NCBI GenBank assembly: GCA_012512595.1
Contig: JAAZDW010000026.1
Span: 1-39,820 of the forward strand
Length of the DNA: 39,820 bases
Reading direction: 5' to 3'
Origin: Erysipelothrix sp.
Lineage (GTDB): Bacteria; Bacillota_I; Bacilli_A; Erysipelotrichales; Erysipelotrichaceae
Part shown: in pieces, positions 1-39,820 of the stretch
Numbering within the stretch: position 1 is the stretch's first letter
How the letters are laid out: each line of letters opens with the position of its first letter
Notes under the pieces: generated by a model
What the model was told of the DNA's origin: nothing
Seen by the model: the letters and a program-made list of their open reading frames with translations, nothing else
The model's database searches: none
Program-made: the position numbers and the translations under genes

Positions 1-255
1 GCTGAGAAGTTATTGGATAGTGTTAATATTACTTGTAATAAAAATATGATTCCATATGATAAACAATCACCAATGGTCACAAGTGGAATTAGACTTGGAA
101 CACCGGCGATGACGACAAGAGGTTTTAAAAAAGAGGAATTTGTCTTAGTTGGAGAACTAATAAGCAAAACTCTTAAAAATCATGATAATAAAGAAGTGCT
201 AGCAGAAGTTGCACAACAAGTTAGGGAATTAACATCAAAATTCCCAATAATCTAG
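1..255 (+). CDS. glyA: Serine hydroxymethyltransferase, C-terminal part (5' end outside window)
   Basis: Reading frame 1 is open from the first base to the TAG at 253-255, giving the last 84 residues. The stretch [16 protein letters not shown] is the conserved C-terminal segment of SHMT. The enzyme is PLP-dependent and converts serine plus tetrahydrofolate to glycine plus 5,10-methylene-tetrahydrofolate in the cytosol. The fragment begins mid-protein, so the active-site lysine region is not visible. upp follows after only 10 nt, in the glyA-upp order common in Bacillota, so the two are probably co-transcribed. An in-frame TTG at 13 is not a start; the gene continues to the left of the window. 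Confidence 0.95.
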
Positions 256-265
256 GAGGAATAAA

Positions 266-883
266 ATGGTAACAGTATTAAATCACCCGCTAATTACGCA
301 TAAACTAACAACATTGCGAAAAGAAGAAACAAACACGAAAGATTTCAACGAAGTCTTAGATGAAGTGGCCGGCTTAATGGCCTACGAAATTACTCGCGAT
401 TTGCCGACTAAAGAAGTTGAAATAAAAACGCCAATGGAAACAATGAAAACACAAGTTATTTCAAAGGAAGTAGTTTTAATTCCAATTTTGAGAGCCGGAC
501 TTGGTATGGTTGATGGTATCAGAAGTTTAATCCCAACCGCAAAAGTTGGACACCTTGGTATGTATCGTGATGAAGAAACTCTAACGCCAGTTGAATATTT
601 TGTAAAACTACCGAAACTTGACGATGCAATTGTAATGGTTTTAGACCCAATGCTCGCAACTGGTGGCTCAGCTGTAATGGCAATTGACGTTTTAAAAAGA
701 GAAGGCGCAAAGCACATCAAGCTAGTTTGTATTGTTGGTGTTCAAGAAGGTATTGACGCAGTAAATGAAAAACATCCAGATGTTGATATATTTTTAGCGG
801 CCAAAGACCCAGTATTGAATGACATTGGCTATATTTCACCAGGACTTGGAGATGCAGGAGACCGTATCTTTGGGACTAAGTAA
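266..883 (+). CDS. upp: Uracil phosphoribosyltransferase
   Basis: The protein has 205 residues, close to the usual 208-210. It salvages uracil with PRPP to make UMP. Support comes from the PRPP-binding motif region [13 protein letters not shown] and the C-terminal uracil-binding stretch ending in [13 protein letters not shown], both typical of Upp. The ATG at 266 follows a strong ribosome-binding site (TAGGAGGAAT, 253-262) that overlaps the glyA stop. The end of the gene overlaps the start of the following small membrane protein by about 32 nt. In Bacillus the ATP synthase operon follows upp; here it does not. Confidence 0.97.
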
Positions 884-1085
884 CCCTACTTTTCTAGTAA
901 GAACACTATTCCATATCGGATTTCTAGTTATGACCTTCTTTGCTTTTGAAGGAATCGATTATGCAAAAATAATGCGTAAGACCCATTATCGCCAAGGAAT
1001 ATTAGTTCATACACTATTGTGTATTGCAGTTTCATACCTAGTAACAAAGTTTTTCTTAACTATTTTATTTAAAGCTTATATGTAA
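852..1085 (+). CDS. Small membrane protein, DUF1146 (YwzB-like)
   Basis: 77 residues from the ATG at 852; an ATG at 819 is also in frame but lies deeper inside upp. I chose 852 because AGGA (841-844) sits 7 nt upstream of it and the conserved part of the protein begins just after it. Two hydrophobic segments are visible (about residues 11-31 and 49-70), with a short basic loop between them ([10 protein letters not shown]). Length, two-helix layout and the position before an mreB/mbl gene resemble the DUF1146 family (YwzB of Bacillus, between atpC and the murAA-mbl region). Function is unknown. It overlaps upp by 32 nt, so translation is probably coupled. The family call is by pattern memory, not a search. 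Confidence 0.72.
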
Positions 1086-1119
1086 ATGAAAAAAGGGGGA
1101 AATTTTTCCCTTTTTTCAT
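1086..1119 (+). terminator. Intrinsic terminator after the upp unit
   Basis: Inverted repeat ATGAAAAAAGGG (1086-1097) and CCCTTTTTTCAT (1108-1119), a 12-bp stem whose 3' arm holds the T-run. It closes the glyA-upp-DUF1146 unit just after the stop codon. Confidence 0.85.
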
Positions 1120-1162
1120 CGTTTATACTATAAGTAAATAAATATTTACCACCAATGATTTG

Positions 1163-1171
1163 TGGTATAAT
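1163..1171 (+). promoter_or_regulatory. Promoter of mreB (extended -10)
   Basis: TGGTATAAT at 1163-1171 is a perfect extended -10. No good -35 is seen at 16-18 nt (TTTACC at 1145-1150 is 15 nt away). The predicted start near 1178 gives a leader of about 30 nt. This placement also rules out the in-frame ATG at 1160 as the gene start. Confidence 0.75.
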
Positions 1172-1207
1172 ATTTGTGCAATCAAAAAAATCAACGGAGG
1201 TATATAT

Positions 1208-2194
1208 ATGTTTTCAAAACTAGTAGGTATCGACTTAGGTACCGCAAATATGTTAATTTATGTCAAAGATCAAGGTGTTGTTTTAGATGAACCATCTGTA
1301 GTAGCATTAGATGCTGAAACAGGAAGAAGCTTGGCTGTAGGCCAAGAAGCTAAAGCAATGTTAGGTAGAACCCCAGGACAAGTACTAGCGATTAGACCAT
1401 TAAAAGATGGTGTTATTGCAGATTTTGAAGTTACAGAAATGTTATTGAGTAGCTTTATTAAAAAGTTAAAATTAAAAGGTGTGTTTTCACGTCCGATTAT
1501 TTTAATTTGCTGTCCATCAAATATTACATCAGTCGAAAGAAATGCAATTAGAGATGCCGCTTACCGCGCTGGCGCAAAAAAAGTCTATATTGAAGAAGAA
1601 CCAAAAATTGCAGCTTTAGGCGCAGGTCTGGATATCGCAAAACCATCAGGAAACTTAGTTTTAGACATTGGTGGTGGAACTACAGATGTTGCAGTTATTT
1701 CTTTAGGTGAAATTGTTACAAGTACATCACTAAAAACAGCTGGAGATAAATTAGACCGTGACTTAATCAAGTATGTAAAAGACACTTATAAATTATTAAT
1801 AGGAGATCGTACATCTGAAGAAATTAAAACAACTATCGGTATCGCATGGCCAGGTATAAGTAGTGAAACACTTTCAATTAGTGGTCGCGACTTGGTAACA
1901 GGACTTCCACATTCAGTTGTAATGAAAGCTGAAGAAACCGAACTTGCAATGCGTGAAAGTTTACAAGAAATTGTTCGAGCCTGCCGTACAGTCTTAGAGC
2001 AAACTCCACCAGAACTATCGGCAGACATTATTAATACTGGCGTAATGTTAACTGGCGGTGGCGCCTTGCTTGAGGGACTGGATGAGCTGTTAGCTCAAGA
2101 GTTAAATATTCCAGTCTTTGTTGCTGACAATGCTCTAACATGTGTAGCTGAAGGTACAGGAATTATGCTAGACAACTTACATATCTTTAAGTAA
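1208..2194 (+). CDS. mreB: Actin-like shape protein, MreB/Mbl family
   Basis: 328 residues from the ATG at 1208, preceded by ACGGAGG (1194-1200). Longer in-frame starts would lie upstream of the promoter. Actin-fold motifs are complete: phosphate-1 IDLGTANMLIY near the N terminus, phosphate-2 LDIGGGTTDVAV in the middle, and the adenosine motif TGGGALLEGL near the C terminus. MreB-family filaments bind the inner membrane face and guide wall synthesis or cell shape. Position after a YwzB-like gene corresponds to mbl in Bacillus, so this may be the Mbl paralogue. It is monocistronic, between its own promoter and a terminator. If the host is wall-less, it would be one of the MreBs retained for shape or motility; that is inference. 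Confidence 0.93.
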   Translation: MFSKLVGIDLGTANMLIYVKDQGVVLDEPSVVALDAETGRSLAVGQEAKAMLGRTPGQVLAIRPLKDGVIADFEVTEMLLSSFIKKLKLKGVFSRPIILICCPSNITSVERNAIRDAAYRAGAKKVYIEEEPKIAALGAGLDIAKPSGNLVLDIGGGTTDVAVISLGEIVTSTSLKTAGDKLDRDLIKYVKDTYKLLIGDRTSEEIKTTIGIAWPGISSETLSISGRDLVTGLPHSVVMKAEETELAMRESLQEIVRACRTVLEQTPPELSADIINTGVMLTGGGALLEGLDELLAQELNIPVFVADNALTCVAEGTGIMLDNLHIFK

Positions 2195-2204
2195 TAAACT
2201 ATAG

Positions 2205-2227
2205 AGGGCCTTAATAAGGCCCTTTTT
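2205..2227 (+). terminator. Intrinsic terminator after mreB
   Basis: AGGGCCTT (2205-2212) and AAGGCCCT (2216-2223) form a tight 8-bp GC-rich stem with a 3-nt loop, followed by a T-run (2223-2227). Confidence 0.9.
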
Positions 2228-2247
2228 AATACTTAATTAGGTGCTTT

Positions 2248-2253
2248 TATAAT
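2248..2253 (+). promoter_or_regulatory. Probable -10 box for the MazF-like gene
   Basis: TATAAT at 2248-2253, between the mreB terminator and the next gene, predicts a leader of about 27 nt. No convincing -35 and no TGn extension. Confidence 0.5.
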
Positions 2254-2286
2254 AGGTGCTAATGCTATTGTAGAGGGGGCCTATTT

Positions 2287-2847
2287 ATGAATGAACAATA
2301 TATTAGTGAAATGATTACATATTTGAATGGAAGTAAAAAAGATATAGATTTGAATCAAATAGTTGACTATTATCTTTATAAAAAAGAGGTTCAATTAAAA
2401 GAAATGAACAAACGAAAACTTAGTCGATTAATGATTAGTAAATTGAACTATGAAATCCGCAGCGAATATAAGTCGAGTGAACTACTTGGTTTTAAAGTAA
2501 AAGTTGGTGACATTTGCTATGTTGACTTTGGAAGAGCTTATATTAGTGAAGCTGGATACCAACACTTTGGAATTATAATTGGCTATTGTAATAGCAAGGC
2601 TTTAGTAGTGCCAATGAGTAGCAACCCCCTAATGTATAATCAGAGCTATTGTCAAAGTACTTTTCCAAGAGGTAAAAAACATCTATATCGCTTACCAACA
2701 CTAAATGGCTTGCATAAAAAATCAGTTTTATTTTTAAATGACACCAAATATATTAATACGGCTAGAATAATCGAAGTTAAAGGCCATATTCCTGTAAAAA
2801 GCAATTTATTTAAAGATATCTTAGATCGAGTTAGAAAACTCGCATAA
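2287..2847 (+). CDS. Orphan PemK/MazF-fold protein with N-terminal extension
   Basis: 186 residues; ATG after GAGGGGGC. The first ~70 residues are charged and probably helical (YLYKKEVQLKEMNKRKLSRL). The rest has the MazF/PemK barrel pattern: VGDICYVDFG, then SEAGYQHFGIIIGY, ALVVPMSSNP, and near the C terminus LHKKSVLFLNDTKYINTARI. MazF toxins are ribosome-independent mRNA endonucleases. In classical MazF the segment after SE-x-G reads x-RP-x-x-II and its Arg is catalytic; here that place reads YQHFG, so activity is doubtful. No antitoxin gene lies beside it: upstream is mreB, downstream is tilS with its own promoter. It resembles MazF-like proteins of firmicute accessory DNA. A role in RNA binding or regulation is possible but not shown. 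Confidence 0.7.
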   Translation: MNEQYISEMITYLNGSKKDIDLNQIVDYYLYKKEVQLKEMNKRKLSRLMISKLNYEIRSEYKSSELLGFKVKVGDICYVDFGRAYISEAGYQHFGIIIGYCNSKALVVPMSSNPLMYNQSYCQSTFPRGKKHLYRLPTLNGLHKKSVLFLNDTKYINTARIIEVKGHIPVKSNLFKDILDRVRKLA

Positions 2848-2868
2848 CATAATTTCACCATACATATA

Positions 2869-2877
2869 TGTTATAAT
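2869..2877 (+). promoter_or_regulatory. Promoter of the tilS-hpt-ftsH unit (extended -10)
   Basis: TGTTATAAT at 2869-2877 with no recognisable -35. The predicted start near 2884 leaves a leader of about 15 nt, mostly made of the ribosome-binding site AAAGGTGAG (2887-2895). Confidence 0.72.
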
Positions 2878-2898
2878 TACTATGGTAAAGGTGAGATA

Positions 2899-4101
2899 AT
2901 GTCTAATAAAATCATTGTCGCAGTTAGTGGAGGTCCAGACTCAATGGCCCTTTTGGATATGCTGCAAAAACAAGGATATGACTGTCTAGTTATGCATGTA
3001 AATTATGGTGTAAGAGATAGTGCTATTTGTGATCAAAGGATAGTTGAGGATTACTGTAGTAAGTATAACCTTAAATTAAAAATTCTTAATGCAGATAAGG
3101 TCAAATCGGGCAATTTTCAAGCTAAAGCAAGAAAAATCCGTTATGACTTTTTGATTGAGCTTGCCAATAAGTACAACCGCAAAGACGTTTATATTGCCCA
3201 CCACCAAGATGATGCTTTAGAAACATACATAATGCAAAAACGGCGTAGGATTACTCCTGAGTATTATGGCATCAAGACTAATACCACTTATAAGTCAATA
3301 AATGTTATAAGGCCACTATTAGATTTATCTAAACAAGATTTAATTGACTACTGCAAAGACAACAATGTTGCATATGCAATCGATGAGACTAATTTAGAAG
3401 ATGGCTATAAACGTAACCTTATCAGACATCAAATAGTTGATAAAATGAACCAAAAGGATAAAGCGGCAATGTTGGCAGAAATAAAAGTTGAAAACAAAGA
3501 ATTAAAAAAAGTGAAAACGAAAACAGAAAACCTTTATTCAGTTTTTGAAAAGCATAAAAAGATAGACTATTTACTAAATCTAAATCAAGATTATGCGATC
3601 AATGTTTTGCGACTTTGGTTTAAAAAGAGTCATATTTACAATATTTCAAAATTAGAATACTTAAATATACTTGCCTATCTAAAAGCAGAACAAAATAATG
3701 AATATAAAATCAATGACAGTTATAGTTTAATTAAAGATTACGACAATTTAACGCTTTTGTTTAACGAAGACTCTCAATACAATTTTAAGTTGAACGAAAT
3801 AATTAATAAAGAATATAAACATTTTAAAATTACTAACCAAGGTACGCGCTTTGAAGGTGTTACAGTAAGTGAACAAGACTTTCCACTTACAATCAGAAAT
3901 TTTATTGAAGGCGATGTTATCTTAATGCGATATGGAAGAAAAAGAGTTAGTCGTTGGTTTATTGACAATAAAATTGCTCCAAGCCAAAGACGAAGTTGGC
4001 CAATTATCTTAAACAACGATAATGAAGTTATATTAGTGCCAGGAATTGGCTGTAATGTGACTCATTTCTCTAACAATCCAAACATGTTTGTGGTAAAATA
4101 G
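2899..4101 (+). CDS. tilS: tRNA(Ile)-lysidine synthetase
   Basis: 400 residues. TilS attaches lysine to C34 of the CAU tRNA-Ile using ATP, changing both codon reading and charging identity. The PP-loop SGGPDS is at residues 10-15, followed by MHVNYGVRDS and AHHQDDALET, both typical of the N-terminal N-type ATPase domain. The C-terminal part (FIEGDVILMRYGRKRVSRWF onward) matches the TilS C-terminal domain. The segment after HHQDDALET is basic (QKRRRITPEYYG) and diverged from Bacillus, but the length is normal. hpt follows after 21 nt in the order usual for Bacillota. TilS is essential where the lysidine tRNA is present. Confidence 0.93.
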   Translation: MSNKIIVAVSGGPDSMALLDMLQKQGYDCLVMHVNYGVRDSAICDQRIVEDYCSKYNLKLKILNADKVKSGNFQAKARKIRYDFLIELANKYNRKDVYIAHHQDDALETYIMQKRRRITPEYYGIKTNTTYKSINVIRPLLDLSKQDLIDYCKDNNVAYAIDETNLEDGYKRNLIRHQIVDKMNQKDKAAMLAEIKVENKELKKVKTKTENLYSVFEKHKKIDYLLNLNQDYAINVLRLWFKKSHIYNISKLEYLNILAYLKAEQNNEYKINDSYSLIKDYDNLTLLFNEDSQYNFKLNEIINKEYKHFKITNQGTRFEGVTVSEQDFPLTIRNFIEGDVILMRYGRKRVSRWFIDNKIAPSQRRSWPIILNNDNEVILVPGIGCNVTHFSNNPNMFVVK

Positions 4102-4122
4102 TAATATTGTAGGAGGAGTACC

Positions 4123-4662
4123 ATGCATAAAGACTTAAAGAAAATTTTAATTGATGAAAAAAGTATAATTAACAGATGTTTAGAGTTAGGACAGCAAATT
4201 ACTGATGACTACAAACATGATGTTGAACCACCTATTTTTATAGCGCTTTTAAAAGGCTCTGTACCTTTTTTAGCCGAACTCGTAAAATATGTTAATTTGG
4301 ACATAGAACTTGATTTTATGGATGTTTCAAGTTACGCTGGTGGAACCGAGTCAACTCGTGATATTAGAATCTTAAAAGACTTAGACCGTAGTATTAAAGG
4401 AAAAAACATTATTATAGTAGAAGACATAGTTGATACAGGAAGAACCTTACTTGCAGTAACAAAAATACTGGAAAACAAAGGTGCTTCTGGAATAAAAGTT
4501 GTATCACTTTTAGATAAACCGGTGCGACGTGAAGTAACAGTCGAAGTAGATTATGTTGGCTTTGAAATTCCAAATGAATTTGTTGTAGGATTTGGATTAG
4601 ATTATGCTGAAAAATATCGCAACCTGCCATATGTTGGCGTATTAAAAGATGAATTGTATTAG
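4123..4662 (+). CDS. hpt: Hypoxanthine(-guanine) phosphoribosyltransferase
   Basis: 179 residues, normal for Hpt. It converts hypoxanthine or guanine plus PRPP to IMP or GMP. The PRPP motif IIVEDIVDTGRTL is intact, as is the N-terminal region PPIFIALLKGSVPFLAEL. Other family features are DFMDVSSYAGG and a C-terminal VGFGLDYAEKYRNLPYVGVL. The start follows AGGAGGAG (4111-4118). It sits between tilS and ftsH as in Bacillus subtilis, 15 nt before ftsH, and is probably translated from the same message. Confidence 0.96.
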   Translation: MHKDLKKILIDEKSIINRCLELGQQITDDYKHDVEPPIFIALLKGSVPFLAELVKYVNLDIELDFMDVSSYAGGTESTRDIRILKDLDRSIKGKNIIIVEDIVDTGRTLLAVTKILENKGASGIKVVSLLDKPVRREVTVEVDYVGFEIPNEFVVGFGLDYAEKYRNLPYVGVLKDELY

Positions 4663-4677
4663 TGAAGGAGTAGTTAA

Positions 4678-6573
4678 ATGCCTAAAAATAGTAGAAGAGG
4701 TTTACTAGCTTATTTACCATATCTTCTAGTTATGGTTATTATGTTTTCATTACTTGGAAATTTAAATAACAAGAGTACAGAAGAGATTGGATATAAGGCT
4801 TTAAACCAAATTATAGAAAAAGAGCAGCTAGAGTCTGCTGAAATAAGAGTTGACGGTCTAACAGCTACCGTTAGTGGGGAATATAAAAGTGGCGACACAA
4901 CAAAACCATTTACTGCCCAAATTGTAAATAATGATGAAGTAGTAAAAGAAATAATGACCAAGCTACAGGCAAAAACAGAATTAAAAGATTTTACAACCAT
5001 TGATGGAACCAAGCAATCAGTATGGTTAGATTTATTAATCTCGTTTTTACCGATAGTTTTAACATTTGCAGTTTTAGGTTGGTTAATGACCAAAATGTCG
5101 GGTGGCGGCGGAATGCGCCAGCAAATGGATGTTGTTAAGAGTAAGGCTAAAATTCAAACAGATGTAAAGGCAAGATTCGATGACGTAGCTGGTGCTGAAG
5201 AAGAAAAGGAAGAAGTTAAGGAATTAATTGATTATCTTCAAAATCCTAAACGCTTTGAGGCAATGGGTGCTAGAATTCCAAAAGGTATCCTATTAGTAGG
5301 ACCTCCAGGAACTGGTAAAACACTTTTAGCAAGAGCAACCGCCGGTGAGGCAGATGTTCCTTTTTACTCTGTATCAGGTTCTGATTTTGTTGAATTATTT
5401 GTCGGTGCTGGGGCAGGTCGTGTTAGGGATATGTTTAAAACAGCAAAACAAACTGCACCATGTATAATATTTATTGATGAAATAGATGCCGTAGGTAGAC
5501 AGCGTGGAGCCGGACTTGGTGGGGGAAACGATGAACGTGAACAAACACTAAATCAATTATTAGTCGAAATGGATGGTATTGACGACAACGCCGGAGTTCT
5601 TATTATGGCAGCTACAAATAGAGCAGATGTATTAGACCCTGCTTTATTAAGACCAGGCCGTTTTGATCGACAAGTAACAGTATCACTTCCTGATCGAAAA
5701 GGACGAGAAGCTATCTTAAAAGTTCATGCTCGTAATAAGAAAATTGCCGATGGGACTAGTTTAGCTTCTATTGCTCAAAGAACTCCTGGTTTCTCTGGAG
5801 CAGACTTGGAGAATGTTTTAAATGAAGCTGCTATCTTGGCGGTAAGAGAAAATAAAAAAGAAATTACTTTAATTGAACTAGATGAGGCAATTGACCGAAC
5901 TATGATGGGACCTGCTAAACACTCTAGAACATACAATGATGAAGAAAAACGATTAGTTGCTTATCATGAAGCAGGTCATGCTGTAATTGGAATTAACTTA
6001 GAAAAAGCTGATAAAGTTGCGAAAATTACAATCATCCCTCGTGGTGATGCAGGTGGATATAACCTAATGATGCCTGAAGAAGAAACATTTATGCAAACTA
6101 AGAGTCAGTTAATCGCAAAAATTACAGGTCTGCTAGGTGGGCGTTCGGCTGAAGAAATAGTTTTAGATGATATTTCAACTGGAGCACAAAACGATATCCA
6201 AAGGGCGACACAAATAGCTCGAATGATGGTTGTTGAATTAGGAATGAGTGATTTAGGACCAGTTCAATACCAAAGAATGTCACAAGAAGTATTTTTAGGT
6301 AGAGACTATGGAACAGGGAAAGAATATTCAGAAGAGGTAGCCGGTAAAATTGATAGTGAAGTTAGAAGAATAATCGAAGAATCACATCAACAAGCAAGAC
6401 AAATAATTACAGACAACCGAGCTCAACTAGATATTATTGCTGAACATTTAATCGATCAAGAAACTCTAACGCAAGAAGAAATTGAAAACATTGCAAAAGG
6501 TCTTCCAATTGATTATGTAGAAGAAAAAGAAGTTGTAGAGCAAACTAAAGAAGAAGTTACTGAAGAAAACTAA
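4678..6573 (+). CDS. ftsH: ATP-dependent membrane zinc metalloprotease FtsH
   Basis: 631 residues. Two transmembrane segments (about 12-27 and 118-137) flank a ~90-residue extracytoplasmic domain. The AAA module follows: Walker A GPPGTGKT at 208-215, Walker B with D267-E268, and an Arg-finger region RPGRFDRQV. The peptidase domain has the zinc motif HEAGH at 430-434 and a later acidic zinc-ligand region ([11 protein letters not shown]). FtsH extracts and degrades misfolded or regulatory membrane proteins. The pore and second-region text [17 protein letters not shown] differs slightly from the usual GVGASRVRD but keeps the key residues. ATG after GAAGGAG. An intrinsic terminator follows immediately. 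Confidence 0.97.
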
Positions 6574-6577
6574 TTAA

Positions 6578-6603
6578 AAAAAGATGATGAAAGTCATCTT
6601 TTT
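6578..6603 (+). terminator. Intrinsic terminator between ftsH and hslO
   Basis: AAAAAGATGA (6578-6587) and TCATCTTTTT (6594-6603), a 10-bp stem with a 6-nt loop and T-rich 3' arm, all within the 52-nt gap. With hslO starting 22 nt later and no clear promoter between them, it may let part of transcription through. Confidence 0.75.
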
Positions 6604-6625
6604 CTAACTAAAAGGGAGAAACAAT

Positions 6626-7507
6626 ATGGATAAATTAGCAATTGGAATGGCAAGAAATAATAATGTTAGAATTTATGCAACGACTACAACAGCCTTAGTC
6701 GAAGAAGCAAGGGTACGACATGATATGTGGCCAACTGCAACCGCAGCTTTAGGCCGAGTCATGAGTGTTGCTTTAATGATGGCTTCAATGCAAAAAGGTA
6801 AAGATGAGAAATTAACAATTCAAATTAATGGAGATGGCATGCTCAAGACCATATTAGCTACTGCTCAAAATGATGGAAGCGTACGCGGCTATGTAGGAGA
6901 TCCACATGTTATGTTATCTTATAATGATACAAACAAACTAGCTGTTGGAACAGCAATTGGCAATGGTTATTTAAGAGTAATTAAAGATATGAATTTGAAA
7001 AATGAATTTGTTGGAACAGTTGATCTTCAAACAGGGGAAATTGGTGAAGACTTTGCATTCTACTTTACAGTAAGTGAGCAAACTCCATCTGCAGTTAGTG
7101 TTGGTGTATTGGTGGATACTGATAATAGCGTATTGGCTTCAGGGGGTTTAATAATCCAATTAATGCCAGGAGCTAGTGAAGAAGATATATTAGCAACAGA
7201 GCAAGTATTAGCAAACCTAAAACCTATTTCAGAAATTGTTCAACAGGGTAAAACGGCAAGCGAAATAATAGAAGATTTATTTGAAGATGCTCAGGTCTTG
7301 CTTGAAAAGGAAGTGTTTTTCAAGTGTGACTGTAGTAAAGATAGAATGTTAAATGGCTTAAGAACTTTAGAAAACGATGAAATTAAAGCCATGATTGATG
7401 ATGGAGAAACAATAGAAACAGTGTGTAATTTCTGTAATGAAAAATATGAGTTTAGTTTAGAAGATTTACAAGGATTATTAGATGACAAAATCAATCAAAA
7501 TAGGTAA
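6626..7507 (+). CDS. hslO: Redox-regulated chaperone Hsp33
   Basis: 293 residues, standard length. Hsp33 is a cytosolic holdase that is inactive when reduced and zinc-bound, and is switched on by oxidation plus unfolding. The four redox cysteines are present: C234 and C236 in KCDCSKDRM, and C267 and C270 in VCNFCNEKY. The N-terminal domain has typical text (RHDMWPTATAALGRVM, KLTIQINGDG, GQPHV-like GDPHVML). The start follows AAAGGGAGAA. The 3' end overlaps dusB by 26 nt, so the two are translationally linked. Confidence 0.96.
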   Translation: MDKLAIGMARNNNVRIYATTTTALVEEARVRHDMWPTATAALGRVMSVALMMASMQKGKDEKLTIQINGDGMLKTILATAQNDGSVRGYVGDPHVMLSYNDTNKLAVGTAIGNGYLRVIKDMNLKNEFVGTVDLQTGEIGEDFAFYFTVSEQTPSAVSVGVLVDTDNSVLASGGLIIQLMPGASEEDILATEQVLANLKPISEIVQQGKTASEIIEDLFEDAQVLLEKEVFFKCDCSKDRMLNGLRTLENDEIKAMIDDGETIETVCNFCNEKYEFSLEDLQGLLDDKINQNR

Positions 7508-8531
7508 TGTGCAACTTAATAATCAGGTTATTTTAGCACCTATGGCCGGGGTAAGCAACCAAAGTTTTAGAAGAATTGCTAAAGAGTTTGGAGTTTCTTT
7601 AGTTTGCAGTGAAATGGTCTCAGATCAAGCGATAAATTTTAGAAATGAAAAGACTTTAGAAATGTTAAAAGTTAGTGAAGATGAACGCCCTATTTCAATG
7701 CAATTATTTGGAAGTGACAAAGAAAGTATAATTAAAGCGGCGATTTTTTTAGACAAGGAAACAGACTGTGATATTATTGACTTTAATTTTGGCTGTCCAG
7801 TTGGCAAAATTGTAAATAACGGAGCCGGTAGTGCCTTAATGAAAGATCCAAATAAGGCTTTTGAAATTATGAAGGCAATAGTCGAGAATGTTAATAAGCC
7901 AGTAACCGCAAAATTTCGCTCGGGCTGGGACTTGAATAATATTAATGCAGTCGATTTTGCTGTTTTAATGGAAAAAGCTGGAGCCGATGCACTGACTATT
8001 CACCCAAGGACCAAAACTCAAATGTACACAGGTCATTCTGATTGGAGCTTAATCAAAGCTGTTAAAGATGCGGTCAGTATCCCAGTCATTGGTAGTGGAG
8101 ATATTAAGTCATATGCTGATGCAAAGAAGATGTTAGAAGAGACTGGCTGTGATGCAGTTATGATTGGAAGAGCGGCATTTGGAAACCCTTGGCTTTTAAA
8201 GCAAGTAGTTGATGGATTAGCAGGACATGTTGTAGAGGATAATATTAATAATACAGAAATTTATACATATATAATCAAACATATGGAAAGTTTAAAATCT
8301 TTAAAAGGTGAAAAAATAGCAAGTAGAGAAATGCGCGGTCATATCGCTTGGTATATTTCGGGGCTTGCCTATAATAGACGAATCAAGGATATCATTAACC
8401 AAGTCGAAAGCTATTCATTAATGCTTGAAGTATTAAAAACATATTTTGATATTTTGAATTTAAACGAGGATGAACTAATAAAACCTTTAGTTGAAAAATT
8501 ATTTGATATGTATATTGATAATCATAAATAA
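7482..8531 (+). CDS. dusB: tRNA-dihydrouridine synthase B family
   Basis: 349 residues. FMN-dependent reduction of uridine to dihydrouridine in the tRNA D-loop. The N-terminal VILAPMAGVSNQSFRRIA and the active-site segment FNFGCPVGKIV (catalytic Cys105) are diagnostic, with the FMN-site segments ALTIHPRTKTQMYTGHSDW and DAVMIGRAAFGNPW. The start is the ATG at 7482 inside hslO, with AGGA 7 nt upstream (7471-7474). The gene lies before lysS as in Bacillus, but the intervening folate genes of Bacillus are missing. No terminator is seen before lysS. Confidence 0.95.
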   Translation: MTKSIKIGNVQLNNQVILAPMAGVSNQSFRRIAKEFGVSLVCSEMVSDQAINFRNEKTLEMLKVSEDERPISMQLFGSDKESIIKAAIFLDKETDCDIIDFNFGCPVGKIVNNGAGSALMKDPNKAFEIMKAIVENVNKPVTAKFRSGWDLNNINAVDFAVLMEKAGADALTIHPRTKTQMYTGHSDWSLIKAVKDAVSIPVIGSGDIKSYADAKKMLEETGCDAVMIGRAAFGNPWLLKQVVDGLAGHVVEDNINNTEIYTYIIKHMESLKSLKGEKIASREMRGHIAWYISGLAYNRRIKDIINQVESYSLMLEVLKTYFDILNLNEDELIKPLVEKLFDMYIDNHK

Positions 8532-8588
8532 TAGTGCATATAGCGAAGATTTTTGATATTATAGAATATAGAAAAGATGGTGTTTTAA

Positions 8589-10070
8589 ATGGAGAGAGAT
8601 TTTACAGAACAAGAAGTAGTTCGTAGAGAGAAATTAAAGGAATATAAAGAATTAGGGATAGACCCTTTTAGAAATGAATTCAAACCAAGTATTCATGCAC
8701 AAACTATTTTAGACAAATATGACAAGCTGAGCAAAGAAGAACTAAATGAACTAAATGTTAAAGTAAAAATTGCCGGTAGAATCATGACTAAGCGTGAGAT
8801 GGGTAAGGCAGCCTTTGTTCATATTCAAGATATGTCTGGACAAATTCAAGCGTATATTAGAAAAGATCAAATAGATGAGCAATTTGATGTTTTTAAATTG
8901 TCGGATATTGGAGATTTAGTTGGGCTAGAGGGAGTTGTCTTTAAGACAAATCATGGTGAAACATCAGTTAAGGTAACTAATTACAAACACTTAACTAAAG
9001 CCTTAAAACCCCTTCCAGACAAGTTTCATGGCCTTCAAGATATTGAAGAAAGATATCGTCGTCGCTATGTAGACTTAATTATGAATGAAGAATCGCGCAA
9101 GACAGCTTTTACACGTCCTAAAATCATTCGTAGTATGCAAACATATTTAGATAATATGGGGTTGGTGGAAGTTGAAACGCCAATGCTACATACAATTGTA
9201 GGCGGAGCTGCAGCTAGACCATTTTTAACTCATCACAATACTCTTAACACTGATTATAACTTAAGAATCGCACCAGAATTACCTTTAAAGAGACTAATCG
9301 TTGGTGGTTTTGAGGGAGTATATGAGATTGGTAGAATGTTTAGAAACGAAGGAATGAGCACTAGACACTCACCAGAATATACAATGCTTGAAGTCTATGT
9401 TGCCTACAGTGATATGCACGGGATGATGGAACTTACTGAGAATATGATGTCAGAAGTAACTAAAGAAATATTAGGTAGTAACGAACTGGTGTATGGTGAT
9501 AAAGAGATTTCACTCAAAGCACCATTCAAGCGTCTAAAAATGACAGATGGTATTAAGGAGCAAACTGGTGTTGACTTAGAAAAGGTTATTGATGTGAGTG
9601 AAGCAATTGCTTTAGCAAAACAACATAATATTAATCCAGAAAAACATCAAGAATCGCTAGGACATATTATTGAATTATTTTTTGAAAGATATGTCGAACA
9701 CACAATTGTGCAGCCAACTTTTATTTATCATTATCCAGTTGAGATTTCCCCATTAGCCGCTAAAAATCTTGAAGATGACCGTTTCACAGATCGTTTTGAA
9801 TTATTCATTGATGGCCGCGAATATGCAAATGCATATACAGAGTTAAATAATCCTTTAGACCAACAAGAAAGATTTGAACACCAACTTGAGCAAAAAGAAT
9901 TAGGCAATAAAGAAACCACTGAAATGGACATCGATTATCTAGAAGCCCTAGAATATGGGATGCCACCAACAGGCGGGATGGGATTGGGCGTCGACCGCTT
10001 TGTAATGTTATTAACAAATTCAGAATCAATTAGAGATGTCATTTTATTCCCGTTGATGCGTGAAAGGTAG
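8589..10070 (+). CDS. lysS: Lysyl-tRNA synthetase, class II
   Basis: 493 residues, the normal size. An N-terminal OB-fold anticodon-binding domain (about 50-160; [20 protein letters not shown]) is followed by the class II core. Motif 1 includes [11 protein letters not shown], motif 2 [18 protein letters not shown], and motif 3 [12 protein letters not shown] near the C terminus. It charges tRNA-Lys in the cytosol. The ribosome-binding site is weak (GATGGTG at 8577-8583), but the ATG at 8589 gives the expected N terminus. The upstream 57 nt contain a weak -10-like TATTAT (8557-8562), so it may be read from the dusB message. Confidence 0.97.
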
Positions 10071-10077
10071 AAATCAC

Positions 10078-10104
10078 AAAAAGCCTTTTATAATCAAGGT
10101 TTTT
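10078..10104 (+). terminator. Possible weak terminator after lysS
   Basis: AAAAA-g-CCTT (10078-10087, one bulged G) can pair with AAGG-TTTTT (10096-10104) around an 8-nt loop, ending in T5. GC content is low and the call is tentative. Confidence 0.4.
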
Positions 10105-10185
10105 AAGGCATAACCTTTGCATTATGCGAATGATATGGTAGTATATATAAATAGAAGCAATATGCTAAAAAGGAGAAAAGATAGA

Positions 10186-10620
10186 ATGAAACATTTAGAT
10201 TTAGTACAAAAGTATTTAGCGGACATTAATGTGCTTAAGGTAAAATTACTTAACTTACACTGGAATGTTGTAGGAAAGCAATTCATGATTTTACACAATT
10301 TAACTGAAGAAATTTATGATATTTTATGGGAACAAATTGATGTTGTCGCAGAAGTATTAAAAATGGAAGAAGTATATCCACTTTCAACAGTTAAGGAATA
10401 CTTAGAAGTATCAACAATCAAAGAAGTAAAAGCAAAAGATTTTACTAACGCTGAAGTATTAGAACATATGGTAGCTGACTTAGAAGCAATGAAAGCTTTA
10501 ACAGTAGAAGTTAGAAATACTGCCGATGAAGAAGGAAACTTTGAAATAGTTGCCTTGTTTGAAGATTATGCTGCAATTTATAGCAAGTATATCTGGTTTA
10601 CTAAAGCATTATCTAAGTAA
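10186..10620 (+). CDS. dps: Dps/ferritin-like DNA-protection and iron-storage protein
   Basis: 144 residues from the ATG at 10186, preceded by AGGAG (10171-10175). A TTG start at 10117 would add 23 residues with no Dps similarity and no ribosome-binding site. The ferroxidase ligands of the Dps dimer interface are spaced as in the family: H25, H37, D52 and E56 (LHWNVVG, ILHNLTEEIYD, then D-x3-E). Dps dodecamers oxidise and store iron using peroxide, which protects DNA. It is a single gene between lysS and convergent nrdJ. No clear PerR box is visible upstream. Two strong terminators follow. Confidence 0.9.
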   Translation: MKHLDLVQKYLADINVLKVKLLNLHWNVVGKQFMILHNLTEEIYDILWEQIDVVAEVLKMEEVYPLSTVKEYLEVSTIKEVKAKDFTNAEVLEHMVADLEAMKALTVEVRNTADEEGNFEIVALFEDYAAIYSKYIWFTKALSK

Positions 10621-10633
10621 TAATTATTTAAAC

Positions 10634-10661
10634 AAAAACATCTCCAATTGGAGATGTTTTT
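10634..10661. terminator. Terminator of dps, perfect 28-nt palindrome
   Basis: AAAAACATCTCCAA (10634-10647) is directly followed by its exact complement TTGGAGATGTTTTT (10648-10661). The folded form has a GC-containing stem, a 4-nt loop and a U-run. Because it is symmetric, it can also act on transcripts from the minus strand. Confidence 0.88.
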
Positions 10662-10679
10662 ATATGGAACGATTAAAAT

Positions 10680-10713
10680 AAAAGCTATTAGGATAATTAT
10701 CCTGATAGCTTTT
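10680..10713. terminator. Bidirectional terminator between dps and nrdJ
   Basis: AAAAGCTAT (10680-10688) pairs with ATAGCTTTT (10705-10713), and AGGATA (10690-10695) with TATCCT (10698-10703), with one T-G pair between. T-runs exist on both strands. It sits 12 nt beyond the nrdJ stop. Confidence 0.85.
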
Positions 10714-10724
10714 TGTCTATGTTT

Positions 10725-13235
10725 TTACATTTCACACTTTAATTGAGCATTACAGTTAGTACAAGTATTACAGCCACCTAAATTTTCCACTTGGCCTTCT
10801 AAACAAATAGGGCAAATATTTCCAACTTCAACCCCAATTTCTCTGTCTAATCGGTCAGCACGAAGATCTGTTAGTTTATCGCCTTCTTGAACTTCTTTGA
10901 CACTAGCTCCAAAGTCTTTAACTAAGTCTAATTGGTCCCACTCATTATCTTCTTTAGTAAGGCTAAGAACTTGTGAATCGCGTGATCCATCTACATAAAC
11001 AGTTCCACCTTTAGCTCCATTTTTATAAAGTCGTTCATAAATACTTTGAACATCTTTAACAGTGAAACCACGAGGGGCATTAACTGTTTTAGAAATTGAA
11101 GAATCAATCCAATATTGAATAGTTGTTTGAACATCCGCGTGTTCTTCAGGTTTTAATTCCATAGCACTAACGAAATAGTCAGGAAGATTATCACTGGAAA
11201 ATTCTGGGTTATATTTTAACCACTCTTCAACAATTGCTGCATTTACTTCAATGAACTTTCCTAGACGTCCTGATCTAAAATATGAAAAGGAGAAGTAAGG
11301 TTCTAAACCCGTAGATACGCCAACCATAGTACCAGTTGATCCAGTAGGAGCAATTGTTAGTAAGTGAGAGTTTCTTATTCCATATTTTTCAATATCATCT
11401 CTAAGTCCTTGGCTTAAATGTTGCATAAAGCCAGTTTGTGTAAATCTTTTGTTATCTTTTAAAAATGGGAAAGAGCCCTTTTCTTTTGCAATTTCAACAG
11501 ATTCAGCATAAGCAGCTTCAGCTATGGTTTCAAATACTTTATTAATAATATCAATCGATTCTGGACTACCATATCTTACCTTACCCCAAATCAACAAGTC
11601 GTGAAGTCCCATAATTCCTAATCCAATTCTTCTTTCACCTAAAGCTTGTTTTTTATTTTCCTCTAAAAAGTATGGTGTTGCGTCAATAACATTATCTTGA
11701 AGTCTAACTTGAGTAGCAACAGATGCCGCAAGTTTTTCATACAAAATTTCTCCTGTTTCTTTATTTGCAAAGTTAGCTAAGTTTATGGCCGCAAGATTAC
11801 ACACACTATAAGGTGCTAGAGGCTGTTCTCCACAAGGATTTGTTGCAACAACTTTTTGCCCATATGCTTTTGCATTTGTCATATCATTAGCATTATCAAT
11901 AAAGAAGATTCCAGGTTCTGCTGAGTAGGTGGCACAGAAACTTATTAAGTCCCAAATGTCTCTAGCTTTAACAGTACGGTGAACTTTAATCCCATAACCA
12001 AGTTCTTCCCATTCTCTTACATCGCCGACTTCATGCCAGTGCTCATCATAATAAGCCTTTTCTTCTTTAGTATAATTTTCTAAATCCGGATATCTTAGAT
12101 CAAAGGTTGAATCACTTTCAACAGCATCCATAAACTCTTTAGTTAAGGTTACAGAAATATTAGCTCCTGATAAAAATTCTTCATCATTAACTTCTAATGT
12201 TCCACCATCTAATAATTTATCTTTCGCAAAGTCCTTTAAATCTTGGTCGACATCTTCACTTTGGACTAAACCTTCATAGATTTTTACTTCCATTGGAGAT
12301 ATTGGTATAAACTTGAGTTTATTATAAGCTTCAGTTCTTACAACCTCATCATTTGAGTTTGTTGATAACCATTTTAAAACTCTTGGATTTTGCATTTTTG
12401 AAATGATAAATTCAATAATATCAGGATGCCAATCTGCCATCATAATCATCTGTGCGCCACGTCGTGAGCCACCTTGTTCAACTAGGTGGGTAAGATTGGC
12501 AATATCATTTAACCAGCTTACAGCTCCACTAGACTTGCCTCCAACACTCTTTGCCGGAGATGACTTTGGTCTTAGAGTTGAACCATTGGTACCAACTCCC
12601 CCACCGCGACTCATAATTTCCATTACTTCTTTTCTATGTTCGGCAATTCCACCACGGCTATCTTCAATAAATGGCATTACAAAGCAATTGAAATAGGTTA
12701 CATCGGAATTACTTCCGGCACCATATAATACTCTACCGGCTGGAATTGAGTTTAATTGACTGATCTCTTCAAAAAATCTTTGTGAGTATTTATCTTTTAA
12801 CTCTTGGCTACTTTCTTGCTGTGCCAGTGAGTGACCGACTCTTTTAGCTATTTGTTCAAAATATAACTCTAAAGGTTTGTCTACATCTTTAAAATGACGA
12901 ATAATAACACCGGTTTTTGATTCGGTTTTATCCTCTAGTGTCGCCCTAAATTCTTGATCAACTAAAATAGTTAAACTTTCATTTTCTGCATCTATTTCAA
13001 TTACATGACCAACTCCTCGAGCTGGATATTTAGGATCATCGCGAATTACAGTCAAAACTATGTCATTTACGTTCAATGTTTGTAAGCTCAAGTCTTTTTG
13101 AGCATAACGATCCAGCATTACCAATCGACTTACCCCTTCATAAGTCAGCTTGTATTCTGGCTCTATTGGAAATAAGTGAGAATAGTGTTCACTTATATCT
13201 TTATTGATTTGTTTGATTGTGTTTTCATTATACAT
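10725..13235 (-). CDS. nrdJ: Adenosylcobalamin-dependent (class II) ribonucleotide reductase
   Basis: 836 residues. Makes deoxyribonucleotides without oxygen, using an AdoCbl-derived thiyl radical. Radical and redox cysteines are all present: C184 in FNCFVMPF, C468 in NPCGEQPL (radical cysteine, with N466 and E470), and C479 in SVCNLAAINL. The 11-residue spacing of the last two matches characterised class II enzymes. Other family text: MSRGGGVGTNGSTLRPKSSP and APTGSTGTMVGVSTG. The C-terminal tail is cysteine-rich (CPIC, CNTCTNC), as expected for the thioredoxin-reducible tail. The start follows GGAGGTATAAT. Upstream on the same strand are an ECF S component and a DUF4430 protein, suggesting linked B12 uptake. 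No cobalamin riboswitch is visible in the 84 nt upstream. Confidence 0.95.
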   Translation of the reverse strand: MYNENTIKQINKDISEHYSHLFPIEPEYKLTYEGVSRLVMLDRYAQKDLSLQTLNVNDIVLTVIRDDPKYPARGVGHVIEIDAENESLTILVDQEFRATLEDKTESKTGVIIRHFKDVDKPLELYFEQIAKRVGHSLAQQESSQELKDKYSQRFFEEISQLNSIPAGRVLYGAGSNSDVTYFNCFVMPFIEDSRGGIAEHRKEVMEIMSRGGGVGTNGSTLRPKSSPAKSVGGKSSGAVSWLNDIANLTHLVEQGGSRRGAQMIMMADWHPDIIEFIISKMQNPRVLKWLSTNSNDEVVRTEAYNKLKFIPISPMEVKIYEGLVQSEDVDQDLKDFAKDKLLDGGTLEVNDEEFLSGANISVTLTKEFMDAVESDSTFDLRYPDLENYTKEEKAYYDEHWHEVGDVREWEELGYGIKVHRTVKARDIWDLISFCATYSAEPGIFFIDNANDMTNAKAYGQKVVATNPCGEQPLAPYSVCNLAAINLANFANKETGEILYEKLAASVATQVRLQDNVIDATPYFLEENKKQALGERRIGLGIMGLHDLLIWGKVRYGSPESIDIINKVFETIAEAAYAESVEIAKEKGSFPFLKDNKRFTQTGFMQHLSQGLRDDIEKYGIRNSHLLTIAPTGSTGTMVGVSTGLEPYFSFSYFRSGRLGKFIEVNAAIVEEWLKYNPEFSSDNLPDYFVSAMELKPEEHADVQTTIQYWIDSSISKTVNAPRGFTVKDVQSIYERLYKNGAKGGTVYVDGSRDSQVLSLTKEDNEWDQLDLVKDFGASVKEVQEGDKLTDLRADRLDREIGVEVGNICPICLEGQVENLGGCNTCTNCNAQLKCEM

Positions 13236-13272
13236 ATTATACCTCCGCCTATTTTATATATTAACAGATTAT

Positions 13273-13287
13273 CTAGAATGGTTCTAG
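13273..13287. promoter_or_regulatory. 6-3-6 inverted repeat upstream of nrdJ
   Basis: CTAGAA (13273-13278), TGG, TTCTAG (13282-13287) is a perfect inverted repeat 38 nt before the nrdJ start. No T-run follows on either strand, so an operator is more likely than a terminator. It does not match the NrdR box pattern. Function unknown. Confidence 0.4.
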
Positions 13288-13319
13288 CAAATGCCATTAA
13301 TTAGTCCAAATAATAGAAG

Positions 13320-13811
13320 TTAAAATATTAACTTCTCTAAATTCTTTTTTAGTGGCTCATATAAAAGTAAAGCCGTTAAATAATTTGAAAATCCATGAAC
13401 TAAATCCCATGGTAATCCTCTTATCCAAATCGGAGCAAAGGTGTGAAAGCCATAAACAAATGATAGGATCACGCTATCAAAAGCTCCAAATAATAATCCA
13501 AAAACCGCAGCATAAATGGCGATTACATAAACATTTGGTTTAAGTTTAAATAATAAGCCAGCACCAACAACAAGTGTTGGCCAAATGAGGTAGTATGTGA
13601 TAACCCAAAGGTGTGGTGGATAGATTATCGCTTGAATCGTAGTAAAGATAAAAGTAATATATAAGGTTGTTTTACAGCCTAAAAGCTTTGTATAGACTAA
13701 AAGAAGTAGCGTAACTACTTCTACATTTGGTACCACACTTAAGGCCTCTTTAGCTACAACTAACAAGGCGCTTAAGAATGCTATTAATACAAGTCTATTT
13801 CTTAATTTCAT
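13320..13811 (-). CDS. ECF-type transporter S component, probably for cobalamin or a related vitamin
   Basis: 163 residues, almost entirely hydrophobic, with five or six membrane segments. N terminus MKLRNRLVLIAFLSALLVV and a C-terminal IRGLPWDLVHGFSNYLTALL fit S components of energy-coupling-factor transporters, which bind a vitamin and dock on a shared EcfT/EcfA module encoded elsewhere. The start codon directly follows the stop of the DUF4430 gene (TAGATG), with no good ribosome-binding site, so translation is likely coupled. Substrate cannot be read from sequence; cobalamin is inferred from the flanking DUF4430 gene and B12-dependent nrdJ. Confidence 0.7.
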   Translation of the reverse strand: MKLRNRLVLIAFLSALLVVAKEALSVVPNVEVVTLLLLVYTKLLGCKTTLYITFIFTTIQAIIYPPHLWVITYYLIWPTLVVGAGLLFKLKPNVYVIAIYAAVFGLLFGAFDSVILSFVYGFHTFAPIWIRGLPWDLVHGFSNYLTALLLYEPLKKNLEKLIF

Positions 13812-14249
13812 CTATGGAAGAAGAACGTTAAAGCTAAAGTTATTTCCATCTTCAATAGCTAACATGTCAATACCTGAGCAAAAGCCTTCAGCTTCACAGA
13901 CTTTGTTGTTGTCAGAGTCATAAACCCAAAACTCGCCTGTTTCAATGTCGACGACACTAATACCAGTTATATATCTTCCAAATTCATCATCTTTAGAACC
14001 CGTCATTTCAAACATGTCATCCTTATCAGTGTTGATTTCATCTAAAAGTTCCCCTAATAATTCTGCATCGGTATTAAATGTCTCATCAAAGGCCTTCTCT
14101 GAATCTTTGTCTAATACGACAATGTTAATTGCCTTTTCTCCAACTACAACTTTTGGTTTATTTAAAGTTTTTACACCCAAATATAGAGCAGCAAATATAA
14201 CTACTGCAGCCAAAACAGATAGCATGGTTTTTCTTGTGTTTTTATTCAT
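13812..14249 (-). CDS. Membrane-anchored DUF4430 (transcobalamin C-terminal-like) protein
   Basis: 145 residues. An N-terminal signal or anchor helix (about 8-26, MLSVLAAVVIFAALYLGV) precedes a ~110-residue extracytoplasmic domain. That domain reads as DUF4430: INIVVLDKD, then FNTDAELLGELLDEI, YITGISVVDIETGEFWVYD and a final IEDGNNFSFNVLLP. DUF4430 shares its fold with the C-terminal domain of transcobalamin and is found in surface proteins next to ECF S components. A role in capturing B12 or a corrinoid outside the cell and passing it to the S component is inference. Two cysteines (VCEAEGFC) may form a disulfide. Ribosome-binding site GAGGGAGA lies at 14255-14262. Confidence 0.72.
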   Translation of the reverse strand: MNKNTRKTMLSVLAAVVIFAALYLGVKTLNKPKVVVGEKAINIVVLDKDSEKAFDETFNTDAELLGELLDEINTDKDDMFEMTGSKDDEFGRYITGISVVDIETGEFWVYDSDNNKVCEAEGFCSGIDMLAIEDGNNFSFNVLLP

Positions 14250-14285
14250 AATTTTCTCCCTCTTACTTAATTTATAAGTACAATA

Positions 14286-14294
14286 AGTATATCA
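14286..14294 (-). promoter_or_regulatory. Promoter of the DUF4430-ECF(-nrdJ) unit
   Basis: On the minus strand TGATATACT is an extended -10 (hexamer TATACT at 14291-14286). TTTATA lies about 17 nt upstream as a weak -35. The predicted leader is about 30 nt, so there is no room for a B12 riboswitch. Confidence 0.5.
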
Positions 14295-14470
14295 TACATA
14301 AGTATTTATAAAGGGCCACGATCAAGTTAAAAAAATAACTAGTGTTTAAACTAATTCTTTTTTCACCAATAATTTTAGGCGAAATTATGCAAATAAAACT
14401 AAAGGGTTTTATTAAAAACTGTTTACTTTCAGTTAATATAAGACGTAATCATGCATATTGATAACAAAAG

Positions 14471-14506
14471 TGTCATAATCCTGACAATAGTTTGATTAAG
14501 TTGTCA
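14471..14506. promoter_or_regulatory. TGTCA/TGACA half-site cluster upstream of the ABC importer
   Basis: TGTCA (14471-14475), TGACA (14482-14486) and TTGTCA (14501-14506). The first two form an inverted repeat TGTCA-N6-TGACA in the style of Crp/Fnr-family sites, centred about 48 nt upstream of the predicted transcription start. Possible activator or repressor site; regulator unknown. Confidence 0.4.
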
Positions 14507-14520
14507 ATATGCTTTACAAT
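14492..14520 (+). promoter_or_regulatory. Promoter of the AfuABC-type importer
   Basis: TTGATT (14492-14497), a 17-nt spacer, TACAAT (14515-14520). This is one of the few promoters in the window with a good -35. Predicted start near 14527. Confidence 0.7.
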
Positions 14521-14525
14521 ATTGG

Positions 14526-14539
14526 TGTAACCGTTTACA
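14526..14539 (+). promoter_or_regulatory. cre-like operator over the transcription start
   Basis: TGTAACCGTTTACA fits the catabolite-responsive element pattern TGnAAnCGnnnnCA. It covers the predicted transcription start of the importer operon, a position where CcpA or another LacI-family protein would repress. Regulator identity is inference. Confidence 0.6.
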
Positions 14540-14562
14540 ACAAAACGGACAAAGGAGGAAAT

Positions 14563-15615
14563 ATGAAAAAATTTTTGAAAGTAGTACTTGTAAGTATTTT
14601 GGCACTTACACTAGTTGCGTGTGGCAATGGAACAAAGGATACAGATGAGCCTGACAAAGGTTATGGAGGAAAGCTAGTTGTTTATTCCCCAAACTCAGAT
14701 GGTGAAATCGAAGGTTTACTCTACTATTGGGGTAAAGAGTACGGTGTAGAAATTGAACTTCAATCAATGGGTACTGGTGAAGTGCTTTCAAAACTTCAGG
14801 CAGAAAAGGATAATCCAAAAGCTGATGTTATGTTTGGTGGTATGAACTTAGGGGTTTTTGTTAATAATAAAGATTTATTTCAAGAGTACGTGGCCGAAGG
14901 TGACGACAAATTACCTGAAGGTTACCAAAACAAAACAGGATTCTTTACAAACTATCTATTATCAGGGTCTAACTTACTGGTTAATACTGATTTAGAAAAA
15001 GATCTTGGCTTTGAAATTAAAGGTTATGCTGACTTATTAAATCCAGCCTTAAAAGGTAAAATTGCGATGGGTAATGCAGCAGCTTCTTCAAGTGCCTTTG
15101 CACATCTAACAAATATGTTGTTAGTTATGGGCGATGGAACTTATACCGATGATAAAGGTTGGGATTTTGTTGAAGAGTTCGTTCAAAATTTAGATGGAAA
15201 AATCTTAGACTCATCCTCAGCAATTTACAAAAACACATATGAAGGAGAGTTTGTAGTTGGTGTTACTTATGAAGATCCATCAGTCGCCCTAATTACTGAC
15301 GGAGCAGAAAATCTACGTGTTGTCTATCCAGAAGAAGGAGCAGTATGGTTACCAGCAGCTTCAGCAATAATTGCAGGAGCACCTAATGTTGATAACGCGA
15401 AGCATTTCTTAGATTTCTTAATTTCAGATGAAGGTCAAAAAATTGTTGCAGGATTAACTAATCGTCCTACAAATATCACAATTCCAAACACAAATAAACA
15501 TATGATCCCATTTGAAAAAATAAACATTGCATATGAAGATATCCAATTTACAGCTGATCATAAAGAAGAGTTTCAAACAAGATGGTTAGAAATTTTAGCT
15601 AAATACGGATACTAA
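14563..15615 (+). CDS. ABC importer, lipoprotein substrate-binding subunit (AfuA/FbpA-like)
   Basis: 350 residues from the ATG at 14563, which follows AAAGGAGG; the longer frame from 14509 would start within the promoter. Signal peptide with lipobox LVAC (Cys20) shows a membrane-anchored lipoprotein. The body is the periplasmic-binding fold of the ferric/hexose-phosphate family: KLVVYSPNSDGEIEGL near the N terminus, GEFVVGVTYEDP, then VVYPEEGAVWLPAASAI and a C-terminal TNRPTN. The adjacent tyrosine pair of classical ferric-binding proteins is not seen. AfuA-type proteins bind sugar phosphates, so an organophosphate is at least as likely as iron. Genes for the ATPase and permease follow directly. 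Confidence 0.85.
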   Translation: MKKFLKVVLVSILALTLVACGNGTKDTDEPDKGYGGKLVVYSPNSDGEIEGLLYYWGKEYGVEIELQSMGTGEVLSKLQAEKDNPKADVMFGGMNLGVFVNNKDLFQEYVAEGDDKLPEGYQNKTGFFTNYLLSGSNLLVNTDLEKDLGFEIKGYADLLNPALKGKIAMGNAAASSSAFAHLTNMLLVMGDGTYTDDKGWDFVEEFVQNLDGKILDSSSAIYKNTYEGEFVVGVTYEDPSVALITDGAENLRVVYPEEGAVWLPAASAIIAGAPNVDNAKHFLDFLISDEGQKIVAGLTNRPTNITIPNTNKHMIPFEKINIAYEDIQFTADHKEEFQTRWLEILAKYGY

Positions 15616-15652
15616 AAAGTAATAAGAGGAAAATCAGAAAAGAGGAATATAT

Positions 15653-16786
15653 ATGAGTGTTAATATTAAAATCCGCGACGCAGTTAAGCGTTATGGTGAT
15701 TTCACTGCAGTTTCTGGTCTTTCTTTGGACATTAAGGAGGGTGAATTTTTCACCCTCTTAGGTCCATCAGGATGTGGAAAGACGACTCTGTTACGAATGA
15801 TTGCAGGCTTTAATAGTATTGAAGGTGGAGATTTTTATTTTGAAGGCAAGCGAATTAACGATTTAGATCCAGCCAAACGTAATATTGGGATGGTATTTCA
15901 AAACTATGCAATTTTCCCACACTTAACCGTAGAAAAGAATGTTGCCTTTGGTTTACAAAACAGAAAATTAGATAAAGAAACTATTAAAACTGAAACACAA
16001 AAATACTTAGACTTGATGCATATTGGAGATTTTGCAAAAAGAATGCCAGAAAATCTTTCTGGTGGTCAACAACAACGTGTAGCTTTAGCGCGCGCTTTGG
16101 TAATTAATCCTGATGTTCTCCTAATGGATGAACCATTATCAAACTTAGATGCAAAATTACGGGTTGAAATGAGAACAGTAATCAAAGATATTCAATCAAG
16201 TGTTGGTATTACTACAGTCTACGTTACACATGATCAAGAAGAGGCAATGGCTGTCAGCGATAGAATAGCGATAATGGATCATGGAGTATTTCAACAAATT
16301 GGGACACCAAAAGCTATTTATCAACGACCATCAAACTTATTTGTAGCTTCTTTTATCGGGCAAACTAATATTATAGAGGGTAAGTTAGTGCTTGTAGATA
16401 AAAAAACAATGATTGAGTTTAAAGGTGGCTATCAACTAGAAATGGATAATATACTAGATAATTACAAGTTTGACCAAGATGTTGTTGTTTCTATTCGTCC
16501 CGAGGAGTTTCAAATTGTTTCTAATGATACGGGGCTAGTAGCAATGACTGATAATTCAGCTTTTTTAGGCCACAATACAAACTATTATGTAACAGTGTTT
16601 GATGGACAACGAGTTAAAATTTCTCAAGAATCTACTATTGAAGAAATTATCGAAGAAGATTCGCAAGTGTTCATCTATATCAATACTGCTAAAATCAACG
16701 TATTCACGGCTGACGGCAAAATTAATATCGTTAAAGGAGTTTCTGACGATAACGCTCAGTATCTAACAAAAGAACGGATAGATTAG
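15653..16786 (+). CDS. ABC importer ATPase subunit
   Basis: 377 residues. Walker A GPSGCGKT at 37-44, signature LSGGQQQR at 135-142 and Walker B VLLMDEP with D159-E160 are all intact. The ATPase domain (about 1-240) is followed by a TOBE-type regulatory region (IRPEEFQIV and following), as in the PotA/FbpC/MalK group. It would power uptake through the fused permease encoded next. Its ribosome-binding site is AGAGGAAT (15641-15648); the permease gene begins one base after its stop. Substrate is set by the binding protein upstream. Confidence 0.93.
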   Translation: MSVNIKIRDAVKRYGDFTAVSGLSLDIKEGEFFTLLGPSGCGKTTLLRMIAGFNSIEGGDFYFEGKRINDLDPAKRNIGMVFQNYAIFPHLTVEKNVAFGLQNRKLDKETIKTETQKYLDLMHIGDFAKRMPENLSGGQQQRVALARALVINPDVLLMDEPLSNLDAKLRVEMRTVIKDIQSSVGITTVYVTHDQEEAMAVSDRIAIMDHGVFQQIGTPKAIYQRPSNLFVASFIGQTNIIEGKLVLVDKKTMIEFKGGYQLEMDNILDNYKFDQDVVVSIRPEEFQIVSNDTGLVAMTDNSAFLGHNTNYYVTVFDGQRVKISQESTIEEIIEEDSQVFIYINTAKINVFTADGKINIVKGVSDDNAQYLTKERID

Positions 16787-16787
16787 T

Positions 16788-18440
16788 ATGAAACAGAAGC
16801 GAACAATTGACATTTGGACAGTCTTATCTATTTCTATTTTAGTTCTTTATTTAGTCTTTCTATTATGGCCGCTGTATAATATCCTAAAAGGGTCATTTAC
16901 AAATACTAGTGGAGAATTTACTTTAGAGTGGTTTTCCAAATTCTTTGGAGACCCTTATTACTTAAAAACTTTAGTAAATAGCTTTAGTGTAACTGTTTGG
17001 GTAACGATACTAACATTAGTCGTAGGTTATCCAATGGCTTACTTTTTTAATATGTATGAGATCAAAGGAAAAGCAATTGTACAAATAGTCGTGATATTAA
17101 CTGCGATGTCGGCACCGTTTATTGGGGCTTATGCCTGGATTCAATTATTGGGTCGCAATGGTATAATTACTGCATTTTTAAGAAATACAATTGGTTTTAC
17201 AAAAATGCCTACCATTTATGGTTTCAATGGTATCTTACTAGTACTAACTTTGCAACTGATTCCGCTAGTGTTTCTTTATATTTCAGGAGCACTTAAGAAA
17301 ATTGATAATAGTATTTTGGAAGCCTCAGAAAATATGGGGGTTACTGGTGTAAAAAGATTTTTCAAAGTAATTGTACCTTTAACTATGCCAACGGTTTTTG
17401 CTGCAGCTCTTCTTGTTTTTATGCGAGCATTTTCTGATTTTGGAACCCCATTATTAATTGGCGAAGGTTATCGTGTCTTTCCAGTAGAAATTTATCGACA
17501 GTTTTTAGGGGAAACGGGTAGAAACTATAATTTCGCGGCCAGTATAAGTGTTATTGCAATTATTATTACATCAGCAATATTCTTAGGTCAAAGGTTTCTT
17601 TCAAAGTACTTTAGTTTTACGATGAAATCATTTAATTCAGTGGAACGTAAACAAGCAAAAGGGATCAAAAATTTTTTAATGCATGCATATATTTATACAA
17701 TATTATTTGTAGCATATTTACCACAGCTATTAATTCTCTATCAGTCCTTTCAAAATACTTCAGGTAAAATCTTTGTAAAAGGATTTTCATTAAATAGTTA
17801 TCGAGTAGCGCTTGAAAGAATGGGCAAGTCAATACCAACGACCTTTTATATCGGAGGGTTAGCACTTGCGATAACAGTTTTAGCTGCAGTCTTAATTTCT
17901 TACTTAGTTGTAAGAAGACCAAACCCAATTAACACATTTGTTGATACATTAAGTATGATTCCTTATATTATTCCAGGATCAGTAATCGGGATTGGCTTAG
18001 TTATGACCTTTAATAGAAAGCCACTTGTCTTAACAGGCACAGTAACAATAATGGTTGTTGCATTGGTTATTCGAAGAATCCCATATACGATTCGATCCTC
18101 AGTAGCTATATTGCAGCAAATTCCAATCACCATTGAAGAAGCAGCAATTAGCTTAGGAGCTTCCAAACTGAAAGCATTCTTTAAAGTTACAGTCCCGATG
18201 ATGGCAACTGGGGTTATTGCTGGTGCGATTCTTTCGTGGGTGACTATAATTACAGAACTATCAAGTGCTATTATTTTATATAATGCAAAAACAACGACTT
18301 TAACATTAGCGATTTATACTTTTGTAACTCGAGGTAATTATGGTTATGCCGCTGCATTAGCAACCGTCCTTTCAATTGTAACAGTATTATCAATCTTGCT
18401 TTATATGAAGATTGCGGACACAGACGAAATAACCTTATAA
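16788..18440 (+). CDS. ABC importer permease, two fused BPD domains
   Basis: 550 residues with about 12 membrane segments. It is two permease domains in one chain, as in FbpB, SfuB and AfuB. Each half carries an EAA loop that contacts the ATPase: EASENMGVTGVKRFFKVIVP in the first half and EEAAISLGASKLKAFFKVTVP in the second. The linker near residues 275-290 (NSVERKQAKGIKNF) is cytoplasmic. The start lies two bases past the ATPase stop with only a weak ribosome-binding site, so coupling is likely. A strong terminator follows, closing the three-gene operon. Confidence 0.93.
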   Translation: MKQKRTIDIWTVLSISILVLYLVFLLWPLYNILKGSFTNTSGEFTLEWFSKFFGDPYYLKTLVNSFSVTVWVTILTLVVGYPMAYFFNMYEIKGKAIVQIVVILTAMSAPFIGAYAWIQLLGRNGIITAFLRNTIGFTKMPTIYGFNGILLVLTLQLIPLVFLYISGALKKIDNSILEASENMGVTGVKRFFKVIVPLTMPTVFAAALLVFMRAFSDFGTPLLIGEGYRVFPVEIYRQFLGETGRNYNFAASISVIAIIITSAIFLGQRFLSKYFSFTMKSFNSVERKQAKGIKNFLMHAYIYTILFVAYLPQLLILYQSFQNTSGKIFVKGFSLNSYRVALERMGKSIPTTFYIGGLALAITVLAAVLISYLVVRRPNPINTFVDTLSMIPYIIPGSVIGIGLVMTFNRKPLVLTGTVTIMVVALVIRRIPYTIRSSVAILQQIPITIEEAAISLGASKLKAFFKVTVPMMATGVIAGAILSWVTIITELSSAIILYNAKTTTLTLAIYTFVTRGNYGYAAALATVLSIVTVLSILLYMKIADTDEITL

Positions 18441-18455
18441 ATTTTATGATAGATA

Positions 18456-18500
18456 AAAAAAATCCAGTTCAAAGCACGCTAGCTTTTTCTGGATTTTTTT
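18456..18500 (+). terminator. Intrinsic terminator after the ABC importer operon
   Basis: AAAAAAATCCAG (18456-18467) pairs with CTGGATTTTTTT (18489-18500). An inner helix AAAGC/GCTTT (18471-18475 with 18482-18486) extends it. Confidence 0.88.
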
Positions 18501-18583
18501 ATTCAATATATTTACTATCGAAAACTAGAAAATTCTAGTGTGATTAATATTTTTAGACAATAGTGTCGAAAAAATAGTTAAAG

Positions 18584-18592
18584 TGTTATAAT
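18584..18592 (+). promoter_or_regulatory. Promoter of the tmk operon (extended -10)
   Basis: TGTTATAAT at 18584-18592, no good -35. The start codon is only 16 nt beyond the -10, so the predicted leader is about 8-9 nt and contains just GGTGAT. Confidence 0.72.
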
Positions 18593-18607
18593 TATAGTGG
18601 TGATTAT

Positions 18608-19240
18608 ATGAGGCAGAAAGCTTTGTTTGTGACATTTGAAGGACCAGATGGCAGTGGGAAAACCACAATTAGTCAAGCTGTTTATAATAAACTTAAACAA
18701 TTAGGATACAATTGTATATATACACGAGAACCAGGTGGGATTCGCATCTCTGAAGACATCAGAGATATTATTTTAGATACCCAAAACACTAATATGGACA
18801 TCAGAACCGAGGCCCTATTATATGCGGCAAGTCGACGTCAACATTTAATCGAGAAGATTATTCCAGCCTTAAAAAATAGCCAAATAGTTATATGTGATCG
18901 TTTTATTGATAGCTCACTTGCTTACCAAGGAGTTGGAAGATCAATTGGTTTTGATGAGGTTTTGCAGATTAATCAATTTGCGATTGAAGGTTTGTTTCCT
19001 GATTTAACAATATACTTGGATATTAGTGCAGAAGAAGGTTTAAAAAGAATAGAAGATCGAGACCATAAAGATCGGTTAGATCTTGAAAGTATTGACTTTC
19101 ATAATAAAGTACACCAGGGTTATCAATTAGTTTTAGAACGTTTTAAAGATAGAATTCAAATAGTTGACGCTAACCAAACTATCGAGCAAATTACAGATAT
19201 GGCTGTTGAAATAATCATTAAGGAAAACAATAATGAATAG
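18608..19240 (+). CDS. tmk: Thymidylate kinase
   Basis: 210 residues, normal. Phosphorylates dTMP to dTDP with ATP. P-loop EGPDGSGKTT at 11-20; the DR-x motif CDRFIDSSLAYQG; the LID region with basic residues (RIEDRDHKDRLD). The ATG at 18608 gives the canonical N terminus. The gene overlaps holB by 8 nt. This is the tmk-holB-ricT-rsmI block of Bacillota, but without the yaaQ (darA) and yaaR genes found between tmk and holB in Bacillus. Confidence 0.96.
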   Translation: MRQKALFVTFEGPDGSGKTTISQAVYNKLKQLGYNCIYTREPGGIRISEDIRDIILDTQNTNMDIRTEALLYAASRRQHLIEKIIPALKNSQIVICDRFIDSSLAYQGVGRSIGFDEVLQINQFAIEGLFPDLTIYLDISAEEGLKRIEDRDHKDRLDLESIDFHNKVHQGYQLVLERFKDRIQIVDANQTIEQITDMAVEIIIKENNNE

Positions 19241-20207
19241 TTTAAACTTATTAAAAACAAAACAAAGTGTTGTCTATACAATTTTAAACAATGCCTTAGA
19301 AAGTGATAAACTTGCCCATGCTTACTTATTTTCCGGCATCAAAGGTTCATTACAACAAGAAACGGCATTGCTATTAGTCCAAAGTTTATTTTGTGAACAA
19401 TCAAAATGGGCATGCGGACAGTGTGTAATATGTAATAGAATCAAAAATAATGTTTATCCTGACATGATTGTTTTAGATGGTAGTCTAGGTTCAATAAAGA
19501 AAGCTGATGTTTTAGATTTACAACATCGCTTTGCATTAACATCGCTTGAAAAGTATGTTTATAAAATATTTATAATAAAGGATGCCCATCACATGACTAA
19601 TGGAGCTGCCAATAGTTTGTTAAAGTTTTTAGAAGAGCCAAGTGCTAATGTCTTAGGAATTTTAATATCTGACCAAACTGAAGCACTATTGCCGACAGTT
19701 ATTTCTAGGTGTCAAGTTATCAACTTTAAAAGACTATCATATTTGGACAATTTTGAAATTGCGAAACTTAATAACATTGCTGACTTGGAAGCGTATTACT
19801 ATTCAAAGGTCGTCTTTAATCATTTAAGTGTTAGTGATTTTATCGAGCATGAAGCATTTCAACTGTTTCAAATAACCTTTGAAAGGTTCATTGATTTATT
19901 TGATACCAAGCCGGACATGGCCTTATACTCAATTCATAATATCCTATTAAAACATAAAGACAAAGAAGTAGTGAGAGTTGGCTTTGATCTCTTTATAAAT
20001 ATGTTAATAGTTTTTTACGGAGATACGATTACCCAGTCTCAAAAGGTTAATGAATGGTATGACTTGAGTGTTGAAAGACATAAAAAGGGAGTTAATAGTA
20101 ACCAACTTTTAGAAGTTATCTTGGAAACAAAAAATAAAATTAATCCAAGTATAAACAATGCGTTATTGGTCGATCAAATGGTTTATAATTTAAAGGAGGT
20201 AATGTAA
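19233..20207 (+). CDS. holB: DNA polymerase III clamp-loader delta' subunit
   Basis: 324 residues. Delta' is a structural member of the sliding-clamp loader. The P-loop position is degenerate (AYLFSGIKGSLQQETALLL), as usual for delta'. A four-cysteine zinc module is present (FCEQSKWACGQCVICNR), followed by the SRC motif (VISRCQVINF). The start at 19233 overlaps the end of tmk by 8 nt. ricT begins directly after the stop, with its ribosome-binding site inside holB. Confidence 0.93.
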   Translation: MNSLNLLKTKQSVVYTILNNALESDKLAHAYLFSGIKGSLQQETALLLVQSLFCEQSKWACGQCVICNRIKNNVYPDMIVLDGSLGSIKKADVLDLQHRFALTSLEKYVYKIFIIKDAHHMTNGAANSLLKFLEEPSANVLGILISDQTEALLPTVISRCQVINFKRLSYLDNFEIAKLNNIADLEAYYYSKVVFNHLSVSDFIEHEAFQLFQITFERFIDLFDTKPDMALYSIHNILLKHKDKEVVRVGFDLFINMLIVFYGDTITQSQKVNEWYDLSVERHKKGVNSNQLLEVILETKNKINPSINNALLVDQMVYNLKEVM

Positions 20208-21047
20208 GTGAACGATAAATATAAGTGTTTTGTAACTGTAAATTTTAATAAACAACACAAACCCTATTATTTTGGCTTAAATGACCAAAGTATAGGCTAT
20301 GGTGATTACATAGTAGTAGAAACAACCAGAGGGCTAGAATTAGTAGAAGTGGTTTCTAATCCTGATACCTTAGACAAATTACCAGGTAATTTTGAATTAA
20401 AACCAGTGATTAGAAAAGCGAATCAGAAAGACTTAAAAAATTATGAGGAAAGTTTAGAATTGTCTAAAGTTGCTATGGAGGCTGTTCAACGCTTTATTGA
20501 AGAGTTAGGCTTAAAGATGAATCCAATTAGTGCTGAATATACGCTTGATCACAGAAAAGTTTTGATTGTTTATGTAGCGGATGAGCGAGTAGACTTTAGA
20601 GAGTTACTAAGAAGACTAAATGCTGAATTAAGAGCTAGAATTGAACTACGTCAAATTGGTGAACGTGATAAGGCAAAGATGATTAGCGGGATAGCAACAT
20701 GTGGCATGGAAACTTGCTGTTCAAGATTTATGCGAGACTTTGACATGATTTCAATTAATATGGCCAAAAATCAAAATTTAGCTTTAAATATTTCAAAACT
20801 ATCCGGTTTATGCGGTAAATTTATGTGCTGTTTAAAACATGAGGATGAAATGTATACCGAAATGAAGTCAGAGTGGCCAGCTGCAAACAGTAAGGTTATG
20901 TATAAGGGTAATGAGTATTATGTTAATTCATTAAATTATATTGGCCAAGAAGCAAAACTAATGAACAAGGAAGAAACTATATATGTTCCATTTGAAGAAG
21001 CTTTCAAGGATCATTTGAGAGCGCAAAGAAGAAAAGAACAAGAATAA
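20208..21047 (+). CDS. ricT: PSP1-domain protein RicT (YaaT), RNase Y cofactor
   Basis: 279 residues. GTG start at 20208, placed 8 nt after a perfect AAAGGAGGT (20192-20200); the GTG follows the holB TAA directly. The PSP1 domain carries the cysteine-rich signature ATCGMETCCSRFM and LSGLCGKFMCCLKHED. In Bacillus RicT works with RicA and RicF, binds iron-sulfur clusters and directs RNase Y to maturation cleavages. RicA and RicF are not encoded here. It sits between holB and rsmI as in Bacillus, although yabA and yabB are missing. Confidence 0.92.
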   Translation: MNDKYKCFVTVNFNKQHKPYYFGLNDQSIGYGDYIVVETTRGLELVEVVSNPDTLDKLPGNFELKPVIRKANQKDLKNYEESLELSKVAMEAVQRFIEELGLKMNPISAEYTLDHRKVLIVYVADERVDFRELLRRLNAELRARIELRQIGERDKAKMISGIATCGMETCCSRFMRDFDMISINMAKNQNLALNISKLSGLCGKFMCCLKHEDEMYTEMKSEWPAANSKVMYKGNEYYVNSLNYIGQEAKLMNKEETIYVPFEEAFKDHLRAQRRKEQE

Positions 21048-21059
21048 GGGAGTGATTAT

Positions 21060-21905
21060 GTGCAGCGAACAATGAGTTTTAGAAATGACAGTAAGACACT
21101 TTATCTTGTTGCAACTCCAATTGGCAATTTATCAGAGATGACACCAAGAGCGATTGAGGTATTGAAAGCTGTTGATGTAATCGCCGTAGAAGATACCCGT
21201 GTAACTGGGAAACTTTTGAAACATTTTGAAATAGAAAATAAAATGATTGTTCACCAAAAACACAACGAACAAGCGAGCTCTGATGGTATTATTAAGCTTT
21301 TAGAACAAGGCAAAGATGTCGCCCTAGTTTCTGATGCCGGCTATCCATTAATTTCAGATCCGGGTCAAAGTTTGGTAAATAAGGCGATTTCTCATGGCTT
21401 TAATGTTGTCCCAATCTCAGGTAGCAGTGCCATTTTAAATGCAGTTATTGCAAGTGGCCTCGATACATCAGCATTTTCTTTTATTGGGTTTTTACCAATA
21501 AAACAAACAGAATGTCGTTTAAAATTAAGTGAAATCGAAAATAGACAAGACACCTTAGTTTTTTATGAAGCACCACACCGATTGAAAAAGACCCTTGCTA
21601 TCATTGAAGAAGAATTAGGCAATCGTTATATATGTATTGCTAGAGAAATAACTAAGCAGTATGAAGAGTTTATTCGGGGTGACATACTGACGATAATAGA
21701 AGAGTTAGATGAGGTTAAAGGCGAGATTGTAATTGTCGTAGAGGGTAGAAAACAAATCAAACATGATTATCTTAATATCGACTTAATTAAAATGGTACAA
21801 GAAGAAATCAGACGCGGAATGACTGCCAGTGAAGCGATCAAATATGTTTCCAAGCAATCAGGTGTTAATAAGAACCATTTGTACAAAATATATCATTCTA
21901 ATTGA
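21060..21905 (+). CDS. rsmI: 16S rRNA (cytidine1402-2'-O)-methyltransferase
   Basis: 281 residues with the GTG at 21060 (277 if the ATG at 21072 is used). Methylates the ribose of C1402 in the ribosomal P site using SAM. Tetrapyrrole-methylase fold text: YLVATPIGNLSEMTPRAI, AVEDTRVTGKLLKHF, LVSDAGYPLISDPG and ISGSSAILNAVIASGL. AGGGAG (21047-21052) is 7 nt before the GTG, which favours it. An ATG at 21058 in another frame encodes only MCSEQ and its TGA overlaps the ATG at 21072, so coupled initiation there is also possible. Confidence 0.94.
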   Translation: MQRTMSFRNDSKTLYLVATPIGNLSEMTPRAIEVLKAVDVIAVEDTRVTGKLLKHFEIENKMIVHQKHNEQASSDGIIKLLEQGKDVALVSDAGYPLISDPGQSLVNKAISHGFNVVPISGSSAILNAVIASGLDTSAFSFIGFLPIKQTECRLKLSEIENRQDTLVFYEAPHRLKKTLAIIEEELGNRYICIAREITKQYEEFIRGDILTIIEELDEVKGEIVIVVEGRKQIKHDYLNIDLIKMVQEEIRRGMTASEAIKYVSKQSGVNKNHLYKIYHSN

Positions 21906-21913
21906 TTAACAGT

Positions 21914-21941
21914 AAAAACTGATAAGTAATTATCAGTTTTT
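21914..21941 (+). terminator. Intrinsic terminator after rsmI
   Basis: AAAAACTGATAA (21914-21925), loop GTAA, TTATCAGTTTTT (21930-21941): a perfect 12-bp stem ending in a T-run. It closes the tmk-holB-ricT-rsmI operon. Confidence 0.9.
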
Positions 21942-21953
21942 ATTTAAAAAATA

Positions 21954-21961
21954 GGTTAACC
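21954..21961. promoter_or_regulatory. Upstream palindrome GGTTAACC, possible metal-regulator half-operator
   Basis: A perfect 8-bp palindrome just upstream of the mntR -35. GGTTA resembles half-sites of DtxR-family operators (TTAGGTTA). Tentative. Confidence 0.35.
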
Positions 21962-21970
21962 GTACAATTA

Positions 21971-21999
21971 TTGCAAAAATAGCGCAAACGGTTTATAAT
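21971..21999 (+). promoter_or_regulatory. Promoter of the DtxR/MntR-type regulator
   Basis: TTGCAA (21971-21976), 17-nt spacer, TATAAT (21994-21999). Predicted start near 22006, leader about 42 nt. Confidence 0.75.
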
Positions 22000-22011
22000 T
22001 AGTATACCTAA
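21999..22011. promoter_or_regulatory. Candidate autoregulatory operator
   Basis: TTAG-TATAC-CTAA (21999-22011), an inverted repeat overlapping the -10 and start of transcription of the regulator gene. It shares the TTAG/CTAA ends of DtxR-family boxes. Inference only. Confidence 0.4.
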
Positions 22012-22047
22012 CAAATTTCGGCTTACTGTATTAATAGGAGTGATAAA

Positions 22048-22686
22048 ATGACTGGAAATAGAGAAGATTATATAAAAGTTATCTATGAGTTAGGTGGCGA
22101 GCGTAATAAAGTATCTACTAAAGATATCGCAAGTGCACTGGATGTTTCTATGCCATCAGTATCAGAGATGTTAAGAAAACTAGCAGACGAAAAGATCTTA
22201 GATTATGAAGTTTATAAAGGGGTCACACTGACTTCTAATGGGGTAAGAGAAGCGGTTAGAATTAAGAAAGTCCATATACTTTGGGAAGTTTTTTTGGTCG
22301 ATAAATTAGGCTATGCCTTAGAAGATGTCCATGAAGAAGCAGAACTTTTAGAACATATTACAAGCAAAAAATTAGAGGAAAAACTGGAAGAATACTTGGG
22401 GTATCCTGAAATTTGTCCACATGGAACCCCACTTAATCACGATGAATATCTGTTTGATTATTTATCTCTTACAAAAGTAGCCATAGATGAGATTGTAAGA
22501 CTGAAAAGATTTAAGGATGAAAAACAATTTCTAATCAATATTAAGGATTTGGATTTGAAAGTTGATGATGTAATCCAATTGAAATCATATGATAGTAAAA
22601 ATGACGTTTATACGATACATGTAAATGACAAACTAATTGAGCTACCTCAGGCAGTAGCAAGCAAAATTTTTGTTTCAAAAGCATAA
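22048..22686 (+). CDS. mntR: DtxR-family metal-dependent repressor, MntR-like metal site, with C-terminal FeoA/SH3-like domain
   Basis: 212 residues, against about 142 for Bacillus MntR; the extra C-terminal ~70 residues (VDDVIQLKSYDSKNDVYTIH) look like the FeoA/SH3 domain of DtxR/IdeR-type members. An N-terminal winged helix (STKDIASALDVSMPSVSEM) binds DNA. Metal-site residues follow MntR rather than DtxR: D7, H76, E99, E102 and H103 (EAELLEH, where iron-type DtxR has Cys instead of the first Glu). MntR's E11 position is Lys here. It therefore probably senses Mn2+. Ribosome-binding site AGGAGTGAT. It is monocistronic with its own promoter and a terminator. No metal transporter gene lies beside it. 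Confidence 0.85.
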   Translation: MTGNREDYIKVIYELGGERNKVSTKDIASALDVSMPSVSEMLRKLADEKILDYEVYKGVTLTSNGVREAVRIKKVHILWEVFLVDKLGYALEDVHEEAELLEHITSKKLEEKLEEYLGYPEICPHGTPLNHDEYLFDYLSLTKVAIDEIVRLKRFKDEKQFLINIKDLDLKVDDVIQLKSYDSKNDVYTIHVNDKLIELPQAVASKIFVSKA

Positions 22687-22721
22687 AATTTACAGAGTTA
22701 TTTATTGGTGTTAAATTATAT

Positions 22722-22754
22722 AGCTTAATTTCAATTTGAAGTTAAGCTTTTTTG
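22722..22754 (+). terminator. Intrinsic terminator after mntR
   Basis: AGCTTAATTTC (22722-22732), loop AATTT, GAAGTTAAGCT (22738-22748) with one T-G pair, then T-run to 22753. Confidence 0.85.
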
Positions 22755-22785
22755 TAAGGCTATTTTAAAGTCATATAAAAAAGGG

Positions 22786-22791
22786 TATAAT
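22786..22791 (+). promoter_or_regulatory. Promoter -10 for the ROK kinase-manA unit
   Basis: TATAAT at 22786-22791, 32 nt before the chosen start codon. The -35 region is AT-rich and undefined. Confidence 0.55.
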
Positions 22792-22822
22792 GGACACATA
22801 AAATATGAAAGGGGAAACCTAT

Positions 22823-23719
22823 ATGTTTGCAGTAAGTGTAGATATTGGTGGAACTCAAACAAGAGTTGCGTGTATCGATGATAAAGGTTTAATTATAAAT
22901 AAACAAGCTTTCAGAACTTATGTCGATGACCCAATAAGAAATATCAAAGAAGTCAAAAAGATAATTTTAAGTTTTGAAAAAGAGATTATTGGAGTAGGAA
23001 TGTCTTGTCCAGGACCCTTAGATTTATTGGAAGGTACTGTTTTAACACCTCCCAATCTACCAGGCTGGCACTATTTTTCTCTAAGGTCAAAAAGTGAAGA
23101 GATATTAAGCCTTCCTGTATTTTTGGAGAATGACGCTAACCTTGCCGCCTTGGCTGAAAGTCAAATAGGCGCAGGAAAAAATAATAATATTGTTCAATAC
23201 TTAACAATAAGCACAGGTGTTGGTGGTGGATTAATAATAAATAATGAAATATTTACAGGGGCGCATGGTTTTGCACAAGAAATAGCAAATAGTATTTTAT
23301 GGAAGGATGGTCCTAAACAGGGCTTATTAAAAAAAGGATCTCTAGAATCAATTTCTAGCGGTACAGCAATTTTCAATCGAGCTAAAGCTTTAGGGTTGGA
23401 TGTTAGACACGCTGGTCATGTTAATGCCTTAGCCTTATTAGGTGATACAGATGCAATTATGATAATGGAGCAAGCGAAAGACTACTTGGCAAATATGCTT
23501 GCAATTATGATTGGAGTGATTGATCCTGATATTATTGTATTGGGTGGTGGTGTAGTAATAAATACTGCAAACTTTATTGAAGATATAGAAAAAAGAGTTA
23601 AGGATAAAGTCTATGATGTTTTAAGAGACAAAATTAAAATTAAAAAAGCGGCGCTAGGTGATGACTCTGGACTAATTGGCGGAGCATTACATGCCTTTTC
23701 AAAATTGAAGGAGAGATAA
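22823..23719 (+). CDS. ROK-family sugar kinase lacking the zinc-cysteine motif
   Basis: 298 residues from the ATG at 22823, preceded by AAAGGGGAA; an in-frame ATG at 22805 lies before that ribosome-binding site. The N-terminal phosphate motif VDIGGTQTR (6-14), the catalytic Asp region LENDANLAALAES and a glycine-rich GVGGGLI show an ASKHA/ROK kinase. The usual ROK zinc signature C-x-C-G-x2-G-C-x-E is replaced by a stretch without cysteine (DGPKQGLLKKGSLESISSG). Glucose, mannose, fructose or an amino sugar could be the substrate. Direct coupling to manA (one base apart) favours mannose or fructose. Confidence 0.88.
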   Translation: MFAVSVDIGGTQTRVACIDDKGLIINKQAFRTYVDDPIRNIKEVKKIILSFEKEIIGVGMSCPGPLDLLEGTVLTPPNLPGWHYFSLRSKSEEILSLPVFLENDANLAALAESQIGAGKNNNIVQYLTISTGVGGGLIINNEIFTGAHGFAQEIANSILWKDGPKQGLLKKGSLESISSGTAIFNRAKALGLDVRHAGHVNALALLGDTDAIMIMEQAKDYLANMLAIMIGVIDPDIIVLGGGVVINTANFIEDIEKRVKDKVYDVLRDKIKIKKAALGDDSGLIGGALHAFSKLKER

Positions 23720-23720
23720 A

Positions 23721-24683
23721 ATGAATATATTAAAATTGAAGCCAGCTTTTAAAGACTACTTATGGGGTGGCCAAATATTAAAAGAAAAATATGGAAAAGA
23801 CACAAACTTAGCTATTTTAGCTGAAAGTTGGGAGGTGTCTGGCCATCCTGATGGTCCAAGCACAATCTTAAATAAAGAATATGCTGGAATGACCTTAAGT
23901 GAGTATTTAGACCAAAAGGATAATAAACCGCTTGGAAAACTTAATTTAGATTTAAATGAATTACCAGTTTTAGTAAAGTTTATAGATGCCTTTTCCGATT
24001 TATCCATTCAAGTTCATCCCAATGACGAATATAGTCTTAAACATGAAGGCGATAATGGGAAGACCGAAATGTGGTATATCTTAGAAGCCAAACCTGGTTC
24101 AAAAATATATTATGGAACTAAAAAAGCTATGTCAAAAAGTGAATTTAAGCAATCAATTGACAATGATACTATCTTAGAAAAATTAAATCATGTAGAAGTA
24201 AAAAAAGGGGATGTTATTTTTGTTGAGGCAGGAACTATTCATGCAATTGGAGCCGGGATTGTTATTTGTGAGATTCAACAAAACTCTAATATAACTTACC
24301 GCTTATATGATTTTAACCGAAAAGATGCTCAAGGAAACCTAAGGGAGCTTCATGTTGATAAAGCTATAGCGGTATCAACATTAACACCTTTAAGTACCGA
24401 TTTCAAAGCGCAAGGTCAAGAAATCAAGTACAAAAACCATACAAGACAACTTTTAGTAACTTGCCTCTATTTTACAACCTATAAGATTGAAGTTTGTGGT
24501 GAATTTGATCTAAATGTTTCACCAGATCACTTTAAGGCAATAGTGGTTATTAGTGGAGAGGTATCATTAGAAACTCAAAAAGAGAAAATAAATCTTACTA
24601 AAGGCGAATCTTGTTTTATAGACGCTGGTACAAGTGATATAAAAGTATCTGGCAGCGGCGTATATTTAACAATAACTTTATAA
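23721..24683 (+). CDS. manA: Mannose-6-phosphate isomerase, class I
   Basis: 320 residues, as in Bacillus ManA/GmuF. Interconverts mannose-6-phosphate and fructose-6-phosphate with Zn2+. Zinc ligands are visible as Q97 and H99 (IQVHPND), E116 (KTEMWYI) and H174 (GTIHAIGAG). The N-terminal substrate text LKPAFKDYLWGG is typical. It starts one base after the kinase stop with GGAGAG inside the kinase gene. Together they could feed mannose into glycolysis, like the gmuE-gmuF pair of Bacillus. No transporter for mannose is adjacent. Confidence 0.95.
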   Translation: MNILKLKPAFKDYLWGGQILKEKYGKDTNLAILAESWEVSGHPDGPSTILNKEYAGMTLSEYLDQKDNKPLGKLNLDLNELPVLVKFIDAFSDLSIQVHPNDEYSLKHEGDNGKTEMWYILEAKPGSKIYYGTKKAMSKSEFKQSIDNDTILEKLNHVEVKKGDVIFVEAGTIHAIGAGIVICEIQQNSNITYRLYDFNRKDAQGNLRELHVDKAIAVSTLTPLSTDFKAQGQEIKYKNHTRQLLVTCLYFTTYKIEVCGEFDLNVSPDHFKAIVVISGEVSLETQKEKINLTKGESCFIDAGTSDIKVSGSGVYLTITL

Positions 24684-24716
24684 ATTAATTGAATAGAAAA
24701 GGCTTAAGGGGATAAA

Positions 24717-25220
24717 ATGAAATCAAAAATATTTTTACTATTATCGTTATTTTTAATAATAATGGGAACAATTAATTTAACTGAAGGTAGGCTAAAATTT
24801 TCCACAATCAAACACAGTGAAATAGAGACTAATATTTCAGAGATCTTACCACAAGCCAATCTAGATACTATTGTAAGCAATACAGAGAAAGATGATGTAA
24901 TTGTTATGCTCGTTGATGATAAAGCAAAAGGCAACGAAAAATATATTGTTGAGCTTCGTAAAAACACTTTGTTCCATAAATGGTCTTTTGAAGACATCCA
25001 TAAACATAGCAATTTTGAAGACAGTGAATTCAATAATGTTGTCCAATCTGCCTTAAGAGTATATGCATATAATGTTAACTTAGAAAATAAAGTAATTGAA
25101 ATAGCGCCAGGGCAACATGTTAAAACACTAATGTTAGACGCAACATTAGTGGTTATAGGACTATTTGGTTTTATCGATCACTTCTACAAAACAAAAAAGA
25201 AGTCAAAAAGTAATAATTAA
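24717..25220 (+). CDS. Hypothetical protein with two membrane segments
   Basis: 167 residues, not recognised. A hydrophobic N terminus (about 4-22) may be a signal anchor. A second hydrophobic segment (about 138-157, TLVVIGLFGFIDHFY) is followed by a basic tail KTKKKSKSNN, which fits a cytoplasmic C terminus. The ~115 residues between are polar, without cysteine, and would lie outside the cell. ATG after AAGGGGAT. It is 33 nt downstream of manA with no obvious promoter, so it may be co-transcribed. Nothing indicates function. Confidence 0.75.
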   Translation: MKSKIFLLLSLFLIIMGTINLTEGRLKFSTIKHSEIETNISEILPQANLDTIVSNTEKDDVIVMLVDDKAKGNEKYIVELRKNTLFHKWSFEDIHKHSNFEDSEFNNVVQSALRVYAYNVNLENKVIEIAPGQHVKTLMLDATLVVIGLFGFIDHFYKTKKKSKSNN

Positions 25221-25232
25221 ATTTAAGAAAAG

Positions 25233-25283
25233 AAAGGACTCCACTTTATTTTATCCACTATTATGGATGTGCAATCCTTTTTT
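25233..25283. terminator. Probable bidirectional terminator between convergent genes
   Basis: AAAGGA (25233-25238) pairs with TCCTTT (25275-25280), with an inner ATCCA/TGGAT hairpin. T-rich ends occur on both strands. It lies between the plus-strand hypothetical gene and the minus-strand DsrE-like gene. Confidence 0.5.
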
Positions 25284-25290
25284 ATTGAAA

Positions 25291-25632
25291 TTAGAGAGTT
25301 ATAACTTGATAACCATCTTTAATATAAGGCTCCATCGGCGGGTGACCAAGCATTTCGTCTTCTAATTTTAAATTAGTGTGGTCTTTAACATAATCAAAGG
25401 CGCCCATTTGTACGGCACATACTTTACATACAGAATCAATCAGACCTAATTCAATTACTTTTTTGAATAACAGATTATTTTCTTCAATAAGTGGTTGAAT
25501 TAAGGCGGTTGCCGCACCTTCGATTACGACTTTCGCAGTGTGACCTTTTTCATGTAAATCTAAAACATTGTAGATGATGTGCATAAAACACATCTTTTCT
25601 TTTTGAAAGGCAAAATAAACAACTTTTTTCAT
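25291..25632 (-). CDS. DsrE/DsrF-like family protein
   Basis: 113 residues. The fold pattern is that of small DsrE-like proteins: an N-terminal strand MKKVVYFAFQ, helix, then a conserved strand TAKVVIEGAAT, a cysteine-bearing turn VCKVCAVQMGA (Cys pair) and a C-terminal strand YQVITL. DsrE relatives carry sulfur on cysteine in sulfur-relay systems, but many of these stand-alone members have no known role. The start at 25632 is preceded by GAGGGAGAG on the minus strand. It is a single gene. Upstream of it on the plus strand lies gene debris. Confidence 0.75.
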   Translation of the reverse strand: MKKVVYFAFQKEKMCFMHIIYNVLDLHEKGHTAKVVIEGAATALIQPLIEENNLLFKKVIELGLIDSVCKVCAVQMGAFDYVKDHTNLKLEDEMLGHPPMEPYIKDGYQVITL

Positions 25633-25776
25633 ATTATCTCTCCCTCTTTAATATCTTCATTGTAGCACAATCTAAAATCTAATAAAATTGGGTTGTTATG
25701 ATATAATAAAAAAAGAAATAAATAAAAATTCGAACTTATGAATTTACTATAAGCAGAAAACAGTAAATAAAATGAC

Positions 25777-25971
25777 GATAACAATCTATTTAACATCTTG
25801 GAGTCATTGAATTTTTGTTGGAGAAAATGGTAGTAGCAAGTCAATTTTCTTAAAAGTTATGGCAGAAGCCTTTTTATTATTATTAGTTAAATTGAGTATG
25901 AAGATATTGAACATGTAAGTTTATGTATAGTCCTTTTAAACAATCCTAAACGATTTTTAGAACAATTATAA
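25777..25971 (+). pseudogene. Relic of a COG3910-type AAA ATPase (both ends left, middle deleted)
   Basis: This 359-nt gap (25633-25991) is not empty. From 25777 frame 1 reads FNI-LESLNF, like the N terminus of COG3910 ATPases. The frame then shifts at 25814-25820 to frame 2, giving VGENGSSKSIFLKVMAEA, a decayed Walker A (consensus VGENGSGKST). From 25894 frame 1 reads EYEDIEHVSLCIVLLNNP then KRFLEQL and stop (25969-25971), which is the conserved C terminus of that family (ED-EH-x5-LLNNP-x-RFL). About 170 codons are missing between. This is a dead gene with at least one frameshift and a large internal deletion. Confidence 0.72.
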
Positions 25972-25991
25972 GTAGATAGGTAGGAATAAGC

Positions 25992-26834
25992 ATGAATAAA
26001 GATTTTACAGCCTTTATTATTGTCGCCTTTATAATAGCGTTGGGCTTTTTAATTTGGCAAAATAATAATTTAAAAACTACGTACATTACTTATGAAAACG
26101 ATAAATTGAGTGTAGATTTTGAGGGTTTCTCAATTGTTCAAATATCAGATTTACATAGTAAAAAATTTGGAAAAAATCATAAAAACATTATTGCTCAAAT
26201 AAAAAGAGCCAAACCTAACATAATATTGATAACGGGCGATTTAATTGATCGGCGTCGATATGACTTAGAAACGTCAATAGAATTTATCAAGCTCGCAATT
26301 GAAATTGCGCCTATTTACTATGTGGCCGGAAATCACGAAGCATGGTCACACAAATATGCAGACATAAAAGCAAAACTACTAAGCAATGGTGTCTTTGTGT
26401 TAGACAATGAGAAAAAAGAAATAAAAATAAATGATAGTAAGATAGAAATAATTGGGCTAAAAGATCCTGCCTTTGATACGATCGAAGGTTCTAAACAAAT
26501 TAATTTGGAGGTCTTTAAGGAAAATTTGGCGAATTTAACAATGGGTTCAAGTTTCAAAATACTATTATCACACCGCCCTGAAATCTTTGACTTATATCAC
26601 AAGGCTAAGGTTGATCTAATATTTAGCGGGCATGCCCATGGGGGTCAAGTAAGATTACCAATAATTGGCGGACTATTCTCACCAAATCAAGGTTTTTTAC
26701 CTAAATATACAAGTGGCAAACATAAAATTGAAAACTCGACATTAATTGTGAGCAGAGGATTAGGTAATAGCTTAATACCCCTACGAATTTTCAATAACCC
26801 CGAGCTTATACATTTAAAATTTAACACTAAATAA
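25992..26834 (+). CDS. Membrane-anchored metallophosphoesterase, YkuE/YaeI-like
   Basis: 280 residues. An N-terminal transmembrane anchor (about 7-23) is followed by a calcineurin-like phosphoesterase domain. Metal-binding motifs are complete: QISDLHS, ITGDLID, AGNHEAW, LLSHRPE and FSGHAHGGQ, with RGLGNS near the C terminus. The family includes enzymes acting on phospholipid or UDP-diacylglucosamine-type substrates, but the substrate here is unknown. ATG after TAGGAATAAG. A terminator follows. The gene begins 20 nt after the ATPase relic, so its promoter must lie inside the relic or upstream. Confidence 0.88.
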   Translation: MNKDFTAFIIVAFIIALGFLIWQNNNLKTTYITYENDKLSVDFEGFSIVQISDLHSKKFGKNHKNIIAQIKRAKPNIILITGDLIDRRRYDLETSIEFIKLAIEIAPIYYVAGNHEAWSHKYADIKAKLLSNGVFVLDNEKKEIKINDSKIEIIGLKDPAFDTIEGSKQINLEVFKENLANLTMGSSFKILLSHRPEIFDLYHKAKVDLIFSGHAHGGQVRLPIIGGLFSPNQGFLPKYTSGKHKIENSTLIVSRGLGNSLIPLRIFNNPELIHLKFNTK

Positions 26835-26835
26835 T

Positions 26836-26863
26836 AAAGTTCTGAAATTTTTCAGAACTTTTT
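26836..26863 (+). terminator. Intrinsic terminator after the metallophosphoesterase
   Basis: AAAGTTCTGAA (26836-26846), 4-nt loop, TTCAGAACTTT (26851-26861), then T. Confidence 0.88.
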
Positions 26864-26873
26864 GAAGTCTTAA

Positions 26874-27058
26874 TTATATTATAAGAATTATTATTTCTTT
26901 ACGAGATAGAATCTTTCCCCTTGAAATTACTTTTTCATCAACGACAAGCGCTGGTGTTTGCATAATAATGTATTTAGCTTTTTCAATAAAGCTTTTTACC
27001 GATTCAAATAATCATCCCATTTTTAAAAGTAGTAAATTTACCATTCAAATGTAAACAT
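26874..27058 (-). pseudogene. Relic of a small thioredoxin-like (Thioredoxin_3) protein
   Basis: Minus strand. From 27011 to the stop at 26876-26874 the frame reads LFESVKSFIEKAKYIIMQ then TPALVVDEKVISRGKILS, which is the C-terminal half of small redox-active thioredoxin-like proteins (x-M-x-TPALVVDGKV-x2-GKVLS). An in-frame TGA stands directly upstream. A good start (GAGGAG at 27067-27072, ATG at 27058) lies further up but its frame stops after six codons. The N-terminal half with the expected C-x2-C is gone. Confidence 0.65.
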
Positions 27059-27073
27059 AATATTTTCTCCTCT

Positions 27074-27175
27074 TTAAACAAATATACTTATCGGTATCAA
27101 GGCTATTTTTAATATCTTCTTATAAGCAGGGCAATTACTAATGTTATCAACAATATCTACAAGGATTTTTTTCAA
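27074..27175 (-). other. Short open frame of unknown origin upstream of the thioredoxin relic
   Basis: The minus-strand frame from TTG at 27175 to TAA at 27076-27074 encodes about 33 residues (KKILVDIVDNISNCPAYKK, then a hydrophobic end). No good ribosome-binding site is seen, and an in-frame TGA stands just before it. It probably is the tail of another lost gene of the same operon. The rest of 27059-27284 shows nothing else I can support. Confidence 0.3.
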
Positions 27176-27284
27176 TCAAAAATTTTAGATATTTAATGAA
27201 TAGAATATGTAATGTGATTTTCGATAACTGTCTAGTAAAGACAAGATGATTTTAAATTATAAAACTGTTGATTTGACTAAGGTC

Positions 27285-27800
27285 TTAGATTATTGCGATA
27301 GCTCTAACTGGTGAGCCATCTCCCTCTTTTATCTTTAAAGGTAAACCATAAAACATAAAAGATTCTAAAACAGGCAAAAGATCGAGATTTACTAAACCAG
27401 TATAAGTAATTATTTCCCTTTTCAATAATTCTTTCTCTAAAGAATCACTTATATTTCCACCTACAAAACCAGGGTTGAAACTGATTATTTTGTCTAGGTA
27501 ATCAATATCTATTGTTTCTACAAAAAACAAACCGATATCTTTAGGCCATTCCTGGTCAAGTTTTACTAATTGCGCCATCCCAAAAAATCTTTCAAGTGGT
27601 ATTTGGTCAAGATTTGCCATATTTTTATGCATATGTGAAAAAGCGTCTACATGACTTCCTGTATGAGAACCCATTTGTAGACTTCTTAATTGCCAATGAT
27701 CTGTCTCATAAGAATGGACGATATCTATTTTCACTGGAGGGTCATTTGGATATACTTCCATTTCTGTATATATTGATTGTGATAAGTCGATAACCTTCAT
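27285..27800 (-). CDS. Cyclase-family (kynurenine formamidase-like) metal hydrolase
   Basis: 171 residues, shorter than the usual 200-220. The zinc motif H-x-G-x-H-x-D is present at residues 46-52 (HTGSHVD) with a further His at 56. The N terminus VIDLSQSIYTEMEVYPNDPP is typical of the family. Members hydrolyse N-formylkynurenine, isatin or other amides and lactones. No tryptophan-catabolism genes are nearby, so the substrate is open. GGAGGTC precedes the ATG at 27800. On the minus strand an extended -10 TGTTATACT (hexamer 27834-27829) suggests its own promoter. Confidence 0.85.
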   Translation of the reverse strand: MKVIDLSQSIYTEMEVYPNDPPVKIDIVHSYETDHWQLRSLQMGSHTGSHVDAFSHMHKNMANLDQIPLERFFGMAQLVKLDQEWPKDIGLFFVETIDIDYLDKIISFNPGFVGGNISDSLEKELLKREIITYTGLVNLDLLPVLESFMFYGLPLKIKEGDGSPVRAIAII

Positions 27801-27828
27801 AATTGACCTCCTTTTAATCCTTAATATT

Positions 27829-27837
27829 AGTATAACA
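27829..27837 (-). promoter_or_regulatory. Promoter of the cyclase-family gene (extended -10)
   Basis: On the minus strand TGTTATACT, 28 nt before the ATG at 27800. No clear -35. Confidence 0.5.
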
Positions 27838-27899
27838 TTAGAAAGATATTAATATTGGCAAAAATAATTATTCTTAATACAAGACTGCAAGTTAGTGTC

Positions 27900-27928
27900 T
27901 TTAACTATTAGTCTATTTATAGTATAAT
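27900..27928 (+). promoter_or_regulatory. Promoter of the metG leader
   Basis: TATAAT at 27923-27928 with TTTAAC (27900-27905) 17 nt upstream as a weak -35. Transcription would start near 27935, at the beginning of the T-box leader. Confidence 0.6.
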
Positions 27929-27934
27929 AGATAT

Positions 27935-28140
27935 ACAAGTCAATGACTGGAAGAGATTAAGTTCTACACTTAGAGAGCAGATGTTGGGTGGAAGTCTGTT
28001 GTTAGGATTTATGAAGATGGTCCACGAGCAATCTAATTAAGTTAGACGTATATCTTTCGTTACAAGGTTAAGCGCATATTCAAGATTGAATATGAACTAA
28101 GGTGGTACCGCGCACAGTCGTCCTTTGTGGACGTTTTTTT
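27935..28140 (+). promoter_or_regulatory. T-box leader (tRNA-Met sensing) of metG
   Basis: Contains the T-box core AAGGTGGTACCGCG (28099-28112). TGGT in it (28103-28106) can pair with the ACCA end of an uncharged tRNA with discriminator A. Downstream, CGTCC (28119-28123) and GGACG (28129-28133) followed by T7 form the terminator. The stem I region contains an AGAGAG element (27972-27977) and a candidate specifier ATG at 28011-28013. Uncharged tRNA-Met would stabilise the antiterminator and switch metG on. Stem I pairing was not folded in detail. Confidence 0.88.
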
Positions 28141-28157
28141 ATGGAAGGAAGTATTTT

Positions 28158-30062
28158 ATGGACAATAATAAGTTTTACTTAGCAACAGCAATTGCCTATA
28201 CCTCAGGAAAACCGCATATTGGCAACATGTATGAGACAATTTTGGCCGATGCCATTACAAGATATAAAAGACTACAAGGCTTTGATGTATTTTTTCAAAC
28301 TGGTACAGATGAACATGGACAAAAAATTGAGGAAAACGCAAAAGCGCAAAATATGGAGCCTAAGGAATTTGTAGACAAACATGCTAAAAAGATCCAAGAT
28401 CTTTATCATTTATTTAATATTCAATATGATAATTTTGTTAGGACTACCGATGATTATCATGTAGAACAAGTTCAAAAAATATTTCAAAAACTATACGACC
28501 AAGGTGATATTTACAAGGGTAAATATGAAGGTTGGTACTGTGTTCCTGATGAATCATTTTGGACTGAATCTCAACTTGTTGATGGTAACTGTCCAGATTG
28601 TGGAAGACCAGTTGAAAAAACTAAAGAAGAAACATACTTTTTTAGATTATCGAAATATCAAAAACAATTAGAAGAACTACTAGAAAACAATCCAGACTTA
28701 ATTGTTCCGAAATCTAGAAAAAATGAAATGATGAATAATTTTATTAAGCCTGGGATTTTTGACCTTTCTGTAACTAGGTCTTCTTTTGATTGGGGAATTC
28801 AGGTTCCCTTTGATAAAGACCACGTGGTCTATGTATGGATAGATGCTTTAAGTAACTACATTACAGGTCTTGGCTATGATGTTGATGGAAACCACAAACC
28901 TGAATTTAAAAAATGGTGGCCGGCGGATTTAATCTTAATTGGCAAAGACATTGTTCGTTTTCACACAATTTACTGGCCAATTCTATTAATGGCTTTAGGT
29001 CTTGAACAAATGCACCAAGTATTTGGGCACCCATGGCTTTTAGTTGGTGAAGGTAAAATGAGCAAGTCAATGGGTAATGCAATTTATCCTGATGATTTAG
29101 TAAATTACTTTGGGGTTGACCCAGTGAGATATGCGGTATTAAAGGAAATGCCTTATGCCAATGATGGCGTTATAACTTATGAATTGTTAATTGAACAAAT
29201 TAATAATAATTTAGCAAATGTCTATGGAAACTTAGTTAATCGAACAATATCGATGGTAAATAAATATTTTGACGGAAGTGTCAGTAAACCATCTGAATAT
29301 ACTGAGATTGATAAAGACTTAATTGAAACATATAATCAAACATATAATAATTATACGAGTAAGTTTGATCAGTACAAGGTTGCTGAAGCAATGAGTAATA
29401 TTGTCGATTTTTTACGCCGTGCGAATAAATATATTGATGAAACACAACCTTGGATTTTGGCAAAAGAAAAAGCTGATCAAAAACGTTTAAATGATGTACT
29501 GTATAATCTTTTAGAAAGTGTTAGATTAGCAAGTGTAATGTTATTGCCAATTATTCCAGATAGCGCAGCGGCCTACTTACAATCAATTGGTGCACTTAGC
29601 CAAGATTTTAATAGCATTAAAGACTTTGGCAAGCAACAATCATATACAGTTGTTTCAGAAACAGAAATTCTTTTTGCAAGAATTGATAAAGAAAAAAAAT
29701 TAGAAGAAATAGAAGCTGATCAAAACCCTGTTATATCCGAGAAAGATTTAGTTAAATTTGAAGATTTTACAAAACTTGATATTACAGTAGGGAAAGTTTT
29801 AGAGTGTAAAGTTCATCCAGATGCAGATCGTTTACTTGTTTCTCAAGTTGATGTTGGTACAGGAGTTATTCAAATCGTAAGTGGGATAACAGACATTGTA
29901 ACACCAGAAGATTTAATCGGTCAAAATGTCATTACCGTAATTAATTTAGAACCAATAAAACTAAGAGGAGTTTTATCAGAAGGAATGTTACTTGTTGCTA
30001 AAGATAAAAAAACAATGATGTTATTAAACTCACAGATGCCACAAGGATCAAAAGTTGAATAA
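28158..30062 (+). CDS. metG: Methionyl-tRNA synthetase with C-terminal tRNA-binding domain
   Basis: 634 residues from the ATG at 28158, preceded by AAGGAAG; the frame open from 28125 begins inside the T-box terminator. Class I motifs: HIGN at 20-23 and KMSKS at 300-304. The connective-peptide region has CVPDESFW and CPDCGRP. The C-terminal ~105 residues (DITVGKVLECKVHPDADRLL) form an EMAP/Trbp111-type tRNA-binding domain. Charges tRNA-Met. Controlled by the T-box leader upstream. The following glycosylase gene overlaps by 8 nt. Confidence 0.97.
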   Translation: MDNNKFYLATAIAYTSGKPHIGNMYETILADAITRYKRLQGFDVFFQTGTDEHGQKIEENAKAQNMEPKEFVDKHAKKIQDLYHLFNIQYDNFVRTTDDYHVEQVQKIFQKLYDQGDIYKGKYEGWYCVPDESFWTESQLVDGNCPDCGRPVEKTKEETYFFRLSKYQKQLEELLENNPDLIVPKSRKNEMMNNFIKPGIFDLSVTRSSFDWGIQVPFDKDHVVYVWIDALSNYITGLGYDVDGNHKPEFKKWWPADLILIGKDIVRFHTIYWPILLMALGLEQMHQVFGHPWLLVGEGKMSKSMGNAIYPDDLVNYFGVDPVRYAVLKEMPYANDGVITYELLIEQINNNLANVYGNLVNRTISMVNKYFDGSVSKPSEYTEIDKDLIETYNQTYNNYTSKFDQYKVAEAMSNIVDFLRRANKYIDETQPWILAKEKADQKRLNDVLYNLLESVRLASVMLLPIIPDSAAAYLQSIGALSQDFNSIKDFGKQQSYTVVSETEILFARIDKEKKLEEIEADQNPVISEKDLVKFEDFTKLDITVGKVLECKVHPDADRLLVSQVDVGTGVIQIVSGITDIVTPEDLIGQNVITVINLEPIKLRGVLSEGMLLVAKDKKTMMLLNSQMPQGSKVE

Positions 30063-30660
30063 GATTATAGTTGATAATAAGGATCTACTAGCGCTTAAAA
30101 CTTTAGATCCTGTTTTATCTAAATATATAGAAAAAAGTGAGAAACCAAACCGCTATTATGCGGAAAGTTTTTTTAATTGTGTTGTAACTACAATCATTGG
30201 CCAATTAATATCAACTAAGTCAGCTGCAACTATTTATAAAAGACTTGAGGATATATTAATAGTTGTAAATGTTGATAATTTCTTAGCGACACCCCAAGCA
30301 GATATTATTGCTTGTGGTATCTATAAAAAGAAGTATGATCAGATTCATAATATTGCGAAAAACCTTAAAAGTGGTATACTAGATTTCCATGAATTAGCCT
30401 TAAAAAGTGATGAAGAAATTATAAAGGTTTTGACTGGCTATCCTGGGATTGGCTTATGGAGTGCAGAGATGATAATGATATTTGGCTTAAGACATCCTGA
30501 TATTTTAGCTTTTGGTGACTTTGGTGTTAGAAGTGGGATTAAGAAGGTTTATGGCCTTGAAACATTATCAAAGAAGCAATTTTTAGAAATTAAACAAAGG
30601 TTAAGTCCATATGGAACGCTTGCTTCACTTTATTTTTGGCAAGCACATACGAAAGAGTGA
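30055..30660 (+). CDS. AlkA-like DNA-3-methyladenine glycosylase (HhH-GPD)
   Basis: 201 residues with a TTG start at 30055, 7 nt after AAGGA (30043-30047) and overlapping metG by 8 nt. The helix-hairpin-helix TGYPGIGLWSAEMIM and the catalytic Asp155 in AFGDFGVRSG are visible. No lysine stands in the hairpin, so it should be a monofunctional glycosylase of the AlkA group removing alkylated purines. It is shorter than E. coli AlkA (282) because the N-terminal TBP-like domain is absent. The TGA stop shows that TGA is not a sense codon here. mnmG follows after 4 nt. Confidence 0.85.
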   Translation: MNKIIVDNKDLLALKTLDPVLSKYIEKSEKPNRYYAESFFNCVVTTIIGQLISTKSAATIYKRLEDILIVVNVDNFLATPQADIIACGIYKKKYDQIHNIAKNLKSGILDFHELALKSDEEIIKVLTGYPGIGLWSAEMIMIFGLRHPDILAFGDFGVRSGIKKVYGLETLSKKQFLEIKQRLSPYGTLASLYFWQAHTKE

Positions 30661-30664
30661 TTAT

Positions 30665-32518
30665 ATGAAAGAAATTATTGTAGTTGGAGCGGGACACGCA
30701 GGTGTTGAAGCGGCAATGGCAATTTCCAATATGAATATAAAGGTAAAACTGATTACCTTAAGTAAAGATTTAATGGCAACCCTAGCTTGTAACCCTTCAA
30801 TTGGAGGCCCTGCTAAGGGAATTGTTGTCCGCGAAGTCGATGCTCTAGGTGGTGTCATGGGTCGACTTGCTGACTTAAATGCCCTACAAATTAAGATGCT
30901 AAACACCGCCAAAGGACCTGGAGTCCGAGCTTTAAGAAATCAAATTGATAAAATCAAATATTCGAGAATGGTTAGAGATGTCATTGAAAAACAACCAAAC
31001 TTGGAACTGATCCAAGCCCAAGTAAAAACACTTATATTTGAAAATAATAAAGTGTCTGGAGTAGTCTTAGCAGATGGTAGTGAAATGAGATCAGATGTTG
31101 TGGTTTTAACCACAGGAACGTTTTTAGCTTCTCAAATAATGATTGGGCAAAATGTGACGGATATTGCTTCAGATGATCAAGCAACCACAAAAGAAATATC
31201 AAAAAGTCTAAAATCAAGAGGTTTAGATATTATTAGATTAAAAACCGGGACAGTCGCTAGAATTAAGACAAATAGTCTTAATTTAGAAGTTACAGAAATT
31301 CAACCAGGCGATGAAGACTTGAACTTTTTTTCTTGGAAGACTAAAAAGGGAGATATAACTCTTCCACAATTACCTTGTTATTTAACTTATACAAATTTAG
31401 AAACACACAAAATTATTGAAAACAACCTAGAAAAATCATCAATGTACAGTGGTGTTGTAACCGGAGCTGGGGCAAGATATTGTCCATCTGTTGAAGATAA
31501 GATAGTGCGTTTTGCGGACAAAAAGCGTCACCAATTATTTATTGAACCTGAATCATTGGAATTAGATACCGTATATGTTCAAGGTTTATCGACTTCCCTA
31601 CCTGAAGATGTTCAGTTAGAAATGATTCATAGCGTTAAAGGTTTAGAAAATGCTGAAATTGTTAAATATGGTTTTGCGATTGAATACGATGCGATTAATC
31701 CAATTCAATTAAAACCTAGTTTAGAATCAATGCATATCGAAAACTTGTTTTTTGCAGGCCAAATCAATGGGACTTCAGGCTATGAAGAAGCTGCAGGGCA
31801 AGGGATTATGGCAGGTATTAATGCTGCCTTAAAGGTTTTGGATAAAGAACCTTTTATCTTACGCCGTGATGAAGCATATATTGGTGTTATGATAGATGAC
31901 TTGGTTACTAAAGGAACACAAGAGCCTTATCGTCTTCTTACATCAAGATCAGAGTATCGATTACTTTTACGTCACGACAATGCCGATCAAAGACTAACTC
32001 AATATGGACGTGATTTTAATGTTGTCAAAGATGAGCAATATCAAGCATTTAAAAATAAAATGCAAACAATGTCAGAAATAGAACAAGCACTTAAGGATGT
32101 CAGTTTTATAGGTAGTGATGATATTAATAAATTATTAGTCAAAGAAGGTTTTTCAAATTTAAATGATCGTTTGAGTGCCTATGAATTGTTAAAAAGACCA
32201 AGAATTACAGTGGAAAATATTAAACCTTACCTAGATTTTGATTATGATATTGATTTAGCGAAATTAGTTGAAATCGAGATTAAGTATGCAGGTTATATTG
32301 TCAAGGCAAAACGAGAAGCGGGCCGCTTATTAAAAATGGAAATGGTTAAAATTGATGAGGAGCTTGATTATAGTAAAATAGACAATCTATCAGTTGAAGG
32401 TCGAGAAAAACTAATGTTAATAAGACCAACAACCTTAGGTCAAGCAACACGGATTTCAGGGGTTAATCCAGCTGATATTACTGTCTTGTCCTTTCATTTG
32501 AATAGTTCTAATAAATAA
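30665..32518 (+). CDS. mnmG: tRNA uridine-5-carboxymethylaminomethyl modification enzyme MnmG (GidA)
   Basis: 617 residues from the ATG at 30665, after AAAGAGTGAT; the frame continues upstream inside the glycosylase gene but without a start signal. FAD-binding GAGHAG at 8-13. Conserved ACNPSIGGPAKG and ARYCPSVEDK carry the two catalytic cysteines. With MnmE (not in the window) it modifies U34 of tRNAs. Order mnmG-rsmG-noc-parA-parB is the standard origin-proximal block of Bacillota; mnmE, which often precedes it, is replaced here by metG-alkA. Confidence 0.97.
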   Translation: MKEIIVVGAGHAGVEAAMAISNMNIKVKLITLSKDLMATLACNPSIGGPAKGIVVREVDALGGVMGRLADLNALQIKMLNTAKGPGVRALRNQIDKIKYSRMVRDVIEKQPNLELIQAQVKTLIFENNKVSGVVLADGSEMRSDVVVLTTGTFLASQIMIGQNVTDIASDDQATTKEISKSLKSRGLDIIRLKTGTVARIKTNSLNLEVTEIQPGDEDLNFFSWKTKKGDITLPQLPCYLTYTNLETHKIIENNLEKSSMYSGVVTGAGARYCPSVEDKIVRFADKKRHQLFIEPESLELDTVYVQGLSTSLPEDVQLEMIHSVKGLENAEIVKYGFAIEYDAINPIQLKPSLESMHIENLFFAGQINGTSGYEEAAGQGIMAGINAALKVLDKEPFILRRDEAYIGVMIDDLVTKGTQEPYRLLTSRSEYRLLLRHDNADQRLTQYGRDFNVVKDEQYQAFKNKMQTMSEIEQALKDVSFIGSDDINKLLVKEGFSNLNDRLSAYELLKRPRITVENIKPYLDFDYDIDLAKLVEIEIKYAGYIVKAKREAGRLLKMEMVKIDEELDYSKIDNLSVEGREKLMLIRPTTLGQATRISGVNPADITVLSFHLNSSNK

Positions 32519-32537
32519 AAATTATAAAGTGTTATTT

Positions 32538-32546
32538 TGCTATAAT
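32538..32546 (+). promoter_or_regulatory. Promoter of the rsmG-noc-parAB unit (extended -10)
   Basis: TGCTATAAT at 32538-32546, predicted start near 32553, leader about 14 nt consisting mainly of the ribosome-binding site GTGGAGGG. Confidence 0.72.
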
Positions 32547-32566
32547 GTGTTAGTGGAGGGTTAGCT

Positions 32567-33259
32567 ATGATTATAAAAAGATTTATTGAAAATTTAAAAG
32601 AAAAAGATATTGAGTTGACAGAAAAACAGTTAAGTCAATTTGAAGATTATCGAAAATTACTTCAAGAGTACAATACGAAAATTAATTTAACTGCGATTAT
32701 AGAAACCGATGAAATCTATATAAAACATTTTTATGATTCACTGATTCCAGCCTTTCATCATAAAATTGAAGGTAGCTTACTTGATGTAGGTGCGGGTGCG
32801 GGTTTTCCAAGTTTGCCACTAAAAATTGTGTTTCCGCAATTAGATATAACAATTTTAGAACCGATTACAAAAAGAACCAACTTCTTAAAGGTTGTGACTC
32901 AGAAACTAGATTTAGATGTTAGAATTGTAAATGAGCGGGCAGAAGATTATATTAAGGAGACTTCCATAAAATATGACTTTGTTACCGCAAGGGCTGTGGC
33001 CAATATGCAAATCTTGGCTGAACTATGCATCCCTTTTGTTAAAGTTGGGGGCTATTTTATTGCGATGAAGGGAAGTCGTTATCAAGAAGAGTTAGACTTA
33101 TCTCAAAACGCCTTTAAATTACTAAAAAGCAATGTTGAGTCAGTCTATGAAGATACTTTAGATGGTGCAGTTAGGGCAACGATATTTATTAATAAAAAGG
33201 CAAAGACACCATATAAATATCCTCGCAACTATTCACAAATAAAACAAAAACCACTTTAA
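32567..33259 (+). CDS. rsmG: 16S rRNA (guanine527-N7)-methyltransferase
   Basis: 230 residues. SAM-dependent methylation of G527 in the 530 loop. Motif I LDVGAGAGFPSLPLKI and the segment FVTARAVANMQILAEL with YFIAMKGSRY are typical. AGTGGAGGG at 32552-32560 precedes the ATG. It sits between mnmG and noc as in Bacillus. The final residues (KTPYKYPRNYSQIKQKPL) match the family's C terminus. Confidence 0.96.
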   Translation: MIIKRFIENLKEKDIELTEKQLSQFEDYRKLLQEYNTKINLTAIIETDEIYIKHFYDSLIPAFHHKIEGSLLDVGAGAGFPSLPLKIVFPQLDITILEPITKRTNFLKVVTQKLDLDVRIVNERAEDYIKETSIKYDFVTARAVANMQILAELCIPFVKVGGYFIAMKGSRYQEELDLSQNAFKLLKSNVESVYEDTLDGAVRATIFINKKAKTPYKYPRNYSQIKQKPL

Positions 33260-33273
33260 AGAAGGAGAGCTTT

Positions 33274-34035
33274 ATGAAGAATGTTAATAAAATTTCCATA
33301 GACCTAATTAAGCCAAATCGTTATCAGCCCAGGTCGGTATTTGATGATGACAAAATAATGGAGTTGGCTCAGTCAATCAGAGAAAATGGTCTAATCCAAC
33401 CGATTGTGGTCAGAGTTGATGGTGATAAATATGAAATTATTGCCGGAGAACGCCGCTATCGGGCGAGTATTTTAGCAGGACTTGTTGAGGTAGATGTTAT
33501 AATAAAGGAAGTTGAGGACAAACACTTGTCACAAATGGCCTTAGTTGAAAATATTCAGCGCGAAGATTTGACATCGATTGAAGAAGCTAGAGCTTATTTA
33601 CAACTTCAAAAGCAGTTTGGCATGACGCAAGACCGCATAGCCAAGCAAATGGGTAAATCTCAGTCAACAATTGCCAACAAGCTAAGACTGTTAAATTTAG
33701 AAGGTGTAGTTCAAAATGCCATCGCTAACCGAGAAATAAGTGAACGTCATGCACGGGCCCTACTTTCAGTTGAAAAAAACAAACAGGTTGAAATGCTAAA
33801 TGATATTATTGAGAAAAAATTGACAGTTAACCAAACTGAAGATTTAATCAAGTCAAGAAATGGTGGCGACAAGAAAGCTAAACCAACAACAAAAGGGTTT
33901 TCAAGAAATCACCAATTGGCAATTAATACAATTAATCAAGCCGTAAAAATGGCCCAAAAATTTGGAATCGATACCAATGTCAGTCAAGAAGAAACTGATG
34001 AGGAAATAAGACTAATCATAACAATACAGAAATAA
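33274..34035 (+). CDS. noc: ParB-like nucleoid occlusion protein Noc, without N-terminal membrane helix
   Basis: 253 residues. ParB/Srx domain with CTP-binding GERRYRA at 58-64, then an HTH (KQMGKSQSTIANKLRLLNL) and a C-terminal dimerisation part. SQSTIANKLRLL, ISERHARALL and FSRN are features of Noc rather than Spo0J, and the position just after rsmG fits noc. Noc spreads on DNA from its own sites and keeps the division ring off the nucleoid by anchoring DNA to the membrane. Bacillus Noc has about 30 residues before the ParB domain, including an amphipathic membrane helix; here the protein starts directly with MKNVNKISIDLIKPNRYQPR. ATG after GAAGGAGAG; no longer frame with a start is visible. 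Confidence 0.85.
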   Translation: MKNVNKISIDLIKPNRYQPRSVFDDDKIMELAQSIRENGLIQPIVVRVDGDKYEIIAGERRYRASILAGLVEVDVIIKEVEDKHLSQMALVENIQREDLTSIEEARAYLQLQKQFGMTQDRIAKQMGKSQSTIANKLRLLNLEGVVQNAIANREISERHARALLSVEKNKQVEMLNDIIEKKLTVNQTEDLIKSRNGGDKKAKPTTKGFSRNHQLAINTINQAVKMAQKFGIDTNVSQEETDEEIRLIITIQK

Positions 34036-34045
34036 GAGGGATAGT

Positions 34046-34813
34046 ATGGGAAAAATTATTGCAGTCGCAAATCAAAAAGGTGGAGTTGGAAAGACAACGA
34101 CAACAGTCAATTTAGGTGCAGCGCTAGCATATTTAAAGAAGAATGTTCTAATTGTTGACTTTGACCCACAGGGCAATGCAACACAAGGTGTTGGTGCCTA
34201 CAATTCAAATATAAAAAAGACATCTTATGATTTATTGTTTTCTGACACCCAACCAAGTGAGATAGTAAAAAAACTGACTAGACCACCCCTTTCCATAATT
34301 CCGGCTACAATAGATCTAGCAGGAGCAGACCTTGAAATGGTTGAATATAAGGTGGGGCGTGAAACCTTACTAAAACAAAAACTAGATATGATTAAAGATG
34401 ATTATGATTATATCCTGATTGATTGTCCGCCATCTTTAGGCCTTTTAAATACAAATGCCTTTACAGCGGCGGACTCGGTTTTAATTCCAGTTCAATGTGA
34501 ATATTATGCACTTGAAGGACTAACACAATTATTATCTACCATTAGATTAATCCAAAGATTATTTAATCGTAAATTAATTATTGAAGGGGTTTTACTAACA
34601 ATGTTTGATGCTAGAACCAACCTCAGTTTAGAAGTTCAACAAGAAGTTAGAAAATATTTTAAGGAAAGTACTTATAAAACCTATATACCTAGAAGTGTTA
34701 AGTTATCAGAAGCTCCATCACGTGGGCAATCAATATTTGAATATGATGTTAAATCGGTAGGTGCCACTGCTTATGCAGCATTGGCTAAGGAAATCATTGA
34801 AAGTAACGAATAG
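34046..34813 (+). CDS. parA: Chromosome partition ATPase ParA (Soj)
   Basis: 255 residues. Deviant Walker A KGGVGKTTT at 11-19, Walker A' IVDFDPQGNATQG and Walker B YILIDCPPSLGLL. ParA binds DNA non-specifically as an ATP dimer and is released by ParB, moving origins apart; Soj also affects DnaA. The start is 10 nt after noc, with AGAGGGAT upstream. ParB follows after 11 nt. Full-length and typical. Confidence 0.96.
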   Translation: MGKIIAVANQKGGVGKTTTTVNLGAALAYLKKNVLIVDFDPQGNATQGVGAYNSNIKKTSYDLLFSDTQPSEIVKKLTRPPLSIIPATIDLAGADLEMVEYKVGRETLLKQKLDMIKDDYDYILIDCPPSLGLLNTNAFTAADSVLIPVQCEYYALEGLTQLLSTIRLIQRLFNRKLIIEGVLLTMFDARTNLSLEVQQEVRKYFKESTYKTYIPRSVKLSEAPSRGQSIFEYDVKSVGATAYAALAKEIIESNE

Positions 34814-34824
34814 AGGGATGATTT

Positions 34825-35694
34825 ATGAGCAATAAGAAATTAGGTCGTGGGTTAGGCGCTATTTTTGGCGATGATTTAAGCAATGTCATCGAAGATATTC
34901 AACAGGGATCATCAAGTGAATTATCTGGTAAGAAAATGGATGTATTACTTTCTGAAATAAGAAGTAACCCATATCAACCAAGAAAAACTTTTGATCAAGA
35001 AAAAATCACTGAACTTGCTATTAGTATAAAACAGCATGGAGTTTTTACACCAATTTTAATTAGACAATCAATTAACGGTTATGAACTAGTAGCTGGAGAA
35101 CGTAGGGTAATCGCGGCAAGAGAAGTTGGTTTAGAAACGGTACCGGCAATTTTAGTTGATTTTGATGATGATTCTATGATGGAAATTGGCTTGTTAGAAA
35201 ACATTCAACGTGAAGATTTAAATGTTATTGAGGAAGCAAACGCATATAGTCAAATGATGGATAAACTAGAATTAACTCAAAATGATCTTTCCCAAAGAGT
35301 TGGTAAGACACGAGAACATATCGCAAACATTGTAAGATTACTAAAACTTCCAACAACAGTTCAAAACATGGTTGTGGAAAAAAAGTTAACAATGAGTCAT
35401 GTTCGTCCACTAATTACACTTGAGGATAAAGATGAAATTGAATATTACGCAAAAGAAATTGTTGAAAAAGGTTTATCAGTAAGAGCAGTTGAAAGTTTAA
35501 TGCGTGCCGATAAAGAACCAGCCCAAAGACAAGAAAAACCTCGACTAGACCCACAATTACTAGATGTTGAGAGAGGCATTGCGACAAGATTATCTACAAA
35601 GGTTAAAATCAATCCAAAAAACATTCAAATTAGCTATAATGATATTAGTGATTTGAATCGAATTTTAGGGGAAATGGGACTTTTAGAAGACTAA
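34825..35694 (+). CDS. parB: Chromosome partition protein ParB (Spo0J), altered CTP motif
   Basis: 289 residues. The N-terminal ParA-contact segment NKKLGRGLGAIFG, the ParB/Srx domain (about 40-135), the HTH segment KTREHIANIVRLLKL and the C-terminal dimer domain are all present. Box II is usually GERRxRA; here residues 91-97 read GERRVIA, so the last Arg is Ile96. GERR itself and ENIQREDLNVIEEA are intact. ParB is a CTP-dependent DNA clamp loaded at parS. I found no convincing parS site in this window. It is co-transcribed with parA, and the SGNH hydrolase follows after 19 nt. Confidence 0.94.
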   Translation: MSNKKLGRGLGAIFGDDLSNVIEDIQQGSSSELSGKKMDVLLSEIRSNPYQPRKTFDQEKITELAISIKQHGVFTPILIRQSINGYELVAGERRVIAAREVGLETVPAILVDFDDDSMMEIGLLENIQREDLNVIEEANAYSQMMDKLELTQNDLSQRVGKTREHIANIVRLLKLPTTVQNMVVEKKLTMSHVRPLITLEDKDEIEYYAKEIVEKGLSVRAVESLMRADKEPAQRQEKPRLDPQLLDVERGIATRLSTKVKINPKNIQISYNDISDLNRILGEMGLLED

Positions 35695-35713
35695 TAGTCT
35701 TTACGGAGGATTT

Positions 35714-36853
35714 ATGAGCAAATATGTACCAGTCTTTGGTTATAAAACAAAAAACTATAATTTAACCAGAGTTTTTATTCATGGAACATCTCAAACACTA
35801 ACCTTTAAAACCGCTATTTCTGGTAATAAAATAAGAATCCTTTTTACAAATAAATTTAGCCCAAGAAATCTAAGAGTATTAAGAATGTATTTAATAATTG
35901 AAGGCGTCAAATATAATGTTACGCTAAAAAACAAGAGATGGTTTAAGCTAAAACCTAATCAAGAGGTGTATAGTGATGTGATAAATTTATATCAAGATAA
36001 TTATGATTTTATTACAATTGAGACAAAGTTTGGATTTTTTGCAAAAGGTTATAGTGCTGGAGATTTTAATAGTACCAAACAAGCATTAGTAAAACACTAT
36101 GGTATATTTAATCGCAAGGTTAATTTAGGGTTAAGAACAAAAGCAATTAGTAAACCGCACCTGCAAATTTCACTACTAATAAAACAAGTGGAAATAATAG
36201 ATCAAAAAGCTAAAAGTGTCGCTTGGCTAGGCGATTCACTCACAAACCATGCTTATTACACCCAAGCGTTACAAAATCGAATCATTGAAAAGAAGTATCC
36301 TGTTAGCATTATAAATGCTGGGCAAAGTGGTAATAGATTATTAAAAGATGGGCGTTTACTATTAAAAGATATTTTTGGTGATAGTGCCCTATCAAGAATA
36401 GAAAATGACATTTTTAAGTTTAACAAGCCTGCTGTGGTGGTAGTAGCGGTTGGTATAAATGATTTAATCCATCCGGCAACCCTCGTATCAGCTGAAGAAC
36501 TTCCTGAGACCTATGAAATGATTGATGGTTATTTAGAGTTGTTGAAGATTATTAAGAGTCACAAAAGTAAGGCGGTTATTACAACAATAACCCCGTTTAA
36601 TGGCTATAAGGATAATGTTTTACCCCAAGCAGAAGAACGCCGAAAAGAAATCAATGCCTGGATTAGAAGCCAAAAAGATTATGATTGGGTTTTCGATTTA
36701 GATGCAATAGTTAAAGATGATCAGGATTCGACATGGCTTGCGCCAGTATTTAGAGGTGATGATAACTTACACTTTCTCCAAGAAGGTGGTCAAATCATTG
36801 CTGACAAATTTGACTTAGAGTCTTTAATTAAATTGTTAGAATTAGATAATTAA
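35714..36853 (+). CDS. SGNH/GDSL-family hydrolase with N-terminal beta domain, no signal peptide
   Basis: 379 residues. The C-terminal SGNH domain has block I GDSLT (Ser175), block II NAGQSGNRLL, block III GIND (Asn249) and block V DNLH (Asp350, His353), so the catalytic set is complete. The first ~160 residues look like a beta-sandwich (LTFKTAISGNKIRILFTNKF) of the kind found in front of secreted esterases. The N terminus MSKYVPVFGYKTKNYNLTR has no signal or anchor, so the enzyme should be cytosolic. Start after ACGGAGG. It is the last gene of the parAB unit before a terminator. Substrate unknown. Confidence 0.85.
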   Translation: MSKYVPVFGYKTKNYNLTRVFIHGTSQTLTFKTAISGNKIRILFTNKFSPRNLRVLRMYLIIEGVKYNVTLKNKRWFKLKPNQEVYSDVINLYQDNYDFITIETKFGFFAKGYSAGDFNSTKQALVKHYGIFNRKVNLGLRTKAISKPHLQISLLIKQVEIIDQKAKSVAWLGDSLTNHAYYTQALQNRIIEKKYPVSIINAGQSGNRLLKDGRLLLKDIFGDSALSRIENDIFKFNKPAVVVVAVGINDLIHPATLVSAEELPETYEMIDGYLELLKIIKSHKSKAVITTITPFNGYKDNVLPQAEERRKEINAWIRSQKDYDWVFDLDAIVKDDQDSTWLAPVFRGDDNLHFLQEGGQIIADKFDLESLIKLLELDN

Positions 36854-36879
36854 AATCAATCAAAGTGGTTGATTTTTTT
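36852..36879 (+). terminator. Intrinsic terminator after the SGNH hydrolase
   Basis: AAAATCAATC (36852-36861), loop AAAGT, GGTTGATTTT (36867-36876, one T-G pair), then T3. It separates the parAB unit from mutS. Confidence 0.82.
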
Positions 36880-36914
36880 ATATAAAAACGATGGGTGAAA
36901 TTAGGCAATAATTT

Positions 36915-36923
36915 TGATACAAT
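36915..36923 (+). promoter_or_regulatory. Promoter of mutS-mutL (extended -10)
   Basis: TGATACAAT at 36915-36923. Predicted start near 36930 gives a leader of about 17 nt containing TTGAGG (36935-36940). Confidence 0.65.
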
Positions 36924-36946
36924 GGTTATAGAAATTGAGGTTTTTT

Positions 36947-39466
36947 ATGAAGCAACATACTCCAATGATTAGACAATATTTGAAGATAAAAAAAGAGCAT
37001 GCAGATGCTTTAATTTTTTATCGCTTAGGCGATTTTTATGAACTGTTTTTTGATGATGCAAAAATAGCCGCTAAAGAGTTAGACTTAGTTTTAACGGCAA
37101 GACACGCAAAGGCTGAAAATCAAGTCCCAATGTGTGGAGTCCCCCACCATGCGGCTTCGAGTTATATCTTACGATTGACTCAAAAAGGGTATAAAGTCGC
37201 AATTGTTGAACAATTAGAAGATCCGGCTGATGCAGTAGGTATTGTAAAACGGGGTGTGGTTAAAGTTGTTACACCAGGAACAGTAATGGATGAGTTAGGC
37301 GAAGACAGTGAAAGTATTTACTTAGCTGCGGTAACTGACTTTAGCTACGGTTATGGTGTAGCCTTATGTGAGATGGCAAGTGGTAACATTACAGTTAGCC
37401 ACATTGACTATGACAAGACTTTACTAATAGAAAAAATACTTAGTTATAACACAAAGGAAGTTGTAGTTGCTAAAGGATTTGATGAAAAAACTTTAAAAGT
37501 GCTTGCAAATGTTCCAGACCTAATTATTTCTTATGAAGAAGTTGAAGAGTTGAAAGGTTATCACAATTTGTATGAAGATATCAATAATCATAATCTGCTA
37601 GAAACAATAATGTTAATTTTAAGCTACTTAAATAAAACACAGATGAAAATGCTAAAACATTTGCGTAAAATTGAAGTCGAAAATAGACAAGATTATCTTA
37701 GAATGGACTATGCATCAATTCTAAATCTTGAATTGGTAGAATCAATCAAAGTAAGCAACAATCAAAAGTCCTTGTGGGATTTTTTAAATAAAACAAGAAC
37801 TTCAATGGGAGCCAGGTTATTGAAAACTTGGATCACAAAACCCCTTGTGAGTAAAAGTCAGATTCAGTCTCGACAAAACATGATTAGCGTTATTAAGGAT
37901 GACTTTTTACTAAGAGATAATTTGAAAGAAAATTTAAGTATGATCTATGATTTAGAACGTTTAAGTGCCAAGTTTGCCTATGGCAATGCTAATCCAATTG
38001 ATGCAATTAGACTTAAAACTTCATTAGCAGTAATTCCGGAAATAATAGATGGCTTAATAGTATACCAAGAATTTTTTGACCTCGTTAATGTTGAAACTTT
38101 GAATGAATTATATTTACTGTTAGATAGTGCTATAGTTGATAAGCCACCTTCATCATTAAGAGATGGAAGCATCTTTAAAGCAGGTTATAGTATTGAATTA
38201 GATCAAGCACGCTTAATTCAAAGAGAAGGACAAAATTGGATCTTAGCATTAGAGGCAAAAGAACGTGAAAAAACGGGTGTCAATAATCTAAAGGTAGGCT
38301 ACAACCGTGTCTTTGGCTACTTTTTTGAAGTGACAAAAGCGAACATGCATAAAATAAAGGAAGAAGACGGTTATACTAGAAAACAGACGCTTACAAACGT
38401 AGAACGCTTCATTAGTGATGAACTAAAAGAAAAAGAAGATGAAATATTAAATGCAGATGATAAAAGTCGCCACCTTGAATATCGATTATTTTTAGATCTA
38501 ACTCAAAGGGTGGTTGAATATATGCCCCAACTTTTAGTATTGGCAAAAACGATTTCTAACATTGATGTCCTTTATGCATTAAGTGAAATTGCAACCGGCA
38601 GTGGATATGTAAAACCACTAATGAGTGAAATTGGCCAATTTGAAATAATTGATGGACGACATCCTATTTTAGACAAAATTATGACAGACAGAAAGTATGT
38701 TTCAAACACGCTCACTTTAAGTGAAAAGGATTTATGGATAATTACAGGTCCAAATATGGGTGGTAAGTCAACTTTTATGCGGCAAGTGACATTAATAGTT
38801 ATCTTAGCCCAAATGGGAAGTTATGTTCCTGCCCAAAGTGCAATCATTCCAATCTTTGATCAACTTTTTACAAGAATTGGTGCTAGTGATGACATCTTAA
38901 GTGGTCAGTCAACTTTCATGGTTGAAATGTTTGAGGCAAATAATGCACTTCAAAATGCTACAGAAAACTCATTAATAATTTTTGATGAAATAGGAAGAGG
39001 AACTTCTACTTATGATGGGATGTCTTTAGCAAAAGCAATGATTGAATACATTGCGACTAACATAAAAGCCAAGACCCTATTTTCAACCCACTACCATGAA
39101 TTAGTGCAATTAGCAGATAATTTTTCCAACATTGAAAACTATAATGTTGAAGTGCATGAAAAAGATGGCGATGTGACATTTTTATATAAACTAATTCCTG
39201 GTCAAGCTGATCGATCATATGGAATTAATGTCGCAAAATTGGCGGGACTACCTAATTCAATTATTGAAAGATCGACTGAAATATTATCAGAGCTAGAGTC
39301 CAAAAAAGTTATAAATTCAAATCAAAAAATTATTATGGAAAAGGAAGTAGTCCCAAAAAGATTAAAAAAGATTGAGGAATTACTTCTTAATATTGATATC
39401 AATGATTTAACTCCGCTAGCGGCGTTACAGTTTTTAGATGATTTAAAAAGCAAGCTAGATAAATAG
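36947..39466 (+). CDS. mutS: DNA mismatch repair protein MutS
   Basis: 839 residues from the ATG at 36947; a TTG at 36935 is the ribosome-binding site itself. The mismatch-reading Phe-x-Glu is present in [11 protein letters not shown]. The ATPase has Walker [10 protein letters not shown] at 601-609 and Walker B with D680-E681 in [13 protein letters not shown], followed by [12 protein letters not shown]. Domains in order: mismatch-binding, connector, core/clamp and ATPase. Length is as in Bacillus MutS1. mutL begins 13 nt after the stop. Confidence 0.97.
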
Positions 39467-39479
39467 ATTAGAGGTAATT

Positions 39480-39820
39480 ATGGCTAAAATAAAAAAACTA
39501 GATAAACACTTAATGAATATGATTGCGGCAGGTGAAGTAGTTGAAAGGCCGGCGGGGATTGTTAAAGAATTAGTCGATAACGCTATCGATGCCAAAGCAA
39601 CAATTATTGAAGTTATTGTAAAAGAGGGTGGAATAGATTTAATTCAGGTTATTGAGAATGGAATCGTCATGTCAAAAGAAGACGCTATTTTATCATTTGA
39701 AAGACATGCAACAAGTAAAATTGAAAATGAGGCAGACTTATGGGCAATTGGTACTTTAGGTTTTAGGGGTGAGGCGCTACCATCCATTGCATCAGTTTCA
39801 CGTGTACATTTAATTACTAA
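39480..39820 (+). CDS. mutL: DNA mismatch repair protein MutL, N-terminal part (runs off window), altered ATP motif II
   Basis: The ATG at 39480 after AGAGGTAATT opens a frame to the window end, 113 residues. [20 protein letters not shown] (motif I, with catalytic Glu30 and Asn34), FERHATSKI and [17 protein letters not shown] identify the GHKL ATPase of MutL. Motif II, normally DNGxG(I/M), reads ENGIVM (59-64): the adenine-contacting Asp is Glu59 and the second Gly is Val63. Two other conserved positions also differ (Asp33 for Glu, Lys39 for Gly in the usual ENSIDAGA). The gene continues beyond the window, so I cannot tell whether it is intact. Confidence 0.93.

Follow-up and report, generated by a model that had tools for sequence, protein, structure and literature searches.

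A predicted cobalamin acquisition-and-use module of cbrS-like, cbrT-type and nrdJ genes in an uncultured Erysipelothrix

The locus and its conservation

In this study, we examined a stretch of 39,820 nucleotides (the window) from an uncultured Erysipelothrix bacterium, whose genome is 66% complete. ORF calling found, as the initial annotation had described, three consecutive genes on the minus strand, encoding a CbrS-like protein, an ECF S component and NrdJ. The span assigned to them, 10725–14291, was correct at the nrdJ end, but its upper limit takes in about 42 bases of leader, as the first gene starts at 14249. The features are as follows:

10680–10713, strand not assigned: terminator-like hairpin of 15 pairs with A/T flanks on both sides (consensus match only)
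10725–13235, minus strand: NrdJ, adenosylcobalamin-dependent (class II) ribonucleotide reductase, 836 aa (NCBIfam PRK08115 and TIGR02504)
13320–13811, minus strand: CbrT-type ECF S component, 163 aa (ORF, profile, AlphaFold model)
13812–14249, minus strand: CbrS/DUF4430-like protein, 145 aa (ORF, orthologue profile, AlphaFold model)
14250–14508, minus strand: leader/intergenic region of the module, without a cobalamin riboswitch

The TAG stop of the cbrS-like gene abuts the ATG start of the S-component gene (TAGATG, the junction previously pointed out), which suggests translational coupling of the two. A gap of 84 bp separates the S gene from nrdJ, and the pair is likely to share a transcript with nrdJ. 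The hairpin, situated just past the nrdJ stop, could act as a terminator for nrdJ and also for the convergent gene at 10117–10620.

The cbrS and S genes are adjacent on one strand at 63 of 68 family loci and at 77 of 80 loci from named genomes, two sets that have some genomes in common, and as the pair is kept across Bacillota, its arrangement is not a matter of chance. Linkage to nrdJ in relatives also holds: a same-strand nrdJ is found at 20 of the 68 family loci, usually with a PduO adenosyltransferase gene between, and a same-strand PduO gene at 27. Counted by genome, 62 have both CbrS and the S component, 14 only CbrS, 7 only the S component and 62 neither; S-only here means that no CbrS was detected, and some of these 7 have a diverged one. 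The 84-bp gap in the window, together with the many relatives that have the pair without nrdJ, could be taken to mean that chance alone brought the three genes together and that nrdJ has nothing to do with transport. However, the S gene and nrdJ lie 15 bp apart or overlap in both sibling genomes, and the set of nrdJ, pair and PduO recurs in many genera, in a different order in Lactobacillus. Such conserved clustering largely refutes an accidental neighbourhood, to which we give almost no credence.

The S component and the surface protein

On its own, the S component has no Pfam match, while ECF_trnsprt is matched by 13 of 35 orthologues. A profile built from 35 relatives (A1), searched against the whole PDB at E up to 10, matched one chain only, 6fnp_A of ECF-CbrT (E 3.5e-19). 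By sequence, the protein falls with CbrT, the S component for cobalamin, for which Rodionov 2009 is reportedly the original prediction paper; a grouping with non-corrinoid families had been considered beforehand, and no solved S component other than CbrT was matched by sequence. Residues 11–15 carry an AFLSA (AxxxA) motif. The AlphaFold model (pLDDT 95.2) has an S-component fold and aligns with 6fnp at Z 13.3 and rmsd 2.7 (VIA-align). Ranks 1–22 for this model are all S components or other ECF subunits (VIA-align, Z 10.8–15.3), although the fold ranking among S components is no guide to specificity, and 6fnp is not among the matches found by Foldseek alone. Together, the fold and the CbrT match support the vitamin-type S component first proposed. 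The energizing subunits, which had been suggested as a target for a genome search, are also present: EcfT is encoded in the same genome at G000:C34:26670-27332, with two EcfA-like genes adjoining. CbrT-mediated transport was shown in 2018, when the purified ECF-CbrT complex of L. delbrueckii transported cobalamin in proteoliposomes, so transport does not strictly depend on CbrS (PMC5997447). By analogy, nanomolar cobalamin binding and ATP-driven uptake are predicted for the S component of the window.

The CbrS-like protein begins with a hydrophobic membrane anchor (helix at residues 3–29), followed by a beta-grasp domain, predicted to be extracellular and resembling the beta domain of transcobalamin (residues 37–145). 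Its AlphaFold model (pLDDT 93.8) aligns with the DUF4430 structure 3u7z at Z 13.0, and with the beta domains of transcobalamin, haptocorrin and intrinsic factor at Z 11.2–12.2 over about 99 residues; in sequence, the beta domain is only about 12–16% identical to those of transcobalamin and its kin. PF14478, the Pfam DUF4430 family, does not match the window protein alone at E up to 1 and gave no match in a search of its own genome, a blank explained by the divergence of this CbrS. Among the orthologues, 15 of 34 match it at E up to 0.1 (best 3.8e-5), and in the PDB the orthologue profile matches 3u7z at 8.2e-11 and intrinsic factor weakly, at 0.08. The DUF4430 label in the initial annotation is therefore right, given these orthologue matches and the fold, though Pfam is blind to the single protein. 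A tblastn search with the single window protein against plasmids returned no match.

In all likelihood, this DUF4430 protein is CbrS. The order in Lactobacillus intestinalis, nrdJ–DUF4430–S–adenosyltransferase, mirrors the L. delbrueckii cluster nrdJ-cbrS-cbrT-pduO (PMC5997447). As the hhalign match of the CbrS profile to the single L. intestinalis DUF4430 sequence is weak (probability 31%, E 5e-4), the identification rests on this synteny, on Pfam DUF4430 in both groups and on the fold. For function, the modelled fold agrees with an extracellular corrinoid-binding partner, and crystals show CNCbl and cobinamide bound to the transcobalamin beta domain on its own (PMC5599065). Corrinoid binding by CbrS is a prediction, and we found in the literature no demonstration of it, nor binding or transport data for any CbrS. 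The protein might instead be associated with the S component in a structural role or as a polysaccharide binder, its beta-grasp domain having lost the ligand site, as could be argued from the low identity to transcobalamin, from related SLBB domains that bind other ligands (PMC1796856) and from the clade's own cysteine pair (C118, C124), invariant in 34 aligned Erysipelotrichaceae CbrS proteins. Such a role appears unlikely, since in several classes the pair is accompanied by cobalamin riboswitches and B12 genes. Further, in order-level relatives (L186–L196) a toroid is encoded by a separate gene adjoining the DUF4430 gene and CbrT, so that both halves of transcobalamin lie side by side; the window CbrS, 145 aa with one beta-grasp domain, has no alpha/alpha-toroid domain.

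Control and cofactor supply

The claim that NrdJ is a B12-dependent reductase stands, as it exceeds the cut-offs of both NCBIfam models (PRK08115, 1340 bits against 854; TIGR02504, 569 bits against 400); it also has the NPCGEQ active-site motif and the C-terminal cysteine cluster. A B12-binding radical SAM protein is encoded in the same genome. A PduO gene is absent from the modules of the window and its two siblings, and neither a PduO- nor a CobA-type adenosyltransferase was found in three genomes of the genus (the window's own being 66% complete). Given this negative search for known cob(I)alamin adenosyltransferases, NrdJ in this genus would depend either on the import of AdoCbl itself or on an unrecognised adenosyltransferase.

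With regard to control, no cobalamin riboswitch (RF00174) was found in the leader, either at the gathering threshold or at E up to 10, and there was no remnant, in agreement with the earlier reading; a sibling locus (L043) likewise has none. The accompanying idea that control differs from that of classical B12 genes applies to the window's genus only: a cobalamin riboswitch lies directly upstream in 33 of the 63 loci scanned and is present in most relatives that have the nrdJ gene set. We also considered an NrdR box as a substitute control and rejected it, the single match having 3 mismatches, lying far off at 32816 and being at chance level.

A proposed module and its known counterparts

We regard it as very probable that the three genes form a cobalamin acquisition-and-use module. 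In this module, the N-terminal helix would anchor CbrS to the outside of the membrane, where its transcobalamin-beta-like domain would grip a corrinoid for transfer to the CbrT-type S component. The latter would join the shared EcfA/EcfT motor, whose genes lie at another place in the genome, and the complex would import the corrinoid using ATP, as shown for L. delbrueckii CbrT. Imported cobalamin would serve NrdJ in dNTP synthesis and probably the radical SAM protein. In support of this module are the exclusive PDB match of the S profile to CbrT, the transcobalamin/intrinsic-factor fold of CbrS, the linkage of the pair, the riboswitches and the PduO and nrdJ context in relatives, the Lactobacillus homologue, EcfT/EcfA and the radical SAM protein. 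Against it count the poorer competition of AdoCbl, relative to other cobalamins, for L. delbrueckii CbrT (PMC5997447), the 7 genomes with an S component and no detected CbrS, and the incompleteness of the host genome; in addition, the genus lacks two usual marks of B12, the riboswitch and a known adenosyltransferase.

Uptake of a precursor or fragment of B12 in place of cobalamin (cobinamide, alpha-ribazole or another cobamide), with the corrinoid completed or remodelled inside, would be compatible with the binding and transport of cobinamide by CbrT (PMC5997447) and with its binding by the transcobalamin beta domain (PMC5599065). We consider this quite improbable, because the pair's linkage in the loci read is to B12-using enzymes and the adenosyltransferase. 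Genes for late corrinoid synthesis are not part of it, and the siblings show none next to the module. Within the cobalamin module, we lean towards CbrS as a true extracellular corrinoid-binding subunit that feeds CbrT; the system would then be an ECF importer with a dedicated external partner, and CbrS a bacterial relative of the animal carriers' beta domain. In some relatives, the separate toroid protein would complete a two-protein transcobalamin. ECF systems are, to our knowledge, generally considered to have no external binding partner. The pair of CbrS and CbrT is found widely among the Bacillota, including many gut bacteria, and we found no demonstrated function of the DUF4430 partner in the literature. 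The pair would give B12-dependent bacteria a defined means of competing for B12.

Burroughs et al. 2007 predicted B12 scavenging for a transcobalamin-like SLBB clade (PMC1796856; PF14478; 3u7z). Gene linkage, riboswitches and the transcobalamin-like fold now make this prediction directly testable by binding and uptake. That clade and the window protein have in common the fold, the predicted extracellular location, the low-GC Gram-positive host and predicted scavenging with a CbiO/CbiQ-like (ECF-type) transporter (PMC1796856). In contrast, the window CbrS consists of one beta domain attached to a membrane anchor, without an alpha/alpha toroid, belongs to a clade with the invariant cysteine pair and, alone, falls below Pfam detection. 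The deposition of 3u7z describes it as no more than a 'putative metal binding protein'. Human transcobalamin, intrinsic factor and haptocorrin have the beta-domain fold in common with CbrS, which, unlike them, is bacterial, membrane-anchored, distant in sequence and without the alpha domain. The Bacteroides lipoproteins BtuG and BtuH are likewise surface B12-binding partners of a B12 transporter, binding being predicted in the case of CbrS. However, BtuG folds as a beta-propeller, and BtuH combines a C-terminal B12 domain of its own with Ig-like domains (PMC6977713, PMC8941943), and the partner of BtuG is BtuB, whereas that of CbrS is an ECF S component. With the Lactobacillus cluster (6fnp), the window has in common NrdJ, the DUF4430 protein (annotated as such in L. 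intestinalis), a CbrT-type S component and a shared EcfA/T module. They differ in order (cbrS-cbrT-nrdJ in the window, nrdJ-cbrS-cbrT-pduO in Lactobacillus) and in NrdJ, which is of PRK08115 type here and annotated as a triphosphate reductase there. Thus, although the missing riboswitch and known adenosyltransferase are local peculiarities, the arrangement is not new, being known from the lactobacilli cluster (PMC5997447), with the protein clade already predicted (PMC1796856).

The module and its conserved gene pair

Computation confirmed the gene identities and the adjacency of the three minus-strand genes that the initial annotation had placed in a row. The window spans all of contig C11, from a genome of 955 kb and 66% completeness. 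In order of transcription the genes are:

13812-14249, minus strand, CbrS-like (DUF4430) surface protein, 145 aa, first
13320-13811, minus strand, S component, a membrane protein, 163 aa, second
10725-13235, minus strand, NrdJ, class II ribonucleotide reductase, 836 aa, third

The identity of NrdJ is secure; scanned singly, neither the CbrS-like protein nor the S component matched a Pfam or NCBIfam family. The ATG of the S component abuts the TAG of the CbrS-like gene without spacing, and the pair may well be co-transcribed with nrdJ. Between the module and a tmk-like gene at 18608 lies an ABC transporter operon of three genes (14509-18440), for a substrate-binding lipoprotein, an ATPase and a fused permease; in both sibling genomes of the genus, the module and tmk are immediate divergent neighbours. 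Further along, a T-box leader (RF00230, 100 bits) occupies 27934-28128, ahead of a gene starting at 28125.

With the S component as query, 69 of 145 genomes from the window's own family (Erysipelotrichaceae) gave a match, and neighbourhoods were counted over the 68 loci read. In 63 of these the S gene has a DUF-like gene as its immediate same-strand neighbour, upstream in 38 and downstream in 25, with a median gap of -1 base. The proposed linkage to nrdJ also holds in relatives, with nrdJ on the same strand in 20/68 loci and a PduO-type adenosyltransferase in 27/68; cbrS-cbrT-pduO-nrdJ is the commonest arrangement among nrdJ-bearing loci. Per genome, co-presence is strongly associated (both 62, S component only 7, CbrS only 14, neither 62; Fisher 4e-19, kinship not corrected for). 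In a named genome collection that shares some genomes with the family set, the DUF gene lies directly upstream in 77 of the 80 best loci, under record labels of Erysipelotrichia, Clostridia, Halanaerobiales, Mycoplasmatota and one Anaerolineaceae. Read by eye, some loci that the profile does not match (L050, L052) still have a diverged CbrS-kind protein between riboswitch and S gene. A second subgroup (L060, L067, L072-L079) has the order pduO-cbrT-cbrS, with cbrS downstream, and the S motif LYLE in place of PNVE; several of its loci sit behind a cobalamin riboswitch.

Specificity of the S component and fold of CbrS

When all PDB sequences were searched with a profile built from 35 orthologues of the S component, CbrT of ECF-CbrT was the sole match (E 3.5e-19); the riboflavin, thiamin, biotin, folate and pantothenate S components, all in the PDB, were absent from the matches. 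The profile thus groups the protein with the corrinoid type, as anticipated, and shows its kinship in sequence with CbrT. The model of the window protein has the S-component fold, and EcfA and EcfT, sought elsewhere in the genome, were found.

In the AlphaFold model of CbrS, a helix at the N terminus is followed by a compact alpha/beta domain, whose top structural match is a DUF4430 structure (3u7z, Z 13.0). Fourteen transcobalamin, haptocorrin and intrinsic factor entries follow at Z 11.2-12.2, with ubiquitin-like proteins far lower (Z 7 or less); by computation, CbrS has the transcobalamin beta fold. For human transcobalamin, crystals have been obtained of the beta domain on its own in complex with either cyanocobalamin or cobinamide (PMC5599065). 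Among 34 aligned CbrS relatives, four residues are invariant (G91, S112, C118, C124). Lipobox-like motifs in 16 of 117 distinct homologues, and uncleaved-looking anchors in others, the window's among them, fit an outward-facing, membrane-held CbrS. Such a protein would bind cobalamin and hand it over to CbrT. In another family of the order (L186-L196), genes for a secreted alpha/alpha-toroid protein, a DUF4430 protein and a CbrT-type S component stand in a row (e.g. L188:1-2016, L196:1456-3471), so that the two transcobalamin halves are separate neighbouring genes beside an importer; no riboswitch was found within the short flanks.

Riboswitches, cofactor source and reductases

In relatives the pair is associated with the cobalamin riboswitch: of 63 loci scanned, 33 have RF00174 immediately ahead of the cluster, a count that leaves out L070, where it is 4.5 kb away and there is no DUF gene. 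The riboswitch is present in those scanned cbrS-cbrT-pduO-nrdJ relatives whose loci extend far enough upstream. The absence of a riboswitch noted initially was borne out for the window and extends to its two siblings. Neighbours in other relatives, read by eye, include methionine synthase pieces or corrinoid-methyltransferase-type genes.

NrdJ, like class II reductases generally, needs adenosylcobalamin. In the three genus genomes NrdJ is present and no PduO- or CobA-type adenosyltransferase was found, leaving direct import or an unrecognised enzyme as the candidate sources. Both siblings encode a class I-type reductase (NrdE-prime, TIGR02510) convergent to nrdJ (L043:566-3526 and L044:13648-16755), preceded by a gene that opens with ATP-cone-like sequence; it is not at the corresponding place in the window. 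Anaerobic NrdD occurs in all three genomes. The B12-dependent reductase is therefore probably one among several on which the genus can draw. A B12-binding radical SAM protein of DUF4080 type (G000:C28:21872-22117, L184) is likely a second corrinoid user there.

Relation to known systems

In L. delbrueckii, CbrT is encoded within nrdJ-cbrS-cbrT-pduO, and its ECF-CbrT has been demonstrated to transport cobalamin and cobinamide; the report does not state what CbrS is (PMC5997447). Burroughs et al. (2007, PMC1796856) predicted that the transcobalamin-like clade of low-GC Gram-positive bacteria, to which DUF4430 belongs, scavenges B12 outside the cell together with a CbiO/CbiQ-like transporter. We found no experimental test of CbrS/DUF4430 in the open literature searched. 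The L. intestinalis homologue of CbrT, which shares 59% identity with that of L. delbrueckii, lies within nrdJ - DUF4430 - S - adenosyltransferase; L. reuteri, L. plantarum and Lactococcus plasmids hold these components too, ordered differently or in a different state, and the DUF4430-S pair occurs on a replicon of Enterococcus raffinosus. These arrangements make it highly probable that cbrS and the DUF4430 gene are one and the same. The window module is thus a further instance of an already known cluster, in which the role of CbrS is a predicted one.
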